Of a stretch of 64,000 bases of DNA, positions 1-64,000 are shown in pieces; within the stretch, counting starts at the first letter, position 1, and each line of letters opens with the position of its first letter. The notes below the pieces were generated by a model. That model did no database searches, was not told the DNA's origin, and worked only from the letters and a program-made list of their open reading frames with translations. The stretch comes from Hyphomicrobiales bacterium. GTDB taxonomy: Bacteria > Pseudomonadota > Alphaproteobacteria > Rhizobiales > Rhizobiaceae. The position numbers were made by a program, and so were the translations under genes. Where the stretch lies: assembly GCA_900469625.1 (NCBI GenBank), contig UBXV01000030.1:1-64000 (forward strand), in the 5' to 3' direction.

Positions 1-47
1 GGGCCGATGCCGTCGCCGGGAAGGATGAAAAGCTTACGAACGGCCAT
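1..47 (-). CDS. Isopropylmalate/tartrate dehydrogenase-like enzyme, N-terminus only
   Basis: Only the first 15 complete codons lie in the window; the gene runs off the left edge. The translation starts MAVRKLFILPGDGIG. The PGDGIG stretch is the N-terminal signature of the isocitrate/isopropylmalate dehydrogenase family, which includes tartrate dehydrogenase/decarboxylases. The ATG is 36 bp past the stop of the amidase on the same strand, so it is probably the next gene of the dpp-amidase operon. The family performs NAD(P)-dependent oxidation and decarboxylation of 2-hydroxy acids. The exact substrate cannot be told from this fragment. Confidence 0.7.
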   Translation of the reverse strand, partial: MAVRKLFILPGDGIG

Positions 48-83
48 ATCGGCACTCCTGTCGTTTTGGTCTTGAGAGGTGTT

Positions 84-1475
84 TCAGGCGGCGATCTTCG
101 GCCAGGGCCGCTGTTGCGGGCGCAGGGTCTCGAAGGATCGAGCGAGGCGCAGCACGCCGATATCGTCGAATGGCTGGCCGATGATCTGAAGTCCGATCGG
201 CAGCCCGGCGGCGGTATAGCCGCAATTGAGCGAGATCGCCGGCTGTCCGCCCATGTTGACGGCGACGGTGAAGGCGATGTGCTCGAATGGTTTTTGCGGG
301 TCGTTGACCGGCGAGGCCCATTCGGCGGGATAGGAGGCTGTCGGCGCCGTCGGCGAGAGGATGAAGTCAAAACCGGTCAGCGCCGCATGGATCGCGTTGC
401 GCATGGCGTCGATCTGGGCAAATCCGGTATAGACCTCGCGGCCGGAGAAATGCTCGGCCGTTTTGATCCAATCGAAGATGTAGGGCAGGATCTGCGCCTG
501 CTGCTCCGGCGACAATTTCGACACGTCTTCCCAGCCACGCGCCCGCCAGAAGCGGTCGAGGCCGTCGATCATCTCGCGGGTGAGGAAGGGGCCGACCGGT
601 TCGACAATCGCGCCGGCATCGGCCAGCAGGCGTGCCGCCTGGCTGACCGCCGCTTCGGTTTCCGCGCTGACATCCTGGCCGAAGCCCGCATCGAGCCACA
701 GGCCAATCTTCAGGCCCCTGACATCGCGGTCGAGGTCGAGCCAGGGGATGTCCGCCTGGGGCAAGGACATCGTGTCGCGCGCGTCCGGCTTCGACAGCAC
801 CGACATGTAGAGCGCGGTGTCGGCGACCGTCCGGGTCATCGGCCCGGCGACCCGGCCGATAAAGGGAGGATTGATGGGGACACGGCCAGCCGACGGCTTC
901 AGCCCGACGACGCCGCACCAGCCGGCCGGCAGGCGGACGGAGCCGCCGATATCCGTGCCGATATGAAGGGGCCCGTAGCCGGCGGCAGCCGCCGCACCGG
1001 CACCGGCGCTCGATCCGCCCGGATTGGTCGAGATGTCCCACGGGTTGCGGGCAAGCTTGTGGAAGCTCGAAAGGCCCGACGAAAGCATGCCGTAATCCGG
1101 CATCGTGGTCTTGGCGAGAAGGATCCCGCCTGCCTCGCGGGTGCGCGCGGCCGGCGGCGCATCGGTGGCGGCTGGCGTGAGTTGTACGGCAGCACAGCCG
1201 AGCGGCACGGCCGTTCCCTTGGTCGCAATGTTCTCCTTGATCGTCACGGGCACGCCGTCGATCGCCCCCAGAGGCTCGCCCTTCCCCCAGCGCGCTTCGG
1301 ACGCTCGCGCTGCGGTGCGTGCCGCGTCCGGATCGTAGGCCCACAGCGCATTCAGTTTCGGCTCCGAGACATCGATGCGGGCGATGACGGCATCGGTCAC
1401 CTCGACCGGAGAGAGCTTTTTCGAGCGATAGGCCTCGACGAGGTCGACGGCGGAGAGATCGGCGAGTTCGGACAT
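84..1475 (-). CDS. Amidase (amidase-signature family, GatA/AtzE-like)
   Basis: This 463-residue protein has the usual length for an amidase-signature hydrolase. The Ser-cisSer-Lys triad is readable: Lys80 in VTIKEN, the Gly-Ser-Ser loop GGSSAGAG near 153-160, and the nucleophile Ser179 in GTDIGGSV. Such enzymes hydrolyse a carboxamide to acid and ammonia in the cytoplasm. It starts 11 bp after the stop of the oppF-like ATPase, with an AGGA-type ribosome site, so it is translated from the importer operon. The likely role is to deamidate or cleave an imported amide. It is not gatA in context, because no gatB or gatC is present. The natural substrate is unknown. Confidence 0.9.
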   Translation of the reverse strand: MSELADLSAVDLVEAYRSKKLSPVEVTDAVIARIDVSEPKLNALWAYDPDAARTAARASEARWGKGEPLGAIDGVPVTIKENIATKGTAVPLGCAAVQLTPAATDAPPAARTREAGGILLAKTTMPDYGMLSSGLSSFHKLARNPWDISTNPGGSSAGAGAAAAAGYGPLHIGTDIGGSVRLPAGWCGVVGLKPSAGRVPINPPFIGRVAGPMTRTVADTALYMSVLSKPDARDTMSLPQADIPWLDLDRDVRGLKIGLWLDAGFGQDVSAETEAAVSQAARLLADAGAIVEPVGPFLTREMIDGLDRFWRARGWEDVSKLSPEQQAQILPYIFDWIKTAEHFSGREVYTGFAQIDAMRNAIHAALTGFDFILSPTAPTASYPAEWASPVNDPQKPFEHIAFTVAVNMGGQPAISLNCGYTAAGLPIGLQIIGQPFDDIGVLRLARSFETLRPQQRPWPKIAA

Positions 1476-1486
1476 AAGGGAAATTC

Positions 1487-2461
1487 CTAGGCGAAATGAC
1501 AGCGGGCTGACCAGGCCGGCGTCACCGGCTTGGCCATGGGCGTTTGGGTCAGACAGATCTCCTGCCTCAGCGGACAGACGGCGGCATAGGCGCAGCCGAC
1601 GGCGGTGGTGGCCGTGTGAACGGGCGTTTGCGGCGGCGCGTCGGAGCGCACGCGCTTGCGGCGACCGGAAAAGGGTTTCGGCACGGCGGCGACAAGCGCC
1701 TGGGTGTAGGGATGGCGCGGATTGTCGAAGACCGCGCCGGTCGGGCCTTCCTCGACGATCCGGCCGAGATGCATGACGGCGACCCGATCGGTAATGGCGC
1801 GAACGACGCCGAGATCGTGGCTGATGAACAGATAGGAGAGACCAAGTCTTTCCTGCAGGTCCATCATCAGGTTCAAAACCTGCGCCTGGATCGACACGTC
1901 GAGCGCCGAAACCGGCTCGTCGGCAACGATCAGCGCCGGCCGGGTGATCAGCGCGCGGGCAATGGCGATGCGCTGGCGCTGGCCACCCGAGAATTCGTGC
2001 GGATACTTGTCGGCCGACGCAATCGGCAGGCCGACGGCCTCCAGGACTTCGGCGATGCGGCGGTTGCGCTCGGGCGTGGCGATGCCGCGTTCCAGCGATA
2101 CGATCGGCTCGGAAATGATCGTCCTGACCGTGTGGCGCGGATCAAGCGAACCATAGGGGTCCTGGAAGATTGCCTGAAAGCCCTTGCGTGCCTCGCGCAA
2201 TCCCGCCCGGTCGAGCGCATAGATATTGCTTCCGGCAATGTTGACCTCGCCCGACTGCGGTCGCTCAAGGCCCATGACGGCGCGCGCCAGCGTCGATTTT
2301 CCGGAGCCGCTTTCACCGACGATCCCCAGGCTCCTGCCCGCCGCAAGTTCGATGCTGACACCGTGCAGCACCCGCAGGCTCGTCTGCTTCGAAAAGATCG
2401 ACGGACGCGGCATCGGGTATTCGCGCACCAGATCGGTGGTCTTCAGAATGACCTCGCTCAT
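1487..2461 (-). CDS. Peptide/opine ABC importer ATPase, OppF/DppF type
   Basis: This 324-residue ABC ATPase has Walker [10 protein letters not shown] (about 50-58), the signature FSGGQRQR, Walker B LIVADEP and the switch region SHDLGVV. The C-terminal extension contains the Cys pattern CAYAAVCPLRQEIC typical of the oligopeptide_HPY domain of Opp/Dpp ATPases. Its ATG overlaps the stop of the preceding ATPase gene by four bases (ATGA), which indicates translational coupling. It forms the ATPase heterodimer with that gene product at the inner membrane and powers uptake by the two permeases upstream. Confidence 0.92.
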   Translation of the reverse strand: MSEVILKTTDLVREYPMPRPSIFSKQTSLRVLHGVSIELAAGRSLGIVGESGSGKSTLARAVMGLERPQSGEVNIAGSNIYALDRAGLREARKGFQAIFQDPYGSLDPRHTVRTIISEPIVSLERGIATPERNRRIAEVLEAVGLPIASADKYPHEFSGGQRQRIAIARALITRPALIVADEPVSALDVSIQAQVLNLMMDLQERLGLSYLFISHDLGVVRAITDRVAVMHLGRIVEEGPTGAVFDNPRHPYTQALVAAVPKPFSGRRKRVRSDAPPQTPVHTATTAVGCAYAAVCPLRQEICLTQTPMAKPVTPAWSARCHFA

Positions 2462-3474
2462 GGCGCCACCATCCTTTCGCGGGGGTGAAAGCAGGCAGCA
2501 CGATGCGGCGCATGTCCCTCAGTGTTGATCAGATCGAGCGGTGGTATCGCCCGCCGGCAATCGGCTTCAGCGAAGGAACAGCGCTCGGCAAACGAACAGT
2601 GGGTCGGACGGGAAAAGGGGTCCGGAACGATGCCAGGAATGGCGTTCAGTCGCGGCCGCCCCTCGCCCTCTCGACGCGGCTGAAGGGCGGCACCATGCGG
2701 CGACGCGGCAAAGAGCCCCCTCGCATAGGGATGGGCCATGCGGGCGAAGACATCATCCGTGCGCCCGGTCTCGATGATGCGCCCTGCATACATCACAGCG
2801 ATGCGGTCGGTCATTTCCGAGACGACGCCGAGATCGTGGGTGATCAGCATCAGCGCAGTGCCCGTGTCCTCGATCAGGTCGTCGATGAGATCGAGGATCT
2901 GCGCCTGCACCGTGACATCGAGTGCGGTCGTCGGCTCGTCGGCGATCAGGAGATCCGGCTCGCAGGCGATCGCCATGGCGATCATCACGCGCTGCCTCTG
3001 GCCGCCGGAGAGCTGGTGCGGGTAGAGATCAAGGTCGAAGCGCGGCGCCGGCAGACCGACGCGATCGAGCAGCGCCCGCGCCTTGTTTTCCGCATCGGTT
3101 TTGCTTTCGCCGAGATGAAGGCGCCGGCCCTCGGCGATCTGGGCGCCGATCGACTTGACCGGGTTGAGCGCGGTCATCGGCTCCTGGAAGATCATCGCGG
3201 CGCGCCTGCCGCGATAGCCGCAATACTCGGCCTCGGAAAGGCCCGCCAGATTGCGGCCATCGAACAGAAGCTCGCCGCGCACCCGCATGCGCTCAGGCAA
3301 CAGGCCCATGACGGCAAGCGCTGTCATCGACTTGCCGCTGCCGCTTTCGCCAACAATCCCCAGGCGTTCGCCGCGATTGAGCTCTAGGTCGACATCGCTG
3401 ATGATATCGACCCGGCTCGGGCCCGCCGACAGTTCGACCGACATGCCGGTCATTTGAAGCAAGGGTCTGGTCAT
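2458..3474 (-). CDS. Peptide/opine ABC importer ATPase, OppD/DppD type
   Basis: I place the start at 3474 ([10 protein letters not shown]), giving 338 residues. The frame stays open further upstream, but that part overlaps the permease gene antisense-free and is not conserved-looking. Walker A is GESGSGKSM, the signature LSGGQRQRV, Walker B LLIADEP, and the C-terminal Cys cluster [14 protein letters not shown] marks the HPY domain. The start overlaps the dppC stop by four bases (ATGA) and its stop overlaps the oppF-like start by four. The tight packing supports a single five-gene transport operon. Confidence 0.92.
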
Positions 3475-4330
3475 CTTTGCCGCCTCACGCGGGGATCGAG
3501 GATGTCGCGCAGGCCATCGCCGAGAAGGTTGAGGCCGAGCACGGCAAAGGTGATCGCCAGCCCCGGGAAGATCGCGAGCCAGGGCGCCTGGTAGATGAAG
3601 GTCTGGGCGTCGTTCAGCATCTTGCCCCAGCTCGGCATCGGCGGCTGCGTGCCGAGGCCGACATAGGAGAGCCCGGCTTCCGCGACGATCGCCAGCGCGA
3701 ACTGGATCGTCACCTGGACCAGCAGCACATGGTTGATGTTGGGCAGGATGTGCAGAAACGTGATGGCGACGTCGCCGCGACCAGCGCAGCGCGCCGCCTG
3801 CACGTATTCGCGTTTCCAAAGGCCCATCGACGCGCCGCGGGTCACGCGGGCAAAGACCGGAATGTTGAAGATACCGATTGCGGTCATCGCGTTGGTGGCG
3901 CCGGGGCCGAAGATGGCGGTGATGATCACCGCCGTCAAAAGCGCCGGAAAGGCGAAGGCAAGATCGCTCATGCGCATGACCAGGCCATCGACCCAGCCGC
4001 CGCGAGCGGCTGCCCACGCGCCGAGCGGCACGCCGATGCCGGCGCCGACCAGCACCGCGACGATTGAAACGGAGATCGAGTTGCGGGCGCCGACCATGAT
4101 CATCGACAGGATGTCGCGGCCGAAATTGTCGGTGCCGAACCAATGGGCAAGGCTCGGCCCCTGCAGCTTGTCGCGGAAATTCATTGCCGTCGGCGAATAG
4201 GGCGTCCAGACATAGGACACCAGCGCCATCGCCACGAGAATGACAGTGACGATTGCACCAAGCATCAGGTTTCGGCTGCCGATGAGCTTGGAAAACAGGC
4301 CGGGCTGCGAGACGGTTGCGGACTGGGACA

Positions 4331-4331
<1 letters not shown>
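3471..4331 (-). CDS. Peptide/opine ABC importer permease, DppC type
   Basis: This 286-residue inner-membrane permease starts MSQSATVSQPG. It has an N-terminal membrane segment at about 20-42, then the periplasmic loop with the DppC hallmark HWFGTDNFGRDILS, and five further hydrophobic segments. The EAA coupling loop (EYVQAARCAGRGD) contacts the ATPases. It pairs with the DppB-type permease encoded immediately upstream, whose stop codon overlaps this start region. Substrate specificity is set by the binding protein, not by this gene. Confidence 0.92.
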
Positions 4332-5281
<950 letters not shown>

Positions 5282-5343
5282 ATCAACCTCCCGGATTGCG
5301 CTGACGTCGACCGACACCGGGTGCGGCGGTCGAGGTCTGATCT

Positions 5344-5372
5344 GCACTCGCCCATCGGTGATGGGCGAGTGC
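5344..5372. other. 13-bp perfect hairpin between dppA-like and dppB-like genes
   Basis: The arms at 5344-5356 and 5360-5372 are perfectly complementary (13 bp), with a three-base loop. It lies after the binding-protein stop (5429) and before the permease start (5281) on the minus strand. No T-run follows. An intercistronic hairpin in this place commonly protects the abundant binding-protein mRNA from 3' exonucleases or lowers expression of the downstream permease. That role is inferred from position. Confidence 0.7.
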
Positions 5373-5428
5373 TTGAGCGGGACGAGGAGAGCAGCTGACG
5401 ATCTTCAGTCCGCCCTCTCGATAAACGA

Positions 5429-6904
5429 TCAGTTTTCCCAATAGGTCTGGGTCTGGTCGTCAGCCGGTACCGGCATGTTCTTCCACAGACCCTTCACCTT
5501 CTTGTTCCAGACGCCGATCTTCGGGAGCGCGTAGAGGAAGACGTTCGGCTCATCGGCTGCCAGCTTGCGCTGGAGCTTTCCGACGAGGCCGAGCTGCTCG
5601 GCCTCGGTCGCGGCAAGCGTGAACGACTTGTAGAGCGCCTTGTATTCGGGGTTCTGGTAGTTGAAGTAGTATTTGTCGCGGGCATAGATATCGAGGTCAC
5701 GGGCCTCGGCATGCGCGATGATCGTCGCGTCGAAATCCGAGTTCTTGAACACCTGGTCGAGCCATTGCGCAAACTCGATCGGAACGAGGTTCACCTTGAT
5801 ACCGGCTTCGCCGAGCATGGCCGCGATGATCTCGCCGCCGCGACGGGCATAGGCCGGCGGCGGCAGCATGATGGTCATTTCCAGGCCTTCGACGCCTGCC
5901 TCCTGCAGCAATTGCTGCGCCTTGGCCGGGTCGTAAGGATAGGTATCGTTGAGATCGACATAGCCGGGCTCGACCGGCGAATAGTGCGAACCGATGGTGC
6001 TGCCCAAGCCCGAATAGGTCCCCTCGACGAGTGTCTTGCGGTCGATCGCATGAGCAAGCGCCTGGCGCACCCTGACATCGTCGAAGGGTTTGCGGGCATT
6101 GTTGAGCGCGAGAACCACCTTGCCCGAGGTGCTGCCGACCTCGACCTTAAGGTTGGGATCGCTCTCGAACTGGCTGACGAGTTCGGCAGCCTGGAACATC
6201 GGGAACGCATCGACATTGCCAGCGAGAACGGCAGCCGCCGCTGCCGAGGGATCGCTGATGAACTTGAAGGTGACTTCGCTGAGCTTGGCCGGCTCGCCCC
6301 AATAGTCGGCGTTCTTCTCGAGCACGACCTTGTCGCCCTTTGCCCATTCCTTGAACTTGAACGGACCGGTGCCGACCGGTTTGGTCTTGTTGTCGGCGGC
6401 CGATGTCGGCGCGATCATCACCGCATCGCCCCAGGCCATGTTGAACAGGAAGTTGGAGGCCGGACGCTTGAGCGTCACGACCGCCGTCGCCGGATCCGGG
6501 CACTCGGTCTTTTCGATCGGCTCGAACAGGCCCTTCTGCGCATTGGTGGAATCGGCCGAGACCGCGCGCTCATAGGAAAACTTCACGACTGAGCAATCGA
6601 ACGGCGTGCCGTCGTGGAACTTGACGCCCTGGCGTAGCTTGAACGTGTAGCTCTTCTGGTCGTCAGATACCGTCCAGCTTTCAGCCAGGAGCGGCTTGAC
6701 CGTGCCATCCTCGACCACCCGCACCAGCCCCTCGAAAAGGTTGGTGTAGGTGATGTAGCGGATCGGCGCTGCGGCACCCGCTGTCGGATCGAGGCCTGGC
6801 GGCTCCAGCACCTGGCCGACCGTAATCGTATCCTTGGCCGTCGCCGGTGTCAGCGATACGGCAATCATGCACGAGGCGAGCGCCCATTTCGTCAAGTTCA
6901 TCAT
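5429..6904 (-). CDS. Periplasmic binding protein of a peptide/opine ABC importer (SBP_bac_5)
   Basis: I place the start at 6904 (MMNLTKWALASC..., 491 residues) because GGGGGAACG lies directly before it. Residues 1-23 form a signal peptide ending TPATA. The mature part shows family-5 solute-binding features: LEPPGLDPTAG near the start, LFEGLVRV, LAESWTVSDD and YTFKLRQGVKFHDG. It captures the ligand in the periplasm and delivers it to the DppBC-type permeases. Ligands in this family include di/oligopeptides, opines, nickel complexes and glutathione. The amidase downstream argues for an amide-containing compound. Confidence 0.92.
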   Translation of the reverse strand: MMNLTKWALASCMIAVSLTPATAKDTITVGQVLEPPGLDPTAGAAAPIRYITYTNLFEGLVRVVEDGTVKPLLAESWTVSDDQKSYTFKLRQGVKFHDGTPFDCSVVKFSYERAVSADSTNAQKGLFEPIEKTECPDPATAVVTLKRPASNFLFNMAWGDAVMIAPTSAADNKTKPVGTGPFKFKEWAKGDKVVLEKNADYWGEPAKLSEVTFKFISDPSAAAAAVLAGNVDAFPMFQAAELVSQFESDPNLKVEVGSTSGKVVLALNNARKPFDDVRVRQALAHAIDRKTLVEGTYSGLGSTIGSHYSPVEPGYVDLNDTYPYDPAKAQQLLQEAGVEGLEMTIMLPPPAYARRGGEIIAAMLGEAGIKVNLVPIEFAQWLDQVFKNSDFDATIIAHAEARDLDIYARDKYYFNYQNPEYKALYKSFTLAATEAEQLGLVGKLQRKLAADEPNVFLYALPKIGVWNKKVKGLWKNMPVPADDQTQTYWEN

Positions 6905-6941
6905 CGTTCCCCCGCTTTGCGGTTGGTTGTTTATGGTTCCC

Positions 6942-6987
6942 ACTGCATCTTTCCATTAATCGTATCCGATTGAAGGAAAGATGCAGT
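6942..6987. promoter_or_regulatory. Nested inverted repeat upstream of the importer operon
   Basis: A perfect 13-bp inverted repeat (6942-6954 and 6975-6987) encloses a 20-base spacer. The spacer itself holds a second dyad, AATCG-TATC-CGATT (6959-6972). It sits 38-83 bp upstream of the binding-protein start, between it and the SDR stop at 7035. It could be a composite operator, a terminator of the upstream SDR unit, or both. No T-run follows on the minus strand. Confidence 0.55.
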
Positions 6988-7034
6988 CAATCAAAGGCAT
7001 ACAGCGTCGCGCGTCTCGCAGGGCGCTGTAGGTG

Positions 7035-7781
7035 TCAGATCGAGCGGCCTCCGTCGACATCGAGCGCGACGCCGGTGATCATCGATGCCTGTGGCGAGGC
7101 GACGAAGGCGGCGGCTTCGGCCAGATCCTCGGGCTTCAGCAGGCGCCCCAGCGGAATGGAGTCGCGGAACTTCTGGCGGATTTGCTCGCTGTCTTCACCC
7201 ATGAAGGTCGCCAGCAGCGGTGTTTCGCCGGCGACCGGATTGAGCGCCACGACGCGAATGTTGAAGGGCGCAAGTTCGATCGCCAGTGCCTTGGTGGCCG
7301 AGACCACCCAGCCCTTGGTCGCGTTGTACCAGGCAAGGTTCGGGCGCGGCCTGTTGGCGCCGGTGGACGCGATGTTGACGATCACGCCCGACCTGTTCTC
7401 CTTCATGTGCGGCAGCAGCGTGCGCGTCATCAGGTAGATGCCACGGACGTTGACGCCGAGGATCCGGTCGAACTCGTCCGGCTCGACCAGTTCGGCGTTC
7501 TGCGGCTTGTGACCGATGCCGGCATTGTTGACGAGAACATCGATGCGCCCGAATTTCTCGAGCCCGGCCGCAACAGCCGCCTCCACGTCCGCCTGAATGG
7601 CGATATCGGCGACCACGGCAAACGCATTGCTGCCGAGGTCCTTGGCGACACGCGCAGCACCATCGGCATCTCGGTCGACAACGACCACCTTTGCCCCGCC
7701 ATCGACGAAGCGCTTCGCAATACCCTCACCGAAGCCGGAGCCTGCGCCGGTGATGAGAGCGACTTTACCTTCTAGTGACAC
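7035..7781 (-). CDS. Short-chain dehydrogenase/reductase (SDR)
   Basis: The GTG at 7781 is preferred because AGGAGG lies seven bases upstream; this gives 248 residues, the classical SDR length. It has the nucleotide-binding TGAGSGFG motif near 11-18, NNAG (about 85-88), and the catalytic Ser139, Tyr152 and Lys156 (YNATK). Asp36 after the second strand (VVVVDRD) points to NAD preference. It follows the aldehyde dehydrogenase by 82 bp on the same strand. An alcohol-to-carbonyl oxidation feeding the aldehyde dehydrogenase is plausible but not shown. Confidence 0.88.
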   Translation of the reverse strand: MSLEGKVALITGAGSGFGEGIAKRFVDGGAKVVVVDRDADGAARVAKDLGSNAFAVVADIAIQADVEAAVAAGLEKFGRIDVLVNNAGIGHKPQNAELVEPDEFDRILGVNVRGIYLMTRTLLPHMKENRSGVIVNIASTGANRPRPNLAWYNATKGWVVSATKALAIELAPFNIRVVALNPVAGETPLLATFMGEDSEQIRQKFRDSIPLGRLLKPEDLAEAAAFVASPQASMITGVALDVDGGRSI

Positions 7782-7863
7782 GTGTTCCTCCTGAGGCAAA
7801 CCTGGATGATGGGCTGAAGCGGGATGCGGGCTGACAGCCACGCATCGTTTTCACCGTCCCGCT

Positions 7864-9315
7864 CTAGCCGTGGTAGACAGAAATGGTTTTCATGCTGGCA
7901 AAGCCGTAGAGGGCTTCAAACCCCTTCTCGCGGCCATGGCCCGATTTCTTGACGCCACCGAAAGGTAGCTCGACGCCGCCGCCGGCGCCGTAATTGTTGA
8001 TAAACACCTGGCCGGCTTCAACGGCGCGCGCCAGACGCATCTGCCGGCCGCCATCATTGGTCCACACACCGCAAACGAGGCCGTAAGCCGTACCGTTTGC
8101 GAGCCGGATGGCATCGGCCTCGCTGTCGAACGGCATGATCACCTGCACCGGCCCGAAGATTTCCTCCTGCACCGTGCGGTGCTCGTGCGGCACGTCGCGC
8201 AGCAGCGTCGGTGCGACATAGGCGCCGTCGGCCGGCGCATCGGCAACGATTTCGCCTTGCGCTGCAACCTTCAATCCGTCCTTCTCCGCATCGGCAAGGA
8301 AGCCCTCGATGATCGCCTTCTGCCGCTGCGAAACGACCGGGCCGACGGAGAGATCGTTACCGGCCGGTCCGACCTTGAGCGCCCGGTAACGCTCGCTCAT
8401 CAGCGCCACGACCTTTTCGTAGATGGCGCGCTCGACCAGGATGCGCGACGAGGCCGAGCAGGTCTGGCCCGCATTCTGGATCCCGGCATTGACCAGGAAG
8501 GGAACGGCGCGGTCGAGGTCGGCATCGGCAAAGACGATCTGTGCCGACTTGCCACCGAGCTCGAGCGTCACGGGCACGGCATTCTTCGCCGCCGCCGCCT
8601 GTACCATTTCGCCGGTGCGAACCGAGCCGGTAAACGAGATGTGGTTGATGTCAGGATGCCCGGAAAGGGCAGCACCCGCTTCCGCGCCGTAACCGGTGAC
8701 AATATTGAGGGCGCCCGATGGCAGGCCCTCCTCCTGCGCGATACGGGCAAATTCGAGGATCGTCAGGCATGCCTCTTCGGCCGGCTTGACGACGGCGGCA
8801 TTGCCCATGGCGAGCGCTGCGCCGAGGCTGCGACCGAGGATCTGCATCGGATAGTTCCAGGGGATGATATGGCCCGTGACCCCGTGCGGCTCGTAAACGG
8901 TCAGAACCGTAAAACCGTTCTGGTAGGGGATGGTGTCGCCATGCACCTTGTCGGCGGCGCCGCCGTAGAATTCGAGATAGCGCGCAAGCGCAACGACATC
9001 CGCTCGCGCCTGCGTCAAGGGCTTGCCGACATCGCGCGCTTCGAGCTCGGTCAAAAGGTCGATGTTGCGCAGCACCGCGGCCGAGATCCGGTTGAGCACC
9101 CGGCCGCGCTCGGTCGCCGTCATCTGCCCCCATTCACCAGATAGCGCCGAACGCGCCGAACGCACGGCAAGATCGATGTCATCAGCGGTTCCCCGGGCGA
9201 TCCGCGCGAAAATCGCACCGTTCGAGGGATCGCGCACGTCGATAAACTCGCCGTCAGTCGCGTCCTGCCATTTGCTTGCGATGAAATTTCCGTAGGTCTT
9301 CACATCATGCCTCAT
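7864..9315 (-). CDS. NAD(P)-dependent aldehyde dehydrogenase
   Basis: This 483-residue aldehyde dehydrogenase has the general base Glu252 in VTLELGGK and the catalytic Cys286 in NAGQTCSASS. The cofactor-binding motif IIPWNYP is at about 150-156 and FTGSVRTG at about 228-235. It oxidises an aldehyde to the acid in the cytoplasm. Its ATG lies 11 bp inside the end of the GntR gene, so GntR and this enzyme are co-transcribed and coupled. The substrate is unknown; the SDR and the amide importer next to it suggest one catabolic route. Confidence 0.92.
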   Translation of the reverse strand: MRHDVKTYGNFIASKWQDATDGEFIDVRDPSNGAIFARIARGTADDIDLAVRSARSALSGEWGQMTATERGRVLNRISAAVLRNIDLLTELEARDVGKPLTQARADVVALARYLEFYGGAADKVHGDTIPYQNGFTVLTVYEPHGVTGHIIPWNYPMQILGRSLGAALAMGNAAVVKPAEEACLTILEFARIAQEEGLPSGALNIVTGYGAEAGAALSGHPDINHISFTGSVRTGEMVQAAAAKNAVPVTLELGGKSAQIVFADADLDRAVPFLVNAGIQNAGQTCSASSRILVERAIYEKVVALMSERYRALKVGPAGNDLSVGPVVSQRQKAIIEGFLADAEKDGLKVAAQGEIVADAPADGAYVAPTLLRDVPHEHRTVQEEIFGPVQVIMPFDSEADAIRLANGTAYGLVCGVWTNDGGRQMRLARAVEAGQVFINNYGAGGGVELPFGGVKKSGHGREKGFEALYGFASMKTISVYHG

Positions 9316-9988
9316 TGTCAGTCCCGCCCTCAGGCAGCAGCGTTTTCAATCTCATGGCCGTCGCATGGATATGCGCGCGTGCCAGCTTCTCGGCCTCATC
9401 GGGATTTCTTGCTGCGATTGCCTCAACGATCAGGCGATGCTCGGCAACGGCGGCACTGGCGCGTTCGCTGGAGAGCGAAAAGGCCGGAGCAAAGACCTGG
9501 GATGTCATGCGCAGAAGCGGCCCGAGCGTCGAAAGCGACGCGTTGCGCGAGGCACTGACGATCGCTTCGTGGAAGACGACGTTGGACTGGGTATAGGCCG
9601 CAGGATCCCAGCGTTCGACGATCTTCGTCTGTCGTTCGATCTGTTTCGTCAGCTCCTTGATTTCGGGTGCGGTGGCGCGCTCGGCGGCGTTGCGCGCCGC
9701 CACGCCGTCCATCGCCTCGCGCACGGCATAGGCGTCCAGAAGCTTCGGCAGGTCAGCGGTCGCAACCCGGACGCCGCTGCCGGGCTTGTTGACGACGAGC
9801 CCGTCGCGCTCGAGCACCCGCAGGGCTTCGCGCAGCGGCGTGCGGCTGATGCCGAATTCGGCGGCGATCCGCTCCTGGCGCAGCGTCGCCCCCGGCGCAT
9901 AGACGCCGGCATAGATGCGCTCGCGAAGCGCCTGGGCAACTTCGTCGAGCAGGCGCGATTGGCTTCGCCATTCGAAGGTCTGGTTCAT
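9305..9988 (-). CDS. GntR-family repressor (FadR/FCD subfamily)
   Basis: I start at 9988 (MNQTFEWRSQ..., 227 residues), with GGGAGG five bases upstream. The N-terminal winged helix-turn-helix covers about residues 12-75 (ISRTPLREALRVLERDGLV). The C-terminal FCD ligand domain contains the expected Asp/His metal-binding pattern. It heads its own operon with the aldehyde dehydrogenase. A perfect palindrome lies in its promoter, so autoregulation is likely, with relief by a catabolite of the pathway. Confidence 0.9.
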   Translation of the reverse strand: MNQTFEWRSQSRLLDEVAQALRERIYAGVYAPGATLRQERIAAEFGISRTPLREALRVLERDGLVVNKPGSGVRVATADLPKLLDAYAVREAMDGVAARNAAERATAPEIKELTKQIERQTKIVERWDPAAYTQSNVVFHEAIVSASRNASLSTLGPLLRMTSQVFAPAFSLSSERASAAVAEHRLIVEAIAARNPDEAEKLARAHIHATAMRLKTLLPEGGTDNEA

Positions 9989-10012
9989 CGATCCCTCCCA
10001 AGATCGAGGCAA

Positions 10013-10040
10013 ATTGTATCCAGGATACAGCTGTTGTCAA
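10013..10040 (-). promoter_or_regulatory. GntR operon promoter with embedded palindromic operator
   Basis: On the minus strand there is a consensus -35 TTGACA (10035-10040) and, 16 bases on, TACAAT (10013-10018). The perfect palindrome TGTATCC-A-GGATACA (10015-10029 on the plus strand) fills the spacer and overlaps the -10. This geometry is typical of a repressor that blocks polymerase. The start codon is 25 bp downstream. Confidence 0.7.
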
Positions 10041-10239
10041 TCGCGCTCGAAACGCGGCAGCGATGTCGGAGGTCGGCAAGGCTCGGTTTGACGAGGACGA
10101 CCGGCGCATTCGGTGGCCGCAGGCAATGGACAGCCGTTCCTTGCGCTCCATTTGAAAGACCTTGGAGATTTCTCAGGCGCGACTGTCGGAAAGGCGCGTT
10201 GCCAGGCGTCTTCAAAACAGACAACAGTGGAGAACAGCG

Positions 10240-10890
10240 ATGACCGTGACCATCACCGCCTTCGAGCGCTCACCCGATCGCGGCAAGGGGCTGGCGCGTG
10301 ACATGCCCGTACGCTGGGCGCTCGAAGAAGTGGGGCAGCCCTATCGCGTTCGGCTCGTGTCGTTCGAAGCCCTGAAGCAGCCCGCGCATCTGGCCCTTCA
10401 GCCCTTCGGGCAGATCCCGACCTTTGAGGAGGGCGACCTGGCGCTGTTTGAGTCCGGGGCGATCGTGTTTCATATCGCGCAGCATCACGGCGGCCTTCTT
10501 CCGGACGATGCGGATGCTCGAGCCCGCGCGATCGCCTGGATGTTTGCAGCACAGGCCACGATAGAACCGCCGATCGTCGACCGCGAAGCCGCCAGGTTCC
10601 TCGAAAGCGACAAGTCCTGGTACGAAGAGCGTCGGTCGGGCGTTGAGCGACGCATCTCGAGACGGCTCGGCGACCTGTCCGCCCGGCTCGGCGATGCCGA
10701 TTGGCTCGATGGCGCCTTCAGCGCCGGTGACCTCATGATGATCACGGTGCTGCGCAGGCTGGAAAGTTCAGACCTGTTGAACCCATACCCCAACCTCTTG
10801 GCCTACGTTGCGCGCGGCAAGGCCCGGCCGGCCTTCCAACGTGCATTCGACGCGCAACTGGCCGTCTTCACCGCCGCCGCCTCGGGATGA
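10240..10890 (+). CDS. Glutathione S-transferase family protein
   Basis: This 216-residue protein has the two-domain GST outline. The thioredoxin-like N-terminus contains RWALEEVGQPY (about 27-37), the cis-Pro segment FGQIPTFEEGD and the glutathione gamma-glutamyl-binding ESGAI (Glu-Ser near 71-72). The C-terminal helical domain follows. The start has TGGAGA upstream. It is divergent from the GntR gene. The role is probably conjugation or thiol-dependent detoxification; the substrate cannot be predicted. Confidence 0.87.
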   Translation: MTVTITAFERSPDRGKGLARDMPVRWALEEVGQPYRVRLVSFEALKQPAHLALQPFGQIPTFEEGDLALFESGAIVFHIAQHHGGLLPDDADARARAIAWMFAAQATIEPPIVDREAARFLESDKSWYEERRSGVERRISRRLGDLSARLGDADWLDGAFSAGDLMMITVLRRLESSDLLNPYPNLLAYVARGKARPAFQRAFDAQLAVFTAAASG

Positions 10891-10910
10891 TCTGAACCAT
10901 GGCTACTGAC

Positions 10911-10928
10911 GTCCGCGAGATCGCGGAC
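10911..10928. terminator. Hairpin between convergent GST and EamA genes
   Basis: GTCCGCGA and TCGCGGAC form an 8-bp perfect stem with a two-base loop, in the 69-bp gap between two convergent stop codons. Only a short TT follows, so it is a weak bidirectional terminator candidate. Confidence 0.45.
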
Positions 10929-10959
10929 TTCAACGCCCCGGCGGCGGCCCGTTCCCGTA

Positions 10960-11871
10960 TCAGGGCCGCGCGAAATCGGACGATTTTTGCAGGACGGGCA
11001 AGAGCATGCCCATCGTCATGATGACGATCGCAGCAAGCTGGACAGGCGTCGGCATCTCACCGAGCACGGCCATGCCGGTCAGGGCGGTTGCGATCGGGAT
11101 GCAGGGCATGAACAGGGATGCGATCTGCGGACCGAGCTGTCGTATGGCGTAGGTGTAGAGGAATGTCGCCGCCGCGCCGGCAAGGAAGCCCTGGATCACG
11201 ATCTGCGCGCCAATCTCGCTTGCCGACGCCACACTCAGGCCGCTTGGCGCCAGACCATGCAGGAGCGGCAGCGGCAGGCACGACAACAGCACGACGGCCG
11301 CAGTGGCAGTCACGGGATCGACCGCCCACCGCCGCACAAGGATGGCATAGGTGGAAAACATCACGCCCGATGCGACAAACAACAGATCGCCAAATGCCGC
11401 GTCGGTTGCCTGCGGTCCTGAACCGAAAATAAAGATCAGGAGCCCGGCAATGATCGCAGCGATACCGATCACCCGTCGCCTGGACACAACATCCTTGAAG
11501 ACGAGACGAGAGAACACGAACGAACAGAAAACGATCGAGGCCGGACAAAGGGCGGCGGCGTGGGCGGCGGGCGCATGAGCCAGCCCCCAGTTGATCAGCA
11601 GCGGATAGGGCAGCCCCACCAGCGCTGCCAGGATCGAGGCGCGCCGCCATCCGAGCGCTCTGAGCTTTGTCAGGCCCGCGGTGCACAGGATCGGCAGGAA
11701 GATCAGGCCGGCCCCGGCAAAGCGCAAAGCCGAGATGTCAGCGGCAGTCAGTTGCTCACGCAAGCTGAAGCGGGCAGCGACGAACTGGATGGCGGTAATG
11801 CCCACCATCAGCAACCCGGCGATGATCGCGAGCTGTGTCTTTCGTCTCTCCGCTTCACCCGAACGGCCCAT
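10960..11871 (-). CDS. EamA/DMT-superfamily transporter (10 membrane helices)
   Basis: I start at 11871 (MGRSGEAERRK..., 303 residues) because GGAGG lies seven bases upstream. There are ten hydrophobic segments in two repeats, each resembling an EamA domain, with short loops, for example FAGAGLIFLPIL and VIGIAAIIAGLLIFIFG. Such proteins usually export amino acids or metabolites across the inner membrane. The gene is divergent from an Lrp/AsnC regulator, which is a common arrangement for amino-acid exporters, so an amino acid or related substrate is likely. Confidence 0.88.
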   Translation of the reverse strand: MGRSGEAERRKTQLAIIAGLLMVGITAIQFVAARFSLREQLTAADISALRFAGAGLIFLPILCTAGLTKLRALGWRRASILAALVGLPYPLLINWGLAHAPAAHAAALCPASIVFCSFVFSRLVFKDVVSRRRVIGIAAIIAGLLIFIFGSGPQATDAAFGDLLFVASGVMFSTYAILVRRWAVDPVTATAAVVLLSCLPLPLLHGLAPSGLSVASASEIGAQIVIQGFLAGAAATFLYTYAIRQLGPQIASLFMPCIPIATALTGMAVLGEMPTPVQLAAIVIMTMGMLLPVLQKSSDFARP

Positions 11872-11997
11872 GTAAACCTCCATTGCAACACGCGTGCGGG
11901 CTGTTGTGGAGCGGCTTTCCACCTCATCTCCTCGCCCTGTCATCAACGCAGGTTATTGCCGAGTCCACTGTTATGAAATACACAGATATTGCGTTAC

Positions 11998-12016
11998 TTG
12001 AGTGATAATCGCTCAA
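11998..12016. promoter_or_regulatory. Imperfect palindrome in the EamA/Lrp divergent promoter
   Basis: TTGAG-T-GATAATC-G-CTCAA is an inverted repeat with 5-bp outer arms and an AT-rich centre. It lies 28 bp before the Lrp-type start and 126 bp before the EamA start. Its size and symmetry fit an Lrp/AsnC binding site, which supports autoregulation and control of the exporter. Confidence 0.45.
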
Positions 12017-12044
12017 AATAGACACCGATACTGCGGATAATGAA

Positions 12045-12506
12045 ATGGAAGAACTCGACCTCATAGATCGTCGCCTGCTGCGTTTGCTGCAGGAGGACGG
12101 CCGGCGCACGACGCTCGACCTGGCCAATCGGGTCGGACTGTCCCCGACGGGCACCAGCCTGCGCGTCAAACGGCTTTTCCGCGAACGCTTCATCACTGCG
12201 GTCAGGGCCGTTCTCGATCCGCAGAAGATCGGACGGGGAACGCTGGTGTTCATTCAGGTTCGGCTCGACCAGACCTCTCCACACGTCTTCGACCGGTTCG
12301 CGGAGGCGGTGGCGAAGGCGCCGGAGGTGCTGGAGTGCCATATGGTCGTCGGCGGCTTCGACTATCTGGTCAAGGCGCGGATCGCCGACATGTCGGTGTT
12401 TCAGGATTTCCTGCAGCGCGTGATCCTGCCGCTTCCCGGCGTCCGGGAGACGCACACCTATGCGTCGGTGGCGGACGTCAAGCCGGATACGGTGCTTCCG
12501 GTGTGA
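12045..12506 (+). CDS. Lrp/AsnC-family transcriptional regulator
   Basis: This 153-residue protein has an N-terminal helix-turn-helix (DLIDRRLLRLLQEDGR... LANRVGLSPTG, about 4-45) followed by the RAM ligand-binding domain (residues about 67-145, with VVGGFDYLVKARIAD). The length is standard for the family. It is divergent from the EamA exporter and is its likely regulator, responding to an amino acid. The intergenic region of 173 bp holds a candidate binding palindrome. Confidence 0.92.
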   Translation: MEELDLIDRRLLRLLQEDGRRTTLDLANRVGLSPTGTSLRVKRLFRERFITAVRAVLDPQKIGRGTLVFIQVRLDQTSPHVFDRFAEAVAKAPEVLECHMVVGGFDYLVKARIADMSVFQDFLQRVILPLPGVRETHTYASVADVKPDTVLPV

Positions 12507-12543
12507 GCCAGTCCGCCAGGCCTCGTGGGGCCGTGTCGGGTAC

Positions 12544-14028
12544 CTATCGCGCCTGCCCGATCGATGGATGGGCTGCCAGTTCGGCGACGCGGGCAAGATC
12601 CTGCGCAAACCGGGCAGTCTCCTCCTCCCGCCGCCCCGCATCGGGGATGCGCAGCAGGAAGGACGGATGCACGGTGACGAACACGCCAGGGCCACTTTCC
12701 GGGTAAAGGATCTGCCCGCGCACGTCGGCGATCTTCGGACGCGCGCCGGTCAGCGCGAACAGGGCCGTCGCCCCCATCGCCACCACCAGCCGCGGCTTGA
12801 CCAGCGCAAGCTCAAGGTCGAGCCACCATCGGCAATGTTCCACCTCGCCGGCATCAGGCCTTTGATGCAGGCGCCGCTTGCCGCGCATCTCGTACTTGAA
12901 ATGCTTGACGGCGTTGGTGACGTAGAGCGATTTCCGGTCGAGCCCGACTTGCTGCGCCACCGTATCGAACAGCTTGCCCGCCGGTCCGACGAAGGGTCTG
13001 CCGGCAAGATCCTCCTGATCTCCCGGCTGTTCGCCGACGATCATCACCGGAGCGTCGGGCGGCCCTTCACCGAACACCGTGCGCGTGGCGTTGCAGTGAA
13101 GCGGGCAGCGCGTGCAGCCGGCGGCTTCCGCCCGGACGTCCTCCAGGGTCATTCGCGAGGACGGTACCACGCTGCCCTGCCCGTCCGGGGCAGGTCGAAC
13201 ACGCGCATGAAAGGCAGGTGGATCGGTTGCCGCCCGCTCGGCCATCGCCGCGACGCTCGCCTCAGCGCCGGCGATCATCGCGGGAATGAGCGAGGCCTCC
13301 GGCAGGTTCTTCCAGTACTTCTTCGGCATTTCCGACTGCATCGCCCTCACCTTCAGTCGCGCCGGATTGAAGATGCTGGAAAAATAGGTGCGCCAGAGGT
13401 CTTCGGTATCGTCCGACATCGGCGATTTTTGCCCTGGTGCCGACGACACCTCCATAACCGCGCCATCCCAGGCGGCGACGCCGCGCGGTGTCGCGATCAT
13501 CCAGTCCATGTCGAAGAAGCGACGCTGGAAGAACGGCGCGACCCGGGCAACGACGTAATGATCCGGCTCGAACCAGGCGACGAAGCGTCGGCGCTCGCTT
13601 CCTGCGCGATGTCCGACCTCCTTGAACCGGACGAAGGCCGTCATCTTGTGGCTGTCGCGCCGCACCGACTTCACCAGGCCATTGAGCATGGCGACGTCTT
13701 CATCGGTTGTGAGCGAAAGCAGATTTCTATCCCGCTGCAATCGATTAAGGACGCGGTAGAGAATGGCGAAGCGAGCCGGATCGGCGTGACAGATGGCGGC
13801 AGCCGCGGTGTCGAGGAACGACTTCGGCACCGTCAATGTCGATGTCGCGCTCACGGTCGGCGCGGGCACTTGCCGCCCGTCCGCACCCCGATCGAACAGG
13901 TCGCTACCCGCATCGGCATTCTCCCGCCAATCGACAGCCTCGGGCGGCACGCCCGAGATCAGCAGCCTGCGCGCCGCCTCGCGCCATTCAGTGAAATCTC
14001 CCCGCCCTTCAAGGGTCACGACCGGCAT
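12544..14028 (-). CDS. DUF4130 - UdgX-type uracil-DNA glycosylase fusion
   Basis: This 494-residue protein has two parts. Residues about 1-260 match the DUF4130 'DNA metabolism' domain. Residues about 290-485 are a UDG fold with motif A GEQPGDQED (332-340), GRPFVGPAG, the loop KRRLHQ with His388, and motif B TVHPSFLLR. The KRR-I/L-H loop is the hallmark of UdgX, whose His forms a covalent bond with the abasic sugar after uracil excision in the mycobacterial enzyme. Cys305 and Cys308 (CTRC) fit Fe-S ligands. The ATG shares one base with the stop of the radical-SAM gene (TGATG), so the two are coupled. Confidence 0.88.
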   Translation of the reverse strand: MPVVTLEGRGDFTEWREAARRLLISGVPPEAVDWRENADAGSDLFDRGADGRQVPAPTVSATSTLTVPKSFLDTAAAAICHADPARFAILYRVLNRLQRDRNLLSLTTDEDVAMLNGLVKSVRRDSHKMTAFVRFKEVGHRAGSERRRFVAWFEPDHYVVARVAPFFQRRFFDMDWMIATPRGVAAWDGAVMEVSSAPGQKSPMSDDTEDLWRTYFSSIFNPARLKVRAMQSEMPKKYWKNLPEASLIPAMIAGAEASVAAMAERAATDPPAFHARVRPAPDGQGSVVPSSRMTLEDVRAEAAGCTRCPLHCNATRTVFGEGPPDAPVMIVGEQPGDQEDLAGRPFVGPAGKLFDTVAQQVGLDRKSLYVTNAVKHFKYEMRGKRRLHQRPDAGEVEHCRWWLDLELALVKPRLVVAMGATALFALTGARPKIADVRGQILYPESGPGVFVTVHPSFLLRIPDAGRREEETARFAQDLARVAELAAHPSIGQAR

Positions 14029-15260
14029 CAGAACAGATCCAGCTGTTCCGGCTTGGGATCGAACATCGTGCGCAGGTCGGATCGGTCGATCAGCCTGTGT
14101 GGCGTCCACCCTTCGGCCACGAGAAACGAACGCACTTTTTTGACGGAGATGTGCAGGCGCGCGAGATCCTCCAATCTCAGGCGACGCAGACGACGCGCCG
14201 ACAGGATCGCCTTGACGCTCTTGGTGCCGAGGCCGGGCACACGCCAGAGCGCCTCACGCGTCGCGGAATTGACATCAAGTGGAAAGAACTGCCGGTTGGC
14301 CAGAGCCCAGGCGAGTTTCGGGTCGAGTTTGAGATCCAGCATGCCGTCCGGCTGGTCGGCTGTGATCTCGTCGATCTCGAAACCGTAGAAGCGGTAGAGC
14401 CAGTCGGCCTGATAGAGCCTGTGTTCGCGCATCATCGGCGGCTTGATCAGCGGCAGCTTGCGCGACGCATCGGGAATGGGACTGAAGGCGGAGTAATAGA
14501 CCCGGCGCAAACCATAGCTGCCGTAGAGCCTGGCGCTGGTGGCAAGAACGACGCGATCGTTAGCCTGGTCGGCGCCGACGATCATCTGGGTGCTTTGCCC
14601 GGCCGGCACGAAGCGTTGCCTTCTCTTGGTCTGCAGCGTCGGATCATTGGCCGCGTCGATCTTCAGCCTCAGCTCCCCCATCGAGCGGCGGATGTTGCCC
14701 GGCCGCTTTTCCGGCGCGTAGCGGGCAAGGCCGGCATCGGTCGGCAGTTCGATGTTGATGGACAAGCGATCGGCATAAAGACCGGCCTGCTCCACCAGCA
14801 GCGGCGATGCCTCGGGAATGGATTTCAGATGGATATAGCCCGAGAAATTGTGGTCGACGCGCAAGGCGCGGGCAATGCGAACCATTTCCTCCATCGTGTA
14901 GTCGGACGAACGGATAATCCCCGACGACAGAAACAGTCCTTCGATATAGTTGCGCCGATAGAACTCCATCGTCAGCCAGACGACCTCTTCCACCGTAAAC
15001 CTGGCCCGCTCGACATTGCTCGAGGAGCGATTGATGCAATAGGCGCAATCGTAGATGCAGAAATTCGTCATCAGGATCTTGAGGAGCGAAATGCACCGGC
15101 CGTCCGGGGCATAGGCGTGGCAGATGCCGGATCCTTCAGTCGAGCCAAGCCCGCCGGTATCCGCAGAGCTTCGCTTCACGGTTCCACTCGAAGCGCACGA
15201 GGCGTCGTACTTTGCCGCATCCGAAAGGATGGCGAGCCGTTCTTTGAGGGACTTTTTCAT
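14028..15260 (-). CDS. DNA modification/repair-associated radical SAM protein
   Basis: This 410-residue protein belongs to the radical-SAM family that travels with UDG/DUF4130 proteins. The Fe-S cysteines are Cys68, Cys72 and Cys75 (CIYDCAYC). A C-terminal helix-hairpin-helix (VNSATREALWRVPGLG, about 335-360) suggests DNA binding. The family's chemistry is not established. It is the first gene of a two-gene operon with the UdgX fusion. A LexA-type box begins five bases upstream of its ATG, so expression on DNA damage is expected. Confidence 0.9.
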   Translation of the reverse strand: MKKSLKERLAILSDAAKYDASCASSGTVKRSSADTGGLGSTEGSGICHAYAPDGRCISLLKILMTNFCIYDCAYCINRSSSNVERARFTVEEVVWLTMEFYRRNYIEGLFLSSGIIRSSDYTMEEMVRIARALRVDHNFSGYIHLKSIPEASPLLVEQAGLYADRLSINIELPTDAGLARYAPEKRPGNIRRSMGELRLKIDAANDPTLQTKRRQRFVPAGQSTQMIVGADQANDRVVLATSARLYGSYGLRRVYYSAFSPIPDASRKLPLIKPPMMREHRLYQADWLYRFYGFEIDEITADQPDGMLDLKLDPKLAWALANRQFFPLDVNSATREALWRVPGLGTKSVKAILSARRLRRLRLEDLARLHISVKKVRSFLVAEGWTPHRLIDRSDLRTMFDPKPEQLDLF

Positions 15261-15264
15261 TTAT

Positions 15265-15279
15265 GTTCACTATATGTTC
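15265..15279. promoter_or_regulatory. Candidate LexA (SOS) box, GTTC-N7-GTTC
   Basis: GTTC-ACTATAT-GTTC is an exact match to the alphaproteobacterial LexA site GTTC-N7-GTTC. It is read on the plus strand and lies 5-19 bp upstream of the radical-SAM ATG at 15260. A repressor here would block transcription or clearance of the repair operon. The exact spacing and the DNA-repair product make a chance match unlikely. Confidence 0.72.
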
Positions 15280-15438
15280 CGAAGCACTCCAAGTCAATGT
15301 CGATCGCGCGATCGCATGCCGAAGAAAGGCAAAGCCGACGAAGGGTCAGACACACCCGAACGCGCGCCGCTGCCCGCCTCCCTGTTGCGCAACGTCGCCC
15401 CGCGCTATTGTGAGGACCGCGCGGTGGAGGTTTTCGGC

Positions 15439-15969
15439 ATGGCAAAGCTCGTCTTTGGAATGAACCAGTCGCTCGACGGCTACGTCGACCACACGAAAAT
15501 GGCGACGGGCCCCGAGCTTTTCCGGCATTGGACGGAACATGTGGGCGGTCTTGCGGGCAGCGTATACGGTCGCCGCATGTACGAGACCATGCGCTATTGG
15601 GACGAAGACCGTCCGGAATGGAGCGCAGAACATCGTAAATTCGCGCTGGCCTGGCGGCGCCAGCCGAAATGGGTCGTGTCGCGATCCTCGGCGTCGGTCG
15701 GCCCCAATGCCACCCATGTCGAGGGGGACATCGAGACGACGATCCGCGACCTCAAGGTTCGGCTCGCTGGCGAGATTGCCATTTCCGGCCCGGACCTGGC
15801 CGGAAGCCTGAGCGACCTCGGCCTGATCGACGAATATCGCCTCTATCTCCACCCGGTCGTGCTTGGTGGCGGCAAGCCATTTTTCGCCGGCCCCAGACCG
15901 CCGCTCCGCCTTGTGGCAACCGACCGCGTCGGCGAGGACGTGATCCGGTTGACCTATGTTCCCGTGTGA
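15439..15969 (+). CDS. Dihydrofolate-reductase-like protein (RibD C-terminal family)
   Basis: The start at 15439 (MAKLVFGMNQSLDGYVDH, 176 residues) has GGTGGAGG eight bases upstream. SLDGYV, the glycine-rich region AISGPDLAGSL and the C-terminal LHPVVLGGGKPFF are typical of the RibD_C/DHFR-like fold. This family contains riboflavin-pathway reductases and many stand-alone NADPH-binding proteins of unknown role (YyaP/YwjB type). The frame is open upstream, but no start there has a ribosome site. It is divergent from the SOS operon and I see no sign that it belongs to it. Confidence 0.85.
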   Translation: MAKLVFGMNQSLDGYVDHTKMATGPELFRHWTEHVGGLAGSVYGRRMYETMRYWDEDRPEWSAEHRKFALAWRRQPKWVVSRSSASVGPNATHVEGDIETTIRDLKVRLAGEIAISGPDLAGSLSDLGLIDEYRLYLHPVVLGGGKPFFAGPRPPLRLVATDRVGEDVIRLTYVPV

Positions 15970-15991
15970 CTGCGCCTTCTCCTGAGGGGGG

Positions 15992-16021
15992 GTCGGCGCC
16001 GCGCTTCCACGCGGCGCCGAC
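15992..16021. terminator. GC-rich hairpin between convergent genes
   Basis: A 12-bp perfect stem (15992-16003 with 16010-16021) and a six-base loop fill the 56-bp gap between two convergent genes. It is a probable bidirectional terminator, although no long T-run is present. Confidence 0.6.
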
Positions 16022-16025
16022 ATCG

Positions 16026-18476
16026 CTACGCTTTAACGCGCAGCCCCTTCGGATCGTAAGCCGGCGAAAGATGGACGGTTGCCGGGAAGCGGACGCCTGC
16101 GAGCTCGACTTCGAAGCGACCGCTTTCCAGGAACGCCCTGTCAACGCCCGAACCTTGCTCGATCAGGCAAAGGGCGACGGAGCGGCCAAGCGTGTGCCCA
16201 TAGGCCGCCGAACGGACCTCGCCGGCTGGCTTGCCGTCGCAAAGGACCAGTTCGCCGCCCCACAACATCGGTGACGGATCATCGACGGTCAGCTGCACGA
16301 TGCGTCGCGTCTGAACGCTCTTCTCTCTCGCAGCGATCACCGCGTCGCGACCGATGAAACCGCCCGATTTGTCGAGAGACAGCGCAAAGGACAGGCCGGC
16401 CTCGTAAGGCGTGATATCCGGCGTCAGCTCTCGGCTCCAGGCACGATAGCCCTTCTCCAGACGGAGCGCTTCCAGCGCATAGTAGCCGCAATCGCGCAGC
16501 TCGAAATCGCGCCCGACCTCATGCAGCGCCTCGTAGACGCCGACGGCGAACTCCGTCGGCACAATCAGCTCCCAGCCGAGTTCGCCGACATAGGTCATGC
16601 GGTTGGCGTAGGCCGTGGCGTAGCCGATATCGATCTCCCTGACCGTCGCGAAGGGAAAGGCGGCATTGGAGAGGTCGGCCGACGTCAGCCGCGACAGGAT
16701 CTCCCGCGCATGCGGGCCCATCAGCGCGAGGACCGCATAGGCGGAGGTGAGGTCGGTCAGCGTCACATGCGCGTCTGCGGGCAGGTTCTTGCGAATCCAG
16801 TCGGCATCGTGCACCGGTTGCGCCGAACCGGTGATCAGCAGGAAGCGGTCCGCCGAAAGCCGCAACACGGTCAGGTCGCTTTCATAGCCGCCCCGGGCAT
16901 TGAGGAGACCGGTATAGATCGAGCGGCCGACGGCAACGTCGATATCGGCAGCGCAGATGCGATTGAGAGCAGAGGCCGCGTCGCGCCCCTGGACGAGCAG
17001 TTTTGCAAAGGAGGTTTGGTCGAAAATACCGGCCGCCTCGCGCGTCGCCTTCATCTCGCGCTTGACCGCCTCGTGCCAGTTCTGCCGGCCGAAGGCGTAG
17101 GCCGTCACCGGCTCTTCTCCTTCTGAGGCAAACCAGTTGGCCCGCTCCCAACCCATCTTGGAGCCGAAGCAGGCGCCCTTGGCCGCCAGCCGGTCGTAGA
17201 GCGGCGAGCGGCGGAAGGGTCGGGCCGTGTCCAGCTCGCGGTTCGGCCAGGGCATGGCATAGTGCAGCCCGAGCGTCTCCTTGACGCGGTCGTGCAGCCA
17301 GCGCGGGTTGTTGTTGAAATTGGCGAAGCGGCGAATGTCGACCGGCCAGAGATCCATGGTCGGCGCACCGTTGACGATCCACTCGGCAAGCGCCCGCCCG
17401 GCGCCGCCGGCGCTGGCGATGCCCATCGAATTGAAGCCGGCGCCGACGTAGAAATTCTTCAGTTCCGGTGCCTCGCCGAGAATGAAATTGTTGTCGGGAG
17501 TAAAGCTCTCGGGCCCGTTGTAGAATTTCTTCACCTGCGATGTCGCCAGTTGCGGCACCCGCTGCAAGGCGCTCTGCATCAGGTTTTCAAACTGGTCCCA
17601 GTCGTCGGGCAGCAGGGCGAACTCGAAATCGTCGGGAATGCCGGCCATGCCCCATGGCTTCGCCTCCGGCTCGAAGCCGCCCATGACCAGGCCGCCGACC
17701 TCCTCCTTGAAGTAGATGTAACCGTCGGGATCGCGCATGACCGGCAGGTCCGGATGCACGCCTTCGATCCTGTCGGTGACGATGTACATGTGCTCGGCCG
17801 AATGCAGCGGCACCGACACGCCACACATCTGACCGACCTTGCGCGCCCATTGCCCGGCGCAATTGACGACGATCTCGGCCGAGATCGTGCCCTGATCGGT
17901 TTCGACACCGGTCACCACGCCATCGGCAACGGAAATTCCCGTCACGCGCACGCGCTCGATGATGCGCGCGCCGCGGTTGCGCGCGCCCTTGGCCAGCGAC
18001 TGCGTCAGGTCGGTCGGATTGGCCTTGCCGTCACCGGGCAGCCAGACGGCACCCGCAAGATCGTCGATCGCCATCACCGGCCAGAGGTCCTGGGCCTCCC
18101 TCGGCGAGATCACCTCGATGGCAACGCCCTGGGCACGGGCGGAGGCGGCGGTGCGCTTCAACACGGTCATGCGGTCGGCGGTTCTCGCCACCGAGACCGA
18201 GCCGCAATTCTTCCAGCCGGTGGCAAGCCCGGTTTCGGCCTCCAGCTCGCTATAGAGCTGGGTCGAATATTTGATCAGGCTCGTCATGTTGGCGTGACTG
18301 CGCAGCTGGCCGACAAGGCCGGCCGCGTGCCAGGTGGTGCCACCGCTCAGCTGCCCCTGCTCCAGAAGCACGACGTCGGTCCAGCCGAGCCGGGTGAGAT
18401 GATAGGCCACCGAACAGCCGATAATGCCGCCGCCGACAATGACGACCTGTGCCTGCGTTGGAAAATTCTGCGCCAT
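16026..18476 (-). CDS. Dimethylglycine/sarcosine dehydrogenase-like FAD oxidoreductase with GcvT domain
   Basis: I start at 18476 (MAQNFPTQAQ..., 816 residues), seven bases after GGAGG. The N-terminal half is a DAO-type FAD domain: VVIVGGGIIGCSVAYHL (about 10-26), then SGGTTWHAAG, whose His matches the residue that binds FAD covalently in dimethylglycine dehydrogenase. Residues about 430-810 form the folate-binding aminomethyltransferase (GcvT) domain. Such enzymes demethylate N-methylated glycines and hand the one-carbon unit to tetrahydrofolate. A DeoR repressor lies just upstream on the same strand. The precise amine substrate is uncertain. Confidence 0.9.
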   Translation of the reverse strand: MAQNFPTQAQVVIVGGGIIGCSVAYHLTRLGWTDVVLLEQGQLSGGTTWHAAGLVGQLRSHANMTSLIKYSTQLYSELEAETGLATGWKNCGSVSVARTADRMTVLKRTAASARAQGVAIEVISPREAQDLWPVMAIDDLAGAVWLPGDGKANPTDLTQSLAKGARNRGARIIERVRVTGISVADGVVTGVETDQGTISAEIVVNCAGQWARKVGQMCGVSVPLHSAEHMYIVTDRIEGVHPDLPVMRDPDGYIYFKEEVGGLVMGGFEPEAKPWGMAGIPDDFEFALLPDDWDQFENLMQSALQRVPQLATSQVKKFYNGPESFTPDNNFILGEAPELKNFYVGAGFNSMGIASAGGAGRALAEWIVNGAPTMDLWPVDIRRFANFNNNPRWLHDRVKETLGLHYAMPWPNRELDTARPFRRSPLYDRLAAKGACFGSKMGWERANWFASEGEEPVTAYAFGRQNWHEAVKREMKATREAAGIFDQTSFAKLLVQGRDAASALNRICAADIDVAVGRSIYTGLLNARGGYESDLTVLRLSADRFLLITGSAQPVHDADWIRKNLPADAHVTLTDLTSAYAVLALMGPHAREILSRLTSADLSNAAFPFATVREIDIGYATAYANRMTYVGELGWELIVPTEFAVGVYEALHEVGRDFELRDCGYYALEALRLEKGYRAWSRELTPDITPYEAGLSFALSLDKSGGFIGRDAVIAAREKSVQTRRIVQLTVDDPSPMLWGGELVLCDGKPAGEVRSAAYGHTLGRSVALCLIEQGSGVDRAFLESGRFEVELAGVRFPATVHLSPAYDPKGLRVKA

Positions 18477-18559
18477 GAAACAGCCTCCCGAAGCCATGGA
18501 AAGCCAAACCATAACAACGAAAACGCAAATAACAAGACAAAAAGTTACAAATGATTACA

Positions 18560-19342
18560 TCACGTCGCAACGATCAGGCCTGGGCCGCGCCTTGCCAGCG
18601 CCTCGCAGATCGCCGGCGCCGGCCTCGTATCGACGATGACGCCGGTTGCCCCCTCGAAACGCGGGATGCGCAGCGGCGTCAGCCGACCGAACTTCGAGCT
18701 GTCGAGAATGAAATAGGCCTTGGCCGCCATCGCGATCATCCGCGAGCGCTGCTCGGCGCCGTTGCGGGTAAAGTCCGTCACCTCGCCGTCGGGCGACAAT
18801 CCGCCGCCACCGAGAAAGGCGACGTCCACGCGGAAGTGGCTGATGGCCTCCAGCGCGTCGATGCCGACGGCCGCTTCTTCCGCCGGATCGATCTCGCCGC
18901 CGAGCATATGGACCCGCACCAGCGGCTGGCGGCACATCTGCAGCGCAATTGACAGGGAAGTGGTACAAATTGTTAGGTTTTTCCGCTCCGCCAGCGCATG
19001 CGCCACCGCAAGCGTCGTCGTACCGGAATCAAGAAACACCACCATGCCGTCGCGCACGAGCGCCGCTGCCGCCCGGCCGATCTTCGCCTTGGCCGCCGCA
19101 TTTTCCCCGCGCCGTTCGGTAAAGGCAGCCTCCGTCGGCTCGAACAGCGTTGCGCCACCGTGGACGAGCTCAAGCTGGCCGCGCTCGGCCAGATGCTTCA
19201 GGTCGCGCCGGATCGTCTGTCGCGAGACATCGAAGTGGTCTGCAAGCTCCGTGATACTGACGGTGCCGTCGGCAGCCAGCCGGCGCAGGATCTCACCATG
19301 ACGACGGGGCGCAAGGGCGCGGCTATTCTGTGGATCTGACAT
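18560..19342 (-). CDS. DeoR-family transcriptional regulator
   Basis: I start at 19342 (MSDPQNSRAL..., 260 residues). The N-terminal DeoR helix-turn-helix is clear (RHGEILRRLAADGTVSITELADHF... VSRQTIRRDLKHL, about 14-60). The C-terminal DeoRC sensor domain contains FLDSGTTTLAVAHAL and a GGGGLS loop, and normally binds a phosphorylated sugar or related effector. It is 83 bp upstream of the dimethylglycine-dehydrogenase-like gene on the same strand and divergent from an AraC-type gene. It may repress the dehydrogenase; its effector is not predictable. Confidence 0.9.
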   Translation of the reverse strand: MSDPQNSRALAPRRHGEILRRLAADGTVSITELADHFDVSRQTIRRDLKHLAERGQLELVHGGATLFEPTEAAFTERRGENAAAKAKIGRAAAALVRDGMVVFLDSGTTTLAVAHALAERKNLTICTTSLSIALQMCRQPLVRVHMLGGEIDPAEEAAVGIDALEAISHFRVDVAFLGGGGLSPDGEVTDFTRNGAEQRSRMIAMAAKAYFILDSSKFGRLTPLRIPRFEGATGVIVDTRPAPAICEALARRGPGLIVAT

Positions 19343-19492
19343 GCTGCAATCTGCGATCATTTTTGGCGTTTTGACAAGACGCACCGCGAAGCTCGGCACA
19401 GCAATCCGAATTTGCGCTCAACTTCTGTGCCCATCGGGCATTTTTTCGATCGACAGGCTGCCTCACGTCGTAACTTTATGTTCAGTATTGTT

Positions 19493-19521
19493 GCATAATG
19501 TAATTTTTGTTTGCATTATGC
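19493..19521. promoter_or_regulatory. Inverted repeat before the AraC/GlxA-type regulator
   Basis: GCATAATG (19493-19500) and CATTATGC (19514-19521) are exact inverted repeats with centres 21 bp apart, two helical turns. They lie in an AT-rich stretch 34-62 bp upstream of the chosen GTG. They may bind the regulator itself or the neighbouring DeoR protein. Confidence 0.5.
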
Positions 19522-19554
19522 ACCCATGTTCTGGGACGCGGATGGAGACGGACA

Positions 19555-20601
19555 GTGCAACACGCAAAGACCCAAGGCCGCCGGATCATCTTCTACCTGC
19601 TCGACGGCTACGCCCAGCACGGTTTTGCCGCAGCACTCGAACCGCTCCGCCTCGCCAACGATATTCTGCGCCGGCCGTACTACAGCTGGCGCATCCTCAC
19701 CCGCGACGGCGAGCCCGCACGAACGAGCTGCGGGCTGCGCATGGTCGCCGAGGGTGGGTTGACCTCGGAACTGCACGGGCTCCACCAACCGGACCCACCC
19801 GATATGATCGTGGTCTGCGGTGGCAGCGCCATTCCTGCCGCCGATGCGAAGGCCGAGGGCTGGTTGAGGTTGTCGCGGCGGGCCCGCGTGCCCGTGGCAG
19901 CGCTTGCGGGTGGCCTCTACAGCCTTGCGCGTGCCGGCTTGCTCGAGGGGCGTCAATGCGCCGTGCACTGGGAGCATTTTCCCGATTTCTCGGAACGTTT
20001 CCTGACCGTCAATGCCCGCCAGACGGCGTTCGAGATCGACCGCGATGTGTATACCTGTGCTGGCGGCAGTGCGCCGTTCGACATGGTCCTTCGCGTTGTC
20101 GAAGACGATCTCGGCCCGGACGTCTCAAACCGCATCTGCGAGCTGGCGCTGTCGGAACGGGTTCGCACCGCCGGCGATCGCCAGCGGCTGCCGCTGCAGA
20201 CCCGGGTCGGCATCGACAACCGCCAGCTGATCGACATCATCGAACGGATGGAGGAAAACCTGGACGAACCGCTGAAACTCGCCGACCTCACGCCATCGAC
20301 GGGGCTGTCGCGCCGTCAGGTCGAGCGCCTGTTCAAGCGGGAACTCGGGCGTTCGCCCAAGCGCTACTATCTGCAGATGCGACTTGAGCGCGCGCACCTG
20401 CTTCTCGTCAACGCATCACTTCCGATCTTCGAGATTGCCGTCGCCTGCGGATTTTCCTCGGCGTCGCACTTCTCGCGCACCTATCGGGAGAGCTATGGCT
20501 GTACGCCGCAGCACACCCGCCTTCAGGCCCGCGAGCAAAGCCGGTCCGCGCGACCGTCCCAAGCACCTGATCGTCAGTTTCCCGCTACGAAGGTCGCGTA
20601 G
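19555..20601 (+). CDS. GlxA-type AraC transcriptional regulator with DJ-1/PfpI-like domain
   Basis: The GTG at 19555 has GGAG upstream, giving 348 residues; the TTG-started longer frame lacks a ribosome site. Residues about 10-190 are the class-I glutamine-amidotransferase-like sensor (IIFYLLDGYAQHGFAAALEPLRLAN, VCGGSAIP). Residues about 225-325 are the AraC DNA-binding domain with two helix-turn-helix units (GLSRRQVERLFKRELG and FEIAVACGFSSASHFSR). This subfamily includes GbdR and related regulators of glycine-betaine and carnitine catabolism. That fits the dimethylglycine-type dehydrogenase 1 kb away, so co-regulation is a reasonable guess. Confidence 0.88.
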   Translation: MQHAKTQGRRIIFYLLDGYAQHGFAAALEPLRLANDILRRPYYSWRILTRDGEPARTSCGLRMVAEGGLTSELHGLHQPDPPDMIVVCGGSAIPAADAKAEGWLRLSRRARVPVAALAGGLYSLARAGLLEGRQCAVHWEHFPDFSERFLTVNARQTAFEIDRDVYTCAGGSAPFDMVLRVVEDDLGPDVSNRICELALSERVRTAGDRQRLPLQTRVGIDNRQLIDIIERMEENLDEPLKLADLTPSTGLSRRQVERLFKRELGRSPKRYYLQMRLERAHLLLVNASLPIFEIAVACGFSSASHFSRTYRESYGCTPQHTRLQAREQSRSARPSQAPDRQFPATKVA

Positions 20602-20641
20602 GCGTTCGGCCGAATTTCCTCGAGAAAGGGGCAAGCGCTGC

Positions 20642-20668
20642 GGGCGGAGGCGTGTCACGCCCCCGCCC
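20642..20668. terminator. Strong hairpin after the AraC-type gene
   Basis: A near-perfect 13-bp stem (one mismatch, A20648/C20662) with a tiny loop sits 40 bp past the AraC-type stop. It lies between convergent units and is a probable terminator for the plus-strand gene. Confidence 0.55.
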
Positions 20669-20689
20669 AATCAAATACCGTCCCCAAAG

Positions 20690-20719
20690 GAAAACCGCAG
20701 GCCTACCGCCAGGCCTGCG
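20690..20719 (-). terminator. Terminator at the end of the phosphonate ABC operon
   Basis: CGCAGGCCT pairs with AGGCCTGCG across a six-base loop and is followed by GGTTTTCC on the minus strand. The hairpin overlaps the TAG stop codon of the permease gene, so transcription ends directly at the end of the operon. Confidence 0.65.
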
Positions 20720-22709
20720 TGCGCGTGAGCAGCCCGCGGGACACCGCAGCGTGGAGAAGTTTCGCCACGACGTTGGTGTAGAAAATCATCATGCCCATGG
20801 CTGCCGCCGGCGCGATGTCGCCGGCATCATCCATGTTGAGCACGGCGACCGAGGCAAGCTTGGTGTCCGTCGAATAGAGGAAGACCACGGCGGAAACCGT
20901 CGTCATGGCGTTGACGAAAAGATAGATGCCGATGTTGAGGATCGCCGGCAGGCAGACCGGCAGGGTCACGCGGAAGAACAGCCGGTGGAAGGGCTGCTTC
21001 AGCGACGCACCGACGGATTCGAATTCCGGATCCATCTGCTTCAGCGCCGTCAGCGCCGTCAGATGCGCGACCGTGTAGAAATGCGTCACCGTGCAGACGA
21101 CGAGGATCGTCATCGTGCCGTAGATCGAACTCAGCGGATTGGCCGGGTTGTTGAAGAAGAAGATATAGGCGAGGCCGAGCACCATGCCGGGTACCGCCAT
21201 CGGCATCATCGCCAGGAAATGAAAGACGCCGCGGCCAAGGCGGAACCCGTCGGCCTTCTCCACCATATAGGCGCCGGCAAAGACGATCACCGAGCCGAAG
21301 ATTGCCGTCAGCAAGGCGAGCTTGATCGAATTGGCATAGGCCGCCCAGCCGCCGCCATCCATCAGGTCGAAGGCGAAATTCTTCGTCGTCAGCGTCAGGT
21401 CGTAGGGCCAGAACTTCACCAGCGCCGCGATCTGGCACATGGCGATCATGCCGAGAACAAACAGGCTGACGAGACAGGAAAACGCAAAACAAAGGCTGTC
21501 CCTGCGCCCACTGGGTTTGGGCGCATAGGGCACCGCGCGCGCCGAAAGCAGCGCCACCTGGCGCTTCTGCATACGGCGATCGACGACGAAGGCAAGCACC
21601 GCCGGCACCAGAAGAATGACGGACACGACCGCGCCCATCTCGAAATTCTGCTGGCCGATCACCTGCTTGTAGATATCGACGGCGAGCATGCCGTACTGGC
21701 CGCCGATCACCTTGGGCAGCCCGAAGTCGGTAATGACAAGCGTGAAGACGACGAAGGCGGCCGAGACCAGGCCGTAGCGTGCGCCCGGCACCGTGACGGT
21801 CGTGAACGTGCGCCACTTGCTGGCTTTCAGCGACGCCGCCGCCTCGTAATGGCGGGCATCGGCAACCGACAGCGCCGTCAGGATGATGAGAAAGGCATGC
21901 GGCAGCGTGAAGAACACCGAGCCGATGACGATGCCGATCGGGCCATAGATCGAGTAGCCGAGCAACCAATCCTTGAAGACACCCTGGTTGCCGAAAAGAT
22001 AGACGAGCGCGATGCCGGGCAAGAGCGACGGCACAAGGATCGGTATGGTGAGAATGCCACGGAAAAGGCCCTTGAGCGGCATGCAGCTGCGCGTCAGAGC
22101 ATAGGCAAGCGCAAAGGCGATCGACACGGTCACCACCGTGCTGATCGACGCCATCAGCACCGAATTGTAGATCGAGCGGGCGAGTGCCGGCGTCGAAAAA
22201 TAGGTCTTGAAGTTTTCGATGCCGAAGGTGCTTGCCGGGCGTAAAACGACACGCCGGAAGGTGGCGGAATCATATTCGCGCCATTCTATGCCCTTCTCGA
22301 GCGTCGAGCCGACGAGAAATGCCGCGCCGTCCGCCGTACCGCGAATGCGGTAGTGCACGGGGCTGCGGAAGTTGAACTCGGGGAAGAACTTGGTTGCGGC
22401 GAGCCGCCCATCGGAGTTGGTGGCGAGATCCTTCTCGGTGACAACACCAAGGTCCCGGTTGAGCGCCTCCGCGGTGACGGCATCTGCCCAGGTCTTGCCG
22501 GTCTCGTCGCTCACCTGAAACTCGAAAGCCGCGAGATCGAAGCGGTAGGTCGACAGCGACTTCGACAGCATGACGAAAAGCGGCGCACCCAGTGCGACGA
22601 TCAGATAGAGCCCGATGACGGCCATGAAGCCGAGCTTGACGCGGTCGTCGCGCGAGGTCTGCTGGCGCAGCCGCTTGCCCGGCGGTGCGTAGTCGATCGC
22701 TAGGCTCAT
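20703..22709 (-). CDS. 2-Aminoethylphosphonate-type ABC importer permease (fused double permease)
   Basis: This 668-residue protein contains two binding-protein-dependent permease domains in one chain (about 180-390 and 440-650), each with an EAA-type loop (ARHYEAAASLKASKWRTF and PEFESVGASLKQPFHRLF). The long region between the first helix (about 28-48) and the first permease core is periplasmic. The fused form, the Fe3+/AEP-type ATPase and binding protein next to it, and phnWAY beyond it match the putative AEP transporter family (PhnU2-like). It starts two bases after the ATPase stop, so the genes are coupled. Confidence 0.85.
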   Translation of the reverse strand: MSLAIDYAPPGKRLRQQTSRDDRVKLGFMAVIGLYLIVALGAPLFVMLSKSLSTYRFDLAAFEFQVSDETGKTWADAVTAEALNRDLGVVTEKDLATNSDGRLAATKFFPEFNFRSPVHYRIRGTADGAAFLVGSTLEKGIEWREYDSATFRRVVLRPASTFGIENFKTYFSTPALARSIYNSVLMASISTVVTVSIAFALAYALTRSCMPLKGLFRGILTIPILVPSLLPGIALVYLFGNQGVFKDWLLGYSIYGPIGIVIGSVFFTLPHAFLIILTALSVADARHYEAAASLKASKWRTFTTVTVPGARYGLVSAAFVVFTLVITDFGLPKVIGGQYGMLAVDIYKQVIGQQNFEMGAVVSVILLVPAVLAFVVDRRMQKRQVALLSARAVPYAPKPSGRRDSLCFAFSCLVSLFVLGMIAMCQIAALVKFWPYDLTLTTKNFAFDLMDGGGWAAYANSIKLALLTAIFGSVIVFAGAYMVEKADGFRLGRGVFHFLAMMPMAVPGMVLGLAYIFFFNNPANPLSSIYGTMTILVVCTVTHFYTVAHLTALTALKQMDPEFESVGASLKQPFHRLFFRVTLPVCLPAILNIGIYLFVNAMTTVSAVVFLYSTDTKLASVAVLNMDDAGDIAPAAAMGMMIFYTNVVAKLLHAAVSRGLLTRTQAWR

Positions 22710-22711
22710 CG

Positions 22712-23887
22712 TTACGCGCCCCTCGGATAGAGCAACAGGCGTTCCCTTGGGATTTCGACCTGGATGACGCCGCCCGTCTCGATGCGCAGCCGGCGAACCG
22801 CGTTCACCGAGAAGTCGGCAACGAGGGCCTGGTCACCGAGCCTTGGCGCACTCAGGCGCGTTCTCCAAAACATGCCGAGGAACTCCATCTCGTGCACTTG
22901 CGCGTCGATCAGGTTCTGCGGTGTCGCCGGCCGATCAAGCGAATGGACCGCATGGGCGTCGGCACCGTGCGGAATGATATCGACGGGCCGGACTACGGCC
23001 GTCGCCGCATCGCCAGCAGCCAGGCCATCAGTCGGACAACTGAAGGCCGAGTGGCCGATCTCGACCTGGCCATCGGGCAGCACCCTTGCCGGAAACTTGT
23101 TGGTTTCGCCGATGAAATCCGCAACGAACAGCGTCGTCGGGTGGCGATAGATTTCCGTCGGCGATCCGACCTGCTCGATGACGCCGTGGTTCATCACCAC
23201 GATCCGATCCGCCATGGCGAGCGCTTCCTCCTGGTCGTGCGTGACCATGATCGTCGTCACGCCGAGCTTGCGTTGCAACGCCTTGATTTCGTGGCGCAGG
23301 TGCACGCGCACCTTGGCGTCCAGCGCCGACAGCGGCTCGTCGAGCAACAGCAGGCCGGGAGAAATCGCGATGGCGCGCGCAAGGGCGATGCGCTGCTGCT
23401 GTCCGCCGGAAAGCTGGGCGGGGTACTTTTTCGCCTGGGCGGGAAGCCCGACCGTTTCCAGCAACTCGGCGACGCGCCCGGCCACTTCCGCCTTCGGGCG
23501 GCCGGTGTTTTCGAGACCAAAGGCGATATTCTGTTCGATGGTGAGATTGGGAAAGAGCGCATAGGACTGGAAGACGATACCATAGTCGCGCTTCGATGCC
23601 GGCAGGATCGAGATATCGCGCCCGCCTTGCCGGATCATGCCATGGCTCTGCAGGTCAAGTCCGGCGATCGCTCGCAGCAGCGTGGTCTTGCCGCAACCGG
23701 AGGGCCCGAGAAAACAGACGAATTCGCCCTTGCCGATGTCGAGGGAAATGTCGCGCAGGGCGGTGAAATCGCCATAGCTCTTCCAGAGATCGCGGATCTC
23801 GAGATAGGGGGGCGAAGGGATGTTCGCCTGGTCAGCGGCGCGGGGAATGCTCGTGGGCGTCGGTTCGATCGACAGGGCATGTCTCAT
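22712..23887 (-). CDS. 2-Aminoethylphosphonate-type ABC importer ATPase
   Basis: I start at 23887 (MRHALSIEPT..., 391 residues), with GGAG nine bases upstream. Walker A is GPSGCGKTT, the signature LSGGQQQR, Walker B LLLLDEPLSALD, and the switch His is in VTHDQEE. A TOBE-like C-terminal domain follows (about 290-390). It energises the fused permease. The gene lies 83 bp after the binding protein and two bases before the permease on the same strand, so transporter transcription starts at the binding protein. Confidence 0.88.
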   Translation of the reverse strand: MRHALSIEPTPTSIPRAADQANIPSPPYLEIRDLWKSYGDFTALRDISLDIGKGEFVCFLGPSGCGKTTLLRAIAGLDLQSHGMIRQGGRDISILPASKRDYGIVFQSYALFPNLTIEQNIAFGLENTGRPKAEVAGRVAELLETVGLPAQAKKYPAQLSGGQQQRIALARAIAISPGLLLLDEPLSALDAKVRVHLRHEIKALQRKLGVTTIMVTHDQEEALAMADRIVVMNHGVIEQVGSPTEIYRHPTTLFVADFIGETNKFPARVLPDGQVEIGHSAFSCPTDGLAAGDAATAVVRPVDIIPHGADAHAVHSLDRPATPQNLIDAQVHEMEFLGMFWRTRLSAPRLGDQALVADFSVNAVRRLRIETGGVIQVEIPRERLLLYPRGA

Positions 23888-23970
23888 CTGCAAGCTCCGC
23901 TGGCTGTCTGCGATTTCTGGAGAATGCGAAGGGCGGAACGCTGATGCGCTCCGCCCAGGATCGATCAGGG

Positions 23971-24993
23971 TCAGCTCTTCGGCTCGGACTTGGCGTCGTA
24001 GCGCTTCTGCCACTCCTTCAGAATGGTGGCGCGATTGTTCGCGGCCCATTCGAAATCGTTGTCGATCATCTTTGCAGCGATGTCGGAGGGAAGATGCTCG
24101 ACCGCCTTGGCGACACCGGGATAGGCGACCACGGCATAGCCGGCATTGTACATTTCGTTGGCTTCCTTGGTGACCGACCAGTCGACCAGGGTCTTGGCGG
24201 CCTCCAGGTTCGCCGTCCCTGCGATGATCGCCGTCGCCTCCGCTTCCCAGCCTGATCCTTCCGTCGGGAAGATGATGTCGATCGGTGCGCCGGCGCTCTT
24301 GGCCTTGGCGCCCGGGAATTCGAAGGAAACGCCGATCACGGCCTCGCCGGCACCCGCCATCTTGCAGGGCTTCGAACCGGAATGGGTATAGGCGGAAATA
24401 TTCTCGTGCAGCTTGTCCATGAAGGACCAGGCCTTCTCCTCGCCCCACATCTGCATCCAGCCGGAGACGTCGAGGAAGCCGGTGCCGGACGAGCTCGGGT
24501 TTGGCATGACGACATGACCCTTGTATTCAGGCTTCGTCAGGTCTTCCCAGGTCTTAGGCGGCGTCAGCCCGAGCTTTGCGGCCTCCACCGTGTTGTAGCA
24601 GAGGGCGGCCACATAGGCGTCCATGCCGACCCAGCTCGGCGGCGTGTCGCGATCGACGAACTTCTTGTCGAGCGCCTCGACGCCCTTCGGCGCGTAGGCC
24701 TCCAGCATGCCCTCGGTTTTCAGGAGCAGCAGCGACGTGGCGGCCAGCCCCCAGACGACATCCGCCTGCGGATTGTCCTTTTCGGCGAGCAGCTTGGCCG
24801 TCATGACGCCGGTCGAATCGCGGACCCAGTTGATCGTGATGTCGGGATGCGCCTTCTCGAAGGTCGCCTTGTAGCGATCGAGGTCGACAGCCTCGACGGC
24901 GGTGTAGACGGTGAGTTCGGTCTGGGCTGAAGCAATGGTGGGCAGTGCCACGGACATGGCACCGACAAGCATAAAAAACATATGTCTGTTCAT
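23971..24993 (-). CDS. 2-Aminoethylphosphonate-type periplasmic binding protein
   Basis: The start at 24993 (MNRHMFFMLVG..., 340 residues) follows GAGGAG. Residues 1-23 form a signal peptide ending ASA. The mature protein has the Fe3+/AEP class fold: ELTVYTAVEAVDLDRYKATFEKAHPDI at the N-terminus, then a DVVWG loop and NPSSSGTGFLDVSG, a phosphonate/anion-binding Ser/Thr loop. Its place next to phnWAY supports AEP or a related phosphonate as ligand. It has its own promoter region with a candidate LysR operator. Confidence 0.85.
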   Translation of the reverse strand: MNRHMFFMLVGAMSVALPTIASAQTELTVYTAVEAVDLDRYKATFEKAHPDITINWVRDSTGVMTAKLLAEKDNPQADVVWGLAATSLLLLKTEGMLEAYAPKGVEALDKKFVDRDTPPSWVGMDAYVAALCYNTVEAAKLGLTPPKTWEDLTKPEYKGHVVMPNPSSSGTGFLDVSGWMQMWGEEKAWSFMDKLHENISAYTHSGSKPCKMAGAGEAVIGVSFEFPGAKAKSAGAPIDIIFPTEGSGWEAEATAIIAGTANLEAAKTLVDWSVTKEANEMYNAGYAVVAYPGVAKAVEHLPSDIAAKMIDNDFEWAANNRATILKEWQKRYDAKSEPKS

Positions 24994-25125
24994 GCTGAAA
25001 ATCTCCTCTGGAAGCCTGGAAAAAATTCCGGGAAGCATGGCCGGCAATCTGTCGCTGCCCTTGTCCTGCACGCTTCAGGAGGCATTCTGCGTGGGTCATT
25101 TCAATTAGTAAAATTTATTATTCTT

Positions 25126-25148
25126 ATCGTTGGCAAAGTAAAAACGAT
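25126..25148. promoter_or_regulatory. Candidate LysR operator upstream of the phosphonate importer
   Basis: ATCGTT-N11-AACGAT is a perfect inverted repeat with LysR-type T-N11-A geometry, 133-155 bp upstream of the binding-protein ATG. The same ATCGTT half-site followed by a related second half at identical spacing occurs in the phnW and LysR promoters. Confidence 0.6.
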
Positions 25149-25251
25149 GGATCTTCTGCCGTCTTCTTCGGCATCTTCTGCACAATCGACGCCAAAACGA
25201 TCAGCATCTGCATGAGCGCGTTGCAATTGCCGGCAGCAGGCCAAAGAAAAA

Positions 25252-25275
25252 GGGAGCTGCCGGTCGGCAGCTCCC
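25252..25275 (-). terminator. Rho-independent terminator after phnWAY
   Basis: GGGAGCTGCCG pairs with CGGCAGCTCCC, an 11-bp stem, and is followed on the minus strand by TTTTTCTTT. It sits 74 bp past the phnY stop. It separates the catabolic operon from the importer operon, which therefore needs its own promoter. Confidence 0.85.
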
Positions 25276-25348
25276 AAAAAAGGTGGCCAGACAGGGGACA
25301 CCCGGATCACCGGAGGTTGATCACCAGACCCATAGCACCGGGCCCAGA

Positions 25349-26803
25349 TCACCAGGGAAGAGAAAACGTCTTGACGTTGGTGAAGCTTTTCATCGCCTCG
25401 ATCACGCCTTCCTTGTAGCCGTTGCCGGAATCCTTGATGCCGCCGAAGGGAGACATCTCGATGCGGTAGCCGGGCACTTCCCAGATGTTGACCGTGCCGA
25501 CCCTGAGGCCGGCGATGTACTTCTGCATCCGGCGGAAATCGTTGGTGCAGACCCCCGACGACAGGCCGAAGGCGGTCGAGTTGGAAAGGGCGATCAGCGC
25601 ATCGTCGTCGTCGGGTGCCCGCACGATCGGAATGATCGGCGCGAAGGTTTCCTCCATCACCAGCTCGCTCGCATGCGATACGCGATCGACCACGATCGGT
25701 GGCAGCAGGGCACCGCGACGGCCGGGATCGTACAGGATCTCCGCGCCCTGCTCGGCGGCCTTGTGCACCCGGCGCTCGAAGGTTTCCGCGGCACGGGCAT
25801 GCACGACCGTGCCCAGTTCCGTCGTCCGGTCCATCGGGTCGCCGAAACGCAGTTTTTTCGCCCGCTCCAGCACGAGGGGCACGAAGCGGTCGGCGACGCG
25901 CTCCTGGCAGAGGATGCGCTTGACGGCCGTGCAGCGCTGGCCGGAGTTCTTCGTGGCACCTGCAACGGCCAGATCCGCAGCCTTTGCCAGGTCGTCGTCG
26001 GAGAGGTCGTTCAGAATGATCAGCGGATCGTTGCCGCCGAGTTCGAGGATCTGCCGCTTGTAGTGGGCGTTGGCAGCGATCAGCTTGCCGACAGGTACGC
26101 TGCCGGTAAAGGTGATGAGGTCGAAGTTCGGATTGGTCATCATCTCCATGCCGATATCCGTCGGCCAGCCGGTGACTACCGACAGCATTTCCGGCGGCAA
26201 ACCGGCCTCGTAGAGAATGTCGGCGAAGACGAGCGCCGTCATCGGCGTCAGCTCCGTCGGCTTCAGCACCACGCAGTTGTTGGTGGCGATCGCCGGCGCG
26301 ACCTTGTGCGCCACCATGTTAAGCGGATGGTTGAAGGGCGTGATCGCCGAAATGGCGGTCAGAGGCTCTCGCATGGTGAAGATCTTGCGCGCTTTGCCGT
26401 GCGGGGTGAGATCGCAGGAAAAGATCTCGCCGTCATCGCGAATGCACATCTGGCCCGACAGCGTCAGCACGTCGAAGGCCCGGCCGACCTCGTAGAGCGA
26501 ATCCTGCTTGGAGATGCCGAGCTCCAGCGTGATGATGTCGGAGATTTCCTCCTTGCGGGCGACCAGCATCTCCGCCGCCTTCAACAGGATGCGCTGGCGC
26601 TCGTAGCGCGTCAGCTTCGGCTGATAGGCAGCCGCGATCTCGAAGGCCTTGCGGGCATGCTCGGCATTGCCGGCTGGAACGGTGCCGATGACGGCGTCGT
26701 TCCAGGGATAGTGGACCTCGATCACCCCGTCCGCATCGATCTTTTTACCGGCAATGCGCATGGGCTCGTGGCGCAGCGCAAACGTCGTTTCCACCTTGGT
26801 CAT
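25349..26803 (-). CDS. phnY: Phosphonoacetaldehyde dehydrogenase PhnY
   Basis: I start at 26803 ([10 protein letters not shown]..., 484 residues). With this start the general base is Glu254 (ILELGGND) and the nucleophile Cys291 (NSGQRCTAV), the same numbers as in the characterised Sinorhizobium meliloti PhnY. The enzyme oxidises phosphonoacetaldehyde to phosphonoacetate with NAD+. The gene lies 10 bp after phnA and 45 bp downstream of it a perfect terminator-type stem begins the gap to the importer. The order phnW-phnA-phnY on one strand makes the assignment firm. Confidence 0.95.
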
Positions 26804-26813
26804 CTGCCGTCCC

Positions 26814-28082
26814 TCACTTTGCCGGCTGCGCTGCGGCAACCAGCGCATAATAGAAGGCGTCGAAGTTGCGCAGGGTATCAGCCGAGGTCAACTCGGGCAG
26901 CTTGCGGTTGGCGATGAAGGGCACCTGCTGTTCGGTGAGGCCGCCATGCGAGCGCAACGGCTCGTCGAGCGCTGCAAGATCGTGGCGATGTTCGCTGGTG
27001 CCGAGCGTCTTGTTCTCCGAGGAGATCAGCACGATATCGCCGATGCGGTCGTCCGGCAGTTCGAACCGGATGCAGGCTTCGGGGCGCGAAAGAACGACGT
27101 CGATGCCGTCGATCGCCTGCAGCCGCTCGATGATCTCTTCCTTGTCCGCACGCTCCGGAAGGTAAGCGGTGGCGAACGAACCGAGCGCGCCGTGATGCAC
27201 GACATAGGGGTCGGTGATCGGCAGGATGACACGGGCGGCATCCTTGCCGAGCCATCCGTCAAGCACGTCCTGCACGTAGATGACATCCGGCGAACCGTCG
27301 GCCTTGTGCTTCGGCTTCATGCCGTGGTCGGCCGTGACGATGATCGCTGCACCCAGCGCGTCGAGTTCGGTCAGATACTTGTCGAACATCTCGTAGAAGG
27401 CATTCGCCTGGGGAACGCCAGGCGCATATTTGTGCTGCACGTAGTCCGTCGTCGTCAGATACATGACGTCGGGAGAAAACTCCTTCAGAAGCTTCACGCC
27501 GGCGGCAAAGACGAACTCCGACAGCTCTGCCGAATAGACCTCCGGCACCGGGCGGCCAAGCCAGGCCGAGGCATTGTCGATGCCGTGTTCCGCCTTGGTC
27601 GACGTGTCTGACTTTTCCGAGGAGAAGCAGATTGCCCTGCCCTCGTCGAATTTCAGGCCATCGCCGAGCAGTGCGCGCAGCTTGTCCTTGGCGGTGACGA
27701 CCGCGACCTTCGCGCCCGCATCGTAGAATGCCTTGAAGACGGTCGGCGCGCGCAGGAAACGCGGATCGTTCATCATCACTTCTTTGCCGGTCTGCGGCTC
27801 GTAGAGATAGTTGCCGCAGATGCCGTGAATGGCCGGCGGACGGCCGGTGGCGATCGACAGGTTGTTGGGATTGGTGAAGCTCGGGATGACGCTGAGCGCC
27901 GTGCGTTCCGTGCCGGTCTTGCGAATGCGGGCAAGTGTCGGCATCAGCCCGGCCTTGATGGCCTCGTCGAGATAGGCGGGCTCGCAGCCGTCGAGGCAGA
28001 TGGCGATGGCCGGGACGTTCGGCCAGGGATAGCTGCGCCGATTGGCGGTAACGGCAACGTTGATCTTGGACATCTGGTTCAT
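26814..28082 (-). CDS. phnA: Phosphonoacetate hydrolase PhnA
   Basis: This 422-residue alkaline-phosphatase-superfamily enzyme has metal ligand Asp31 in CLDGCEP, the nucleophile Thr70 in PSFTNPNN, and later ligands in TADHG and [10 protein letters not shown]. The Asp-to-Thr spacing of 39 matches the known PhnA enzyme. It cleaves phosphonoacetate to acetate and phosphate using two zinc ions. I prefer the ATG at 28082 (MNQMSKINV) because TAGGA lies upstream; an ATG at 28103 directly abuts the phnW stop but has no ribosome site. The difference is seven residues. Confidence 0.94.
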
Positions 28083-28103
28083 CGGGAAAATCCTATCGTT
28101 CAT

Positions 28104-29306
28104 TCAGGCGGCGAGACGGCTGCGTTCGGCAAGCGCGACCGCCGGAGGGGCGGCACTGGCAACCCCCATTTCGGTGAGAGATGTGCGTGCGGCCTCGACC
28201 ACACGGCGCATGACATGCTCGTCCATTCGGCCGATGCAGCCGACGCGGAAACTGTCGACGACCGTCAGCTTGCCGGGGTAGATGATGAAACCCTTTTCCT
28301 TCATCAGTTCGTAGAAGCGGTCGAAGGCGAAGGCCGGGTCGGCCGGGCTGAAGAAGGTAACAATGATCGGCGACAGCCAGCGGTCGGCAAGCAGCGTTTC
28401 GAAGCCCGCCTCGCGCATGCCGGCAACCATCACGTCGCGGTTCCTGGCATAGCGGACGCCGCGGGCGGCAACGCCCCCCTCCTCGCGGTGCATCCGCAGC
28501 GCCTCGAGGAACGCGGCGACCACATGGGTTGGCGGCGTAAACCGCCACTGGCCGGTCTTGTTCATCGTCTCCCACTGCGCGTGCACATCGAGGCTGAGCG
28601 AATGGCTGCGCCCCTTGGCGGCCTCCAACTCGCTCTTGCGGGCAATGACGAAGCCGAAGCCCGGCACGCCTTCGATGCACTTGTTGGCCGACGAGACGAT
28701 CGCCTCATAGCGCAGATCGGCGATCCCAGCCGGAACAGCGCCAAACGCGCTCATGCTGTCGACCAGAAGCTTGCGGCCGCTGGCGTAAACGACGTCGGAG
28801 ATTTCCTTCAGCGGATTGAGAATGCCCGAGCTGGTCTCGCAATGGACGACGATGACGTGGGTGATATCAGGATCGGCGTTGAGGGCTGCGGCGACCTCGG
28901 GACCGCGCGGCGGCATGTAATCGCCCTTGTCGATCGTCACATGATCACGGCCGAGATAGCCAAGCGTCTGGGCGATGCGCTTGCCGTAGGCGCCGTTGAT
29001 CAGCACCAGCACCTTGCCGTCGCGCGGAACGAAGCTGCCGAGCATCGCCTCGACCGAGAACGAGCCGCTGCCCTGGATCGGAACGCAGTCGAATTCGCCC
29101 TTGGTATCGCCGGCGATGTCGAGAAGCTGGCGGCGCAGTTCCGCCGTCATCGCGCGGAAATCCCCATCCCACGAGCCCCAGTCCCGGAGCATCGCCTCCT
29201 TGACTTCATAGGCCGTGGTCAACGGTCCCGGCGTCAAGAGGTAGGGCTCGCCCAGCCTCGGCGTCTCCAAGGGTGAAATGGTTTTGTCAGAAGCGGTGTT
29301 CGGCAT
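28104..29306 (-). CDS. phnW: 2-Aminoethylphosphonate-pyruvate transaminase PhnW
   Basis: This 400-residue class-V aminotransferase carries the PLP lysine Lys209 (SSANKCIEG) and the pyridine-nitrogen partner Asp183 (LVDSMSAFG). The N-terminus has LTPGPLTTAYEVKEAM and a GSGSFSVEAMLGS phosphate-binding loop typical of PhnW. It transfers the amino group of AEP to pyruvate, giving phosphonoacetaldehyde and alanine. It is the first gene of phnW-phnA-phnY. A LysR-type site lies 62-84 bp upstream. Confidence 0.95.
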   Translation of the reverse strand: MPNTASDKTISPLETPRLGEPYLLTPGPLTTAYEVKEAMLRDWGSWDGDFRAMTAELRRQLLDIAGDTKGEFDCVPIQGSGSFSVEAMLGSFVPRDGKVLVLINGAYGKRIAQTLGYLGRDHVTIDKGDYMPPRGPEVAAALNADPDITHVIVVHCETSSGILNPLKEISDVVYASGRKLLVDSMSAFGAVPAGIADLRYEAIVSSANKCIEGVPGFGFVIARKSELEAAKGRSHSLSLDVHAQWETMNKTGQWRFTPPTHVVAAFLEALRMHREEGGVAARGVRYARNRDVMVAGMREAGFETLLADRWLSPIIVTFFSPADPAFAFDRFYELMKEKGFIIYPGKLTVVDSFRVGCIGRMDEHVMRRVVEAARTSLTEMGVASAAPPAVALAERSRLAA

Positions 29307-29367
29307 TGTCCGTCCTCACGTTGGCGTCTCCGGGGATGACAATGCTGTGGGCGAATATATATGTAAA

Positions 29368-29390
29368 ATCGTTCTTTTGTATGAATCTAT
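29368..29390. promoter_or_regulatory. Candidate LysR operator in the phnW promoter
   Basis: ATCGTT-N11-ATCTAT in an AT-rich gap between the Na/Pi transporter stop and phnW. The left half is identical to the sites at 25126 and 31127, and the right half keeps the xxCxAT pattern at the same spacing. Confidence 0.5.
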
Positions 29391-29407
29391 CGATTTTATC
29401 GATGTAT

Positions 29408-31066
29408 CTATGCGGCGGGAACGAGGCGGCTTTCGAGCAGGTCGCCGGTCTCGCGAAGACGCGGATAGGCCATCGTCGTGACCAGCGAATTGAGCTCCTT
29501 CAGTGCTCGCACGATCTCCAGATGCATGTCGCTCGACTGGATGCTGGCGGCAATGCCCTGTCGCAGGCGCTCCAGGTGGCTCTGGCTGCTCTCCTGTACC
29601 AGCCGGCGCACGTGCTCTTTCTGACGCACCATCTCGCGGGCGATGATCGGTTCGGGTGAAACCAGCAGATTCGCCGCAAGCTTGACGTTCGAAAGCACCG
29701 CGGCATGCAGCGACGTCAGTTCGCTCCAGCCAGCCGGCGAGAAGGCGCCGGCGCCGTCGAGCCGCTCCTGCGCCATGCGCAGCAAGCTCTTCGATACCAC
29801 GTCGCCGGCATATTCCAGATGGATCGCCGCCTCGGTGAGCTCGATCCCGCGCCGGGACTGTTGCTCACTCAAGACGCCGCGGTTGACGGCGGCGATGAAC
29901 AGCTTGATCTCGCTATGGGCGCGATGGATGTCGCCGTCGATGCGTCGCAACGCGTCGACGGTCTCGGGTGTCGGCGACGCGATCACGCTCATGACCGGGT
30001 CGAGCATGCGGGTTATCAGGCTGCCCATGTGCAGCACCTCGCGGGCGGCCGCAGCGAGCGCCTGCGCCGGCTTGTCGATCAGAGATCGATCGAGCGCGCT
30101 GACATGCGTCGCGAGGCTCGCATCCGTGCCCGTGACGGTCTCTGGCGTCAGAAGCCGAAGGACGTGCGCCATCACACCGCAGGACACGAGCCCCAGAAGC
30201 ACCAGCGCGGCATTGAAGAGCACGTGCAGATTGACGAGTTGGGCTGCGACCGTTGCGCCAGGCAGCCACGCGAAAGACACCTGCAGGGAAAACAGCGCGA
30301 AGACGACGGCACTGAAGAGTGCGCGAAAGATCAGATTGCCGAGCGGCAGGCGCCTGCCCGCGACCGGCAGGCCACGCGTCAGCCACAGCGCGATCAATCC
30401 TCCACCGAGATTGACGCCCAGAACGAGCGGAATGCCGACATCGAGCGGCAGCAGGCCCTTGGCAGCAAAGGTCAGGATCAGAAGGATCGCGGCAACGCTC
30501 GAATGCAAACCCCAGGTGAAGAGCGCGGCCACGATCATCACCGTCAACGGATCCTTGCTCAGCATGTCGATCTCCGTTGGCAGCAGCGGGCTCTGGCCGA
30601 GCGGCAACGTCGCATGGCCGATCATCTGCAGCGACAGGAGCAGCAGCCCGATGCCGAGCACCGCGCGCCCCGCCTCGATTGGCTTTCGAGCACGCGCCTT
30701 CAGATGCAAGAGGCCGCCACCGGCAATCAGGAGCGGCGCCAGCCAGTGAAGGTCGAAACTCAGGATCTTGACGACGAGGGCCGAGCCGAGGTCGGCGCCG
30801 AGAAGCACGGCCAGGCCGGCATCGAGCGCAAGCGCGCCACTCACGGCAAAGCCGGCGGCAAGCATGGCAACCGCCGTCGAACTCTGCAACGCGATCGCGA
30901 TCACACAGCCATAGGCTGCCGCCCGCGGCCTACCGCCGGCGCCGCCAACGGCGCGCGTGACTATATCGCCGCACGCGGCTTCCACCCCCTTCTTCACGAG
31001 GCTGACGGCATAAAGCAGCAGCACTGTTGCCGCGGCAAGCTCGAGGGCGACAGCCGAAAGGTTCAT
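29408..31066 (-). CDS. Na/Pi-cotransporter family protein with PhoU-like domain
   Basis: This 552-residue inner-membrane protein has two repeated Na/Pi halves with the QSSTAVAML and HSSVAAILL signatures (about 62-70 and 222-230) and about eight to ten hydrophobic segments up to residue 310. A PhoU-like helical domain follows (about 330-545). Bacterial homologues move phosphate, often as export. It lies directly upstream of phnW on the same strand and shares the promoter region with the divergent LysR gene. It may discard or balance the phosphate released by PhnA; the direction is not proven. Confidence 0.87.
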   Translation of the reverse strand: MNLSAVALELAAATVLLLYAVSLVKKGVEAACGDIVTRAVGGAGGRPRAAAYGCVIAIALQSSTAVAMLAAGFAVSGALALDAGLAVLLGADLGSALVVKILSFDLHWLAPLLIAGGGLLHLKARARKPIEAGRAVLGIGLLLLSLQMIGHATLPLGQSPLLPTEIDMLSKDPLTVMIVAALFTWGLHSSVAAILLILTFAAKGLLPLDVGIPLVLGVNLGGGLIALWLTRGLPVAGRRLPLGNLIFRALFSAVVFALFSLQVSFAWLPGATVAAQLVNLHVLFNAALVLLGLVSCGVMAHVLRLLTPETVTGTDASLATHVSALDRSLIDKPAQALAAAAREVLHMGSLITRMLDPVMSVIASPTPETVDALRRIDGDIHRAHSEIKLFIAAVNRGVLSEQQSRRGIELTEAAIHLEYAGDVVSKSLLRMAQERLDGAGAFSPAGWSELTSLHAAVLSNVKLAANLLVSPEPIIAREMVRQKEHVRRLVQESSQSHLERLRQGIAASIQSSDMHLEIVRALKELNSLVTTMAYPRLRETGDLLESRLVPAA

Positions 31067-31126
31067 GGGCGCGCTCCGGAAGGGGTTGCATCAGGAAACT
31101 ATCCTTTGCCCCTTTACATAAATCAA

Positions 31127-31149
31127 ATCGTTCGTTCTGATGGTTCCAT
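31127..31149. promoter_or_regulatory. Candidate LysR operator between the Na/Pi gene and the LysR gene
   Basis: ATCGTT-N11-TTCCAT lies 30-52 bp upstream of the LysR GTG and 61-83 bp upstream of the Na/Pi ATG. It would serve both autoregulation and control of the divergent transporter. Confidence 0.5.
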
Positions 31150-31178
31150 TGGCAGAACTTATCTTTGGAGATGTTTCC

Positions 31179-32063
31179 GTGCGCTATGTCCAGCTCCGTG
31201 CCTTCCACAATGTGGCGATCCATGGCGGCTTCTCGCGGGCAGCAGAGGCACTGTTCCTGACGCAGCCCGCCGTCTCCGACCAGGTTCGCAAGCTGGAGGA
31301 GGAGTATGACGTCCTGCTCTTCAACCGGAACAAGAAGCAGGTGACACTGACTCAGTCCGGCCAGCAGCTTCTGGAAGTTACCCGCCGCATGTTCGACGTC
31401 GAACAACAGGCGCTCGATCTTCTTTCGGAATCGCGGGCACTGCGGGCGGGAAAGCTTCGGATCGTCGCGGACGCTGCACACCATCTGCTCCACATCCTGG
31501 CCGCCTTCCGCCGGGCCTATCCGACCGTCCAGGTGTCAATCGATGCCGGCAACACCGAGACGGTGATCACCAGCCTTCACGCCTACGAGGCGGATATCGG
31601 GGTTCTCGGCGAAATCCCGCTGGTTGGCGATTTCGACGTGCTCAAGCTCAACTCAACCCCGATCGTCGCCTTCGCCAGCCGCGACTATCCGCTGGCCGGC
31701 CGCCAGACCGTCACGTTCGAGGAACTGTCGAGGCATCCCCTCGTCATGCGCGAACGCGGTTCAAAAACCCGACAGAAGCTCGAGGCGATGGCGGAACAAT
31801 GCGGGGTGGTGCTGACACCGCTGATCGAGGCGGAGGGCCGCGAGGCCGTTCGCGAAATCGTCGCCGCCGGGGGCGGCGTCGGTTTCGTCTCGTCCGCCGA
31901 GTTCGGCCAGGACAACCGCCTCGTCCCGATCCGGATCGATGCCCCGGAGATGCTGATGGACGAAGCGCTCATCTGTCTGCGCGAACGCAGCAACGGCAAG
32001 CTTGTCCACGCTTTCTATGAAATCGCGCGCAAGCTGACGAAGGGGCCGTCCGGCGACGATTAA
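31179..32063 (+). CDS. LysR-family regulator of the phosphonate genes (predicted)
   Basis: I choose the GTG at 31179 (MRYVQLRAFHNVAIHGGF..., 294 residues), which has GGAG eight bases upstream and the normal LysR N-terminus. An ATG at 31140 would add 13 residues, lacks a ribosome site and would overlap the candidate operator. The N-terminal winged helix (FSRAAEALFLTQPAVSDQVRKLEEEYDVLLF) is followed by a periplasmic-binding-protein-like sensor domain. Divergence from the Na/Pi gene and the repeated operator suggest it controls phnWAY, the importer and the Na/Pi gene. AEP or an intermediate would be the likely inducer. Confidence 0.88.
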   Translation: MRYVQLRAFHNVAIHGGFSRAAEALFLTQPAVSDQVRKLEEEYDVLLFNRNKKQVTLTQSGQQLLEVTRRMFDVEQQALDLLSESRALRAGKLRIVADAAHHLLHILAAFRRAYPTVQVSIDAGNTETVITSLHAYEADIGVLGEIPLVGDFDVLKLNSTPIVAFASRDYPLAGRQTVTFEELSRHPLVMRERGSKTRQKLEAMAEQCGVVLTPLIEAEGREAVREIVAAGGGVGFVSSAEFGQDNRLVPIRIDAPEMLMDEALICLRERSNGKLVHAFYEIARKLTKGPSGDD

Positions 32064-32312
32064 GGTCAGCCCTCCCCGAACCGTGGCGCGGCTTCCTGCG
32101 CCCTCTGGACCCGGCCGAAGGCCGACCAAAGTGCCCGATCGGCGCAAGAATGGCGATTCAGATCATTTTCCGGAGATCGAAAGCAAAATTTAACCATAGT
32201 TGTTCATCTTTTGTCGATCGGTCGTCAAGAAGGGGACAATCCAGAAATCGCGCAGCGGCTGCCGCTCGGCGGCCTGGATACCTTTGTGGGATTTACTGGC
32301 TTGGTTTGCGTT

Positions 32313-33668
32313 GTGAATAAGATTGTTCGTCCAAGATCTTTGCACCGTCTGTTGCGCCCGCTGCTGGTGACCTGCTGCGGCGTCGTCATTGTCGGCACGG
32401 CCGCTGGCTCGATCGCCGGCGTCGCCTCGATGGGCAGCGTGTTTGCCCATAGCTCGGGCCATCTGCTTCCCAAGCCGCAACTGCATCTGGCGGAGCGAGC
32501 AACGGAGCGCCCGTGGGTCAAGCAGACCCGGGTCAAACCGACGCCGACGCTCATGGCGGCAGAACCGGTCGTCGCGAGCCTGGGCAACAGCCTTCAGAAG
32601 TCCGGCCGACTTGTCGCGACCACTGGCGATGCGGAGGCCCGGGGCAAATCGGTGCTGCGCGACGCCATGGTGAAGCAGGCTGTCCTTGCCGCCCTTGCCA
32701 CCCGGCCGCCTGCTGGCAAAGCCGGTGATGCGATGAGGTCGAGCAATGCCATAGCGGCGCTCGACACACCTTCCGCCGAGCGTTTCGCCCGGCTGCCTGT
32801 CGCTTCGACCGAAAAGCCCCCGACGCAACTTGCCTATGCAGCACCCTCTCAGAGCGCGGCGGCCGGAACGGCCTTCTCGGCGCTGATGGCAACATCGATC
32901 GAGGATGATCCCTCCGAGCCTCAGGATGACGATACCGACACCGTCGACGTCTCCGCCGACATGCCGGATTATGCGGACACACCAGTCTCGGGTCCGCTGC
33001 CCCAGCTTCGCCCTCGCGACATGCAAGCCCAAAAGCCTGCAGCCGAGCCGGCGAAATCCGCAATCCGACAATTGCAGGACGGAGCAGAGGCCGAAATCGA
33101 AAACACCGCGAAGGCCGATATCCGCGAGACGCCAAAGCAGCAGAAGGTTGCTTTCGTCCGGCCAGACAATCCGGCGACTGACCGCTCCGGCGGCGGTCTC
33201 GGACAAACCTTGCGCAACATGTTCGGTGGCGGAGCGAAAGCCGGAAACGGCGTCGCCGTCTACGACATCAGTGCCGCCCGGGTATACATGCCCGATGGCA
33301 GCGTGCTCGAAGCCCATTCCGGCATCGGCAAGATGGCCGACAATCCGCGCTACGTGAACGTCAAGATGACCGGCCCGACACCACCGCACACCTACAACCT
33401 CCGGATGCGAGAAACGCGATTCCACGGCGTCGAAGCGATCCGCATGCTGCCGATCGACGGAAAGAACAAGCACGGCCGCGATGGCTTCCTGACCCATAGC
33501 TATCTCTTGCGCGGAAAGCGGGCGGAATCGCACGGCTGCGTTGCCTTTGCGGACTATCCGCGCTTCCTTGCTGCCTTCAAGCAGGGCAAGGTCAAGCAGA
33601 TCGTCGTGGTCCCGAGCGGCGGACGTGCAGCCGGCATGTACCTGGCATCGAACGGGAAAAACAGCTGA
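32313..33668 (+). CDS. Tlde1/DUF2778 (L,D-transpeptidase-like) domain protein, membrane-anchored
   Basis: With the GTG at 32313 the product has 451 residues; earlier codons lack a good start. A single N-terminal membrane segment (about 15-40) anchors a long low-complexity Ala/Pro/Asp-rich linker (about 50-310). The C-terminal domain (about 320-445) has MRETRFHGVEAIR, HGRDGFLTHSYLLRG and the SHGCVAFADY catalytic His/Cys motif. Tlde1-type domains cut or exchange D-amino acids in peptidoglycan. Rhizobial genomes carry several such proteins of unknown role. No secretion-system genes or immunity gene are adjacent, so a housekeeping cell-wall function is more likely than a toxin. Confidence 0.8.
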   Translation: MNKIVRPRSLHRLLRPLLVTCCGVVIVGTAAGSIAGVASMGSVFAHSSGHLLPKPQLHLAERATERPWVKQTRVKPTPTLMAAEPVVASLGNSLQKSGRLVATTGDAEARGKSVLRDAMVKQAVLAALATRPPAGKAGDAMRSSNAIAALDTPSAERFARLPVASTEKPPTQLAYAAPSQSAAAGTAFSALMATSIEDDPSEPQDDDTDTVDVSADMPDYADTPVSGPLPQLRPRDMQAQKPAAEPAKSAIRQLQDGAEAEIENTAKADIRETPKQQKVAFVRPDNPATDRSGGGLGQTLRNMFGGGAKAGNGVAVYDISAARVYMPDGSVLEAHSGIGKMADNPRYVNVKMTGPTPPHTYNLRMRETRFHGVEAIRMLPIDGKNKHGRDGFLTHSYLLRGKRAESHGCVAFADYPRFLAAFKQGKVKQIVVVPSGGRAAGMYLASNGKNS

Positions 33669-34315
33669 ACATCCATCGACGCGATGGTGACGGCGCCCGC
33701 GCATAAGCACAACCGGAAATTGTGAAAATCCGGAGGGCGAAACGCTGTTGCCATCGGCCGAGGCGCGCACCGGAAACGCCTTCGAGCTTCGTGGCTGAGA
33801 GGCACGCCTTCGCCTCCGCCGGAACAATCGCCCCCGCACCGGCTTGACAGGTTCAGCTAAAAGATTGCAAGCTTATTGAAAGCGAAGGCTTACGCCCTCG
33901 CAATATTCGCCCCGTTCAACGCATGTTGATGACGATCCGGAGTTCGCACCTCCTGGAACAGGGTCCTAGCGAAACTGGCCAATCGCCGGTTCAACTATGG
34001 AGCTGTTGGGCATGAAGGAAGACCTTCCCTCTCGAGACTTTGGCCGTGATCGCCGGACCACATCCGGGCAAATCGCCGGCTCCGGCTGTCGTTGCTTTGC
34101 CTGCGACAACCAACGCGATGCCGACGCCGCGCGAAGCTCGCCGGTGGGCAGATCTCGCTCCGGCAACGGCCACCACAATCGGCAAGGCTCTCAGCTTCAG
34201 GCATGAGCGCAGGCTCCGGCATGTGCCCGCGCCCCGATGGCCATGCCCAAATGCCCGATCGAAATCGGGGCGCAATCCGCAGCGAAACGCAAGCAAAGGT
34301 ATGGAGGAGTTTACC
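33669..34315 (+). other. 647-bp gap and leader upstream of the purine/uracil permease
   Basis: No convincing gene lies here; the open frames on both strands have poor starts and shadow-like composition. A 10-bp perfect stem (34229-34238 with 34264-34273, GCGCCCCGAT/ATCGGGGCGC) enclosing 25 bases ends 42 bp before the permease start. A smaller hairpin (33975-33992, around GGC-caatc-GCC) lies upstream. Their position suggests leader-mRNA control of the permease. I cannot match a known riboswitch class. Confidence 0.4.
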
Positions 34316-35788
34316 TTGGCATATGCAGAAGCAGAAAGTGCATCCGACACGCGCCCGGAAGACGAAAAACTCGGCATCGGCGCCAACATCGCCTATGGAC
34401 TTCAACACGTTCTGACCATGTACGGCGGCATCGTCGCCGTGCCCTTGATCGTCGGCCAGGCGGCGGGGCTGAGCCCCGCCGAGGTTGGCCTGCTGATCAC
34501 GGCTTCGCTCTTTGCGGGCGGGCTTGCCACCATTCTGCAGACCCTGGGACTGCCGTTCTTCGGCAGCCGCCTGCCTCTCGTCCAGGGCGTATCATTCTCC
34601 GGCGTGGCGACGATGGTCGCCATTTCCGGCAATGGCGGAATTCCCTCCATTCTGGGCGCCGTGATCGCGGCGTCTGTGATCGGGCTTCTGATTACGCCGG
34701 TTTTCTCGCGCATTACCCGCTTCTTCCCGCCGCTTGTCACCGGGATCGTCATCACCACCATCGGGCTGACGTTGATGCCGGTCGCCGCGTTCTGGGCCAT
34801 GGGCGGCAACAGCAGTGCGCCCGGTTTCGGCAGCACCGCCAATATCCAGCTGGCGGCCGCGACGCTCGCCATCGTTCTGCTCTTGAGCAAGCTAGGCAGC
34901 GCCGCGATCTCGCGGCTCTCGATCCTGCTTGCGCTGGTGATCGGAACGGGCATTGCCTATGTCGCCGGCATGACCGACTTCTCGCAGGTTCCGAACGGCC
35001 CGGTCTTCGCCCTGCCGACGGTATTCCATTTCGGCTATCCCACCTTCGAGATCGCCGCCATCGTCTCGATGCTGATCGTCATCATCGTCACGCTGGTGGA
35101 GACGTCGGCCGACATTCTTGCCGTCGGCGAGATCGTTGAAACCAAGGTCGATTCCCGCCGTCTGGGGGATGGCCTGCGCGCCGACATGCTGTCGAGCATT
35201 CTCGCCCCGATCTTCGGTTCGTTTACGCAAAGCGCCTTCGCGCAGAACGTGGGGCTTGTCGCCGTCACCGGCGTCAAGAGCCGCTATGTGGTGGCGACTG
35301 GCGGGGTTTTCCTGGTCCTGCTCGGCCTTCTTCCGGTGATGGGACGGATTGTTGCGGCCGTGCCCAGTTCCGTTCTTGGCGGTGCCGGCATCGTGCTGTT
35401 CGGGACGGTCGCGGCAAGCGGCATTCGCACCCTCTCCAAGGTCGACTACCACAACAACATGAACCTGGTCATCGTCGCGACCTCGATCGGTTTCGGCATG
35501 ATCCCGATCGCTTCGCCGGGGTTCTACGAACAATTTCCGGCCTGGGTCGCCACCATCTTTCATTCCGGCATCAGCTCCGCCGCGCTGATGGCGATCGTCC
35601 TCAACCTGCTGTTCAACCACGTCAAGACCGGAAATGCCGACCAGCAATCCGTCTTCGTGGCCGGCACGGAACGGACGATCCGCTACAAGGATATCGCGCC
35701 TCTTCGCGACGGCGACTACTTCCTCAACGGCAGGCTCTATGACGCAAAGGGCATCGAGATACCGATGCTGCCCGAGGGCGCGCATTGA
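34316..35788 (+). CDS. NCS2-family purine/uracil permease
   Basis: The TTG at 34316 has GGAGGAG upstream and gives 490 residues; an in-frame ATG at 34301 overlaps that ribosome site and adds five residues. About 12-14 membrane helices are visible. NCS2 signatures include QHVLTMYGGIVAVPLIVGQAAG, the QGVSFSG stretch, the ETSADILAVGE motif with its conserved Glu, and NVGLVAVTGVKSR. It is a proton-coupled importer of xanthine, urate or uracil. The deaminase downstream favours a purine. Confidence 0.9.
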   Translation: MAYAEAESASDTRPEDEKLGIGANIAYGLQHVLTMYGGIVAVPLIVGQAAGLSPAEVGLLITASLFAGGLATILQTLGLPFFGSRLPLVQGVSFSGVATMVAISGNGGIPSILGAVIAASVIGLLITPVFSRITRFFPPLVTGIVITTIGLTLMPVAAFWAMGGNSSAPGFGSTANIQLAAATLAIVLLLSKLGSAAISRLSILLALVIGTGIAYVAGMTDFSQVPNGPVFALPTVFHFGYPTFEIAAIVSMLIVIIVTLVETSADILAVGEIVETKVDSRRLGDGLRADMLSSILAPIFGSFTQSAFAQNVGLVAVTGVKSRYVVATGGVFLVLLGLLPVMGRIVAAVPSSVLGGAGIVLFGTVAASGIRTLSKVDYHNNMNLVIVATSIGFGMIPIASPGFYEQFPAWVATIFHSGISSAALMAIVLNLLFNHVKTGNADQQSVFVAGTERTIRYKDIAPLRDGDYFLNGRLYDAKGIEIPMLPEGAH

Positions 35789-35872
35789 GGACCGTTTGAC
35801 GACACGTTCCGGACCGAAAGGCGACCCTCGGTCCGGGCCAGATTTGCTTTCGACATATCAAGGAGATGAAGA

Positions 35873-36478
35873 ATGTCAGAAGAAAACGAAACCGCGCGCC
35901 TGATCGACGCCCTGTTCAACACTATGGAGGCCGGCATCATCCCGGCGACGGAGATCGGCGTTGCCGCGGGCAACAAGGTCTTCGGCGCAGCACTGCTGCG
36001 CAAATCCGACCTCTCCACCGTCCTGGTCGAAACCAACAACGAGACGGAGAACCCGCTGTGGCACGGCGAGGTGCATACCCTGAAGCGTTTCTACGAAATG
36101 GCCGGTTCCGAGCGGCCGGATTCGAAGGATCTCATCTTCCTGTCGACCCATGAACCGTGCTCGATGTGCCTTTCTGCGATCACGTGGGCCGGATTCGACA
36201 ACTTCTTCTACTTCTTCAGCCACGAGGATTCCCGTGACGCGTTTTCCATCCCGCACGATCTGAAGATCCTGAAGGAGGTGTTCACGCTGGAGCCCGGCGG
36301 CTACAACCGGTCGAACGCCTTCTGGAAGGGCCAGTCGATGGCCGGGCTTATCGAGAAGATGCCCGAACCGCAGCGTTCGGACCTCAAGGACAGAGCCGCC
36401 GCGATCAGCCGCAAGTACGACGATCTGTCCGCCGTCTACCAGGCGAGCAAGGACGGCAACGCAATCCCCCTCAACTAG
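35873..36478 (+). CDS. Cytidine/nucleoside deaminase-like zinc protein
   Basis: This 201-residue protein has the two zinc motifs of the deaminase superfamily: H64-G-E66 (WHGEVHT) and PC96SMC99. AAGAGATGAAG provides the ribosome site. It starts 84 bp after the permease and is likely co-transcribed. Family members deaminate guanine, cytosine or related bases; the extended C-terminus (about 120-201) is not part of a plain cytidine deaminase. A base imported by the NCS2 permease is the likely substrate. Confidence 0.85.
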   Translation: MSEENETARLIDALFNTMEAGIIPATEIGVAAGNKVFGAALLRKSDLSTVLVETNNETENPLWHGEVHTLKRFYEMAGSERPDSKDLIFLSTHEPCSMCLSAITWAGFDNFFYFFSHEDSRDAFSIPHDLKILKEVFTLEPGGYNRSNAFWKGQSMAGLIEKMPEPQRSDLKDRAAAISRKYDDLSAVYQASKDGNAIPLN

Positions 36479-36510
36479 GCGCGACGCCAGTGTCCTGAAG
36501 CGGGCGGCAG

Positions 36511-36542
36511 GGATGCTCCGGGACTGGCAGTCCAGAGCATCC
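36511..36542 (+). terminator. Terminator hairpin after the deaminase gene
   Basis: GGATGCTC (36511-36518) pairs with GAGCATCC (36535-36542), and an inner stem GGACT/AGTCC tightens the loop. TTT follows on the plus strand. It lies 33 bp past the deaminase stop. Confidence 0.65.
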
Positions 36543-36586
36543 TTTCCGCCTTCAGCGGGTCGGAAGACACCCGCACGGAGGTATCC

Positions 36587-36610
36587 ACCGCCCGGAGACA
36601 CCCGGGCGGT
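36587..36610. other. 9-bp perfect hairpin, ACCGCCCGG/CCGGGCGGT
   Basis: The hairpin (loop AGACAC) lies in the 259-bp gap between the deaminase and a small ORF. No T-run follows. It may be a second terminator or an mRNA element; nothing else is visible in the gap. Confidence 0.35.
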
Positions 36611-36737
36611 CATGCCCACGCCTGCCCTGTCGGCCAGCGCCCGCCGGCTGATAATCCGGTTCGTCGCCGTGGAACCTTTCCGGCCTTGCGAGGTTAGACG
36701 CAAGAGCTTGCGCGCCCGCAGCGGTAGGGAGTGGCAG

Positions 36738-37004
36738 ATGAGCAAGGAGAAGATTGGCAGAGCGAGGCTGAAACTGCGTTTGCCGGCCTATAGGCATGTG
36801 CTTTCAGACTTGAAGAGCCCTTCGCTGAGCGAAATTTTCGTGGCCTATGCGGAGGCCTCGATGCACCTCGATGCCTTGCGCGCGGCCGAGCATCCGGATC
36901 CGCAGATGATCGAGGAATACGAGCGGGTCTGCCGCCAGATCGAAAACAGCATCGAACCGTATCTGCGGATGTTTCGACCGCCACGCGCGTCGGATGCCCG
37001 CTGA
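36738..37004 (+). CDS. Small conserved-looking hypothetical protein (88 aa)
   Basis: The ATG at 36738 has AGGGAG seven bases upstream. The protein begins MSKEKIGRARLKLRLPAY and is highly charged, with predicted helices (LSEIFVAYAEASMHLDAL and PQMIEEYERVCRQIENSIEPYL). No signal peptide, membrane segment or catalytic motif is visible. It stands alone between the deaminase terminator and an ABC exporter. I do not recognise a family. The codon use looks coding, and the opposite-strand frames are weaker. Confidence 0.55.
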   Translation: MSKEKIGRARLKLRLPAYRHVLSDLKSPSLSEIFVAYAEASMHLDALRAAEHPDPQMIEEYERVCRQIENSIEPYLRMFRPPRASDAR

Positions 37005-37186
37005 CAACGCGGCTCCCCAAAATCGGGGCGACAAGGCTTCTCCTGTGGGCGAAGTCCCGATGCGGCGGAAACCAACAACCCTGGCCTCACGAGAATATTT
37101 CTAATTGAGATTGCAGCACGAAGGTGATCCTATCTTCTGGTGTAGCCGAATCCTCGCCTCCCTTCCGTCACGAACCCGAGCGAGCC

Positions 37187-39040
37187 ATGTCGATTTCAGA
37201 TGCAATCTACCGTCCCTTCGAGACGTTGATCAGGCCGTTGGACATTCCTTATCAACCGCTACCGTCCAAGGGGCCGGTGGCCGTCCTCTTGCACTTCATA
37301 TCGATGTTTCGCGGCGTGCTGATTGCGCTGGCCCTCTCCTCGATGGCGATCGAGGCCATCAATCTCACCATCGTCTGGGGGCTCTCGGTCATCGTCGACG
37401 GGGTGACGCAGATGGGGGCCTCCGCCTTCCTGGAGAGCGAATGGCGCTTCCTCGCCTTTCTCGGCTTTCTGATCTTCCCGGTCATGCCGATCGCCTCTTT
37501 CCTCCTGAACACGCTCAACTCGCACACGCTCGGTGTCGGCATGCCGGCGGCGATCCAGTGGCAGGGTCACAAGGCTGTCGAACGGCAGGATCTTGCCTTC
37601 TTCCACGACCTGTTTGCCGGACAGGTCGCCTCACGGCTGTCGCAGGTATCATCAGCCGTTCAGCAGCAGATCATCGCCGCCTTCCAGTCGATCCCACGCT
37701 TCCTGTTACAGATGGTCGGTTCCGTCGTCCTCTTGAGCAGCCTGTCCTGGCAGCTTGCCCTGCCCGTCGTCGTCTGGATCGCGCTCAACGTGGCGCTTGC
37801 GGCCAAGATGGCGCCTATCTTCGTTGCACGCTCGCGCAAGACCGCCAAGCAGCGCAGCCTGCTGGCCGGCGCGATCACCGACCTCTACACCAACATGCAG
37901 ATGATCAAGCAGTTCGCGGCGGAAGACAGCGAGGCCGGAGCGATCCGCCGCATCATCACCAGAACGATGCAGACACAGCATAGCGAACAGCGCATCTACC
38001 GCACGTCGGAACTGACGGTCGTGGCGATGAACATGGCCCTCTGGCTGGCCATGCTTTCGATCGGTTTCTCCGGCCTGGTCGACGGTTATCTCACCGTCGG
38101 CGAGTTCGTCGGGGCCGTCTATATCCTGCAGCGGCTGTCGGCGCACACCTTCACCTTCCTGCAGATGGGCCAGCAAATCTTTCAGGCGATCGGTACGATC
38201 AAGGATGCGATGCCCGTCATGACGACGCCGCCGACCATCATCGATCGGCCTGGAGCAACGAGCCTTGCGGTCCACGGCGGCGAGATCCGCTTCCAGGACG
38301 TGTCTTTTGCCTACAAGTCCGGAAAGTCCGTGATCGACGGTCTGTCGCTGACGGTCCGGCCGGGGGAAAAGGTCGGCCTGGTCGGCCTCTCCGGTGCCGG
38401 CAAGACAACGATCGTCAACCTTTTGCTGCGCTTCTACGACATCGAACAGGGCGCGATCACCATCGACGGCCAGGATATCCGCGATGTGAGCCAGGCGAGC
38501 CTTCGTCGCAACATCGGGGTCATCGCCCAGGACGTGGCCCTGCTGCACCGCTCGGTCGGCGACAACATCCGCTACGGCCGTCCCGAGGCGACGCAGGACG
38601 AGGTCGAAGAGGTGGCAAGGACGGCCAGGGCCGACCTGTTCATTGCCGATCTGGCCGATGGCGAAGGACGCAAGGGCTATGGCGCCTTCGTCGGCGACCG
38701 CGGCATCAAGCTTTCCGGCGGCCAGCGACAGCGCGTCGCGATCGCCCGCGTCCTGTTGAAGGACGCACCGATCCTCGTGCTCGACGAGGCCACATCCGCC
38801 CTCGACAGCGAATCGGAAGCCGCCATCCAGGAAAAGCTCGACCTGGTGATGGAAGGCAAGACGGTGATCGCCATCGCGCATCGGCTCTCGACCATCGCGA
38901 TGATGGACCGCATCGTCGTGGTCGATGAAGGGCGCATCGTCGAAGAAGGCAGGCCGGACGAGCTGATCGAGCGGGACGGTCTGTTTGCCCGCCTGTGGAA
39001 ACGCCAGACGGGCGGCTTCATGCCGGAAGAGTTGACCTGA
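37187..39040 (+). CDS. ABC exporter, fused membrane and ATPase domains
   Basis: This 617-residue half-transporter starts at 37187 (MSISDAIYRPF). The N-terminal region (about 1-330) has six membrane helices (for example MFRGVLIALALSSMAIEAIN). The nucleotide-binding domain (about 370-610) has Walker A GLSGAGKTT, signature LSGGQRQRV, Walker B ILVLDEATSALD and the switch His in IAHRLS. It would act as a homodimer exporting a lipid, peptide or drug. It resembles MsbA/YojI-type exporters, and no partner gene indicates the substrate. Confidence 0.9.
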   Translation: MSISDAIYRPFETLIRPLDIPYQPLPSKGPVAVLLHFISMFRGVLIALALSSMAIEAINLTIVWGLSVIVDGVTQMGASAFLESEWRFLAFLGFLIFPVMPIASFLLNTLNSHTLGVGMPAAIQWQGHKAVERQDLAFFHDLFAGQVASRLSQVSSAVQQQIIAAFQSIPRFLLQMVGSVVLLSSLSWQLALPVVVWIALNVALAAKMAPIFVARSRKTAKQRSLLAGAITDLYTNMQMIKQFAAEDSEAGAIRRIITRTMQTQHSEQRIYRTSELTVVAMNMALWLAMLSIGFSGLVDGYLTVGEFVGAVYILQRLSAHTFTFLQMGQQIFQAIGTIKDAMPVMTTPPTIIDRPGATSLAVHGGEIRFQDVSFAYKSGKSVIDGLSLTVRPGEKVGLVGLSGAGKTTIVNLLLRFYDIEQGAITIDGQDIRDVSQASLRRNIGVIAQDVALLHRSVGDNIRYGRPEATQDEVEEVARTARADLFIADLADGEGRKGYGAFVGDRGIKLSGGQRQRVAIARVLLKDAPILVLDEATSALDSESEAAIQEKLDLVMEGKTVIAIAHRLSTIAMMDRIVVVDEGRIVEEGRPDELIERDGLFARLWKRQTGGFMPEELT

Positions 39041-39096
39041 CGCGCCTTTCGATCGGTAGCCACCCAAGTGTCCCGGCGACACGTCCTTGGCCGAAG

Positions 39097-40089
39097 CTAT
39101 GCGGTGATTTCGACCGGTTCGGCCGAGCGGCTTTCCGTCGGCTCCAGAGCGTGCCTGTGCAGCGGATGACGCGGATCGTCGTGCGGGCTCAACAGGTAAC
39201 GCCGAGCGACCTCGAGATAGCCGTCATAGACAAGGCCACCATTGGCGGCGATCAGCGTCTGGCGATGCCGGCGATAGAGCAAGGGGATCCGGTACCAGGG
39301 CACGCCGGGCCGCTGGTGATGCAGCACATGGAGATTGTTGTAGAGAAACAGAAGCCCGAACAGCCGGCTGTTCTCGACGATCGCCGTGCGCTCGTCATGA
39401 TGGTCGGCGTACCGATGTTCGGCATAGGAGCGCAGCCGGCTCAGCGCCGCGCCGACGTAGACGAAGCCGACCAGATAGAGCCAGAGCGGCATGCCGCACA
39501 CCGCGACGACCCAGGTAAGAACGACGGCCACGCCGATCGCGTGCCTCAGCCAGAGTGCTGCGCGCTGCCGGTCGCCATCGCGCACGAGCGCGGCTTCCTG
39601 CGCAAGAAAACTGACGATCATCACCATCGGCCCGAGCGTCAGTCGGCCGAGCAAGGTGGTGTTCCAGGCCGCAAGCTGCCGGCCGGCAGCCCCCATGCGT
39701 TCCCAGGCGCTCTGGGTGAAATAGGAGGATTCCGGATCCTCGATCGGATCGGTCAGGTGCTCGTCGCGATGGTGCGTCAGGTGCCCCTCGCGATAGATGG
39801 CATAGGGCAGCCAGAGAGACAGCGGCGGCCAGGCGATCGCGTCGTTGATCACGCGGCTGCGGGTGGGATGCCCGTGAATGAGCTCGTGCTGCAGGGATCC
39901 ATGCCAGGCCACCAGCCAGCCGCCAAGCGCAAGCACGGCGACGACGGGCAGCGATTGCCAGAACCATGTCACCGCGAGAAAGCCACCATAGATGACCAGC
40001 GCGAGCGCGACGGTCTGCCATTCGACGCGAGCAAGGGTGCTCAGCATCGAAAATGGAGGAAGGGGTGCTTCCGACTGGGAATTGTGCAT
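39097..40089 (-). CDS. Membrane fatty-acid desaturase family protein
   Basis: I start at 40089 (MHNSQSEAPL..., 330 residues), with AGGAA upstream. Three His boxes are present: H68-E-L-I-H-G-H74, H103-L-T-H-H107 and HVLHH near the C-terminal third, with an ADHH motif before the last. These bind the di-iron centre. Four or more hydrophobic segments surround them. Enzymes of this group desaturate or hydroxylate acyl chains in the inner membrane. It is convergent with the ABC exporter, which ends 56 bp away. The acyl substrate is unknown. Confidence 0.87.
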   Translation of the reverse strand: MHNSQSEAPLPPFSMLSTLARVEWQTVALALVIYGGFLAVTWFWQSLPVVAVLALGGWLVAWHGSLQHELIHGHPTRSRVINDAIAWPPLSLWLPYAIYREGHLTHHRDEHLTDPIEDPESSYFTQSAWERMGAAGRQLAAWNTTLLGRLTLGPMVMIVSFLAQEAALVRDGDRQRAALWLRHAIGVAVVLTWVVAVCGMPLWLYLVGFVYVGAALSRLRSYAEHRYADHHDERTAIVENSRLFGLLFLYNNLHVLHHQRPGVPWYRIPLLYRRHRQTLIAANGGLVYDGYLEVARRYLLSPHDDPRHPLHRHALEPTESRSAEPVEITA

Positions 40090-40292
40090 GAGGCGGTTTC
40101 CTACGGGCATGAACGATGGCATTCGGGCGGCAATATAAAAGCCCGACCGCTTCCGCCGCGCCGTATCGCTTTGCAATCAAACGGCAAACCGGGAAAAGCC
40201 ATTGCGTTTGAACGGCAGCGGCTGAAATATTTATCTATGTAATCTATAGACTAATGCGAGTGCGCGCGAGGCGCCTTGATGCGGTCATCCGC

Positions 40293-40313
40293 CGGCCGGC
40301 AAATTGCCGGCCG
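40293..40313. terminator. GC-rich hairpin after the PhnD-like gene
   Basis: CGGCCGGC and GCCGGCCG pair perfectly over a five-base AAATT loop, five bases past the PhnD-like stop on the minus strand. There is no T-run, so it is a weak terminator candidate. The remainder of the 228-bp gap to the desaturase is AT-rich and shows no gene. Confidence 0.45.
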
Positions 40314-40317
40314 CACT

Positions 40318-41124
40318 TCAGGCGAGCGTGGGATAGCCCCGGCCCGCGGCATCCCGGTCGAATGCGGCGAGTGTCTCGTAATCGGCATCGCCGAGCAGGC
40401 TGATGCCTTGAAGTGAGAGGGTGTCGCAAACCTCGGCAAGGGCCGGGTCGGCGATCGTTTCCGCCAACGCGCGACGCAGGATCACCAGGTCTCTGGCCGG
40501 CGTCGATGCGGCTGTGATGAAAGGCAGGCCGGGTCCCTTGGCCGTTTCTGCCAGGATACGGAGACCGGCGACACGATCGGGCTCGAAGCGCTGCGTGTTG
40601 CCGAAGGTCACGCAATCGATCGACGCGACATCGGCAGCCCCGCTCGACACCGCCTCCATGCTGGCGCGATGCCCGCCCGTCTGCAGCACGCTGGCGAAGA
40701 ACCGGCCATCCACCGCATGAGGCGCAACGAAAGCCCGAAACAGATTGTAGCCGGAATTGCTACCCGGCTCATTGATCGCCGCGCGACTGCCTCTCAAATC
40801 CGCGATCGATGTCGCCGACGACCCGGTATTGACGACGATGAAACTGCCATTGAGCGGGCCGTCGCAGCCGGGAAAGCCATAAACAGGGGTCGCGACCAGT
40901 TGCACCTTCCCGCGCAATTGCCGGACATAGGGATAGCCGCAGGTCTGGCCGAAAAGCAGATCCGGGCGGAACCAGGCCTCGTCGTAGTGAAGATCCTCGT
41001 CGAGTGCTTCTGGCGCCTCCAGGCCATGGCCGCGAATGCGCTGTGCGAGCGCGCGCCAGAACAGCCGCGTCGCCTCGTCGAGCGGCGGCGGGCTGACATA
41101 CATGGCAAGGCTGGCAACGGGCAT
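40318..41124 (-). CDS. PhnD-like binding protein (phosphate/phosphonate SBP family)
   Basis: This 268-residue protein starts MPVASLAMYVSPPPLDEATRLFW. The pattern FGQTCGYPYV, GSFIVVNTGS, LRGSRAAINEPGSNSGYNLFRA and a GGHRASMEAVSSGAADVASIDCVT stretch is typical of the PhnD/SsuA-like fold that binds oxyanion ligands. No cleavable signal peptide is visible and there is no permease or ATPase beside it, so it may be cytoplasmic, a sensor, or an orphan. It is separated from the desaturase by 228 bp on the same strand. Confidence 0.75.
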   Translation of the reverse strand: MPVASLAMYVSPPPLDEATRLFWRALAQRIRGHGLEAPEALDEDLHYDEAWFRPDLLFGQTCGYPYVRQLRGKVQLVATPVYGFPGCDGPLNGSFIVVNTGSSATSIADLRGSRAAINEPGSNSGYNLFRAFVAPHAVDGRFFASVLQTGGHRASMEAVSSGAADVASIDCVTFGNTQRFEPDRVAGLRILAETAKGPGLPFITAASTPARDLVILRRALAETIADPALAEVCDTLSLQGISLLGDADYETLAAFDRDAAGRGYPTLA

Positions 41125-41459
41125 GACCGCACTCCGGAATGATACGCCGGAAACCTATGCATTACATAGAATTAAACTTCAACACGCAGCCGTTATCGCC
41201 TCCCGGATATCCAGAGCGTCCTGCCTGGCCAAACGACCGCCCGCGTGCACCAAAGCTCGGCCATCGGACGGGCGGCGCGGATACGGGCACTGACGCTCCC
41301 GCCCCCGCGCGCCGCCAGGTGCCGCAGAGAATGCCATTCCGGCGCACGCAGTTCTGTCTGATCGACGATCGACCGAGACAGACAGGCGCGCCAGCGCCGC
41401 GAAGGGTAAGGGCGCGTCGCTTGATCGCGCCACACCTCCATTTGCGTCGTTGCCAGGTT
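41125..41459. other. 335-bp gap between PhnD-like gene and TonB receptor
   Basis: No gene is supported. Near the PhnD-like start there is CTATG-cattA-CATAG (41155-41168), a short dyad in an AT-rich stretch that could be part of its promoter. The rest is GC-rich without a terminator I can defend. Confidence 0.4.
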
Positions 41460-44090
41460 TCAGAACCGATTGGTAAGGCTGATCCGGAATGTCCGGCCGG
41501 GCGCCGGTACTGCGTTGGCGACACCGGTCGCTGCGTCCAGATAGAAGCGGTCGGTCAGGTTCTCGACGCTCACGGCCAGTTGTACCCAGTCGTTGATCTT
41601 GTGCTTGGCATAGAGGTCCACCGTGGTGAAGGGCGGCGCGAAGTTCTCGACGCTGGTGCTGCCCAGGACCTTGAGATTGAAGGCCGTGTCGGTCGCATGG
41701 GTCACGCGCATGCCGACATCCAGCGCCTCATCGAAGAAGCGGCCGCCCACGGTCAGGTTGTGCAGGTTCTTCGGCACCGCATGAATGCCGATGATATCGC
41801 CGAGCGCGCCATAGCCTCCGTCGCAGCCGACCATATCGTTGAGTTCCGGCGCGTGCGGCGAGCCGCAGATCTCGGCCTTGAGATAATGGGTCAGCCCGTA
41901 TTCGGCATAAAACTGGTTCGCGTCATAGCGCAGCGATAGCTCAAGCCCGCGATGCGTCAGGCTCGGCATGTTGGCATAGCCGGGGATGAAGCCGTTGCCG
42001 GTGATATAGTCGGTATAGCGGTTGTCGAAGTAGCCGAGCTTGCCGCCCAGGAAATCGCCGTCGCGAAAGACGTCGTTGCCGGAATAGCTCGCTCCGAATT
42101 CGATGCCGCGCTTGCGTTCCGGGCGGATGGCGGAACCGTCGGGGTTGGCGCCGAACAACCCGATCTCGCGCATCGACGGCGCACGCCAGCCTTCGCTGTA
42201 ACCCACGTAGCCGGCGGCGCCCTCAAAGGGCAGATCGAACGCGGCGCGCAGATGTCCGGTGGTGGCCGAGTAGCGGGCATCATCGACACCGCTGTCGTTG
42301 GAAGGCAGCGGATCCGGCAGGTTGCGGCTGAAATACGCGCGATCGTTGCGCACGCCACCCTCGAGCCGCAGCCAGGACGTCACGTCCACAGCAAGGGTCG
42401 AGAACGTGGAAAGTCTGTCCATCCGCCCCTCGGCGAATTGCCAGTCGCCGCCGAAGGCGCTGTCAGGCAGGCCGCGCTCTCCCTTCAGATCCTCTCTTGC
42501 GCCGTATATGCCGATATCGAGCTGGGCCTCGTGGTCCGCGATGCTGAACAGGCTGGTGTTTGCAACCGAAATGCCGGTGTTTGACGTTTCGCGTGACAGG
42601 CCGGTCAAGAACCTGTGCTCTTCGAGCTTGCCGCGCCAGAGCTTGGTGCGCAGGTCGATCAGGCCGCCCTCCTGCGGGTTCCAGCGATGCTCCAGGCCGA
42701 CATTGTTCTGCTCCGTCGTTGCCGGGTGGTAATAGGGATCGAATCCGCCGGCCATGTTGCCGGCGCTGCGGATATTGCCGTTCCAGATGTCCATCCGGCT
42801 GAACACCAGTGACAATTCATGACCGTCCTCCAGTTCAGCCCTGGTCTTGAAGAGGGTGTTGTCGCTTTTGTTGTAGGTGCCAAAAATCTCCGCGCCGGGC
42901 TCGTAGGCGGTGATCGGCACCGCCGGCATCTCGGGGAAACCTGGCGGCATCAGGTACTTGCGCATCAGGGTGCCATTGCTGCCGGCACTATAATTTCCGG
43001 ATTCGCGGTGCGAATAGCCGAAGACAAAGGACAAGATGTCGTTTGCGCGCCAACCGGCGGCAACGCTGGCGGAATAGTCATGATCCGGGATGCCCTTGCG
43101 CACAGCCGGATCGAAGGGAAACAACGCGGGCCTGGGGCAATGCGCCGGCTGCAGCGATGGCGCCTGCGTGCAACTGTCGTAGCGGCTTCCGTCGTCGGCG
43201 TTGCTGCCGACGCCGACCTGCGTGCGCACACCCCAGTTCTTGTCGCCGAAGATCAGTTCGTCGGCCTCGACCGTGCGCATCTCGATGGTGCCGCTGATGG
43301 CATCGCCGCCCTTGCGCGAGGTGGCCTTGTCCACCGTGTAGCCGCTGATGAAGTCGGGATCGATGTAGAAGTTCTGCGCGTTGCCCGAGTAGCCCTTGTA
43401 GGTATGCGAGGAATTCTCGACGCCATCGACGATCAGGGCGATGCGGCCTGATCCCTGCGTGCCGCGGATCATCGGCTCGATGGCCGGGGATGACCGGTTG
43501 TTGCTGGCGAGAACCCCCGGCACGCCTTTCAGGATGTCTCCGGGGCTGGTGACCGGCACGCGCTCGAGCATCTCGGCGTCGACGACATAGTACTCGGCAG
43601 GCGTCGTGTAGGTCTGTTCGCCGGAGATGCCCCTGCCCGTGACGACAATGGGATCGAGGACCGTCGAGCCATCGTCTATGCCTGAGCTGGTGTGCCCCGG
43701 CAGCGTTGCATCGATTACCGCGACGTCGGCGCTGACGAACCGAAAGCTGATGCCGGTGCCGCTCAGGAGACGCCCGAGCGCTTCGGCAGCCGTCATGCGG
43801 CCGGCAACGGCACGCGCCGTGACATCGCCCGCAACCGCACCGGAGACCTGCGAGACCTGGACGCCCGATTGGCGGTTGAAGGCGAGAAGCGCGCGGTTCA
43901 ACGGTTGTTCGGGAATGTCGAAGGTCTTGATCTGGCCCTGCTGTGCGGCCGCCGATGGCGCCGGCTCAGCTTGCGCTGCGGCGCGCGGGATGGCCAACGC
44001 CAGGACCATGGCGGTCGAGGCCAGGAAGAGCGCAACGCGCGCTCCTTCGTGCCTGGTTGCGATCTTGCGATGAACTGTCTTGAACGCCAT
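41460..44090 (-). CDS. TonB-dependent receptor with STN signalling domain
   Basis: This 876-residue outer-membrane receptor has a signal peptide (about 1-40, ending AAAQA), an STN/secretin-like signalling domain (about 55-125), the TonB-box-like LDPIVVTG, a plug domain (about 155-280) and a 22-strand barrel ending in Phe (ISLTNRF). The STN domain passes ligand status to FecR. Genes for FecI and FecR lie just upstream on the same strand. A RirA-type box precedes fecI, so the ligand is likely an iron complex such as haem or a siderophore. The barrel has no distinctive ligand motif. Confidence 0.92.
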   Translation of the reverse strand: MAFKTVHRKIATRHEGARVALFLASTAMVLALAIPRAAAQAEPAPSAAAQQGQIKTFDIPEQPLNRALLAFNRQSGVQVSQVSGAVAGDVTARAVAGRMTAAEALGRLLSGTGISFRFVSADVAVIDATLPGHTSSGIDDGSTVLDPIVVTGRGISGEQTYTTPAEYYVVDAEMLERVPVTSPGDILKGVPGVLASNNRSSPAIEPMIRGTQGSGRIALIVDGVENSSHTYKGYSGNAQNFYIDPDFISGYTVDKATSRKGGDAISGTIEMRTVEADELIFGDKNWGVRTQVGVGSNADDGSRYDSCTQAPSLQPAHCPRPALFPFDPAVRKGIPDHDYSASVAAGWRANDILSFVFGYSHRESGNYSAGSNGTLMRKYLMPPGFPEMPAVPITAYEPGAEIFGTYNKSDNTLFKTRAELEDGHELSLVFSRMDIWNGNIRSAGNMAGGFDPYYHPATTEQNNVGLEHRWNPQEGGLIDLRTKLWRGKLEEHRFLTGLSRETSNTGISVANTSLFSIADHEAQLDIGIYGAREDLKGERGLPDSAFGGDWQFAEGRMDRLSTFSTLAVDVTSWLRLEGGVRNDRAYFSRNLPDPLPSNDSGVDDARYSATTGHLRAAFDLPFEGAAGYVGYSEGWRAPSMREIGLFGANPDGSAIRPERKRGIEFGASYSGNDVFRDGDFLGGKLGYFDNRYTDYITGNGFIPGYANMPSLTHRGLELSLRYDANQFYAEYGLTHYLKAEICGSPHAPELNDMVGCDGGYGALGDIIGIHAVPKNLHNLTVGGRFFDEALDVGMRVTHATDTAFNLKVLGSTSVENFAPPFTTVDLYAKHKINDWVQLAVSVENLTDRFYLDAATGVANAVPAPGRTFRISLTNRF

Positions 44091-44164
44091 TGTGTCCGTC
44101 GTCTCCCCATTTCTGGCGCCTCAGCCCGGCACCTTCAAATGTGGAACACTTGGCACGTCGATTT

Positions 44165-44185
44165 TTTTCGCGACGAACGCGAAAA
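44165..44185. other. Hairpin between fecR and the receptor gene
   Basis: TTTTCGCG and CGCGAAAA form an 8-bp stem with a five-base loop in the 119-bp gap after fecR. It is not a proper terminator on the minus strand because no T-run follows. It may set the fecR-to-receptor expression ratio. Confidence 0.35.
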
Positions 44186-44209
44186 GTTGAATTTCTGCAG
44201 AAAGGTTTT

Positions 44210-45190
44210 TCAGAACCCGGTCACGACGCGCATGTAGGGCGATATCTTCCTGACCTTTCCGCCATGCGGCGCTACCAGCGCCAGCAATGCCTTGTCGGGA
44301 TCCGCGAGCGTGAAAATGCCGGTCACGCGCCTGTCTGCGAAGCCTTGATCCGGGGCAACGATCCAGGATGGGTGGTAACGGCCAATCTGCTCGATGACCG
44401 ACCCGATCGTCGCGTCCGAAACGATCAGGCGCTGACTGCGCCACGCCCCGATGGCATCCGGTGCGATCGCTTCCCTGCGGGTTTCGCCGGTCCGCCTGTC
44501 GACGGAGACCAGGTCACCGGGTGCAAGCGTTTCGTCGATCGCATGGCCGGCCACAGCGCCCCTGGCTTCGATCTCCCCACGCTCCAGGCCAACTTGCGTC
44601 CCCTCCTCGCTCACCCTGACATTGAAGGCCGTGCCGAGCACGCGAACGTCGAGATCGCGAGATACCACGTGGAATGGCCGGGATGCGTCATGGACAATGT
44701 CCAGGTAGATTTCGCCAGCCAGCAATCGCACGGTTCGCGATCCGGCCGTAAACTCCGACGCGAAGGCACTCTCAGGCCCAAGTTCGATCCGGCTGCCATC
44801 CTCAAGGATGACCTCCCGGGTCTCGGCGTTCCGCGTTCGGTAGTCCGCACTCCATTGCAGCAGCAGCGCTGGCCCGGCGATATAGGCAAGACAGACGGCA
44901 GCAGCGATCCCGGCGACAGCGCCGCTGATCCAACGCCGTTGCGGGCGCGCATGCGGGACGGTGGGCACGGAAACGTTTTGTGATTGAAGGTGACCTTGGG
45001 CCTCCCCCATGGCCGCCCACATCGCGCAGGCTCTGTCCCAGACTTCGGCATGCGCCGGCGAGCGCGCGAGCCAGCGCTCGAACTCGTCGCGCAAGCCGGG
45101 AGCGTCCGGCGTATCGTTCAACCGGATCAACCACTCGAACGCTTCGTCCTTGAGGTGGGCAGCGCCGTCCTCTGCTGTGCTTGCTGTCAT
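44210..45190 (-). CDS. FecR-type anti-sigma/sigma regulator
   Basis: This 326-residue protein has the N-terminal DUF4880 segment (HLKDEAFEWLIRLNDTPDAPGLRDEFERWLARSPAHAEVWDRA, about 12-55), one membrane helix (about 87-110), and the periplasmic FecR domain (REVILEDGSRIELG and ETREVIL, about 125-215), then a DUF4974-like end. It relays the receptor's state to the FecI sigma factor across the inner membrane. A 34-codon ORF overlaps its start by four bases. It sits 100 bp downstream of fecI. Confidence 0.9.
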   Translation of the reverse strand: MTASTAEDGAAHLKDEAFEWLIRLNDTPDAPGLRDEFERWLARSPAHAEVWDRACAMWAAMGEAQGHLQSQNVSVPTVPHARPQRRWISGAVAGIAAAVCLAYIAGPALLLQWSADYRTRNAETREVILEDGSRIELGPESAFASEFTAGSRTVRLLAGEIYLDIVHDASRPFHVVSRDLDVRVLGTAFNVRVSEEGTQVGLERGEIEARGAVAGHAIDETLAPGDLVSVDRRTGETRREAIAPDAIGAWRSQRLIVSDATIGSVIEQIGRYHPSWIVAPDQGFADRRVTGIFTLADPDKALLALVAPHGGKVRKISPYMRVVTGF

Positions 45191-45291
45191 AGGCCGATGG
45201 TTCCAGACCTCAATTTTCGGGCGATGGCCGCCTGCTTTTCGCTGAACTCCCGAACCAGGCGGTTTGGCGAGGCCTCCGTGTCCGGCATCAT
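45187..45291 (-). CDS. 34-residue ORF between fecI and fecR, overlapping the fecR start
   Basis: ATG at 45291, TGA at 45189-45187, overlapping the fecR ATG in the arrangement ATGA. It begins seven bases past the fecI stop. The peptide starts MMPDTEASPNRLVREF and has an even mix of charged and polar residues with one helical stretch. The ribosome site is weak. It fills almost the whole fecI-fecR gap. It may encode a regulatory peptide, be a leader that couples fecR translation to fecI, or be a chance frame. I do not know a named family. Confidence 0.4.
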   Translation of the reverse strand: MMPDTEASPNRLVREFSEKQAAIARKLRSGTIGL

Positions 45292-45298
45292 GGGCACT

Positions 45299-45808
45299 CT
45301 ATCCGTCGAAATCCAGCCGATCCCACAGGCATTCCATCGCTTCCTTCAGCAGCCGATGGGCCGTTGCGACGGAAATGCCGAGCTGCGAGGCCGTCTGCTG
45401 GAGCGTGAGCCCTTCGAAACGATAGAGCTCGACCACGGCGCGCGTTCTCGGCGGTAGTTCCTCGATGGCGCGCGCCGCAAGCCGGGCGCGCTCGAGGATC
45501 AGCACCTGGGCTTCCGGCGTGCCCGTCCGCTGGTATCGCGCCCACCACGGATAATCTTCCGGGTGCCCGGCCCGCCGCACGCCAAGATGCCGATGACGAT
45601 TGCGCACCAGGTTCTTGACGACGGTATAGAGAAAGACCTTGCTGATCTTGTAGTCGCGATCATTGCGCGCCAGGCAGATGGTGAACGCTTCCTGCACCAT
45701 GTCCTCGGCAACGTCACGCAGGCCCGTCAGCTTGGTCGCATAGTCGACAAGGGATCGTCGCTGGTCTGCATACAGAGTAAGCCAGTCGTCATATTGTTCA
45801 TGGTTCAT
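45299..45808 (-). CDS. FecI-type ECF sigma factor
   Basis: This 169-residue sigma factor has region 2 (LVDYATKLTGLRDVAEDMVQEAF, about 20-45) and region 4 (AARAIEELPPRTRAVVELYRFEGLTLQQTASQLGISVATAHRLL, about 110-155). The intervening segment and length are normal for iron-responsive ECF sigma factors. It directs RNA polymerase to the receptor promoter when FecR signals that the outer-membrane receptor is loaded. A TGA-N9-TCA box lies 130-144 bp upstream. Confidence 0.9.
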   Translation of the reverse strand: MNHEQYDDWLTLYADQRRSLVDYATKLTGLRDVAEDMVQEAFTICLARNDRDYKISKVFLYTVVKNLVRNRHRHLGVRRAGHPEDYPWWARYQRTGTPEAQVLILERARLAARAIEELPPRTRAVVELYRFEGLTLQQTASQLGISVATAHRLLKEAMECLWDRLDFDG

Positions 45809-45937
45809 TTTCGGTCAGTCGATGCGACGAGACGGCGGCGCTGGATGGAATTGCGGTCAACTGCGATGCGCCGGGAACCGACATCGGCATGGAAGCGCTT
45901 CGCCCCGCATCGCGCCACACTTGATAGTTTCAATACA

Positions 45938-45952
45938 TGAGAATTGCAATCA
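45938..45952. promoter_or_regulatory. Candidate RirA iron-responsive operator, TGA-N9-TCA
   Basis: TGA-GAATTGCAA-TCA matches the iron-responsive operator that RirA recognises in rhizobia, with flanking A and T extending the symmetry (ATGA...TCAT). It lies 130-144 bp upstream of the fecI ATG in an AT-rich stretch. It predicts repression of fecI-fecR in iron sufficiency. Confidence 0.6.
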
Positions 45953-46018
45953 TATTTTTGTGGGCGGCCGAGGCAAATTGCTAAGCGCTATGAAGGTGTT
46001 ACGAGACTCCTTGGCCCG

Positions 46019-47194
46019 TCAGCGCCCGCGCCACGCCGCAAACCGGCGCATGCCGGCAAGGCCGATGACGGCGCCAATCGTGCAGAAGGCGAGGAAAACC
46101 CAACCGGACAGTGCCCCGGCATGAATGCCCGACAAAAGCACGCCGACAGTGCAGCCAAGGCCGGTCATCGCGCCCCATCCCATCAGGAGGCCTCCGAGGA
46201 AGCGCGCCAGCAGACCCGCAGGGGCCGGCCATGAGGGACGGAAGCGCCCGGCCGCCAGCGCGGCGGCGAAACTCGAGCACACCAGTGCGAGAACGAACAC
46301 GCCGTTGGGCGACAGGATGGCCGTCTTCACCAGGCTGATGCAGCCCCGAACCGTATCGAGGCCGACGAGGCTCTGCGGCGCGAGCCCAAAGGATGCGGCC
46401 GAGGTGCGAACGAGACTGCCGAGCTCGGCAGTGACGCCGAGCGGCCCAACGCGCAGATAGGCAAAGGCGCTGATCGCAGCGACAATCAGGCCGGTAACGA
46501 CCGGCGGCCAGCGCCGCACCAGCAGGGCGTTGATGGGCGAGACGACCAGCACATCGGCTTTGGCCGGCGGCGCTCCATGGCGCAGGACCGCCACCGCGAT
46601 CACGGCGAGGGCCGCAAGCGCGAGCATACTCGCAGCCGCGTAGCCGAACTCGCCCGGCAGCCAGATCGCCGGATCGTCGAAGACGGTCAGGACGTAGAGC
46701 TTTTCCCAAGTGGAAAATGCGATCAGGAAACCGAGGCCTGCACCCGCGAGGGCGGCGAGCGAACCGAAGGCGCCTTCGCCGAGCCGATAGAAATGCGCCG
46801 AAAGGCAAGATCCGGAGAGCGCCATTCCCACCCCGAACACCAGGGCTGCAATGGCAAGCACAATGCCGACCGGCCCCACATGCGCTGACGGCGGCAACCG
46901 GCCGGGCTGCGGCACCGGCACCCAGGCACCCAGCACGGCCTGATAGAGGACGATGCCGGCGGCAAGCGCGACCAGAATGGCGATCACACCCGACGCGTCG
47001 CGCCTGTCGACGAAATCGCGCAGGTTGCACAGGAAGCAGAACCGCCCGCGTTGCAGGACGATGCCGAATGCAGTGCCTGCCAGAAGCGAAAAGGACAGCG
47101 CCCTTCCTGCGGCATCCGTCGCCAGCCAGACACTCCAGAAAACCAGGACAAGGAGGATGATGGCGGCAACGAGACGCGGCACGAAGAGGGACAT
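46019..47194 (-). CDS. YeeE/YedE-family sulfur transporter
   Basis: I start at 47194 (MSLFVPRLVAA..., 391 residues), with AGGA upstream. About ten membrane helices are visible. Conserved cysteines occur in RGRFCFLCNLRDF (about 50-62), SGSCLSAHFYRLG and GLGCTVGVL, the pattern used for thiosulfate uptake by YeeE. The protein probably imports thiosulfate or a related reduced sulfur compound. The gene lies 109 bp downstream of a periplasmic sulfurtransferase on the same strand, which supports a shared sulfur pathway. Confidence 0.88.
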   Translation of the reverse strand: MSLFVPRLVAAIILLVLVFWSVWLATDAAGRALSFSLLAGTAFGIVLQRGRFCFLCNLRDFVDRRDASGVIAILVALAAGIVLYQAVLGAWVPVPQPGRLPPSAHVGPVGIVLAIAALVFGVGMALSGSCLSAHFYRLGEGAFGSLAALAGAGLGFLIAFSTWEKLYVLTVFDDPAIWLPGEFGYAAASMLALAALAVIAVAVLRHGAPPAKADVLVVSPINALLVRRWPPVVTGLIVAAISAFAYLRVGPLGVTAELGSLVRTSAASFGLAPQSLVGLDTVRGCISLVKTAILSPNGVFVLALVCSSFAAALAAGRFRPSWPAPAGLLARFLGGLLMGWGAMTGLGCTVGVLLSGIHAGALSGWVFLAFCTIGAVIGLAGMRRFAAWRGR

Positions 47195-47303
47195 GGCGAT
47201 CCTGCGACTGAAAACGACGATGCGGGCGGACCTTGGTGGCGGCCGCCCGGCCGTGCCTGTCGCCGACGCGGACAACAACAACCGCGTCGGCTGAAGGCTG
47301 CGA

Positions 47304-48233
47304 CTACTTGCCGGTCCAGACCGTTCCGGCAATGTTGTTGACGGGAACGCCGACCGCGTTTCCGTATTCGGTCCAGGAACCGTCATAGTTGCGCACGTCG
47401 TAGCCAAGGATCTTCTTCAGCGCGAACCAGGTGTGGCTCGACCGCTCACCGATGCGGCAATAGGTGATGACCGGCTTCGAGCCGTCGACGCCATTTTCCG
47501 CATAGATCGCCTTGATGTCGTCGGCCGATTTGAAGGTGCCATCCTCGTTGACGATCTTGCCCCACGGCACGTTCACGGCGCCGGGGATATGGCCGGCCCG
47601 GACCGAAAGTTCCTTGACGCCCTCGGGGGCAAAGATCTTGCCGGCATATTCGTCGGCGGAGCGGATATCGACGAGCTTGATGTCATGCTTGCCCTCCGCA
47701 ACCGCAACGACATCGACGAACCGCGCCCGCACCGAGTTGTCGCGGTCGGCAAGGGCAAGGGTCGAATCGGCGTGATCGGGCACGGTCGTGTCGAGCGGCA
47801 GCCCCTTGGCTTCCCAAAGCTTGCGTCCGCCGTCGAGAAGCTTCACCTGGTTGCCGAGACCATAGACCTCGAACACCCACGCGCCCCAGGCGGCAAACCA
47901 ATTGTTGTTGTCGCCGTAAAGAACAATGGTCGTGTCCTTGTCGACACCGGCATCGCGAAGCAGTTTTTCGAATGCCTCGCGGCTGGCAATGTCGCGCTTC
48001 TGCGGATCGACGAGATCCGTATGCCAATTGAGATGCGCAGCGCCCGGAATGTGACCGCGCTCGTAGACGCCGGTGTCGACGCTAACCTCGAAGACCCGAA
48101 CTTTCGGGTTTGCCAGATTGTCCTGCAGCCATGTCGCGTCGACGAGTGCGTCAGACGCCTGGACCGAGCCGGCAAACAGCGTTGTAGAAACGACAATGGC
48201 CGAAAGGGCCTTGATGCCCGAAATAGCAGTCAT
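47304..48233 (-). CDS. Periplasmic thiosulfate sulfurtransferase (double rhodanese)
   Basis: The 309-residue protein has a signal peptide (about 1-26, ending VQASDA) and two rhodanese domains. The second holds the catalytic Cys259 in the loop YCRIGERSS; the first ends in an inactive loop. It moves sulfur from thiosulfate or a persulfide to an acceptor in the periplasm. GGGGAG precedes the ATG. With the YeeE/YedE gene downstream it forms a sulfur-handling operon. Two palindromes lie in the promoter. Confidence 0.9.
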   Translation of the reverse strand: MTAISGIKALSAIVVSTTLFAGSVQASDALVDATWLQDNLANPKVRVFEVSVDTGVYERGHIPGAAHLNWHTDLVDPQKRDIASREAFEKLLRDAGVDKDTTIVLYGDNNNWFAAWGAWVFEVYGLGNQVKLLDGGRKLWEAKGLPLDTTVPDHADSTLALADRDNSVRARFVDVVAVAEGKHDIKLVDIRSADEYAGKIFAPEGVKELSVRAGHIPGAVNVPWGKIVNEDGTFKSADDIKAIYAENGVDGSKPVITYCRIGERSSHTWFALKKILGYDVRNYDGSWTEYGNAVGVPVNNIAGTVWTGK

Positions 48234-48247
48234 GAAATTCTCCCCTG

Positions 48248-48274
48248 GATGTTCTGATCACGGATCAGAACATC
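48248..48274. promoter_or_regulatory. 12-bp perfect inverted repeat before the sulfurtransferase gene
   Basis: GATGTTCTGATC (48248-48259) pairs with GATCAGAACATC (48263-48274) over a three-base centre. It starts 15 bp upstream of the ATG. It could be a repressor operator or an mRNA hairpin in the 5' leader that controls ribosome access. Confidence 0.55.
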
Positions 48275-48314
48275 GCCTGTGGTGGCCGGAGATTGAAGAA
48301 AATAAATTCCATAA

Positions 48315-48332
48315 ATTTAATGTACATTAAAT
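48315..48332. promoter_or_regulatory. 18-bp perfect palindrome in the sulfur operon promoter
   Basis: ATTTAATG-TA-CATTAAAT is fully self-complementary and AT-rich, 82-99 bp upstream of the sulfurtransferase ATG. It resembles a site for an ArsR-type sulfide/persulfide sensor such as BigR, whose operons also carry rhodanese and YeeE/YedE-type genes. No such regulator lies in the window. Confidence 0.5.
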
Positions 48333-48344
48333 CAACATTCTAGG

Positions 48345-48938
48345 TTGTGCTCAGTGCGGCGACACACGGGGAGACACTCCCATACGAATGGGCTTACTCG
48401 AAAGCCGAAGCGACCGATGTGTTCTTCGACCGCAGGCCCGAGCGAGCCCTGTCCCGTCTATGTCAACTGGACGATACGCGATCCAAGCAGGGCACCGGCG
48501 GGAAAACACATCTTGTCACTCGACACCGTGGTGCCGTCGAAGCTGCGATCAGGCCAAAAATGGGATGACGTGAAGGAAGCCTTCGGCGAGACGATGTTGA
48601 GCGAAGTGCGCAAGCACGTCACCAACCTCGACGACGGCAACATAATCAACTCCGTCGTCCACACGCCGGAAGATCTGTTTCGCGACAACCGCTCCTTTGT
48701 GAATGGCAGCCCGACCGGCGGCGAGCGCACCCTGGCGCGATGGGGCGCCTTTCGGCCCTTCCCGGGTTACTCGCAGTACAAATCCCCGATCCGCGGGCTC
48801 TACATGACAGGCCCCCATTGCCACCCCGGCAACGGCATTTCCGCCATGGGTACGATCACCGCCGACGTCATACTGAGGGACCCCGGCGTTTTACATCGGG
48901 CTTTCGGCAGGTCGGTCGGGCCAGCGGCGACAGCCTGA
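48345..48938 (+). pseudogene. Eroded 3' end of an FAD/NAD(P) oxidoreductase gene
   Basis: The frame ends with SPIRGLYMTGPHCHPGNGISAMG, the C-terminal FAD-binding signature of phytoene-desaturase-like amine oxidoreductases, preceded by PAGKHILSLDTVVPS. The N-terminal FAD-binding GxGxxG half is missing. In the +2 frame before about 48440 the residues LPYEWAYSKAEATDVFFD look like the preceding part, which suggests a frameshift. No ribosome site precedes it. I read it as the remnant of a longer gene. Confidence 0.6.
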
Positions 48939-49615
48939 TGCCCATGAGCGTCGACCCCTGGTTCCATGGGCGCTCGGGCGGCCGGCTTGCACCCGCAGCC
49001 GGTCTATAAACACAGTTGCCCAGCCCGCATTTCGACGGCTCGGAGTTGATTTCCGGGTGTTCTGCCGCGCGATCCGTCCGCCACCCCCGTCGGCTGTGGA
49101 CAAGGGATCGGTTTACCGTAAAGCGGCAATGTTTCTGCAGGAAGTCTATGGACGTCAAATCGAATTCGGCTATAGGTGCGAAGAGTTTACTAAAAAAATC
49201 AAGTTTTATGTCATTGGTATCGTTATAGTTTCGAGGCGGCGATTTTCATGTCAACCAGATGCGCGATTGTTTCGGCAGACCGAGCGACCCGTCATCGCCG
49301 CCCCCGTTCCACGCAACGCAAGCGGCGAACAGAGACAGCACTTGCAGCGTTTTCGGGACACATCGCGTTGCCGCTCAGCCGAAGCGAGCTGCTGCGAACC
49401 AGGCCGGTCTGTCGGTAGACATGACTGCGCATGAAGGCGACGTCCGCCGCTCCATTGCGAAGCGGACCATGGCAAAATCGAACCCATAGCCTTCGACGAG
49501 ACACGTCAATTCGACTGGCAAACAACCGTCGGCTTGCAACGCAAGCGAGGGCATCGGGCCCGCACGCGCGGCCGCAGAAGAGTTTTACGTTAACAGGGAA
49601 TTTAGGGGTTAGAGT
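48939..49615. other. 677-bp gap upstream of the second TonB receptor
   Basis: I find no gene I can defend; open frames here are shadow-like or lack starts. An AT-rich stretch at about 49190-49235 is the best promoter candidate for the receptor or for the long leader before it. I looked for TGA-N9-TCA and other iron boxes and did not find a clear one. Confidence 0.4.
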
Positions 49616-51934
49616 ATGTCGAGGGGTAAGTTCAACTTCGTTTCGCGCGGACGGCGCAATGCCGCTCTTGCCGGTGTTTCGCTGCTGGCAATATCTGCGG
49701 TGCCGGCGCTTGCTCAGGAAGCACGCCGGACGGATCGGGTAAAGGCCGGGGTCCAGAGCGAGACTGCGTCCAGTGCGAACGGGACGACGAAGCTGGACGC
49801 CATCGTGGTCGTCGGCAAGACTGGCGGCCAGCCGCCCGAAACCGGCACGATCGGTCAGCCTTCGGCTCCCTATGCCGGTGGCCAAATGGCAACCGGCGCG
49901 CAGCTCGGAGCGCTCGGCAACCGCCCGGTCAAGGAAACGCCATTCAGCATCACGGGCTACACCGAGAAGCTGATCCGCGATCAGCAGGCCCGGTCCATTG
50001 CCGATATCACCATCAACGACCCCTCCGTGCGCCAGGACGCGCCGACCTTCAGCGAACGCGATTCCTTCTTCATCCGCGGCTTCTCGGTGACCAATCTGGA
50101 CACCGCCTATGACGGGCTTTTCTACATCGTCAATCCGCGACGCAGCCCGCTTGAAGGCATCGAGCGGGTGGAAATCCTCAAAGGGCCGACCGCCCTGGTG
50201 AATGGTGGCCTCGGCCGTGTCGGCGGCACCATCAATCTTGTGCCCAAGCGCGCGACCGACGAGCCGCTGACGCGGCTCACGACCACGTATCTCTCGGATT
50301 CACAGCTGTGGTCCCATCTCGATGTCGGCCGCCGCTTCGGGCCGGAAGGCGAATGGGGCGTGCGTTTTAACGGCTCCTATCGCGGCGGCGACACGGCGCT
50401 TGATCACAACGAGAACGAGATTGGTGTGCTTTCGCTCGGCCTCGACTATCGTGGCGACCGGGTTCGCGCATCGCTCGACCTCAACCATTCCAAGCAGAAC
50501 CTCAACGCGCCAACCTCGTTGTTCAATGCGGCGGCAACGGGGATCGAGATTCCGAAGGCACCTGACGGCCGGATCAACACCTCCAATCCGTTCGAATACC
50601 ACGACAGCGAGCACAATATGGTCGCCGGCCGTATCGAGTTCGACGTACTTGACAACACCACGATCTACGCTGCCGGCGGCGTCAGCCAGTACCGCGAAGA
50701 CTTCCTGAGCTCGTCCTATACGTTTGGCGATATAAGGCTTGTGAGCCCGAAGCCCGGTGATGCGCAGGTAGATTTCGGCTACAACCCGCAGGAAATCCAG
50801 GGTTTTTCGGGTGAGGTCGGCATCCGTTCGGCCTTCGAAACGGGGGCAATCGGTCACCAGCTCAACGTGTCCGTGAGCAGGACGCACAACGCGAACAACC
50901 GCGGTCGCTTCAATCCACGGGCCTTGAGTTTCCCGAGCTACCCGACCAACATCTACAACCCGACCTACCTGCCTGATGGTTCCGTGAGCACGGCCGGACT
51001 CCCGCGCTCGAACGACCTGCACCCATTTGCAGATCTGCTGACCACCAGCCTTGCGATCTCCGACACGCTTTCGTTCGCCGAAGACCGCTTCCAGCTGACG
51101 GTTGGCGGGCGCTACCAGCATATACGCTCGCAAGCCTTCAACACGCGCCCGGGATTTCCATTGGCGCCGGTTGGCGAACGGAACTATTTCTTTAAGGATT
51201 CCCGGTTCAGCCCTGCCGTTGCAGCCGTCGTAAACGTGACCGACAGTCTGTCGGTCTATGCCAACTACGTGGAGGCCCTGACCGAGGGCCCGACAGCCCC
51301 GTCTGTCGCTGAAAACAGCGGCCAGATCTTCCCCGCCGTCGTCAACAAGCAGAAGGAAATCGGCGTCAAGTACGATCTTGGAGACGTGATGCTGAGCGCA
51401 GCGCTGTTCGAGATCCGGCAGCCAAGCGGTTTTACGAGTGTTGTACCGGGCGTTGCGAAACCCGTCTTCGCGGTGGACGGCCTCCAGGTGAACCGTGGTC
51501 TCGAGCTGTCTGCCTACGGTGAACCGGTCGACGGCGTTCGGCTGCTCGGCGGCATTACCTTCATGGACGCGGAACTGGCGAAGACGCAAGGCGGCTTGCT
51601 CGACGGCAATAGCGTCCCCGGCGTTCCGAAGACGGCGATCAGCCTTTACGGCGAATACGATACGCCCTGGGTCGAGGACCTCACCCTCACGGGTCGCATC
51701 GTCTACACCGGCAGCACCTACTACGACCAGAAGAACACGCAGAAGGTGCCGGACTGGACGCGGGTCGATCTCGGCGCGCGCTATTCCTTCGCGCGCGAAA
51801 ACGGCAAGCCAGTGGAAATCCGGGCGACCGTTCAGAACGTGTTCAACGAGAACTACTGGGCCTCGTCTGCCCGCGGCTTCCTCGCCGCCGGTGCACCACG
51901 CACCTTCATGATCTCCAGCTCGTTCGATTTCTGA
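49616..51934 (+). CDS. TonB-dependent siderophore receptor (FhuA/FoxA-like)
   Basis: This 772-residue receptor has a signal peptide (about 1-33, ending ALAQE), a TonB-box-like LDAIVVVG, a plug domain (about 85-240, with VKETPFSITGYTEKLI, FIRGFSV and VEILKGPTALVNG) and a beta barrel ending in Phe (SSFDF). It has no STN domain, so it is not of the signalling type. The layout matches hydroxamate or ferrichrome-type siderophore receptors. It stands alone; no siderophore genes lie next to it. Two hairpins follow its stop. Confidence 0.9.
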   Translation: MSRGKFNFVSRGRRNAALAGVSLLAISAVPALAQEARRTDRVKAGVQSETASSANGTTKLDAIVVVGKTGGQPPETGTIGQPSAPYAGGQMATGAQLGALGNRPVKETPFSITGYTEKLIRDQQARSIADITINDPSVRQDAPTFSERDSFFIRGFSVTNLDTAYDGLFYIVNPRRSPLEGIERVEILKGPTALVNGGLGRVGGTINLVPKRATDEPLTRLTTTYLSDSQLWSHLDVGRRFGPEGEWGVRFNGSYRGGDTALDHNENEIGVLSLGLDYRGDRVRASLDLNHSKQNLNAPTSLFNAAATGIEIPKAPDGRINTSNPFEYHDSEHNMVAGRIEFDVLDNTTIYAAGGVSQYREDFLSSSYTFGDIRLVSPKPGDAQVDFGYNPQEIQGFSGEVGIRSAFETGAIGHQLNVSVSRTHNANNRGRFNPRALSFPSYPTNIYNPTYLPDGSVSTAGLPRSNDLHPFADLLTTSLAISDTLSFAEDRFQLTVGGRYQHIRSQAFNTRPGFPLAPVGERNYFFKDSRFSPAVAAVVNVTDSLSVYANYVEALTEGPTAPSVAENSGQIFPAVVNKQKEIGVKYDLGDVMLSAALFEIRQPSGFTSVVPGVAKPVFAVDGLQVNRGLELSAYGEPVDGVRLLGGITFMDAELAKTQGGLLDGNSVPGVPKTAISLYGEYDTPWVEDLTLTGRIVYTGSTYYDQKNTQKVPDWTRVDLGARYSFARENGKPVEIRATVQNVFNENYWASSARGFLAAGAPRTFMISSSFDF

Positions 51935-51954
51935 GCGGCCTGATCAACACTTTC

Positions 51955-51990
51955 GGCATTGCGCAAATCGGGAACGATTTGCGCAATGCC
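51955..51990 (+). terminator. 15-bp perfect hairpin after the TonB receptor
   Basis: GGCATTGCGCAAATC pairs with GATTTGCGCAATGCC over a GGGAAC loop, 21 bp past the receptor stop. It is an exceptionally stable stem and a probable terminator, although it is not followed by a long T-run. Confidence 0.65.
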
Positions 51991-52005
51991 CCAGGCAGAA
52001 ACGGT

Positions 52006-52041
52006 CATCACCCGCGTATCAGATCCGATGCGCGGGTGATG
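52006..52041. terminator. Second hairpin after the TonB receptor
   Basis: CATCACCCGCG (52006-52016) pairs with CGCGGGTGATG (52031-52041), an 11-bp perfect stem over 14 bases. It stands in the gap before the convergent phosphatase gene, which ends at 52205. Confidence 0.5.
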
Positions 52042-52204
52042 TGTTATCCGGATGTCGGGGCCGCTTTTCGCGGGCGTCGGGGCGAACACTCGGCCGGACG
52101 ATGCGCGCGATGTTCGAGTGCTGGCCGTTTCCCGATGCGCCACGAGCACGCAAGGCGCCTTATGCGGCGATCCTGGGCGCGGCCGCTCGGCAGAAACCTT
52201 GCCG

Positions 52205-52780
52205 TCAGCGCGCCGCCTCTGCCATCTCCACCTCAGCATGCCGGCCGATGCCGGTCATGAAGTCGACATAGTGCGGTCTCTCGGCGATCTGCCGGCCGTA
52301 GTGGCGGCGGAGCGCTGCGACGAGACTGCCACGCCGGTCGAGCTGTTCGTCGGCAAGCCGGACCATCAGCGAACTCGGCCACGCCTGCGGGCGGATTTCC
52401 GACAGCCGAGCGAACAGGTCGTCAGCCTCCTGCTCAGGGCTGGCCGCCGCCATCAGGGTCAGCATGGCGGCTGTCGATCGCGAGATCCCCTTGTGGCAGT
52501 GCACCAGGAGATGTTCGCCGCCTGCATCTGCCAAACCGGCGCCGAACCGGATGATCGCTTCGATATGCTCGGGCTGCGGCATGAGCTTGCCCGGCTCGGG
52601 GTCGATGATGTCGTGAAAGTGCAGCGTGGTCCTGCTGTGGGCAGGATAGCTGTCGAACGCGCCGACGCCGGGATGCTGCGGGTCAAGGATGGACAGCACG
52701 TGCGTGACGTCTCGATCCTTCTGTGCGGGAAGTTCTTCAATTCCACAAATGGTCAAAGCAGAAAGTGTCATCGTTGCCAC
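52205..52780 (-). CDS. Small dual-specificity-type protein/phosphoester phosphatase
   Basis: This 191-residue protein (GTG start at 52780 after AGGA) has the CX5R loop HC95HKGISR101ST of the protein-tyrosine-phosphatase superfamily. It forms a cysteinyl-phosphate intermediate. It is the last gene of the ABC-importer operon, 163 bp after the inositol-monophosphatase-family gene. Members act on phosphotyrosine, phospholipids or small phosphoesters; its operon partners suggest a small phosphorylated molecule, but this is inference. Confidence 0.82.
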   Translation of the reverse strand: MATMTLSALTICGIEELPAQKDRDVTHVLSILDPQHPGVGAFDSYPAHSRTTLHFHDIIDPEPGKLMPQPEHIEAIIRFGAGLADAGGEHLLVHCHKGISRSTAAMLTLMAAASPEQEADDLFARLSEIRPQAWPSSLMVRLADEQLDRRGSLVAALRRHYGRQIAERPHYVDFMTGIGRHAEVEMAEAAR

Positions 52781-52943
52781 AATTGTCCTTTGGTATCTGG
52801 AGCTGCGATAGGGCGATCACGCCCGGGTGAAATCCTGCCGGACGAAGCGTCTGCATGCAGGTGTCGGTTTGGCGAAGGGCGCGCGACGCACAGACCGCCA
52901 ACCGGGCAGGCAAGCAGCCGACATCGGTATGGCCGGGGGCGTC

Positions 52944-53831
52944 TCATCGCCGCCTGCTTTTCAGCCCGCCGAGTTCGGTCGGCGACACGGGGCGGTTGTC
53001 TGCCGACGCATCGAAGAGTGCGCTCTGCAACAGATGCCAGCTGTCTTCGTCCGGCGCGCACAGAATGCCGCCGCTATGGGTCGCGGCGTTGTAGGGCGAG
53101 CCGTCCAGCCGCGCGGCAAAGCCGCCGGCCTCGCGGTGGATCAGCCAGCCGGCGGCATGGTCCCACGGCATGATCTTGCCCTGGAGCAGGAAATGATAGT
53201 GCCCGGCTGCGATCATCCGGTACTCATGCGCCCCGCAGCGATAGCTCGGGGCCGCCCGGACCTTGGCAAGGTTGCTCAAGAGCGTCGTCTTCGTCGTGCC
53301 GATCAGCTGGTGCCAGGCGACACAACCGACCATATCGTGCAGGGGTGCGGCTTGCGCCACATGCAGGTCGTTGCGCCGGCCATCGGGCATTTCGATCCAG
53401 GCCCCCTCGCCGCGCAGGGCGATGGCGACGTCGTCGCCGACCGGGTCGAGAATGAAACCGGCGACCACCTCGCCCTTGACGGCGATCGCGACGATGACGC
53501 CGAAGAGCGGCAGCCCGGCCGAGAAATTCTTGGTGCCGTCGATCGGGTCGACGATGAAGGCGAACTCGGCTTCGCAAATGCGGTCAAGCAGCGCCGGATT
53601 GGCAGCACTTGCCTCCTCGCCGATGACGGTCGCGCCCGGAAAACGCGCCCTCAGCTTCTCGGTGATGGCCCTTTCGGCCTCCTCGTCGGCATCCGTGACG
53701 ATATCGTGGATCGACGATTTGAACCGGACAGCGCCTGGTGACAGATTGCGCCAGCTCGGCAGGATCTCCGTTCGCGCAACCTCGCGCATGATGTGCACGA
53801 CGGAAAGAGCGTCGCCGGTGGAAAAAATCAT
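52944..53831 (-). CDS. Inositol-monophosphatase-family phosphatase
   Basis: I choose the ATG at 53831 (MIFSTGDALS..., 295 residues) because GGGA is eight bases upstream; an ATG two codons earlier is possible. The Mg2+-binding motifs are GEEAS (about 70), DPIDGTKNF (about 94-102) and PWDHAAGWLI (about 222-231). It removes phosphate from inositol-1-phosphate, histidinol-phosphate, sugar phosphates or related compounds. It lies 171 bp past the ABC ATPase on the same strand. Confidence 0.88.
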   Translation of the reverse strand: MIFSTGDALSVVHIMREVARTEILPSWRNLSPGAVRFKSSIHDIVTDADEEAERAITEKLRARFPGATVIGEEASAANPALLDRICEAEFAFIVDPIDGTKNFSAGLPLFGVIVAIAVKGEVVAGFILDPVGDDVAIALRGEGAWIEMPDGRRNDLHVAQAAPLHDMVGCVAWHQLIGTTKTTLLSNLAKVRAAPSYRCGAHEYRMIAAGHYHFLLQGKIMPWDHAAGWLIHREAGGFAARLDGSPYNAATHSGGILCAPDEDSWHLLQSALFDASADNRPVSPTELGGLKSRRR

Positions 53832-53946
53832 AGCCATGTTCCCGTTGTTGGGCAGAGGTCGCAGGAGTGCCTGCGGCCTGAATGGACTGCCGAGCGGCAG
53901 AACCGTTGTGTTGGGGCCAGTGGAAGCCTGGCCTTCGGCGTGCGAC

Positions 53947-53968
53947 GGACATGACGGAGATCATGTCC
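53947..53968. other. Intercistronic hairpin between the ATPase and phosphatase genes
   Basis: GGACATGA and TCATGTCC form an 8-bp perfect stem with a six-base loop in the gap between the ATPase stop and the phosphatase start. It may reduce read-through or stabilise the upstream mRNA. Confidence 0.4.
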
Positions 53969-54002
53969 CTTGACGCCTGATTTGGACTTCGTCCGCCGCC
54001 GG

Positions 54003-55130
54003 CTAGGGAATGACGCCGTAGCTGCGCAGCGCCACCGTCTTGCGCCTTGCGCACAGGCGCTGATCCCTGTCGAAGACCAGGATGTGCTCCGGATTGAAGG
54101 AGATCCAGACCTCCCTTTGCCCGAGATCCTGCGCGAATTTCGGGATCAGGGCGGTGATGGGGTGACCATGCACCATCAGGGAAATGATCGTCTGCGAGCC
54201 CATCGGCTGCACGATGTCGACGACAGCCGCAACGGCCCCCGCAGCCGGCCTTGTGTGGATTTCGACATATTCCGGTCTGATGGCAAAGGTCACCGGACCA
54301 TCGACGTCGACGCCCTCGTCGAGCGGCATGCTGAAGTCGGCAAACATCGCCCGCGGCCCGCGCGCGTCGCCACCGACGTGACCGGGAAGGATGTTGATCT
54401 TCGGGTCGCCGATAAACTCGGCGACGAACAGGTTGGCCGGTTCGTGATACAATTGGTGCGGCGTGCCCTGCTGCGCGATCTTGCCGTCCTTCATCACCAC
54501 GATCACGTCCGACATGGTCAACGCTTCGACCTGATCGTGGGTGACATAAATCGTCGTCGCATCCAGCTCCGCATGCAGCCTCTTCAGCTCCTTGCGCATT
54601 TCGGTGCGCAGCTTGGCGTCGAGGTTCGACAGCGGCTCGTCCATCAACAGGATCGAATTGCGGGCGGCAATCAATCGTGCGACCGCCACGCGCTGTTGCT
54701 GCCCGCCCGAGAGTTCGGACGGATAGCGATCTTCCAGGCCCTTCAGCTGCACTTTCGAGAGCGCATCCTCGAGCCTGCTGTTGACCTCGGCTGCGGGCAT
54801 GCGCGCCTCGGTGAGCGCCAGGGTGATGTTGCGCGCCACCTTCATGTTGGGCCACAGGGCATAGCTCTGAAAGATGAAGCCCAGGCCGCGCTTTTCCGGC
54901 GGCACGAAGATGCCGTCTTCACTGGAATAGACGCACCGCCCGCCGAGCGACAGTCGGCCGGCCGAAGCCTGCTCCAGCCCGGCGATAATGCGCAACGTTG
55001 TGGTCTTGCCGCAACCCGAGGGACCCAGCAATGTCACGAAACTGCCTTTCGCGACGTCCAGGTCGAGCCCTGGGATCGCCAGGTGACCTCCGTAGGTCTT
55101 GGTAACAGACCTCAGCTCAATCTCGTTCAT
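54003..55130 (-). CDS. ABC importer ATPase (Fe3+/phosphosugar-type)
   Basis: The start at 55130 (MNEIELRSVTKTYGG, 375 residues) has GGGGGATCCTCG before it. Walker A is GPSGCGKTT, the signature LSGGQQQRV, Walker B ILLMDEPLSNLD and the switch region VTHDQVEAL. A TOBE-type C-terminus follows (about 245-375). It powers the permease two genes upstream. The gene lies 31 bp after the binding-protein gene. Confidence 0.9.
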   Translation of the reverse strand: MNEIELRSVTKTYGGHLAIPGLDLDVAKGSFVTLLGPSGCGKTTTLRIIAGLEQASAGRLSLGGRCVYSSEDGIFVPPEKRGLGFIFQSYALWPNMKVARNITLALTEARMPAAEVNSRLEDALSKVQLKGLEDRYPSELSGGQQQRVAVARLIAARNSILLMDEPLSNLDAKLRTEMRKELKRLHAELDATTIYVTHDQVEALTMSDVIVVMKDGKIAQQGTPHQLYHEPANLFVAEFIGDPKINILPGHVGGDARGPRAMFADFSMPLDEGVDVDGPVTFAIRPEYVEIHTRPAAGAVAAVVDIVQPMGSQTIISLMVHGHPITALIPKFAQDLGQREVWISFNPEHILVFDRDQRLCARRKTVALRSYGVIP

Positions 55131-55161
55131 CGAGGATCCCCCAGGGTTGGGCCGCTTCATC

Positions 55162-56391
55162 TTAGTTTGCGCGCGAAAGCCAGAAGTCGTTCAGCTTGGC
55201 GACATTGTCGCGAACGAACTCCGGCGATGCCTGCCACTTCGTGGCCGTCGGCCAGCGCTCGCCATTCGGCGGCATCGGCACGTCGTTGCGCGGCGAGAAG
55301 GTTCCGATCCGGAAGAACGGCCCCATGCCCTGGAGCAGCTTGCCCGCCTCCCCTTCGCGGAACGGCGCCTTCAACTGCGCGTCCTTGTTGAGATCCTTCG
55401 ACCCCATCATGAAGGCGATGAAGAGCTTGGCGGCGTTCGGATGCGGCGCCTGGCCGCCCACGGCGACGAAGTTCGGGTAGGTGACGATGCCGGACGGGAC
55501 GAGGTCGTAGGCCGGGACGTTGACGTAGCCGTCCGTGTCGTTGCGGGTCAGATAGGCCATCGGCGCGAGCGTGATCGGCGGTGTCTTCTGACCGGCCTTG
55601 CCCGAAGCCTCGGCGAGCTTGCCGCTGTTCGACTGGATCACGACATCGTTGGCAAGCACCCGGTGCAGAAACTCGTAGCCCGCATTCTCGACGCCTTCGG
55701 ACAGCTCGATCTTCTTGCCGGCATAGGCCTCATAGGCCTTGTCCAGCTCGTCGGAGCGCTCGATGAAGGCGGCCAGCGCCGTCGTCGTCGTGGCCGAGCC
55801 GATCGGCGCCTTCATGATGAAGCGCCCCTTCCACTTCGGCTCCGTCAGCTCCCAGATGTTCTTTATAGGCGGGGTGGCGTTCACCTCGCCGTTGTAGGTG
55901 ATGGCGAAGGCCTCGATGTTCTGCGTCAGAAGCGGCTCGCGAAACTTCTCGTCGATGCGATCCTTCAGGTAACCCGGCACATAATTGACGATGTTATTGT
56001 TCGGCAGCAGGTCGTACACCATCTGCTGGGTGCCGCCGGAATAGACCACGTCGACGGCAAAGATGCCGGCCTGATGTTCGCTCAGCACCTTCTCGATGGT
56101 CTTTTCGGAGCCAAGCGGAAACACCTGGACCTTGATCTCGGGATAGGCCTTGGCGAAATCCTCGCCGGCGGCCGTCATCGTCGTCGCGGAGGAATAGACG
56201 GTCAGCGCGCCCTCCTTCTTCGCAGCGGCAACGATCTCGTCCCAGTTTTCCTCGCCCTGGTGAGCACCGAGCTTCGATGCCTTCAGCCAGGCCTCGAACT
56301 CCGGCGAACTCTGGGCCAGGGCACTGGTGGCCGTGGCCGAAGCCAGGCCGATGCCCAGCAAGAGTGTCAGGTGTTTTGCTTTCAAACGCAT
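55162..56391 (-). CDS. ABC importer periplasmic binding protein (Fe3+/AfuA-like)
   Basis: This 409-residue protein has a signal peptide (about 1-26, ending SALAQ). The mature domain shows the FbpA/AfuA fold: EGALTVYSSATTMTAAGEDFAKAYPEIKVQVF at the N-terminus, DVVYSGGTQQ, NIEAFAITYNGE and APIGSATTTTAL. Relatives bind ferric iron, thiamine, phosphonates or sugar phosphates (AfuA). The phosphatases downstream favour a phosphorylated organic ligand. The ATPase gene starts 31 bp after its stop. Confidence 0.87.
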   Translation of the reverse strand: MRLKAKHLTLLLGIGLASATATSALAQSSPEFEAWLKASKLGAHQGEENWDEIVAAAKKEGALTVYSSATTMTAAGEDFAKAYPEIKVQVFPLGSEKTIEKVLSEHQAGIFAVDVVYSGGTQQMVYDLLPNNNIVNYVPGYLKDRIDEKFREPLLTQNIEAFAITYNGEVNATPPIKNIWELTEPKWKGRFIMKAPIGSATTTTALAAFIERSDELDKAYEAYAGKKIELSEGVENAGYEFLHRVLANDVVIQSNSGKLAEASGKAGQKTPPITLAPMAYLTRNDTDGYVNVPAYDLVPSGIVTYPNFVAVGGQAPHPNAAKLFIAFMMGSKDLNKDAQLKAPFREGEAGKLLQGMGPFFRIGTFSPRNDVPMPPNGERWPTATKWQASPEFVRDNVAKLNDFWLSRAN

Positions 56392-56436
56392 GCCAAGTCT
56401 CCCAATTTGGCGTTCAGTCTCTGTAATCGCTTGAGC

Positions 56437-58272
56437 TCAGATCACGTCGATCTTGGCTTTTCGTGCGATGGCACGGGCGATGAAGTTGATCGAGATGACG
56501 AGGACGACGAGCAAGGTCGAGGCGACGCCGACCAGCTGTTCCAGCCCTCCGATCTGATAGTTGTAGATTGCACCCGCCAAAACGTTCGTCGACGGCGTGA
56601 CCAGTAGGATGATCAGCGACAGTTCCCGCATGACGCTGACGAAGGCGAGCAGCATGCCGGAGAGCAATCCGCTGGCGATGATCGGAACGACGATGCGGGT
56701 CATGCGCTTGACCCAGCCGATGCCCTGCACCTGCGCCGCCTCCTCCAGCGATTTGTCGAGCTGGAGCAGGGTCGAGATGCTGGTCCGGGTAATGATCGGC
56801 AGCATCTTCACCGTGCAGATCAGAACCAGCAGGGTGAACGTGCCATAGAGCGCCGGCAGCGGGCCGATGGGCCGTGCGAACAGGCCGATATAGATCGCAC
56901 CGAAGGCGAGTGCCGGAAAGATGTAGGGCATGAAGGCGATCGTCTCGAGCGCTCGCGAGCCGAGCGATCCCCGGGTGCGAACGACGACGTAGCTGATCAG
57001 TGCCCCGAAGAACCCTGCGCCAAGTGCTGCGAAGAACGACAGGCGCAGGCTGTTCCAGGTCGACGCGATGATATCGGCGTTGTCGACGAGCGAGGGCTGG
57101 TTGATGGCCATGCCTTCGGAGTTGCCGCCGATCCAGTAGTAGAGCGTCAGGTTGGTGAGGTCATAGTTGCCGACCTGCTTGATCAGCGACTGCAGGACGA
57201 GCAGCCCGAGCGGGAAGACGACGGAAACCAGGAGCAGAAGACCGATCAGGGTGAGCGCCGGCCAACGCCACAGACCAAGCGGCGTGGTGCGTGTGCGGAA
57301 CCCCTTGCCGGTCAGGGTCACGAAGCTTTTGCGCACCCCGATCAGCCGCTGGTTGATGTAGATGAACAGACCGGCGAGCAGCACGAGAACGAGGGCGAGC
57401 AGGAAGCCGTCGCCGATATTGCGCATGCCGATGGCCGCATAGATCTGCGTCGGCAGGACGTAAAAGCGCACGGGCATGCCGAGCACCGCCGGCGTGCCGA
57501 ATGAACCGACGACGCGAATGAAGGTCATCACCACGGCCGAGCCGATCGCCGGCAGCAGCAACGGCACGGTGATCATCAGCAATTGCTTGCGCCGCGACAG
57601 GCCGGCCATTGCGCCAGCCTCCTCAAGCTGGCTGTCGACATTGGCGATCGACGTCGACACGGTGAGGTAGGCGTAGACGTAGTAGTGGAGCGAAAGGCAG
57701 ATGACGATCGGGACGGCGCCATAGGCAAGCCAGTCCGGCGGCTGGACGCCCGTCAGATAGGCAAAGACGCCCGGCGAGCCGCCGATGCGCTCGTTCTTGA
57801 AAAAGATGAGCCATCCGAGTGCCATCACCCAGGACGGCAGCATATACGGGATCATCACCAGCGTATGCAGGGTCTTGCGGAACGGGATGTCGGTGCGCAC
57901 CACCAGCCACGCCAGGGTGCCGCCAAGAGCCAGGCAAACAGCCGTAGCCGCAAACGCGGTGATCAGCGAATTCAGGAAGGGCTTGAAGAAAAGCGCCATG
58001 GACAACGGGCTGTTGAACACGCGCTCATAGTGGAAGAGCGTGAAGTCGCCGACTTTGGCGCCCGGCAGGTAGATGCGGTCGTATTGCTGGACCGTGAACG
58101 TCTCCCGCAGCAGCTCCGCGAGCGGAACGACGATCAGCGCGAGCAGGGCGAGCATCAGCGCAAGGCCGAGCCATTTCTCTACGGAAACCCTGGAAAACCA
58201 AAAGCGTAGCGCGACCAAGCCGGCCATCACCCGGCCGTTGTCGCCCCGCACCATTGCTTGCTGGTCGAGCAT
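56437..58272 (-). CDS. ABC importer double permease (Fe3+/phosphosugar-type)
   Basis: I start at 58272 (MLDQQAMVRGDN..., 611 residues), with GGAGGGGAGC directly upstream. It holds two permease cores in one chain (about 95-330 and 380-605), each with an EAA-type loop (DSQLEEAGAMAGLSRRKQL and DKSLEEAAQVQGIGWVKRM), and about 12 membrane helices. It is the first gene of the operon after the LacI-type regulator. Its promoter contains a LacI-type operator. Confidence 0.9.
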   Translation of the reverse strand: MLDQQAMVRGDNGRVMAGLVALRFWFSRVSVEKWLGLALMLALLALIVVPLAELLRETFTVQQYDRIYLPGAKVGDFTLFHYERVFNSPLSMALFFKPFLNSLITAFAATAVCLALGGTLAWLVVRTDIPFRKTLHTLVMIPYMLPSWVMALGWLIFFKNERIGGSPGVFAYLTGVQPPDWLAYGAVPIVICLSLHYYVYAYLTVSTSIANVDSQLEEAGAMAGLSRRKQLLMITVPLLLPAIGSAVVMTFIRVVGSFGTPAVLGMPVRFYVLPTQIYAAIGMRNIGDGFLLALVLVLLAGLFIYINQRLIGVRKSFVTLTGKGFRTRTTPLGLWRWPALTLIGLLLLVSVVFPLGLLVLQSLIKQVGNYDLTNLTLYYWIGGNSEGMAINQPSLVDNADIIASTWNSLRLSFFAALGAGFFGALISYVVVRTRGSLGSRALETIAFMPYIFPALAFGAIYIGLFARPIGPLPALYGTFTLLVLICTVKMLPIITRTSISTLLQLDKSLEEAAQVQGIGWVKRMTRIVVPIIASGLLSGMLLAFVSVMRELSLIILLVTPSTNVLAGAIYNYQIGGLEQLVGVASTLLVVLVISINFIARAIARKAKIDVI

Positions 58273-58337
58273 GCTCCCCTCCAAATATGCAGTGCCGCGG
58301 CAGCCACGTATCCCCCCTGGCCGCCTTTGCAGGACAA

Positions 58338-58362
58338 TGTACGCGATTGCAAAATCTGTCAA
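58338..58362 (-). promoter_or_regulatory. Promoter and first LacI-type operator of the importer operon
   Basis: On the minus strand TTGACA (58357-58362) is a consensus -35, with a weak -10 (CATTGT) 17 bases further. The operator TGTACGCGATTGCA (58338-58351, plus-strand sense) lies in the spacer. The half-sites TGyA and TrCA around a central CG are typical of LacI-family sites. It is 66-90 bp upstream of the permease ATG. Confidence 0.65.
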
Positions 58363-58484
58363 CGATCAGGATCGAAGAACGCGAACAACCGTGCGATTTA
58401 CCGTATTTTTCAGACTTTTTGAGAATTTCATTCCAAGTAGTTGGAATTAATGCGTTATATTTTGCGTATTTTTTTATACAGCAA

Positions 58485-58498
58485 TGTACGCGGTTGCA
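58485..58498. promoter_or_regulatory. Second LacI-type operator
   Basis: TGTACGCGGTTGCA differs from the first operator by one base. It lies 34 bp downstream of the LacI-type stop, with its centre 147 bp from the first. That is 14 helical turns, suitable for repression through a DNA loop. Confidence 0.6.
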
Positions 58499-58532
58499 AA
58501 ACTGCGTAAGCGATCTGGCGCAAAAAGTCGGA

Positions 58533-59573
58533 TCAGTCCCGCTCGGAAACCGTTCTGGCGGTTCGCCGCTCGATCAGCTCCACCGGAATGGAGCAGTGAA
58601 GCGGAACGCCGGCTGCATCGTCGCGCTCTATAGCCTCGAGGATGGCGGCGGCGATCGCATTCTGCTTTCGCCTGATGGTCGTCAGCTGGTAGGCCTCCCA
58701 ACTCGCCTGGGGGATATCGTCGAAGCCGATCACGCTGACGTCATGGGGAACGGATTTGGAAAGGACGCGGGCGGCGTCCAGCATCCCGAGCGCCAGCAGA
58801 TCCGTGACGCAGAACACGCCATCGACGCCGCCGTTTCCAAGCAGCTCGAATCCGGCGCGCTTGCCGGCGTCGTAGCTGGGCTCTTCCATCGACCAGGCGA
58901 TCGTCTTGATTCCCGCTTTCTGCATCTGGGCAATGAACTCCGTCCGGCGACGAAACTGGCTCGACGTCTTGCGGGCGCTGACGACGGCGACCTGCGTGCA
59001 GCCGGCGGCGATCAGCCTGTCGGCGGCCAGCCGTGCGCCCTCGGCGTCGTCGCTGACGATATTGTCCACATCGTCGTGGTGGCTGCGGTCGACCAGCACC
59101 ATGCGGACATTGTTGCTCATGCACTCCTCGATGATGGCCTCCGGGGGTGTCCCCGACAGGATCACCACCGCCCGAACCCGGAATTCCAGAATGAGTTCGA
59201 GTAGCTGGGAGATATCCTGCGATATCGCCGAAGCGTTGAGCAACAACGATTGCATACCACGCCGCAGAAGCGCGCCGCTGAGCTGGTCCAGCTGATGGGA
59301 CATATGGGGGCTGCTCATGTTGGCAACCACGATGCCAACCAGATTGGAGTTGCCGCCGCTCAGCGATTGCGCCAGCCGGTTGACCCGGTATCCGAGCGCC
59401 TCGGCCGCACGCACGACGCGCTCGCGCGTCTCTTTCGAGACGCTGGCCCCATCGGTAAACGTGCGCGATACCGCCGCGCGCGACACGCCTGCCAGGTCAG
59501 CCACATCCTGTGCGGTGACGAAAGCTTGAGAGGGCTCCTTGCGGCTGCGAGGGCCTGGCGGCTTCGTTTTCAT
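58533..59573 (-). CDS. LacI-family transcriptional regulator
   Basis: The start at 59573 (MKTKPPGPRSRK..., 346 residues) has AGGGAA upstream. The N-terminal LacI helix-turn-helix (VTAQDVADLAGVSRAAVSRTF... ASVSKETRERVVRAAEALGYRVN, about 29-76) is followed by a periplasmic-binding-protein-like sugar-binding domain. The gene precedes the ABC importer on the same strand, and two copies of a LacI-type operator lie between them, so it very likely represses the importer. Its effector is probably the imported sugar or its phosphorylated form. Confidence 0.92.
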   Translation of the reverse strand: MKTKPPGPRSRKEPSQAFVTAQDVADLAGVSRAAVSRTFTDGASVSKETRERVVRAAEALGYRVNRLAQSLSGGNSNLVGIVVANMSSPHMSHQLDQLSGALLRRGMQSLLLNASAISQDISQLLELILEFRVRAVVILSGTPPEAIIEECMSNNVRMVLVDRSHHDDVDNIVSDDAEGARLAADRLIAAGCTQVAVVSARKTSSQFRRRTEFIAQMQKAGIKTIAWSMEEPSYDAGKRAGFELLGNGGVDGVFCVTDLLALGMLDAARVLSKSVPHDVSVIGFDDIPQASWEAYQLTTIRRKQNAIAAAILEAIERDDAAGVPLHCSIPVELIERRTARTVSERD

Positions 59574-59838
59574 CGGGACTTCCCTGGACAGACAATGCAA
59601 CACCCTTAGGGATTATGAATGGGCAATGTCAATCTGGCCGCCCCGGCAGCCCTCTGGCGGCGACCCGCCGGCACATAAGAGATCCCGGCAACGCCAAAGT
59701 CGGCCCGCGCCCGCTCACATTCACGCTTGCGACTGCGGCGCGTGCCATGCGCGCGTCGAAAAATGACCCGTCCTCCCGCACCGCCCTCCCCGGAGCTCAG
59801 GCCCGGGCAAGGACGCGCGAACGATCACCTGCGCCCGT

Positions 59839-60306
59839 TCAATAATAGGGCGAGACGCATGCCTGCCGCGGGCCGTAATAGGGCTGGAACGAATTGTCTC
59901 CAGCCCTGTAGGAGCGGTAGCGCGCGTAGCACCAGCGCACATGCGCGTTACCGCCATAATAGACCTGACGATAGGCACGCGGCGCATAGTAGCGCGGGCG
60001 GTAGTAGGTGGGACCGTAATAATCCGGCTCGTAGTAACTAGGACCGTAATAGCGGGGTTGTGCCAAAAGGCCGCCGATCACGGCGCCGGCCGCAAGGCCA
60101 CCGAGTGCCCAGGCCCAATCATCGCCGCCACCGTGGTGGTGCCCGTGATAGTAGCCGCCGCCATAGCCGCCATAATGCCTGTAATCAACCAGTTGGGCTT
60201 GTGGCGCCTCGATCCGAGGCGCGGAACTTGGCGGAAACGCCATGGCTGACGGAGAGCCTGTCAGCGCAGCCGCCAGAGAAAGAGCAACAATTGCACATCT
60301 TTTCAT
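59839..60306 (-). CDS. BA14K-family protein with YYxP repeats
   Basis: I start at 60306 ([15 protein letters not shown]..., 155 residues), with GGAAGG upstream. Residues 1-22 form a signal peptide. A glycine-rich hydrophobic stretch ([20 protein letters not shown], about 62-81) may insert in the membrane. A tandem run of Tyr-Tyr-x-Pro units follows (about 82-115). The C-terminus ([18 protein letters not shown]) is the BA14K signature. BA14K proteins are small immunogenic, possibly lectin-like, envelope proteins of Rhizobiales. Confidence 0.85.
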
Positions 60307-60512
60307 TGGCTTCACCTTCCCTCTGCAGCGCCACACGTCGATATCGGCGCGCAAAGGACACTGCAGCCCTTTAAGTCGCGCGATAATTCTACCCCAAAAT
60401 CGGGCTCGCGTTGAGAGATTATGCATCGGCGGGAAAGGGCGTGGTCTCACCGGGGCCTTTCTGGCGATCGGTCACGACAGGGTCCCCGCCCGTGCGCGCG
60501 GTGGCGCATCGG

Positions 60513-60539
60513 TGGATGCGGCGGTGTCCGCCGCATCCA
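60513..60539 (-). terminator. 12-bp hairpin after the alpha/beta hydrolase gene
   Basis: TGGATGCGGCGG pairs with CCGCCGCATCCA over a three-base loop, 14 bp past the hydrolase stop. No clear T-run follows, so it is a candidate terminator. The rest of the 246-bp gap to the BA14K gene holds no gene I can support. Confidence 0.55.
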
Positions 60540-60552
60540 TGCCAGGTCGGCG

Positions 60553-61389
60553 TCAGCCCCTGATGAAGGCGAGCAGGTCGTTGTTGAGCACGTCGGCATT
60601 GATCGTCAGCATGCCATGGCCGAAGCCTGGATAGGTCTTCAGCGTGCCGTTTTTCAGCAGCTTGATCGATTTCAGCGCCGCATCGGCGATCGGAACGATC
60701 TGGTCGTCGTCACCATGCAGCACCAGCGTCGGCACGCTGATAGCCTTCAGGTCCCCCGTCTGGTCGGTTTCGGAAAAGGCCTTGATACCCTCGTAATGGG
60801 CCTTGGCGCTGCCCATCATGCCCTGCCGCCACCAATTCTGGATCACGCCCTCCAGCACCGTCGCGCCGTCGCGGTTGAAGCCGTAGAACGGACCGGCGGG
60901 AACGTCACGGAAGAACTGCGCCCTGTTGGCAGCGAGTGCTGCGCGAAATCCGTCGAAGACCTCGATCGGCAGGCCCTCGGGGTTCGCAGCCGTCTTCAGC
61001 ATCAGCGGCGGCACCGCCGAGACCAGAACGGCCTTGGCAACGCGGCCCGAAGGCTCGCCGTGTTTGGCAACATACCGGGCGACCTCGCCGCCACCGGTCG
61101 AATGGCCGATATGGACGGCATTCTTCAGATCGAGCGCTTCGACGACTGCAAAGGCATCGGCGGCGTAATGATCCATGTCGTGGCCATCCGAGACCTGCGA
61201 CGAACGTCCATGGCCACGGCGGTCGTGCGCCACCACCCGGTATCCCTTGGACAGGAAGAACAGCATCTGCCCGTCCCAATCGTCGGCGCTGAGCGGCCAG
61301 CCGTGATGGAACATGATCGGCTGGGCGTCCTTCGGCCCCCAATCCTTGTAGAAGATTTCGACGCCGTCTGCGGTGGTCACGAAGCCCAT
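60553..61389 (-). CDS. Alpha/beta hydrolase (non-haem haloperoxidase/esterase type)
   Basis: The start at 61389 (MGFVTTADGVEIFYKDWG, 278 residues) follows AAAGGAGG. The catalytic triad is Ser97 (GHSTGG), Asp228 (HGDDDQIVP) and His258 (GFGHGM). The HHGWPLSADDWDGQM stretch and length match cofactor-free haloperoxidases/perhydrolases, which in practice act as esterases. Its promoter shares a 41-bp element with the DoxX-MFS promoter, so it is probably under the same regulator. Confidence 0.88.
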   Translation of the reverse strand: MGFVTTADGVEIFYKDWGPKDAQPIMFHHGWPLSADDWDGQMLFFLSKGYRVVAHDRRGHGRSSQVSDGHDMDHYAADAFAVVEALDLKNAVHIGHSTGGGEVARYVAKHGEPSGRVAKAVLVSAVPPLMLKTAANPEGLPIEVFDGFRAALAANRAQFFRDVPAGPFYGFNRDGATVLEGVIQNWWRQGMMGSAKAHYEGIKAFSETDQTGDLKAISVPTLVLHGDDDQIVPIADAALKSIKLLKNGTLKTYPGFGHGMLTINADVLNNDLLAFIRG

Positions 61390-61479
61390 GGCTTCCTCCT
61401 TTGATTGTCTGGATGATGATTGGTTGGCTGGCACTGCGTCTGTCTATGCAGGGATATTGGACCGAGAAAAGAATGCCTT

Positions 61480-61520
61480 CAATTGCAACAATAGTGTCGA
61501 CTGAATTGCGAATTCTGCAA
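61480..61520. promoter_or_regulatory. 41-bp conserved promoter element, copy 1
   Basis: This stretch, 91-131 bp upstream of the hydrolase ATG, matches 35 of 41 bases of the element at 63688-63728 in the same orientation. It starts CAATTGCA and ends AATTGCGAATTCTGCAA, an imperfect palindrome. The pattern fits a LysR- or similar activator binding site. Confidence 0.65.
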
Positions 61521-61555
61521 TGAATGGAAGGCGGCACATGGCCGCCTCCAATGGG

Positions 61556-63160
61556 TCACGCCGGCACTTTACCCGGCCGATTGATCGACAGGAAGTGCCT
61601 GACGACTGGCTTCTCTGCGCCGGAATGATAGGCAAGCACCTTGCCCTGGAGATCGGCGTCGGCCTGCGACACACGCTTGTGCTGCCTCAGATGTTCCGCC
61701 CAGGATTCGACCATGAACCACTCGACCATCTTCTCCGGGTCGGCCGAATCCTCGGTCACGCCCCAGCCGTAGGCACCGTCGCGGCGGCGCTCCTGCGACA
61801 GTTCATCGAGCGCATGCAGGAACGCGGCGCGGTGCTGTTTTTCGACCTGGTACTCGATCAGGATCAGCACCGGACCGCGATCATGCGGGACAGGTTCGGC
61901 GACGAGCGGCTCCGGCCAATGGTTCGACGGCACGAGATCGGCATCGCCGGCCGGCAGTTTGACCCGGTGCATGACCAGCCCGGCGACGAACAGGCCGGCA
62001 GCGCCGATCAGCAGGGTGCCCGAGACGCCGGCGACCTCGCCGATGGCGCCCCAGCCGAGGCTGCCGGCCGTCATCGCGCCGTTGAAGACGGTGAGATAGA
62101 CGGCGAGACCGCGCCCGCGCACCCAGTTCGGCAGGATCGCCTGTGCGGCGCCATTGAGGGTCGTCAGAGCGGTGATCCAGGCCGCGCCGAGAAAGAGCAG
62201 AATGACGACCGCCAGCCATTGCGGCGGCGCCAGCGACAATGCGGCCATGACCAGTGCCGTCACCAGCGCGGAGCCGAGCAGTAGGCCGTCGGCGCCGAAT
62301 TGCTGGCGCAACCGCGGCATGACGAGCGCACCGGCGATCGCACCGGCACCGACCGAGCCGAGCAGGATACCGTAGAAACTGGCGTCGCCACCGAGCAGCT
62401 GGCGCGCCACCAGCGGCAGCAGCGCCCAGACGGCGCTGGCGAAGGCGAAGAAGATCGCCGCCCTGAGCAGCACGACATGCAACGGCCGGCTGGCGCGGGT
62501 ATAGCGGAGCCCCGCCCGGAAAGCCCCGAAGAACCCTTCCGAAAGCGCATCGTCCGCATTTTTCGCGCGCGGCCACCAGACCAGCGCCGCAATGACCAGG
62601 ATGTAGCTCGCGACGTCGGCGCCATAGGTGACGGCAGCGCCGAAGGCGGCAAGCAGCAACCCGCCTGCAGCCGGACCGATGGAGCGGGCGATGTTGATGC
62701 CGAGCGAATTGAGTGCGACGGCGCTCTTCACGTCCTCGCGCGGCACGAGTTCTGGAACGATCGCCTGCCAGGTCGGGCCCATCAGCGCCGCGCCGATGCC
62801 GCCAAGGAACGTCAGCGCGATCAGCGCGCTGACCGACAGCAGTCCCATATGCGACAATGTCATCAGGGTGATGCTAACTGAGGCCAGCAGGAGCTGGATG
62901 GCGATGAGGAATTTTCGCCGGTCGAGGATATCGGAGAGAACGCCGGCCGGAATTGCCAGCAGGAAGATCGGCAAGGTACCGGCCGCCTGCACCATGGCGA
63001 CGGCGGCGGGGGCCGCCGAAAGGTCCGTCATCAGCCAGGAGCTGGCGACGTCGCGCATGAAGCTGCCGGTGTTTCCAAGCACCGTTGCCGTCCACAGGAC
63101 CGCAAAAACGGGTTGGCGGAGCGGAGCGAAGCTGCCGCCTGAGGATTTCGAGGTGCTCAT
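61556..63160 (-). CDS. MFS_3-family transporter with C-terminal soluble domain
   Basis: I start at 63160 (MSTSKSSGGSF..., 534 residues). About 11-12 membrane helices cover residues 20-400 (LWTATVLGNTGSFMRDVASSWLM is the family start). A soluble ferredoxin-like C-terminal domain of about 90 residues follows (VLILIEYQVEKQHRAAFLHAL ... ESWAEHLRQHKRV), as in other MFS_3 proteins. The ATG overlaps the DoxX stop by four bases. It probably exports a toxic organic compound; the substrate is unknown. Confidence 0.87.
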   Translation of the reverse strand: MSTSKSSGGSFAPLRQPVFAVLWTATVLGNTGSFMRDVASSWLMTDLSAAPAAVAMVQAAGTLPIFLLAIPAGVLSDILDRRKFLIAIQLLLASVSITLMTLSHMGLLSVSALIALTFLGGIGAALMGPTWQAIVPELVPREDVKSAVALNSLGINIARSIGPAAGGLLLAAFGAAVTYGADVASYILVIAALVWWPRAKNADDALSEGFFGAFRAGLRYTRASRPLHVVLLRAAIFFAFASAVWALLPLVARQLLGGDASFYGILLGSVGAGAIAGALVMPRLRQQFGADGLLLGSALVTALVMAALSLAPPQWLAVVILLFLGAAWITALTTLNGAAQAILPNWVRGRGLAVYLTVFNGAMTAGSLGWGAIGEVAGVSGTLLIGAAGLFVAGLVMHRVKLPAGDADLVPSNHWPEPLVAEPVPHDRGPVLILIEYQVEKQHRAAFLHALDELSQERRRDGAYGWGVTEDSADPEKMVEWFMVESWAEHLRQHKRVSQADADLQGKVLAYHSGAEKPVVRHFLSINRPGKVPA

Positions 63161-63600
63161 TTGCGCGCTCCCTTGGTGATATCGAGTGTCGCTACGAGGA
63201 CGAACGCGCCGGCAAGGCCAAGGTGCTCGAAAAAGGCATTGGCCGCCATCGTCCGCTCCATGCCCGGCGCAAGCTCCCAGAAGCGCAGGGCGATGAAGGT
63301 CGCGAGAAGGGTGAAGACGGCGAGCGCCAGCGCACTCAGCCAACGCAGGAAACCGGAGAGAACCATGGCCGAGGCGGTGAGCTCGAACACAATGACGGCA
63401 ACGGCGAACGGGCCTGCCGGATAAAGACCGAAATGCTCCATCTCGGCAATGGCGCCGTTGAAATCGAAGATCTTGGTGAGCGGCCCCTGGATATAGGCCG
63501 CGCACAGGGCGAGAAGCGCTGTCGTCCGTGTGACGGGTGACCGCGCAAACCGGTCGAGAAGCCCGCCGGGACGGGGGATGGGAAGATAACGATCGGTCAT
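63157..63600 (-). CDS. DoxX-family membrane protein
   Basis: The start at 63600 (MTDRYLPIPRPGG, 147 residues) has AGGAG upstream. Four membrane helices are visible, with the family motif QGPLTKIFDFNGAIAEME and FFEHLGLAGAFVLVATLDI. DoxX proteins are linked to thiol/redox or quinone handling in the membrane. The stop overlaps the MFS start, so the two are coupled. Its promoter carries the second copy of the 41-bp element. Confidence 0.87.
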   Translation of the reverse strand: MTDRYLPIPRPGGLLDRFARSPVTRTTALLALCAAYIQGPLTKIFDFNGAIAEMEHFGLYPAGPFAVAVIVFELTASAMVLSGFLRWLSALALAVFTLLATFIALRFWELAPGMERTMAANAFFEHLGLAGAFVLVATLDITKGARK

Positions 63601-63687
63601 GTCTGCTCCTGCGATCTTCGCCGCTCGGCAGGAGCGGCGGTGCGTTCGTCTGATGGAGATCATGTTGCCCAGGGCCATCGCCGCGAA

Positions 63688-63728
63688 CAATTGCATTAAT
63701 AGTTTCGATTTAATTGCGAATTTTGCAA
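63688..63728. promoter_or_regulatory. 41-bp conserved promoter element, copy 2
   Basis: It lies 88-128 bp upstream of the DoxX ATG, the same distance (within 3 bp) as copy 1 from the hydrolase ATG, and in the same orientation. It starts CAATTGCA and ends AATTGCGAATTTTGCAA. Thirty-five of 41 positions match copy 1. Confidence 0.65.
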
Positions 63729-63793
63729 CAGCAAGACAGACAGGACGGGCAGCGATCCGCTGCCCTTTCCGTGTTTTATGAAGCCGCCGCGCC

Positions 63794-64000
63794 TCAAACC
63801 GCCCAGCAGGAGCAGCCGAGCGCTCCGAAGAAGCCCTTGAGATCGGCGATCGGCAGTTTCGACGTCCAGGCACCGGCATGGTCGTGGCCATGCACACCGC
63901 AGTCGCTGGCGCAGCCGCAAGTGGAGATGGCTGTTCGACGGAGGGAGCGCTTGCCCGCCCCTTCCGGTTCGCCCCAGGCGGCGTATCCGCCGTAGGCCCT
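63794..64000 (-). CDS. 3' end of a Cys/His-rich protein (partial)
   Basis: The frame is open from the right edge to a TGA at 63794. The visible 68 residues contain TCGCASDCGVHGHDHAGAW and the C-terminal GALGCSCWAV, so five Cys and three His are concentrated in about 45 residues. This suggests metal binding, but I do not recognise the family. The start lies outside the window. It is upstream of the DoxX-MFS pair on the same strand, separated by 193 bp. Confidence 0.5.
   Translation of the reverse strand, partial: RAYGGYAAWGEPEGAGKRSLRRTAISTCGCASDCGVHGHDHAGAWTSKLPIADLKGFFGALGCSCWAV

Follow-up and report, generated by a model that had tools for sequence, protein, structure and literature searches.

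A two-gene operon of a radical-SAM protein and a DUF4130-UdgX fusion, with a conserved putative LexA operator and a predicted clamp-binding motif

We found that the window, i.e., the whole stretch of 64,000 nucleotides that was analysed, carries a bacterial operon of two genes, which belongs to a family that is known yet unexplained, and SOS control of this operon by LexA is well supported by comparison with related loci. The reading to which we give an even chance is that of an SOS-induced, clamp-recruited radical lesion-processing pair, to which UdgX would be an add-on that captures uracil and abasic sites. Both genes lie on the reverse strand. One encodes a 410-aa radical-SAM protein of TIGR03916 (14028-15260), and the other a fusion of DUF4130 with a UdgX-type uracil-DNA glycosylase (12544-14028; 494 aa counted from the ATG at 14028). 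From the reading of the ORFs, a TGATG overlap unites the stop codon of the radical-SAM gene with the start codon of the fusion. This overlap and both ORFs had been described in an earlier, sequence-only reading of this DNA, and they are present, as are C68/C72/C75 of the radical-SAM protein and H388 of the fusion. The gene order is that of the TIGR03916/TIGR03915/TIGR03914 set on Rhizobium leguminosarum pSK03, and the present locus differs from this set in nothing of kind. In some loci the gap between the radical-SAM gene and the fusion is longer, and no third conserved operon gene was found in these gaps, as the inserts vary. By eye, they are deaminase-like, hemerythrin-like and others.

A LexA operator, GAACATATAGTGAAC, is located at 15265-15279 on the reverse strand as an exact GAAC-N7-GAAC, read as GTTC-N7-GTTC on the forward strand. 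An exact box five bases before the first ATG had been claimed; the box is there, but the spacing is four bases. A single box was rejected as evidence, because exact boxes are too frequent in the window (three against 1.8 expected, the other two being within ORFs that resemble TonB receptors) and in the genome (213 against 124 for the control pattern read backwards), and conservation of its position was used instead. Among 39 same-order loci, with our own among them, 38 have this box just 5' of the radical-SAM start, as do 8 of 3521 other windows. Of 80 named alphaproteobacterial loci, 72 have it 5' of the radical-SAM gene (18 of 6999 other windows). The two sets overlap and the loci are mutually related, so that these counts are not independent. 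One of the 80 loci had no box. Thus, one box could have arisen by chance, yet its conserved position goes beyond chance, and the search for LexA boxes before the pair in other rhizobia, proposed earlier as a check, gave a positive answer. Outside the Alphaproteobacteria, the box was replaced at eight of 11 loci by CTGT-N8-ACAG, which none of 328 control windows contained, and 2 of the 11 had no box. None of the operator motifs tried was found at the Parabacteroides, Fusobacterium and Acinetobacter loci, nor were Bacteroidetes LexA motifs found 5' of the Parabacteroides radical-SAM gene. In the genome of our locus, a box precedes the ATG of lexA by 63 bp, and GAACATGAATCGAAC, which is of the same type, is found about 180 bp 5' of the matched part of recA. 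GTTC-N7-GTTC is given as the alphaproteobacterial LexA motif in the available part of PMC8565304, and the box here both matches this motif of the clade and is conserved in its upstream position.

A sigma-70 promoter, TTGACT-17-TATAGT, was predicted at 15269-15297 on the reverse strand (one found against 0.4 expected), with its -10 hexamer inside the LexA box. Since the hexamer lies within the box, LexA would block this promoter, and transcription would start at or near the ATG with a very short leader or none. A -10-like hexamer inside the box was found in 89 of 109 loci. A good -35 was present in 16 of the 109 (3 in the shifted control), and a conserved -35 element was rejected as weak. The claim of SOS control is supported by the position of the box in both sets of loci, by CTGT-N8-ACAG elsewhere and by the boxes of lexA and recA.

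The SOS link appears not to be new. We take COG4277 to be the TIGR03916 radical-SAM family. A two-gene COG1573-COG4277 uracil-DNA glycosylase repair system is described as SOS-regulated in the accessible portion of PMC8565304, which cites work on Verrucomicrobia and Alphaproteobacteria. Apparently, that operon has the same gene pair and the same SOS control as the present one, whereas the operator here is the alphaproteobacterial direct repeat. The Bacteroidetes system, as presented in that portion, includes a UDG, while the one Parabacteroides locus and the Bacteroides control show none.

The radical-SAM protein matched TIGR03916 of NCBIfam with 559.5 bits (cut-off 343.5), and its Pfam Radical_SAM score was 26.4, below the cut-off of 29.5. 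The AF2 model (pLDDT 84) has a fold that resembles radical-SAM enzymes, and the best 50 fold matches listed for it were other radical-SAM enzymes. By sequence, no solved relative was found beyond weak HhH or cluster-motif matches. The CX3CX2C motif of C68, C72 and C75 (15036-15059, reverse strand), for the AdoMet-binding 4Fe-4S cluster, was invariant in a 57-sequence alignment, and all 13 proteins of a divergent set carry it. C22, C47, H48 and C56 (15093-15197, reverse strand) were likewise invariant in the alignment and kept in 12 of the 13 divergent proteins, and all four were lost together in the thirteenth, so that the conserved cysteines total six. These residues are perhaps a second metal site, for which an auxiliary Fe-S cluster or zinc is a candidate. 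For a second cluster of the LipA/MiaB type, C22/C47/C56 are conserved, in a region that the model leaves mostly disordered or predicts with low confidence, and zinc fits equally; residues 22-44 are disordered, and C22 therefore cannot be placed. A C-terminal helix-hairpin-helix region (PGLGTKSVKAIL; 14133-14258, reverse strand) was recognized in the sequence and has helices in the model, and profile comparison related it weakly to ComEA and RuvA (best E 0.013). The genomic context and this region are what suggests that the radical enzyme acts on DNA.

SplB, the spore photoproduct lyase, is a radical-SAM enzyme with CX3CX2C that acts in DNA repair, and in this respect the present protein would be like it. 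Unlike SplB, the present protein has the HhH region, a clamp motif and the second cysteine group. Membership in the SplB family was tried and rejected, since no SplB-family match was obtained and NCBIfam gave TIGR03916 alone at E<=0.001. DUF4130 has been linked to 'SplB-like' enzymes in the available text of PMC3765255.

The radical-SAM protein ends with QLDLF (residues 406-410; 14031-14045, reverse strand), a predicted beta-sliding-clamp-binding motif, for which the consensus QL[S/D]LF is stated in the accessible part of PMC12309361. Among 145 radical-SAM tails, which are related to one another so that the counts are not independent, Q[LM]xL[FLIW] occurred within the last 12 aa in 133 (0 of 927 control ORFs), QL[SD]LF in 47, QxxLF in 93 and Qxx[LMF][FLIWGM] in 141. 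Q406 was invariant in the 57-sequence alignment, residues 406-410 are disordered in the model, and the Fusobacterium protein retains the motif as QLKLF. The motif is a short one, and even a canonical clamp motif can bind with just micromolar affinity, according to the same part of PMC12309361. The predicted motif would place the radical-SAM protein with polymerases. DnaN, the sliding clamp of this species, is encoded in the genome at C43:16698-17810. The sequence-only reading had noticed CX3CX2C and missed both this motif and the additional conserved cysteines. The clamp motif and C22/C47/H48/C56 are features of the family, and no published description of them was found in the open-access literature searched.

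In the fusion, which Pfam resolves into DUF4130 and UDG, the DUF4130 domain (13294-14004, reverse strand) matched TIGR03915 with 216.4 bits (cut-off 112.25), and the glycosylase domain (12586-13290, reverse strand) matched TIGR03914 with 327.8 bits (cut-off 189.95), both in NCBIfam. The DUF4130 model matched no PDB structure at E<=0.001. The glycosylase carries motif A GEQPGD, the R-loop KRRLH and motif B HPSFLLR, and it shares GEQPG, KRR[I/L]H and HPS..LR with Mycobacterium smegmatis UdgX (E 3.5e-47 to 6iod). On alignment with the latter, the R-loop is residues 384-388 (12865-12879, reverse strand), H388 corresponds to H109, the covalent nucleophile, and E333, Q334, H388, H454 and R460 align with E52, Q53, H109, H178 and R184, residues that are treated in the available part of PMC10359453. 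The R-loop His was present in 71 of 72 full-length fusions. The score, the R-loop and the aligned residues bear out the earlier assignment of this glycosylase to the UdgX type, and the domain is predicted to bond covalently to the abasic site through H388. Unlike the M. smegmatis protein, the UdgX here is fused to DUF4130 and shares an operon with a radical-SAM gene. Covalent capture of ssDNA abasic sites, as the UdgX part would do, is also the activity of SRAP/HMCES (YedK), whose fold and bond are unrelated to those of UdgX, and, unlike it, UdgX acts first on uracil. SRAP is linked to SOS in the available text of PMC3765255.

The co-occurrence of the three families was compared in 249 genomes of the phylum, in which presence means a score above the model cut-off. 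The radical-SAM gene was present in 39 genomes and UdgX in 38, and 29 genomes had both, against about 6 expected by chance. In addition, the named alphaproteobacterial loci have 79 DUF4130 genes, and 72 of these could accommodate UdgX by their length. Such an association would suit the earlier proposal that the radical-SAM enzyme processes or reverses a covalent DNA-UdgX crosslink. However, UdgX was absent from 10 of the 39 radical-SAM genomes, while DUF4130 was present in all 39, and 9 of the 38 UdgX genomes had no radical-SAM gene. The Parabacteroides and Acinetobacter loci have the radical-SAM/DUF4130 pair and no UdgX within the approximately 13 kb examined, and the control genome of Bacteroides ihuae matched TIGR03916 and TIGR03915 with no match to TIGR03914. 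Resolution of the crosslink is therefore not favoured, and we regard it as highly improbable. Another control, Caulobacter vibrioides, matched TIGR03916, TIGR03915 and TIGR03914. Exceptions to the radical-SAM/DUF4130 pairing were seen outside the 249-genome sample: the control Thermotoga maritima matched TIGR03916 without TIGR03915, and at locus L053 no DUF4130 lies within the 13 kb.

A sequential excision, in which the radical-SAM/DUF4130 pair converts a damaged base and a glycosylase (UdgX or, in its absence, an ordinary one) then removes the product, would agree with the DUF4130-UdgX fusion in most named loci. With the UdgX model at E<=0.001, UDG-like matches were found in 192 of the 249 genomes, and a replacement glycosylase is thus often present. 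We nevertheless consider this scheme unlikely, as UdgX stays bonded to its product and hence is no turnover enzyme, according to the accessible part of PMC10359453, and as two genomes (G190 and G142) have the pair and no match to the UdgX model.

The family is widespread, with at least 586 confirmed stretches in one scan. Within the genus, matches above the cut-off were patchy (6 of 16 genomes, our own included), and the family also occurs on plasmids (158 records). This distribution, together with the NCBI name 'DNA modification/repair', would allow the pair to write a DNA modification, perhaps against phages. The presence of two kinds of LexA-type operator in different classes speaks against this role, and an anti-phage defence was rejected, since no PADLOC match was obtained; we consider a modification system quite improbable.

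The repair setting proposed for the operon is supported by comparison, and the reading given an even chance above can be put as follows. LexA would occupy the -10 element and keep the operon off until damage, a step that comparison of loci strongly supports. The clamp motif would probably bring the radical-SAM enzyme to sliding clamps at stalled forks or behind them. It would work paired with DUF4130, as their co-occurrence in the sampled phylum suggests, and the pair would probably repair or convert a damaged DNA base by radical chemistry. UdgX is fused to DUF4130 at most alphaproteobacterial loci that were seen. It would excise uracil that lies exposed in gaps of single-stranded DNA and, as its conserved residues predict, bond the abasic site through H388 and shield it. 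In this way UdgX would act as an accessory, rather than serve the radical enzyme as substrate. More tentatively, and with less than an even chance, the clamp-recruited, SOS-induced radical-SAM enzyme with its second metal site would, with DUF4130, repair a replication-blocking lesion directly, while abasic sites within the same gaps would be shielded by the UdgX of the fusion.

No paper that establishes the chemistry of this family was found in the open-access literature searched. Three things make the radical chemistry testable: the predicted clamp motif, the conserved C22/C47/C56 group and a core separable from UdgX. They tell which proteins to purify together, point to post-replicative gaps as the place to look and indicate that the radical enzyme probably does not need UdgX as its substrate. 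If the direct-repair reading is true, the family would represent a repair pathway that is absent from E. coli and spans from the alphaproteobacteria to Bacteroidota and Fusobacteria.

The radical-SAM gene and its partner lie on the minus strand, and both were identified from open reading frames and family models. The former (15260-14028) encodes a protein of 410 aa that matched the radical-SAM model TIGR03916 with 559.5 bits (cut-off, 343.5), and the latter (14028-12544) encodes a fusion of 494 aa that matched TIGR03915 (DUF4130) and TIGR03914 (UdgX). These matches agree with the sequence-only reading, which had described the two genes as coupled through TGATG, where the radical-SAM stop overlaps the fusion start. 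The operon is real, conserved and of a known family. The nearest named locus among the matches listed was that of Ensifer adhaerens strain Lc04 (radical-SAM protein 94% identical), and the source organism is close to this species. Only six of 16 genus members, our own counted, had a match over the cut-off, and the genus holds two operon versions, with radical-SAM proteins about 94% and about 65% identical to ours (loci L047 and L061 versus L062, L068 and L071 were compared). This patchy, two-version distribution looks like gain, loss or transfer. Compared with the near relatives L062, L068, L071 and L081, the last two apparently being one and the same contig, the radical-SAM protein was about 94% identical and the fusion only 76–78%, its most variable parts being the linker (62–67%) and the first 60 residues (55–58%).

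An exact LexA box, GAACATATAGTGAAC, is located at 15265-15279 on the minus strand, as had been claimed, but four bases rather than five before the radical-SAM ATG. A lone box is little proof: the genome contains 213 exact sites, and 124 of the pattern read backwards. The position carries the evidence. Two further GTTC-N7-GTTC sites in the window (43896-43910 and 51830-51844), within ORFs resembling TonB receptors, are probably there by chance. We compared 39 loci (38 relatives and our own) from 41 matching genomes, after dropping a fragment (G010) and a weak match (G102), with gene starts placed by alignment. The exact box in the same orientation was found just upstream of the radical-SAM start in 38 of the 39, while the remaining locus, L056, carries it reversed at -91. 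The background in the same loci was 8/3521 other windows, and the backward pattern was near only 1/39 radical-SAM starts. Among named alphaproteobacterial loci, a set sharing genomes with the first, the exact box was present in 72/80 (background, 18/6999 windows); five others had the opposite orientation, two had one mismatch and one had no box. Our organism's lexA and recA also carry boxes of the alphaproteobacterial type. In the predicted promoter (TTGACT-17-TATAGT), the -10 lies within the LexA box. A -10-like hexamer inside the box was observed in 89 of 109 distinct boxed alphaproteobacterial upstream stretches; the promoter reading is firmer for our locus than generally, because only 16 of the 109 had a good -35 (shifted control, 3).

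All 11 genomes of other classes in the phylum that scored over the cut-off were inspected. CTGT-N8-ACAG, the SOS box of the E. coli type, occurs within approximately 50 bp upstream in eight of them (background, 0/328). One locus (L240) had only the weak form CTG-N10-CAG (background, 21/328), and two (L161 and L175) had neither. The Parabacteroides, Fusobacterium and Acinetobacter loci matched none of the motifs tried. The pair keeps a LexA-type operator while the operator itself switches, which is stronger evidence than any single site. The comparative evidence for the predicted SOS control is strong, in line with the earlier proposal. COG4277 is presumably the TIGR03916 radical-SAM family. 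The SOS link itself appears not to be new, since an excerpt of PMC8565304 describes an SOS-controlled, two-gene COG1573-COG4277 repair system in Bacteroidetes and mentions earlier reports in Verrucomicrobia and Alphaproteobacteria.

The UdgX domain aligned to M. smegmatis UdgX (6iod) with E 3.5e-47, and other uracil-DNA glycosylases aligned lower (best, 3.9e-33). Motif A (GEQPGD, fusion residues 332-337), the R-loop KRRLH (384-388) and motif B (HPSFLLR, 454-460) correspond to E52, Q53, H109, H178 and R184 of the mycobacterial enzyme, residues discussed in part of PMC10359453; the UdgX assignment with His388 stands. Motif A and the R-loop histidine are kept in 71/72 full-length fusions (GEQPGD in 69, GEAPGD in two; neither in L151), and the simple motif-B pattern was unmatched in 8/72. 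The retention of these residues makes covalent capture a likely prediction.

The sequence-only reading had suggested that the radical-SAM enzyme perhaps processes or resolves DNA-UdgX crosslinks, and fused systems are the setting where it still might. However, such an enzyme should not so often live without UdgX. In 249 genomes across the phylum, TIGR03916, TIGR03915 and TIGR03914 were over the cut-off in 39, 41 and 38, respectively. Radical-SAM and UdgX occurred together in 29, and ten of the 39 radical-SAM genomes had no UdgX over the cut-off (G142, G163, G190, G198, G214, G297, G304, G310, G339 and G351; six with lower-scoring UDG-like matches), which argues against that mechanism. Nine genomes had UdgX without radical-SAM (G167, G171, G187, G253, G268, G285, G314, G327 and G331). 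DUF4130 was present in 39/39 radical-SAM genomes, and G314 and G331 had it without radical-SAM. Among the control genomes, Bacteroides ihuae matched TIGR03916 and TIGR03915 and not TIGR03914, and Thermotoga maritima, with TIGR03916 and no TIGR03915, is an exception to the pairing. At named alphaproteobacterial loci, 72/79 DUF4130 genes are long enough for UdgX (the 80th locus stops just past the radical-SAM gene); the remaining seven are short and have no UdgX beside them, and two of these show just a 32-residue match to the linker start. Among the 38 relatives, the 13 kb of L053 contained no DUF4130, and L078 is truncated at the end of its contig. Parabacteroides and Acinetobacter loci have radical-SAM followed by stand-alone DUF4130. 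Because DUF4130 is in 39/39, UdgX is looser and stand-alone DUF4130 pairs exist, the core is radical-SAM plus DUF4130. L228 (CAKLQH020000003.1, 85526-97942), filed as Acinetobacter phage, looks like a piece of bacterial chromosome, with glyS, glyQ and aidB beside the pair. A Bacteroides phage (L229; PQ571268.1) encodes a DUF4130 protein (45-563). Nearby genes are annotated as a DNA methyltransferase and a thymidylate synthase, and none in the stretch shown carries a radical-SAM annotation. The DUF4130 model was confident (pLDDT 87) and had no PDB match at E<=0.001.

The radical-SAM cysteines C68/C72/C75 are where they had been placed. C22, C47, H48 and C56 are also invariant in 57 radical-SAM proteins and kept in 12 of 13 more divergent ones, Parabacteroides and Fusobacterium included. 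The thirteenth, a distant Gemmatirosa relative (L227, ~5990-7260; 35% identical), lacks all four and keeps the core cysteines. It has an internal QLSLW, and DUF4130 was not found in the 13 kb fetched. The joint loss suggests that the four may form one functional unit, a candidate second site with an auxiliary Fe-S cluster, as in the radical-SAM enzymes lipoyl synthase and MiaB, or zinc. Residues 22-44 are disordered in the predicted structure, so the model cannot choose between these; the 50 best matches of a fold search with it were other radical-SAM enzymes, with no close relative among them.

The radical-SAM protein ends in EQLDLF, and its tail is disordered in the predicted structure. The clamp-binding consensus is given as QL[S/D]LF or QxxLF in part of PMC12309361, and an excerpt of PMC4549789 describes such motifs as frequently C-terminal. 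Q[LM]xL[FLIW] was found within the last 12 residues of 133/145 distinct complete radical-SAM proteins, which are mutually related and so not 145 independent cases, and in 0/927 control ORFs from these loci, which include antisense ones; only three radical-SAM proteins had it away from the tail. The counts for QxxLF, QL[SD]LF and the loose Qxx[LMF][FLIWGM] were 93, 47 and 141, and several exceptions have a variant six residues long (QLSLAL and QLSLGF, for example). The motif points to putative clamp recruitment of the radical-SAM protein, which no paper found in the literature searched states for this family.

According to an excerpt of PMC3765255, DUF4130 is predicted to be an enzyme related to mutagenesis, and it is associated with uracil-DNA glycosylases and with radical-SAM enzymes of the SplB-like kind. 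As far as the literature searched goes, the clamp motif, the second cysteine group and the operator swap outside the class are new, and so is the arrangement of the family, in which UdgX is optional and DUF4130 nearly always present.
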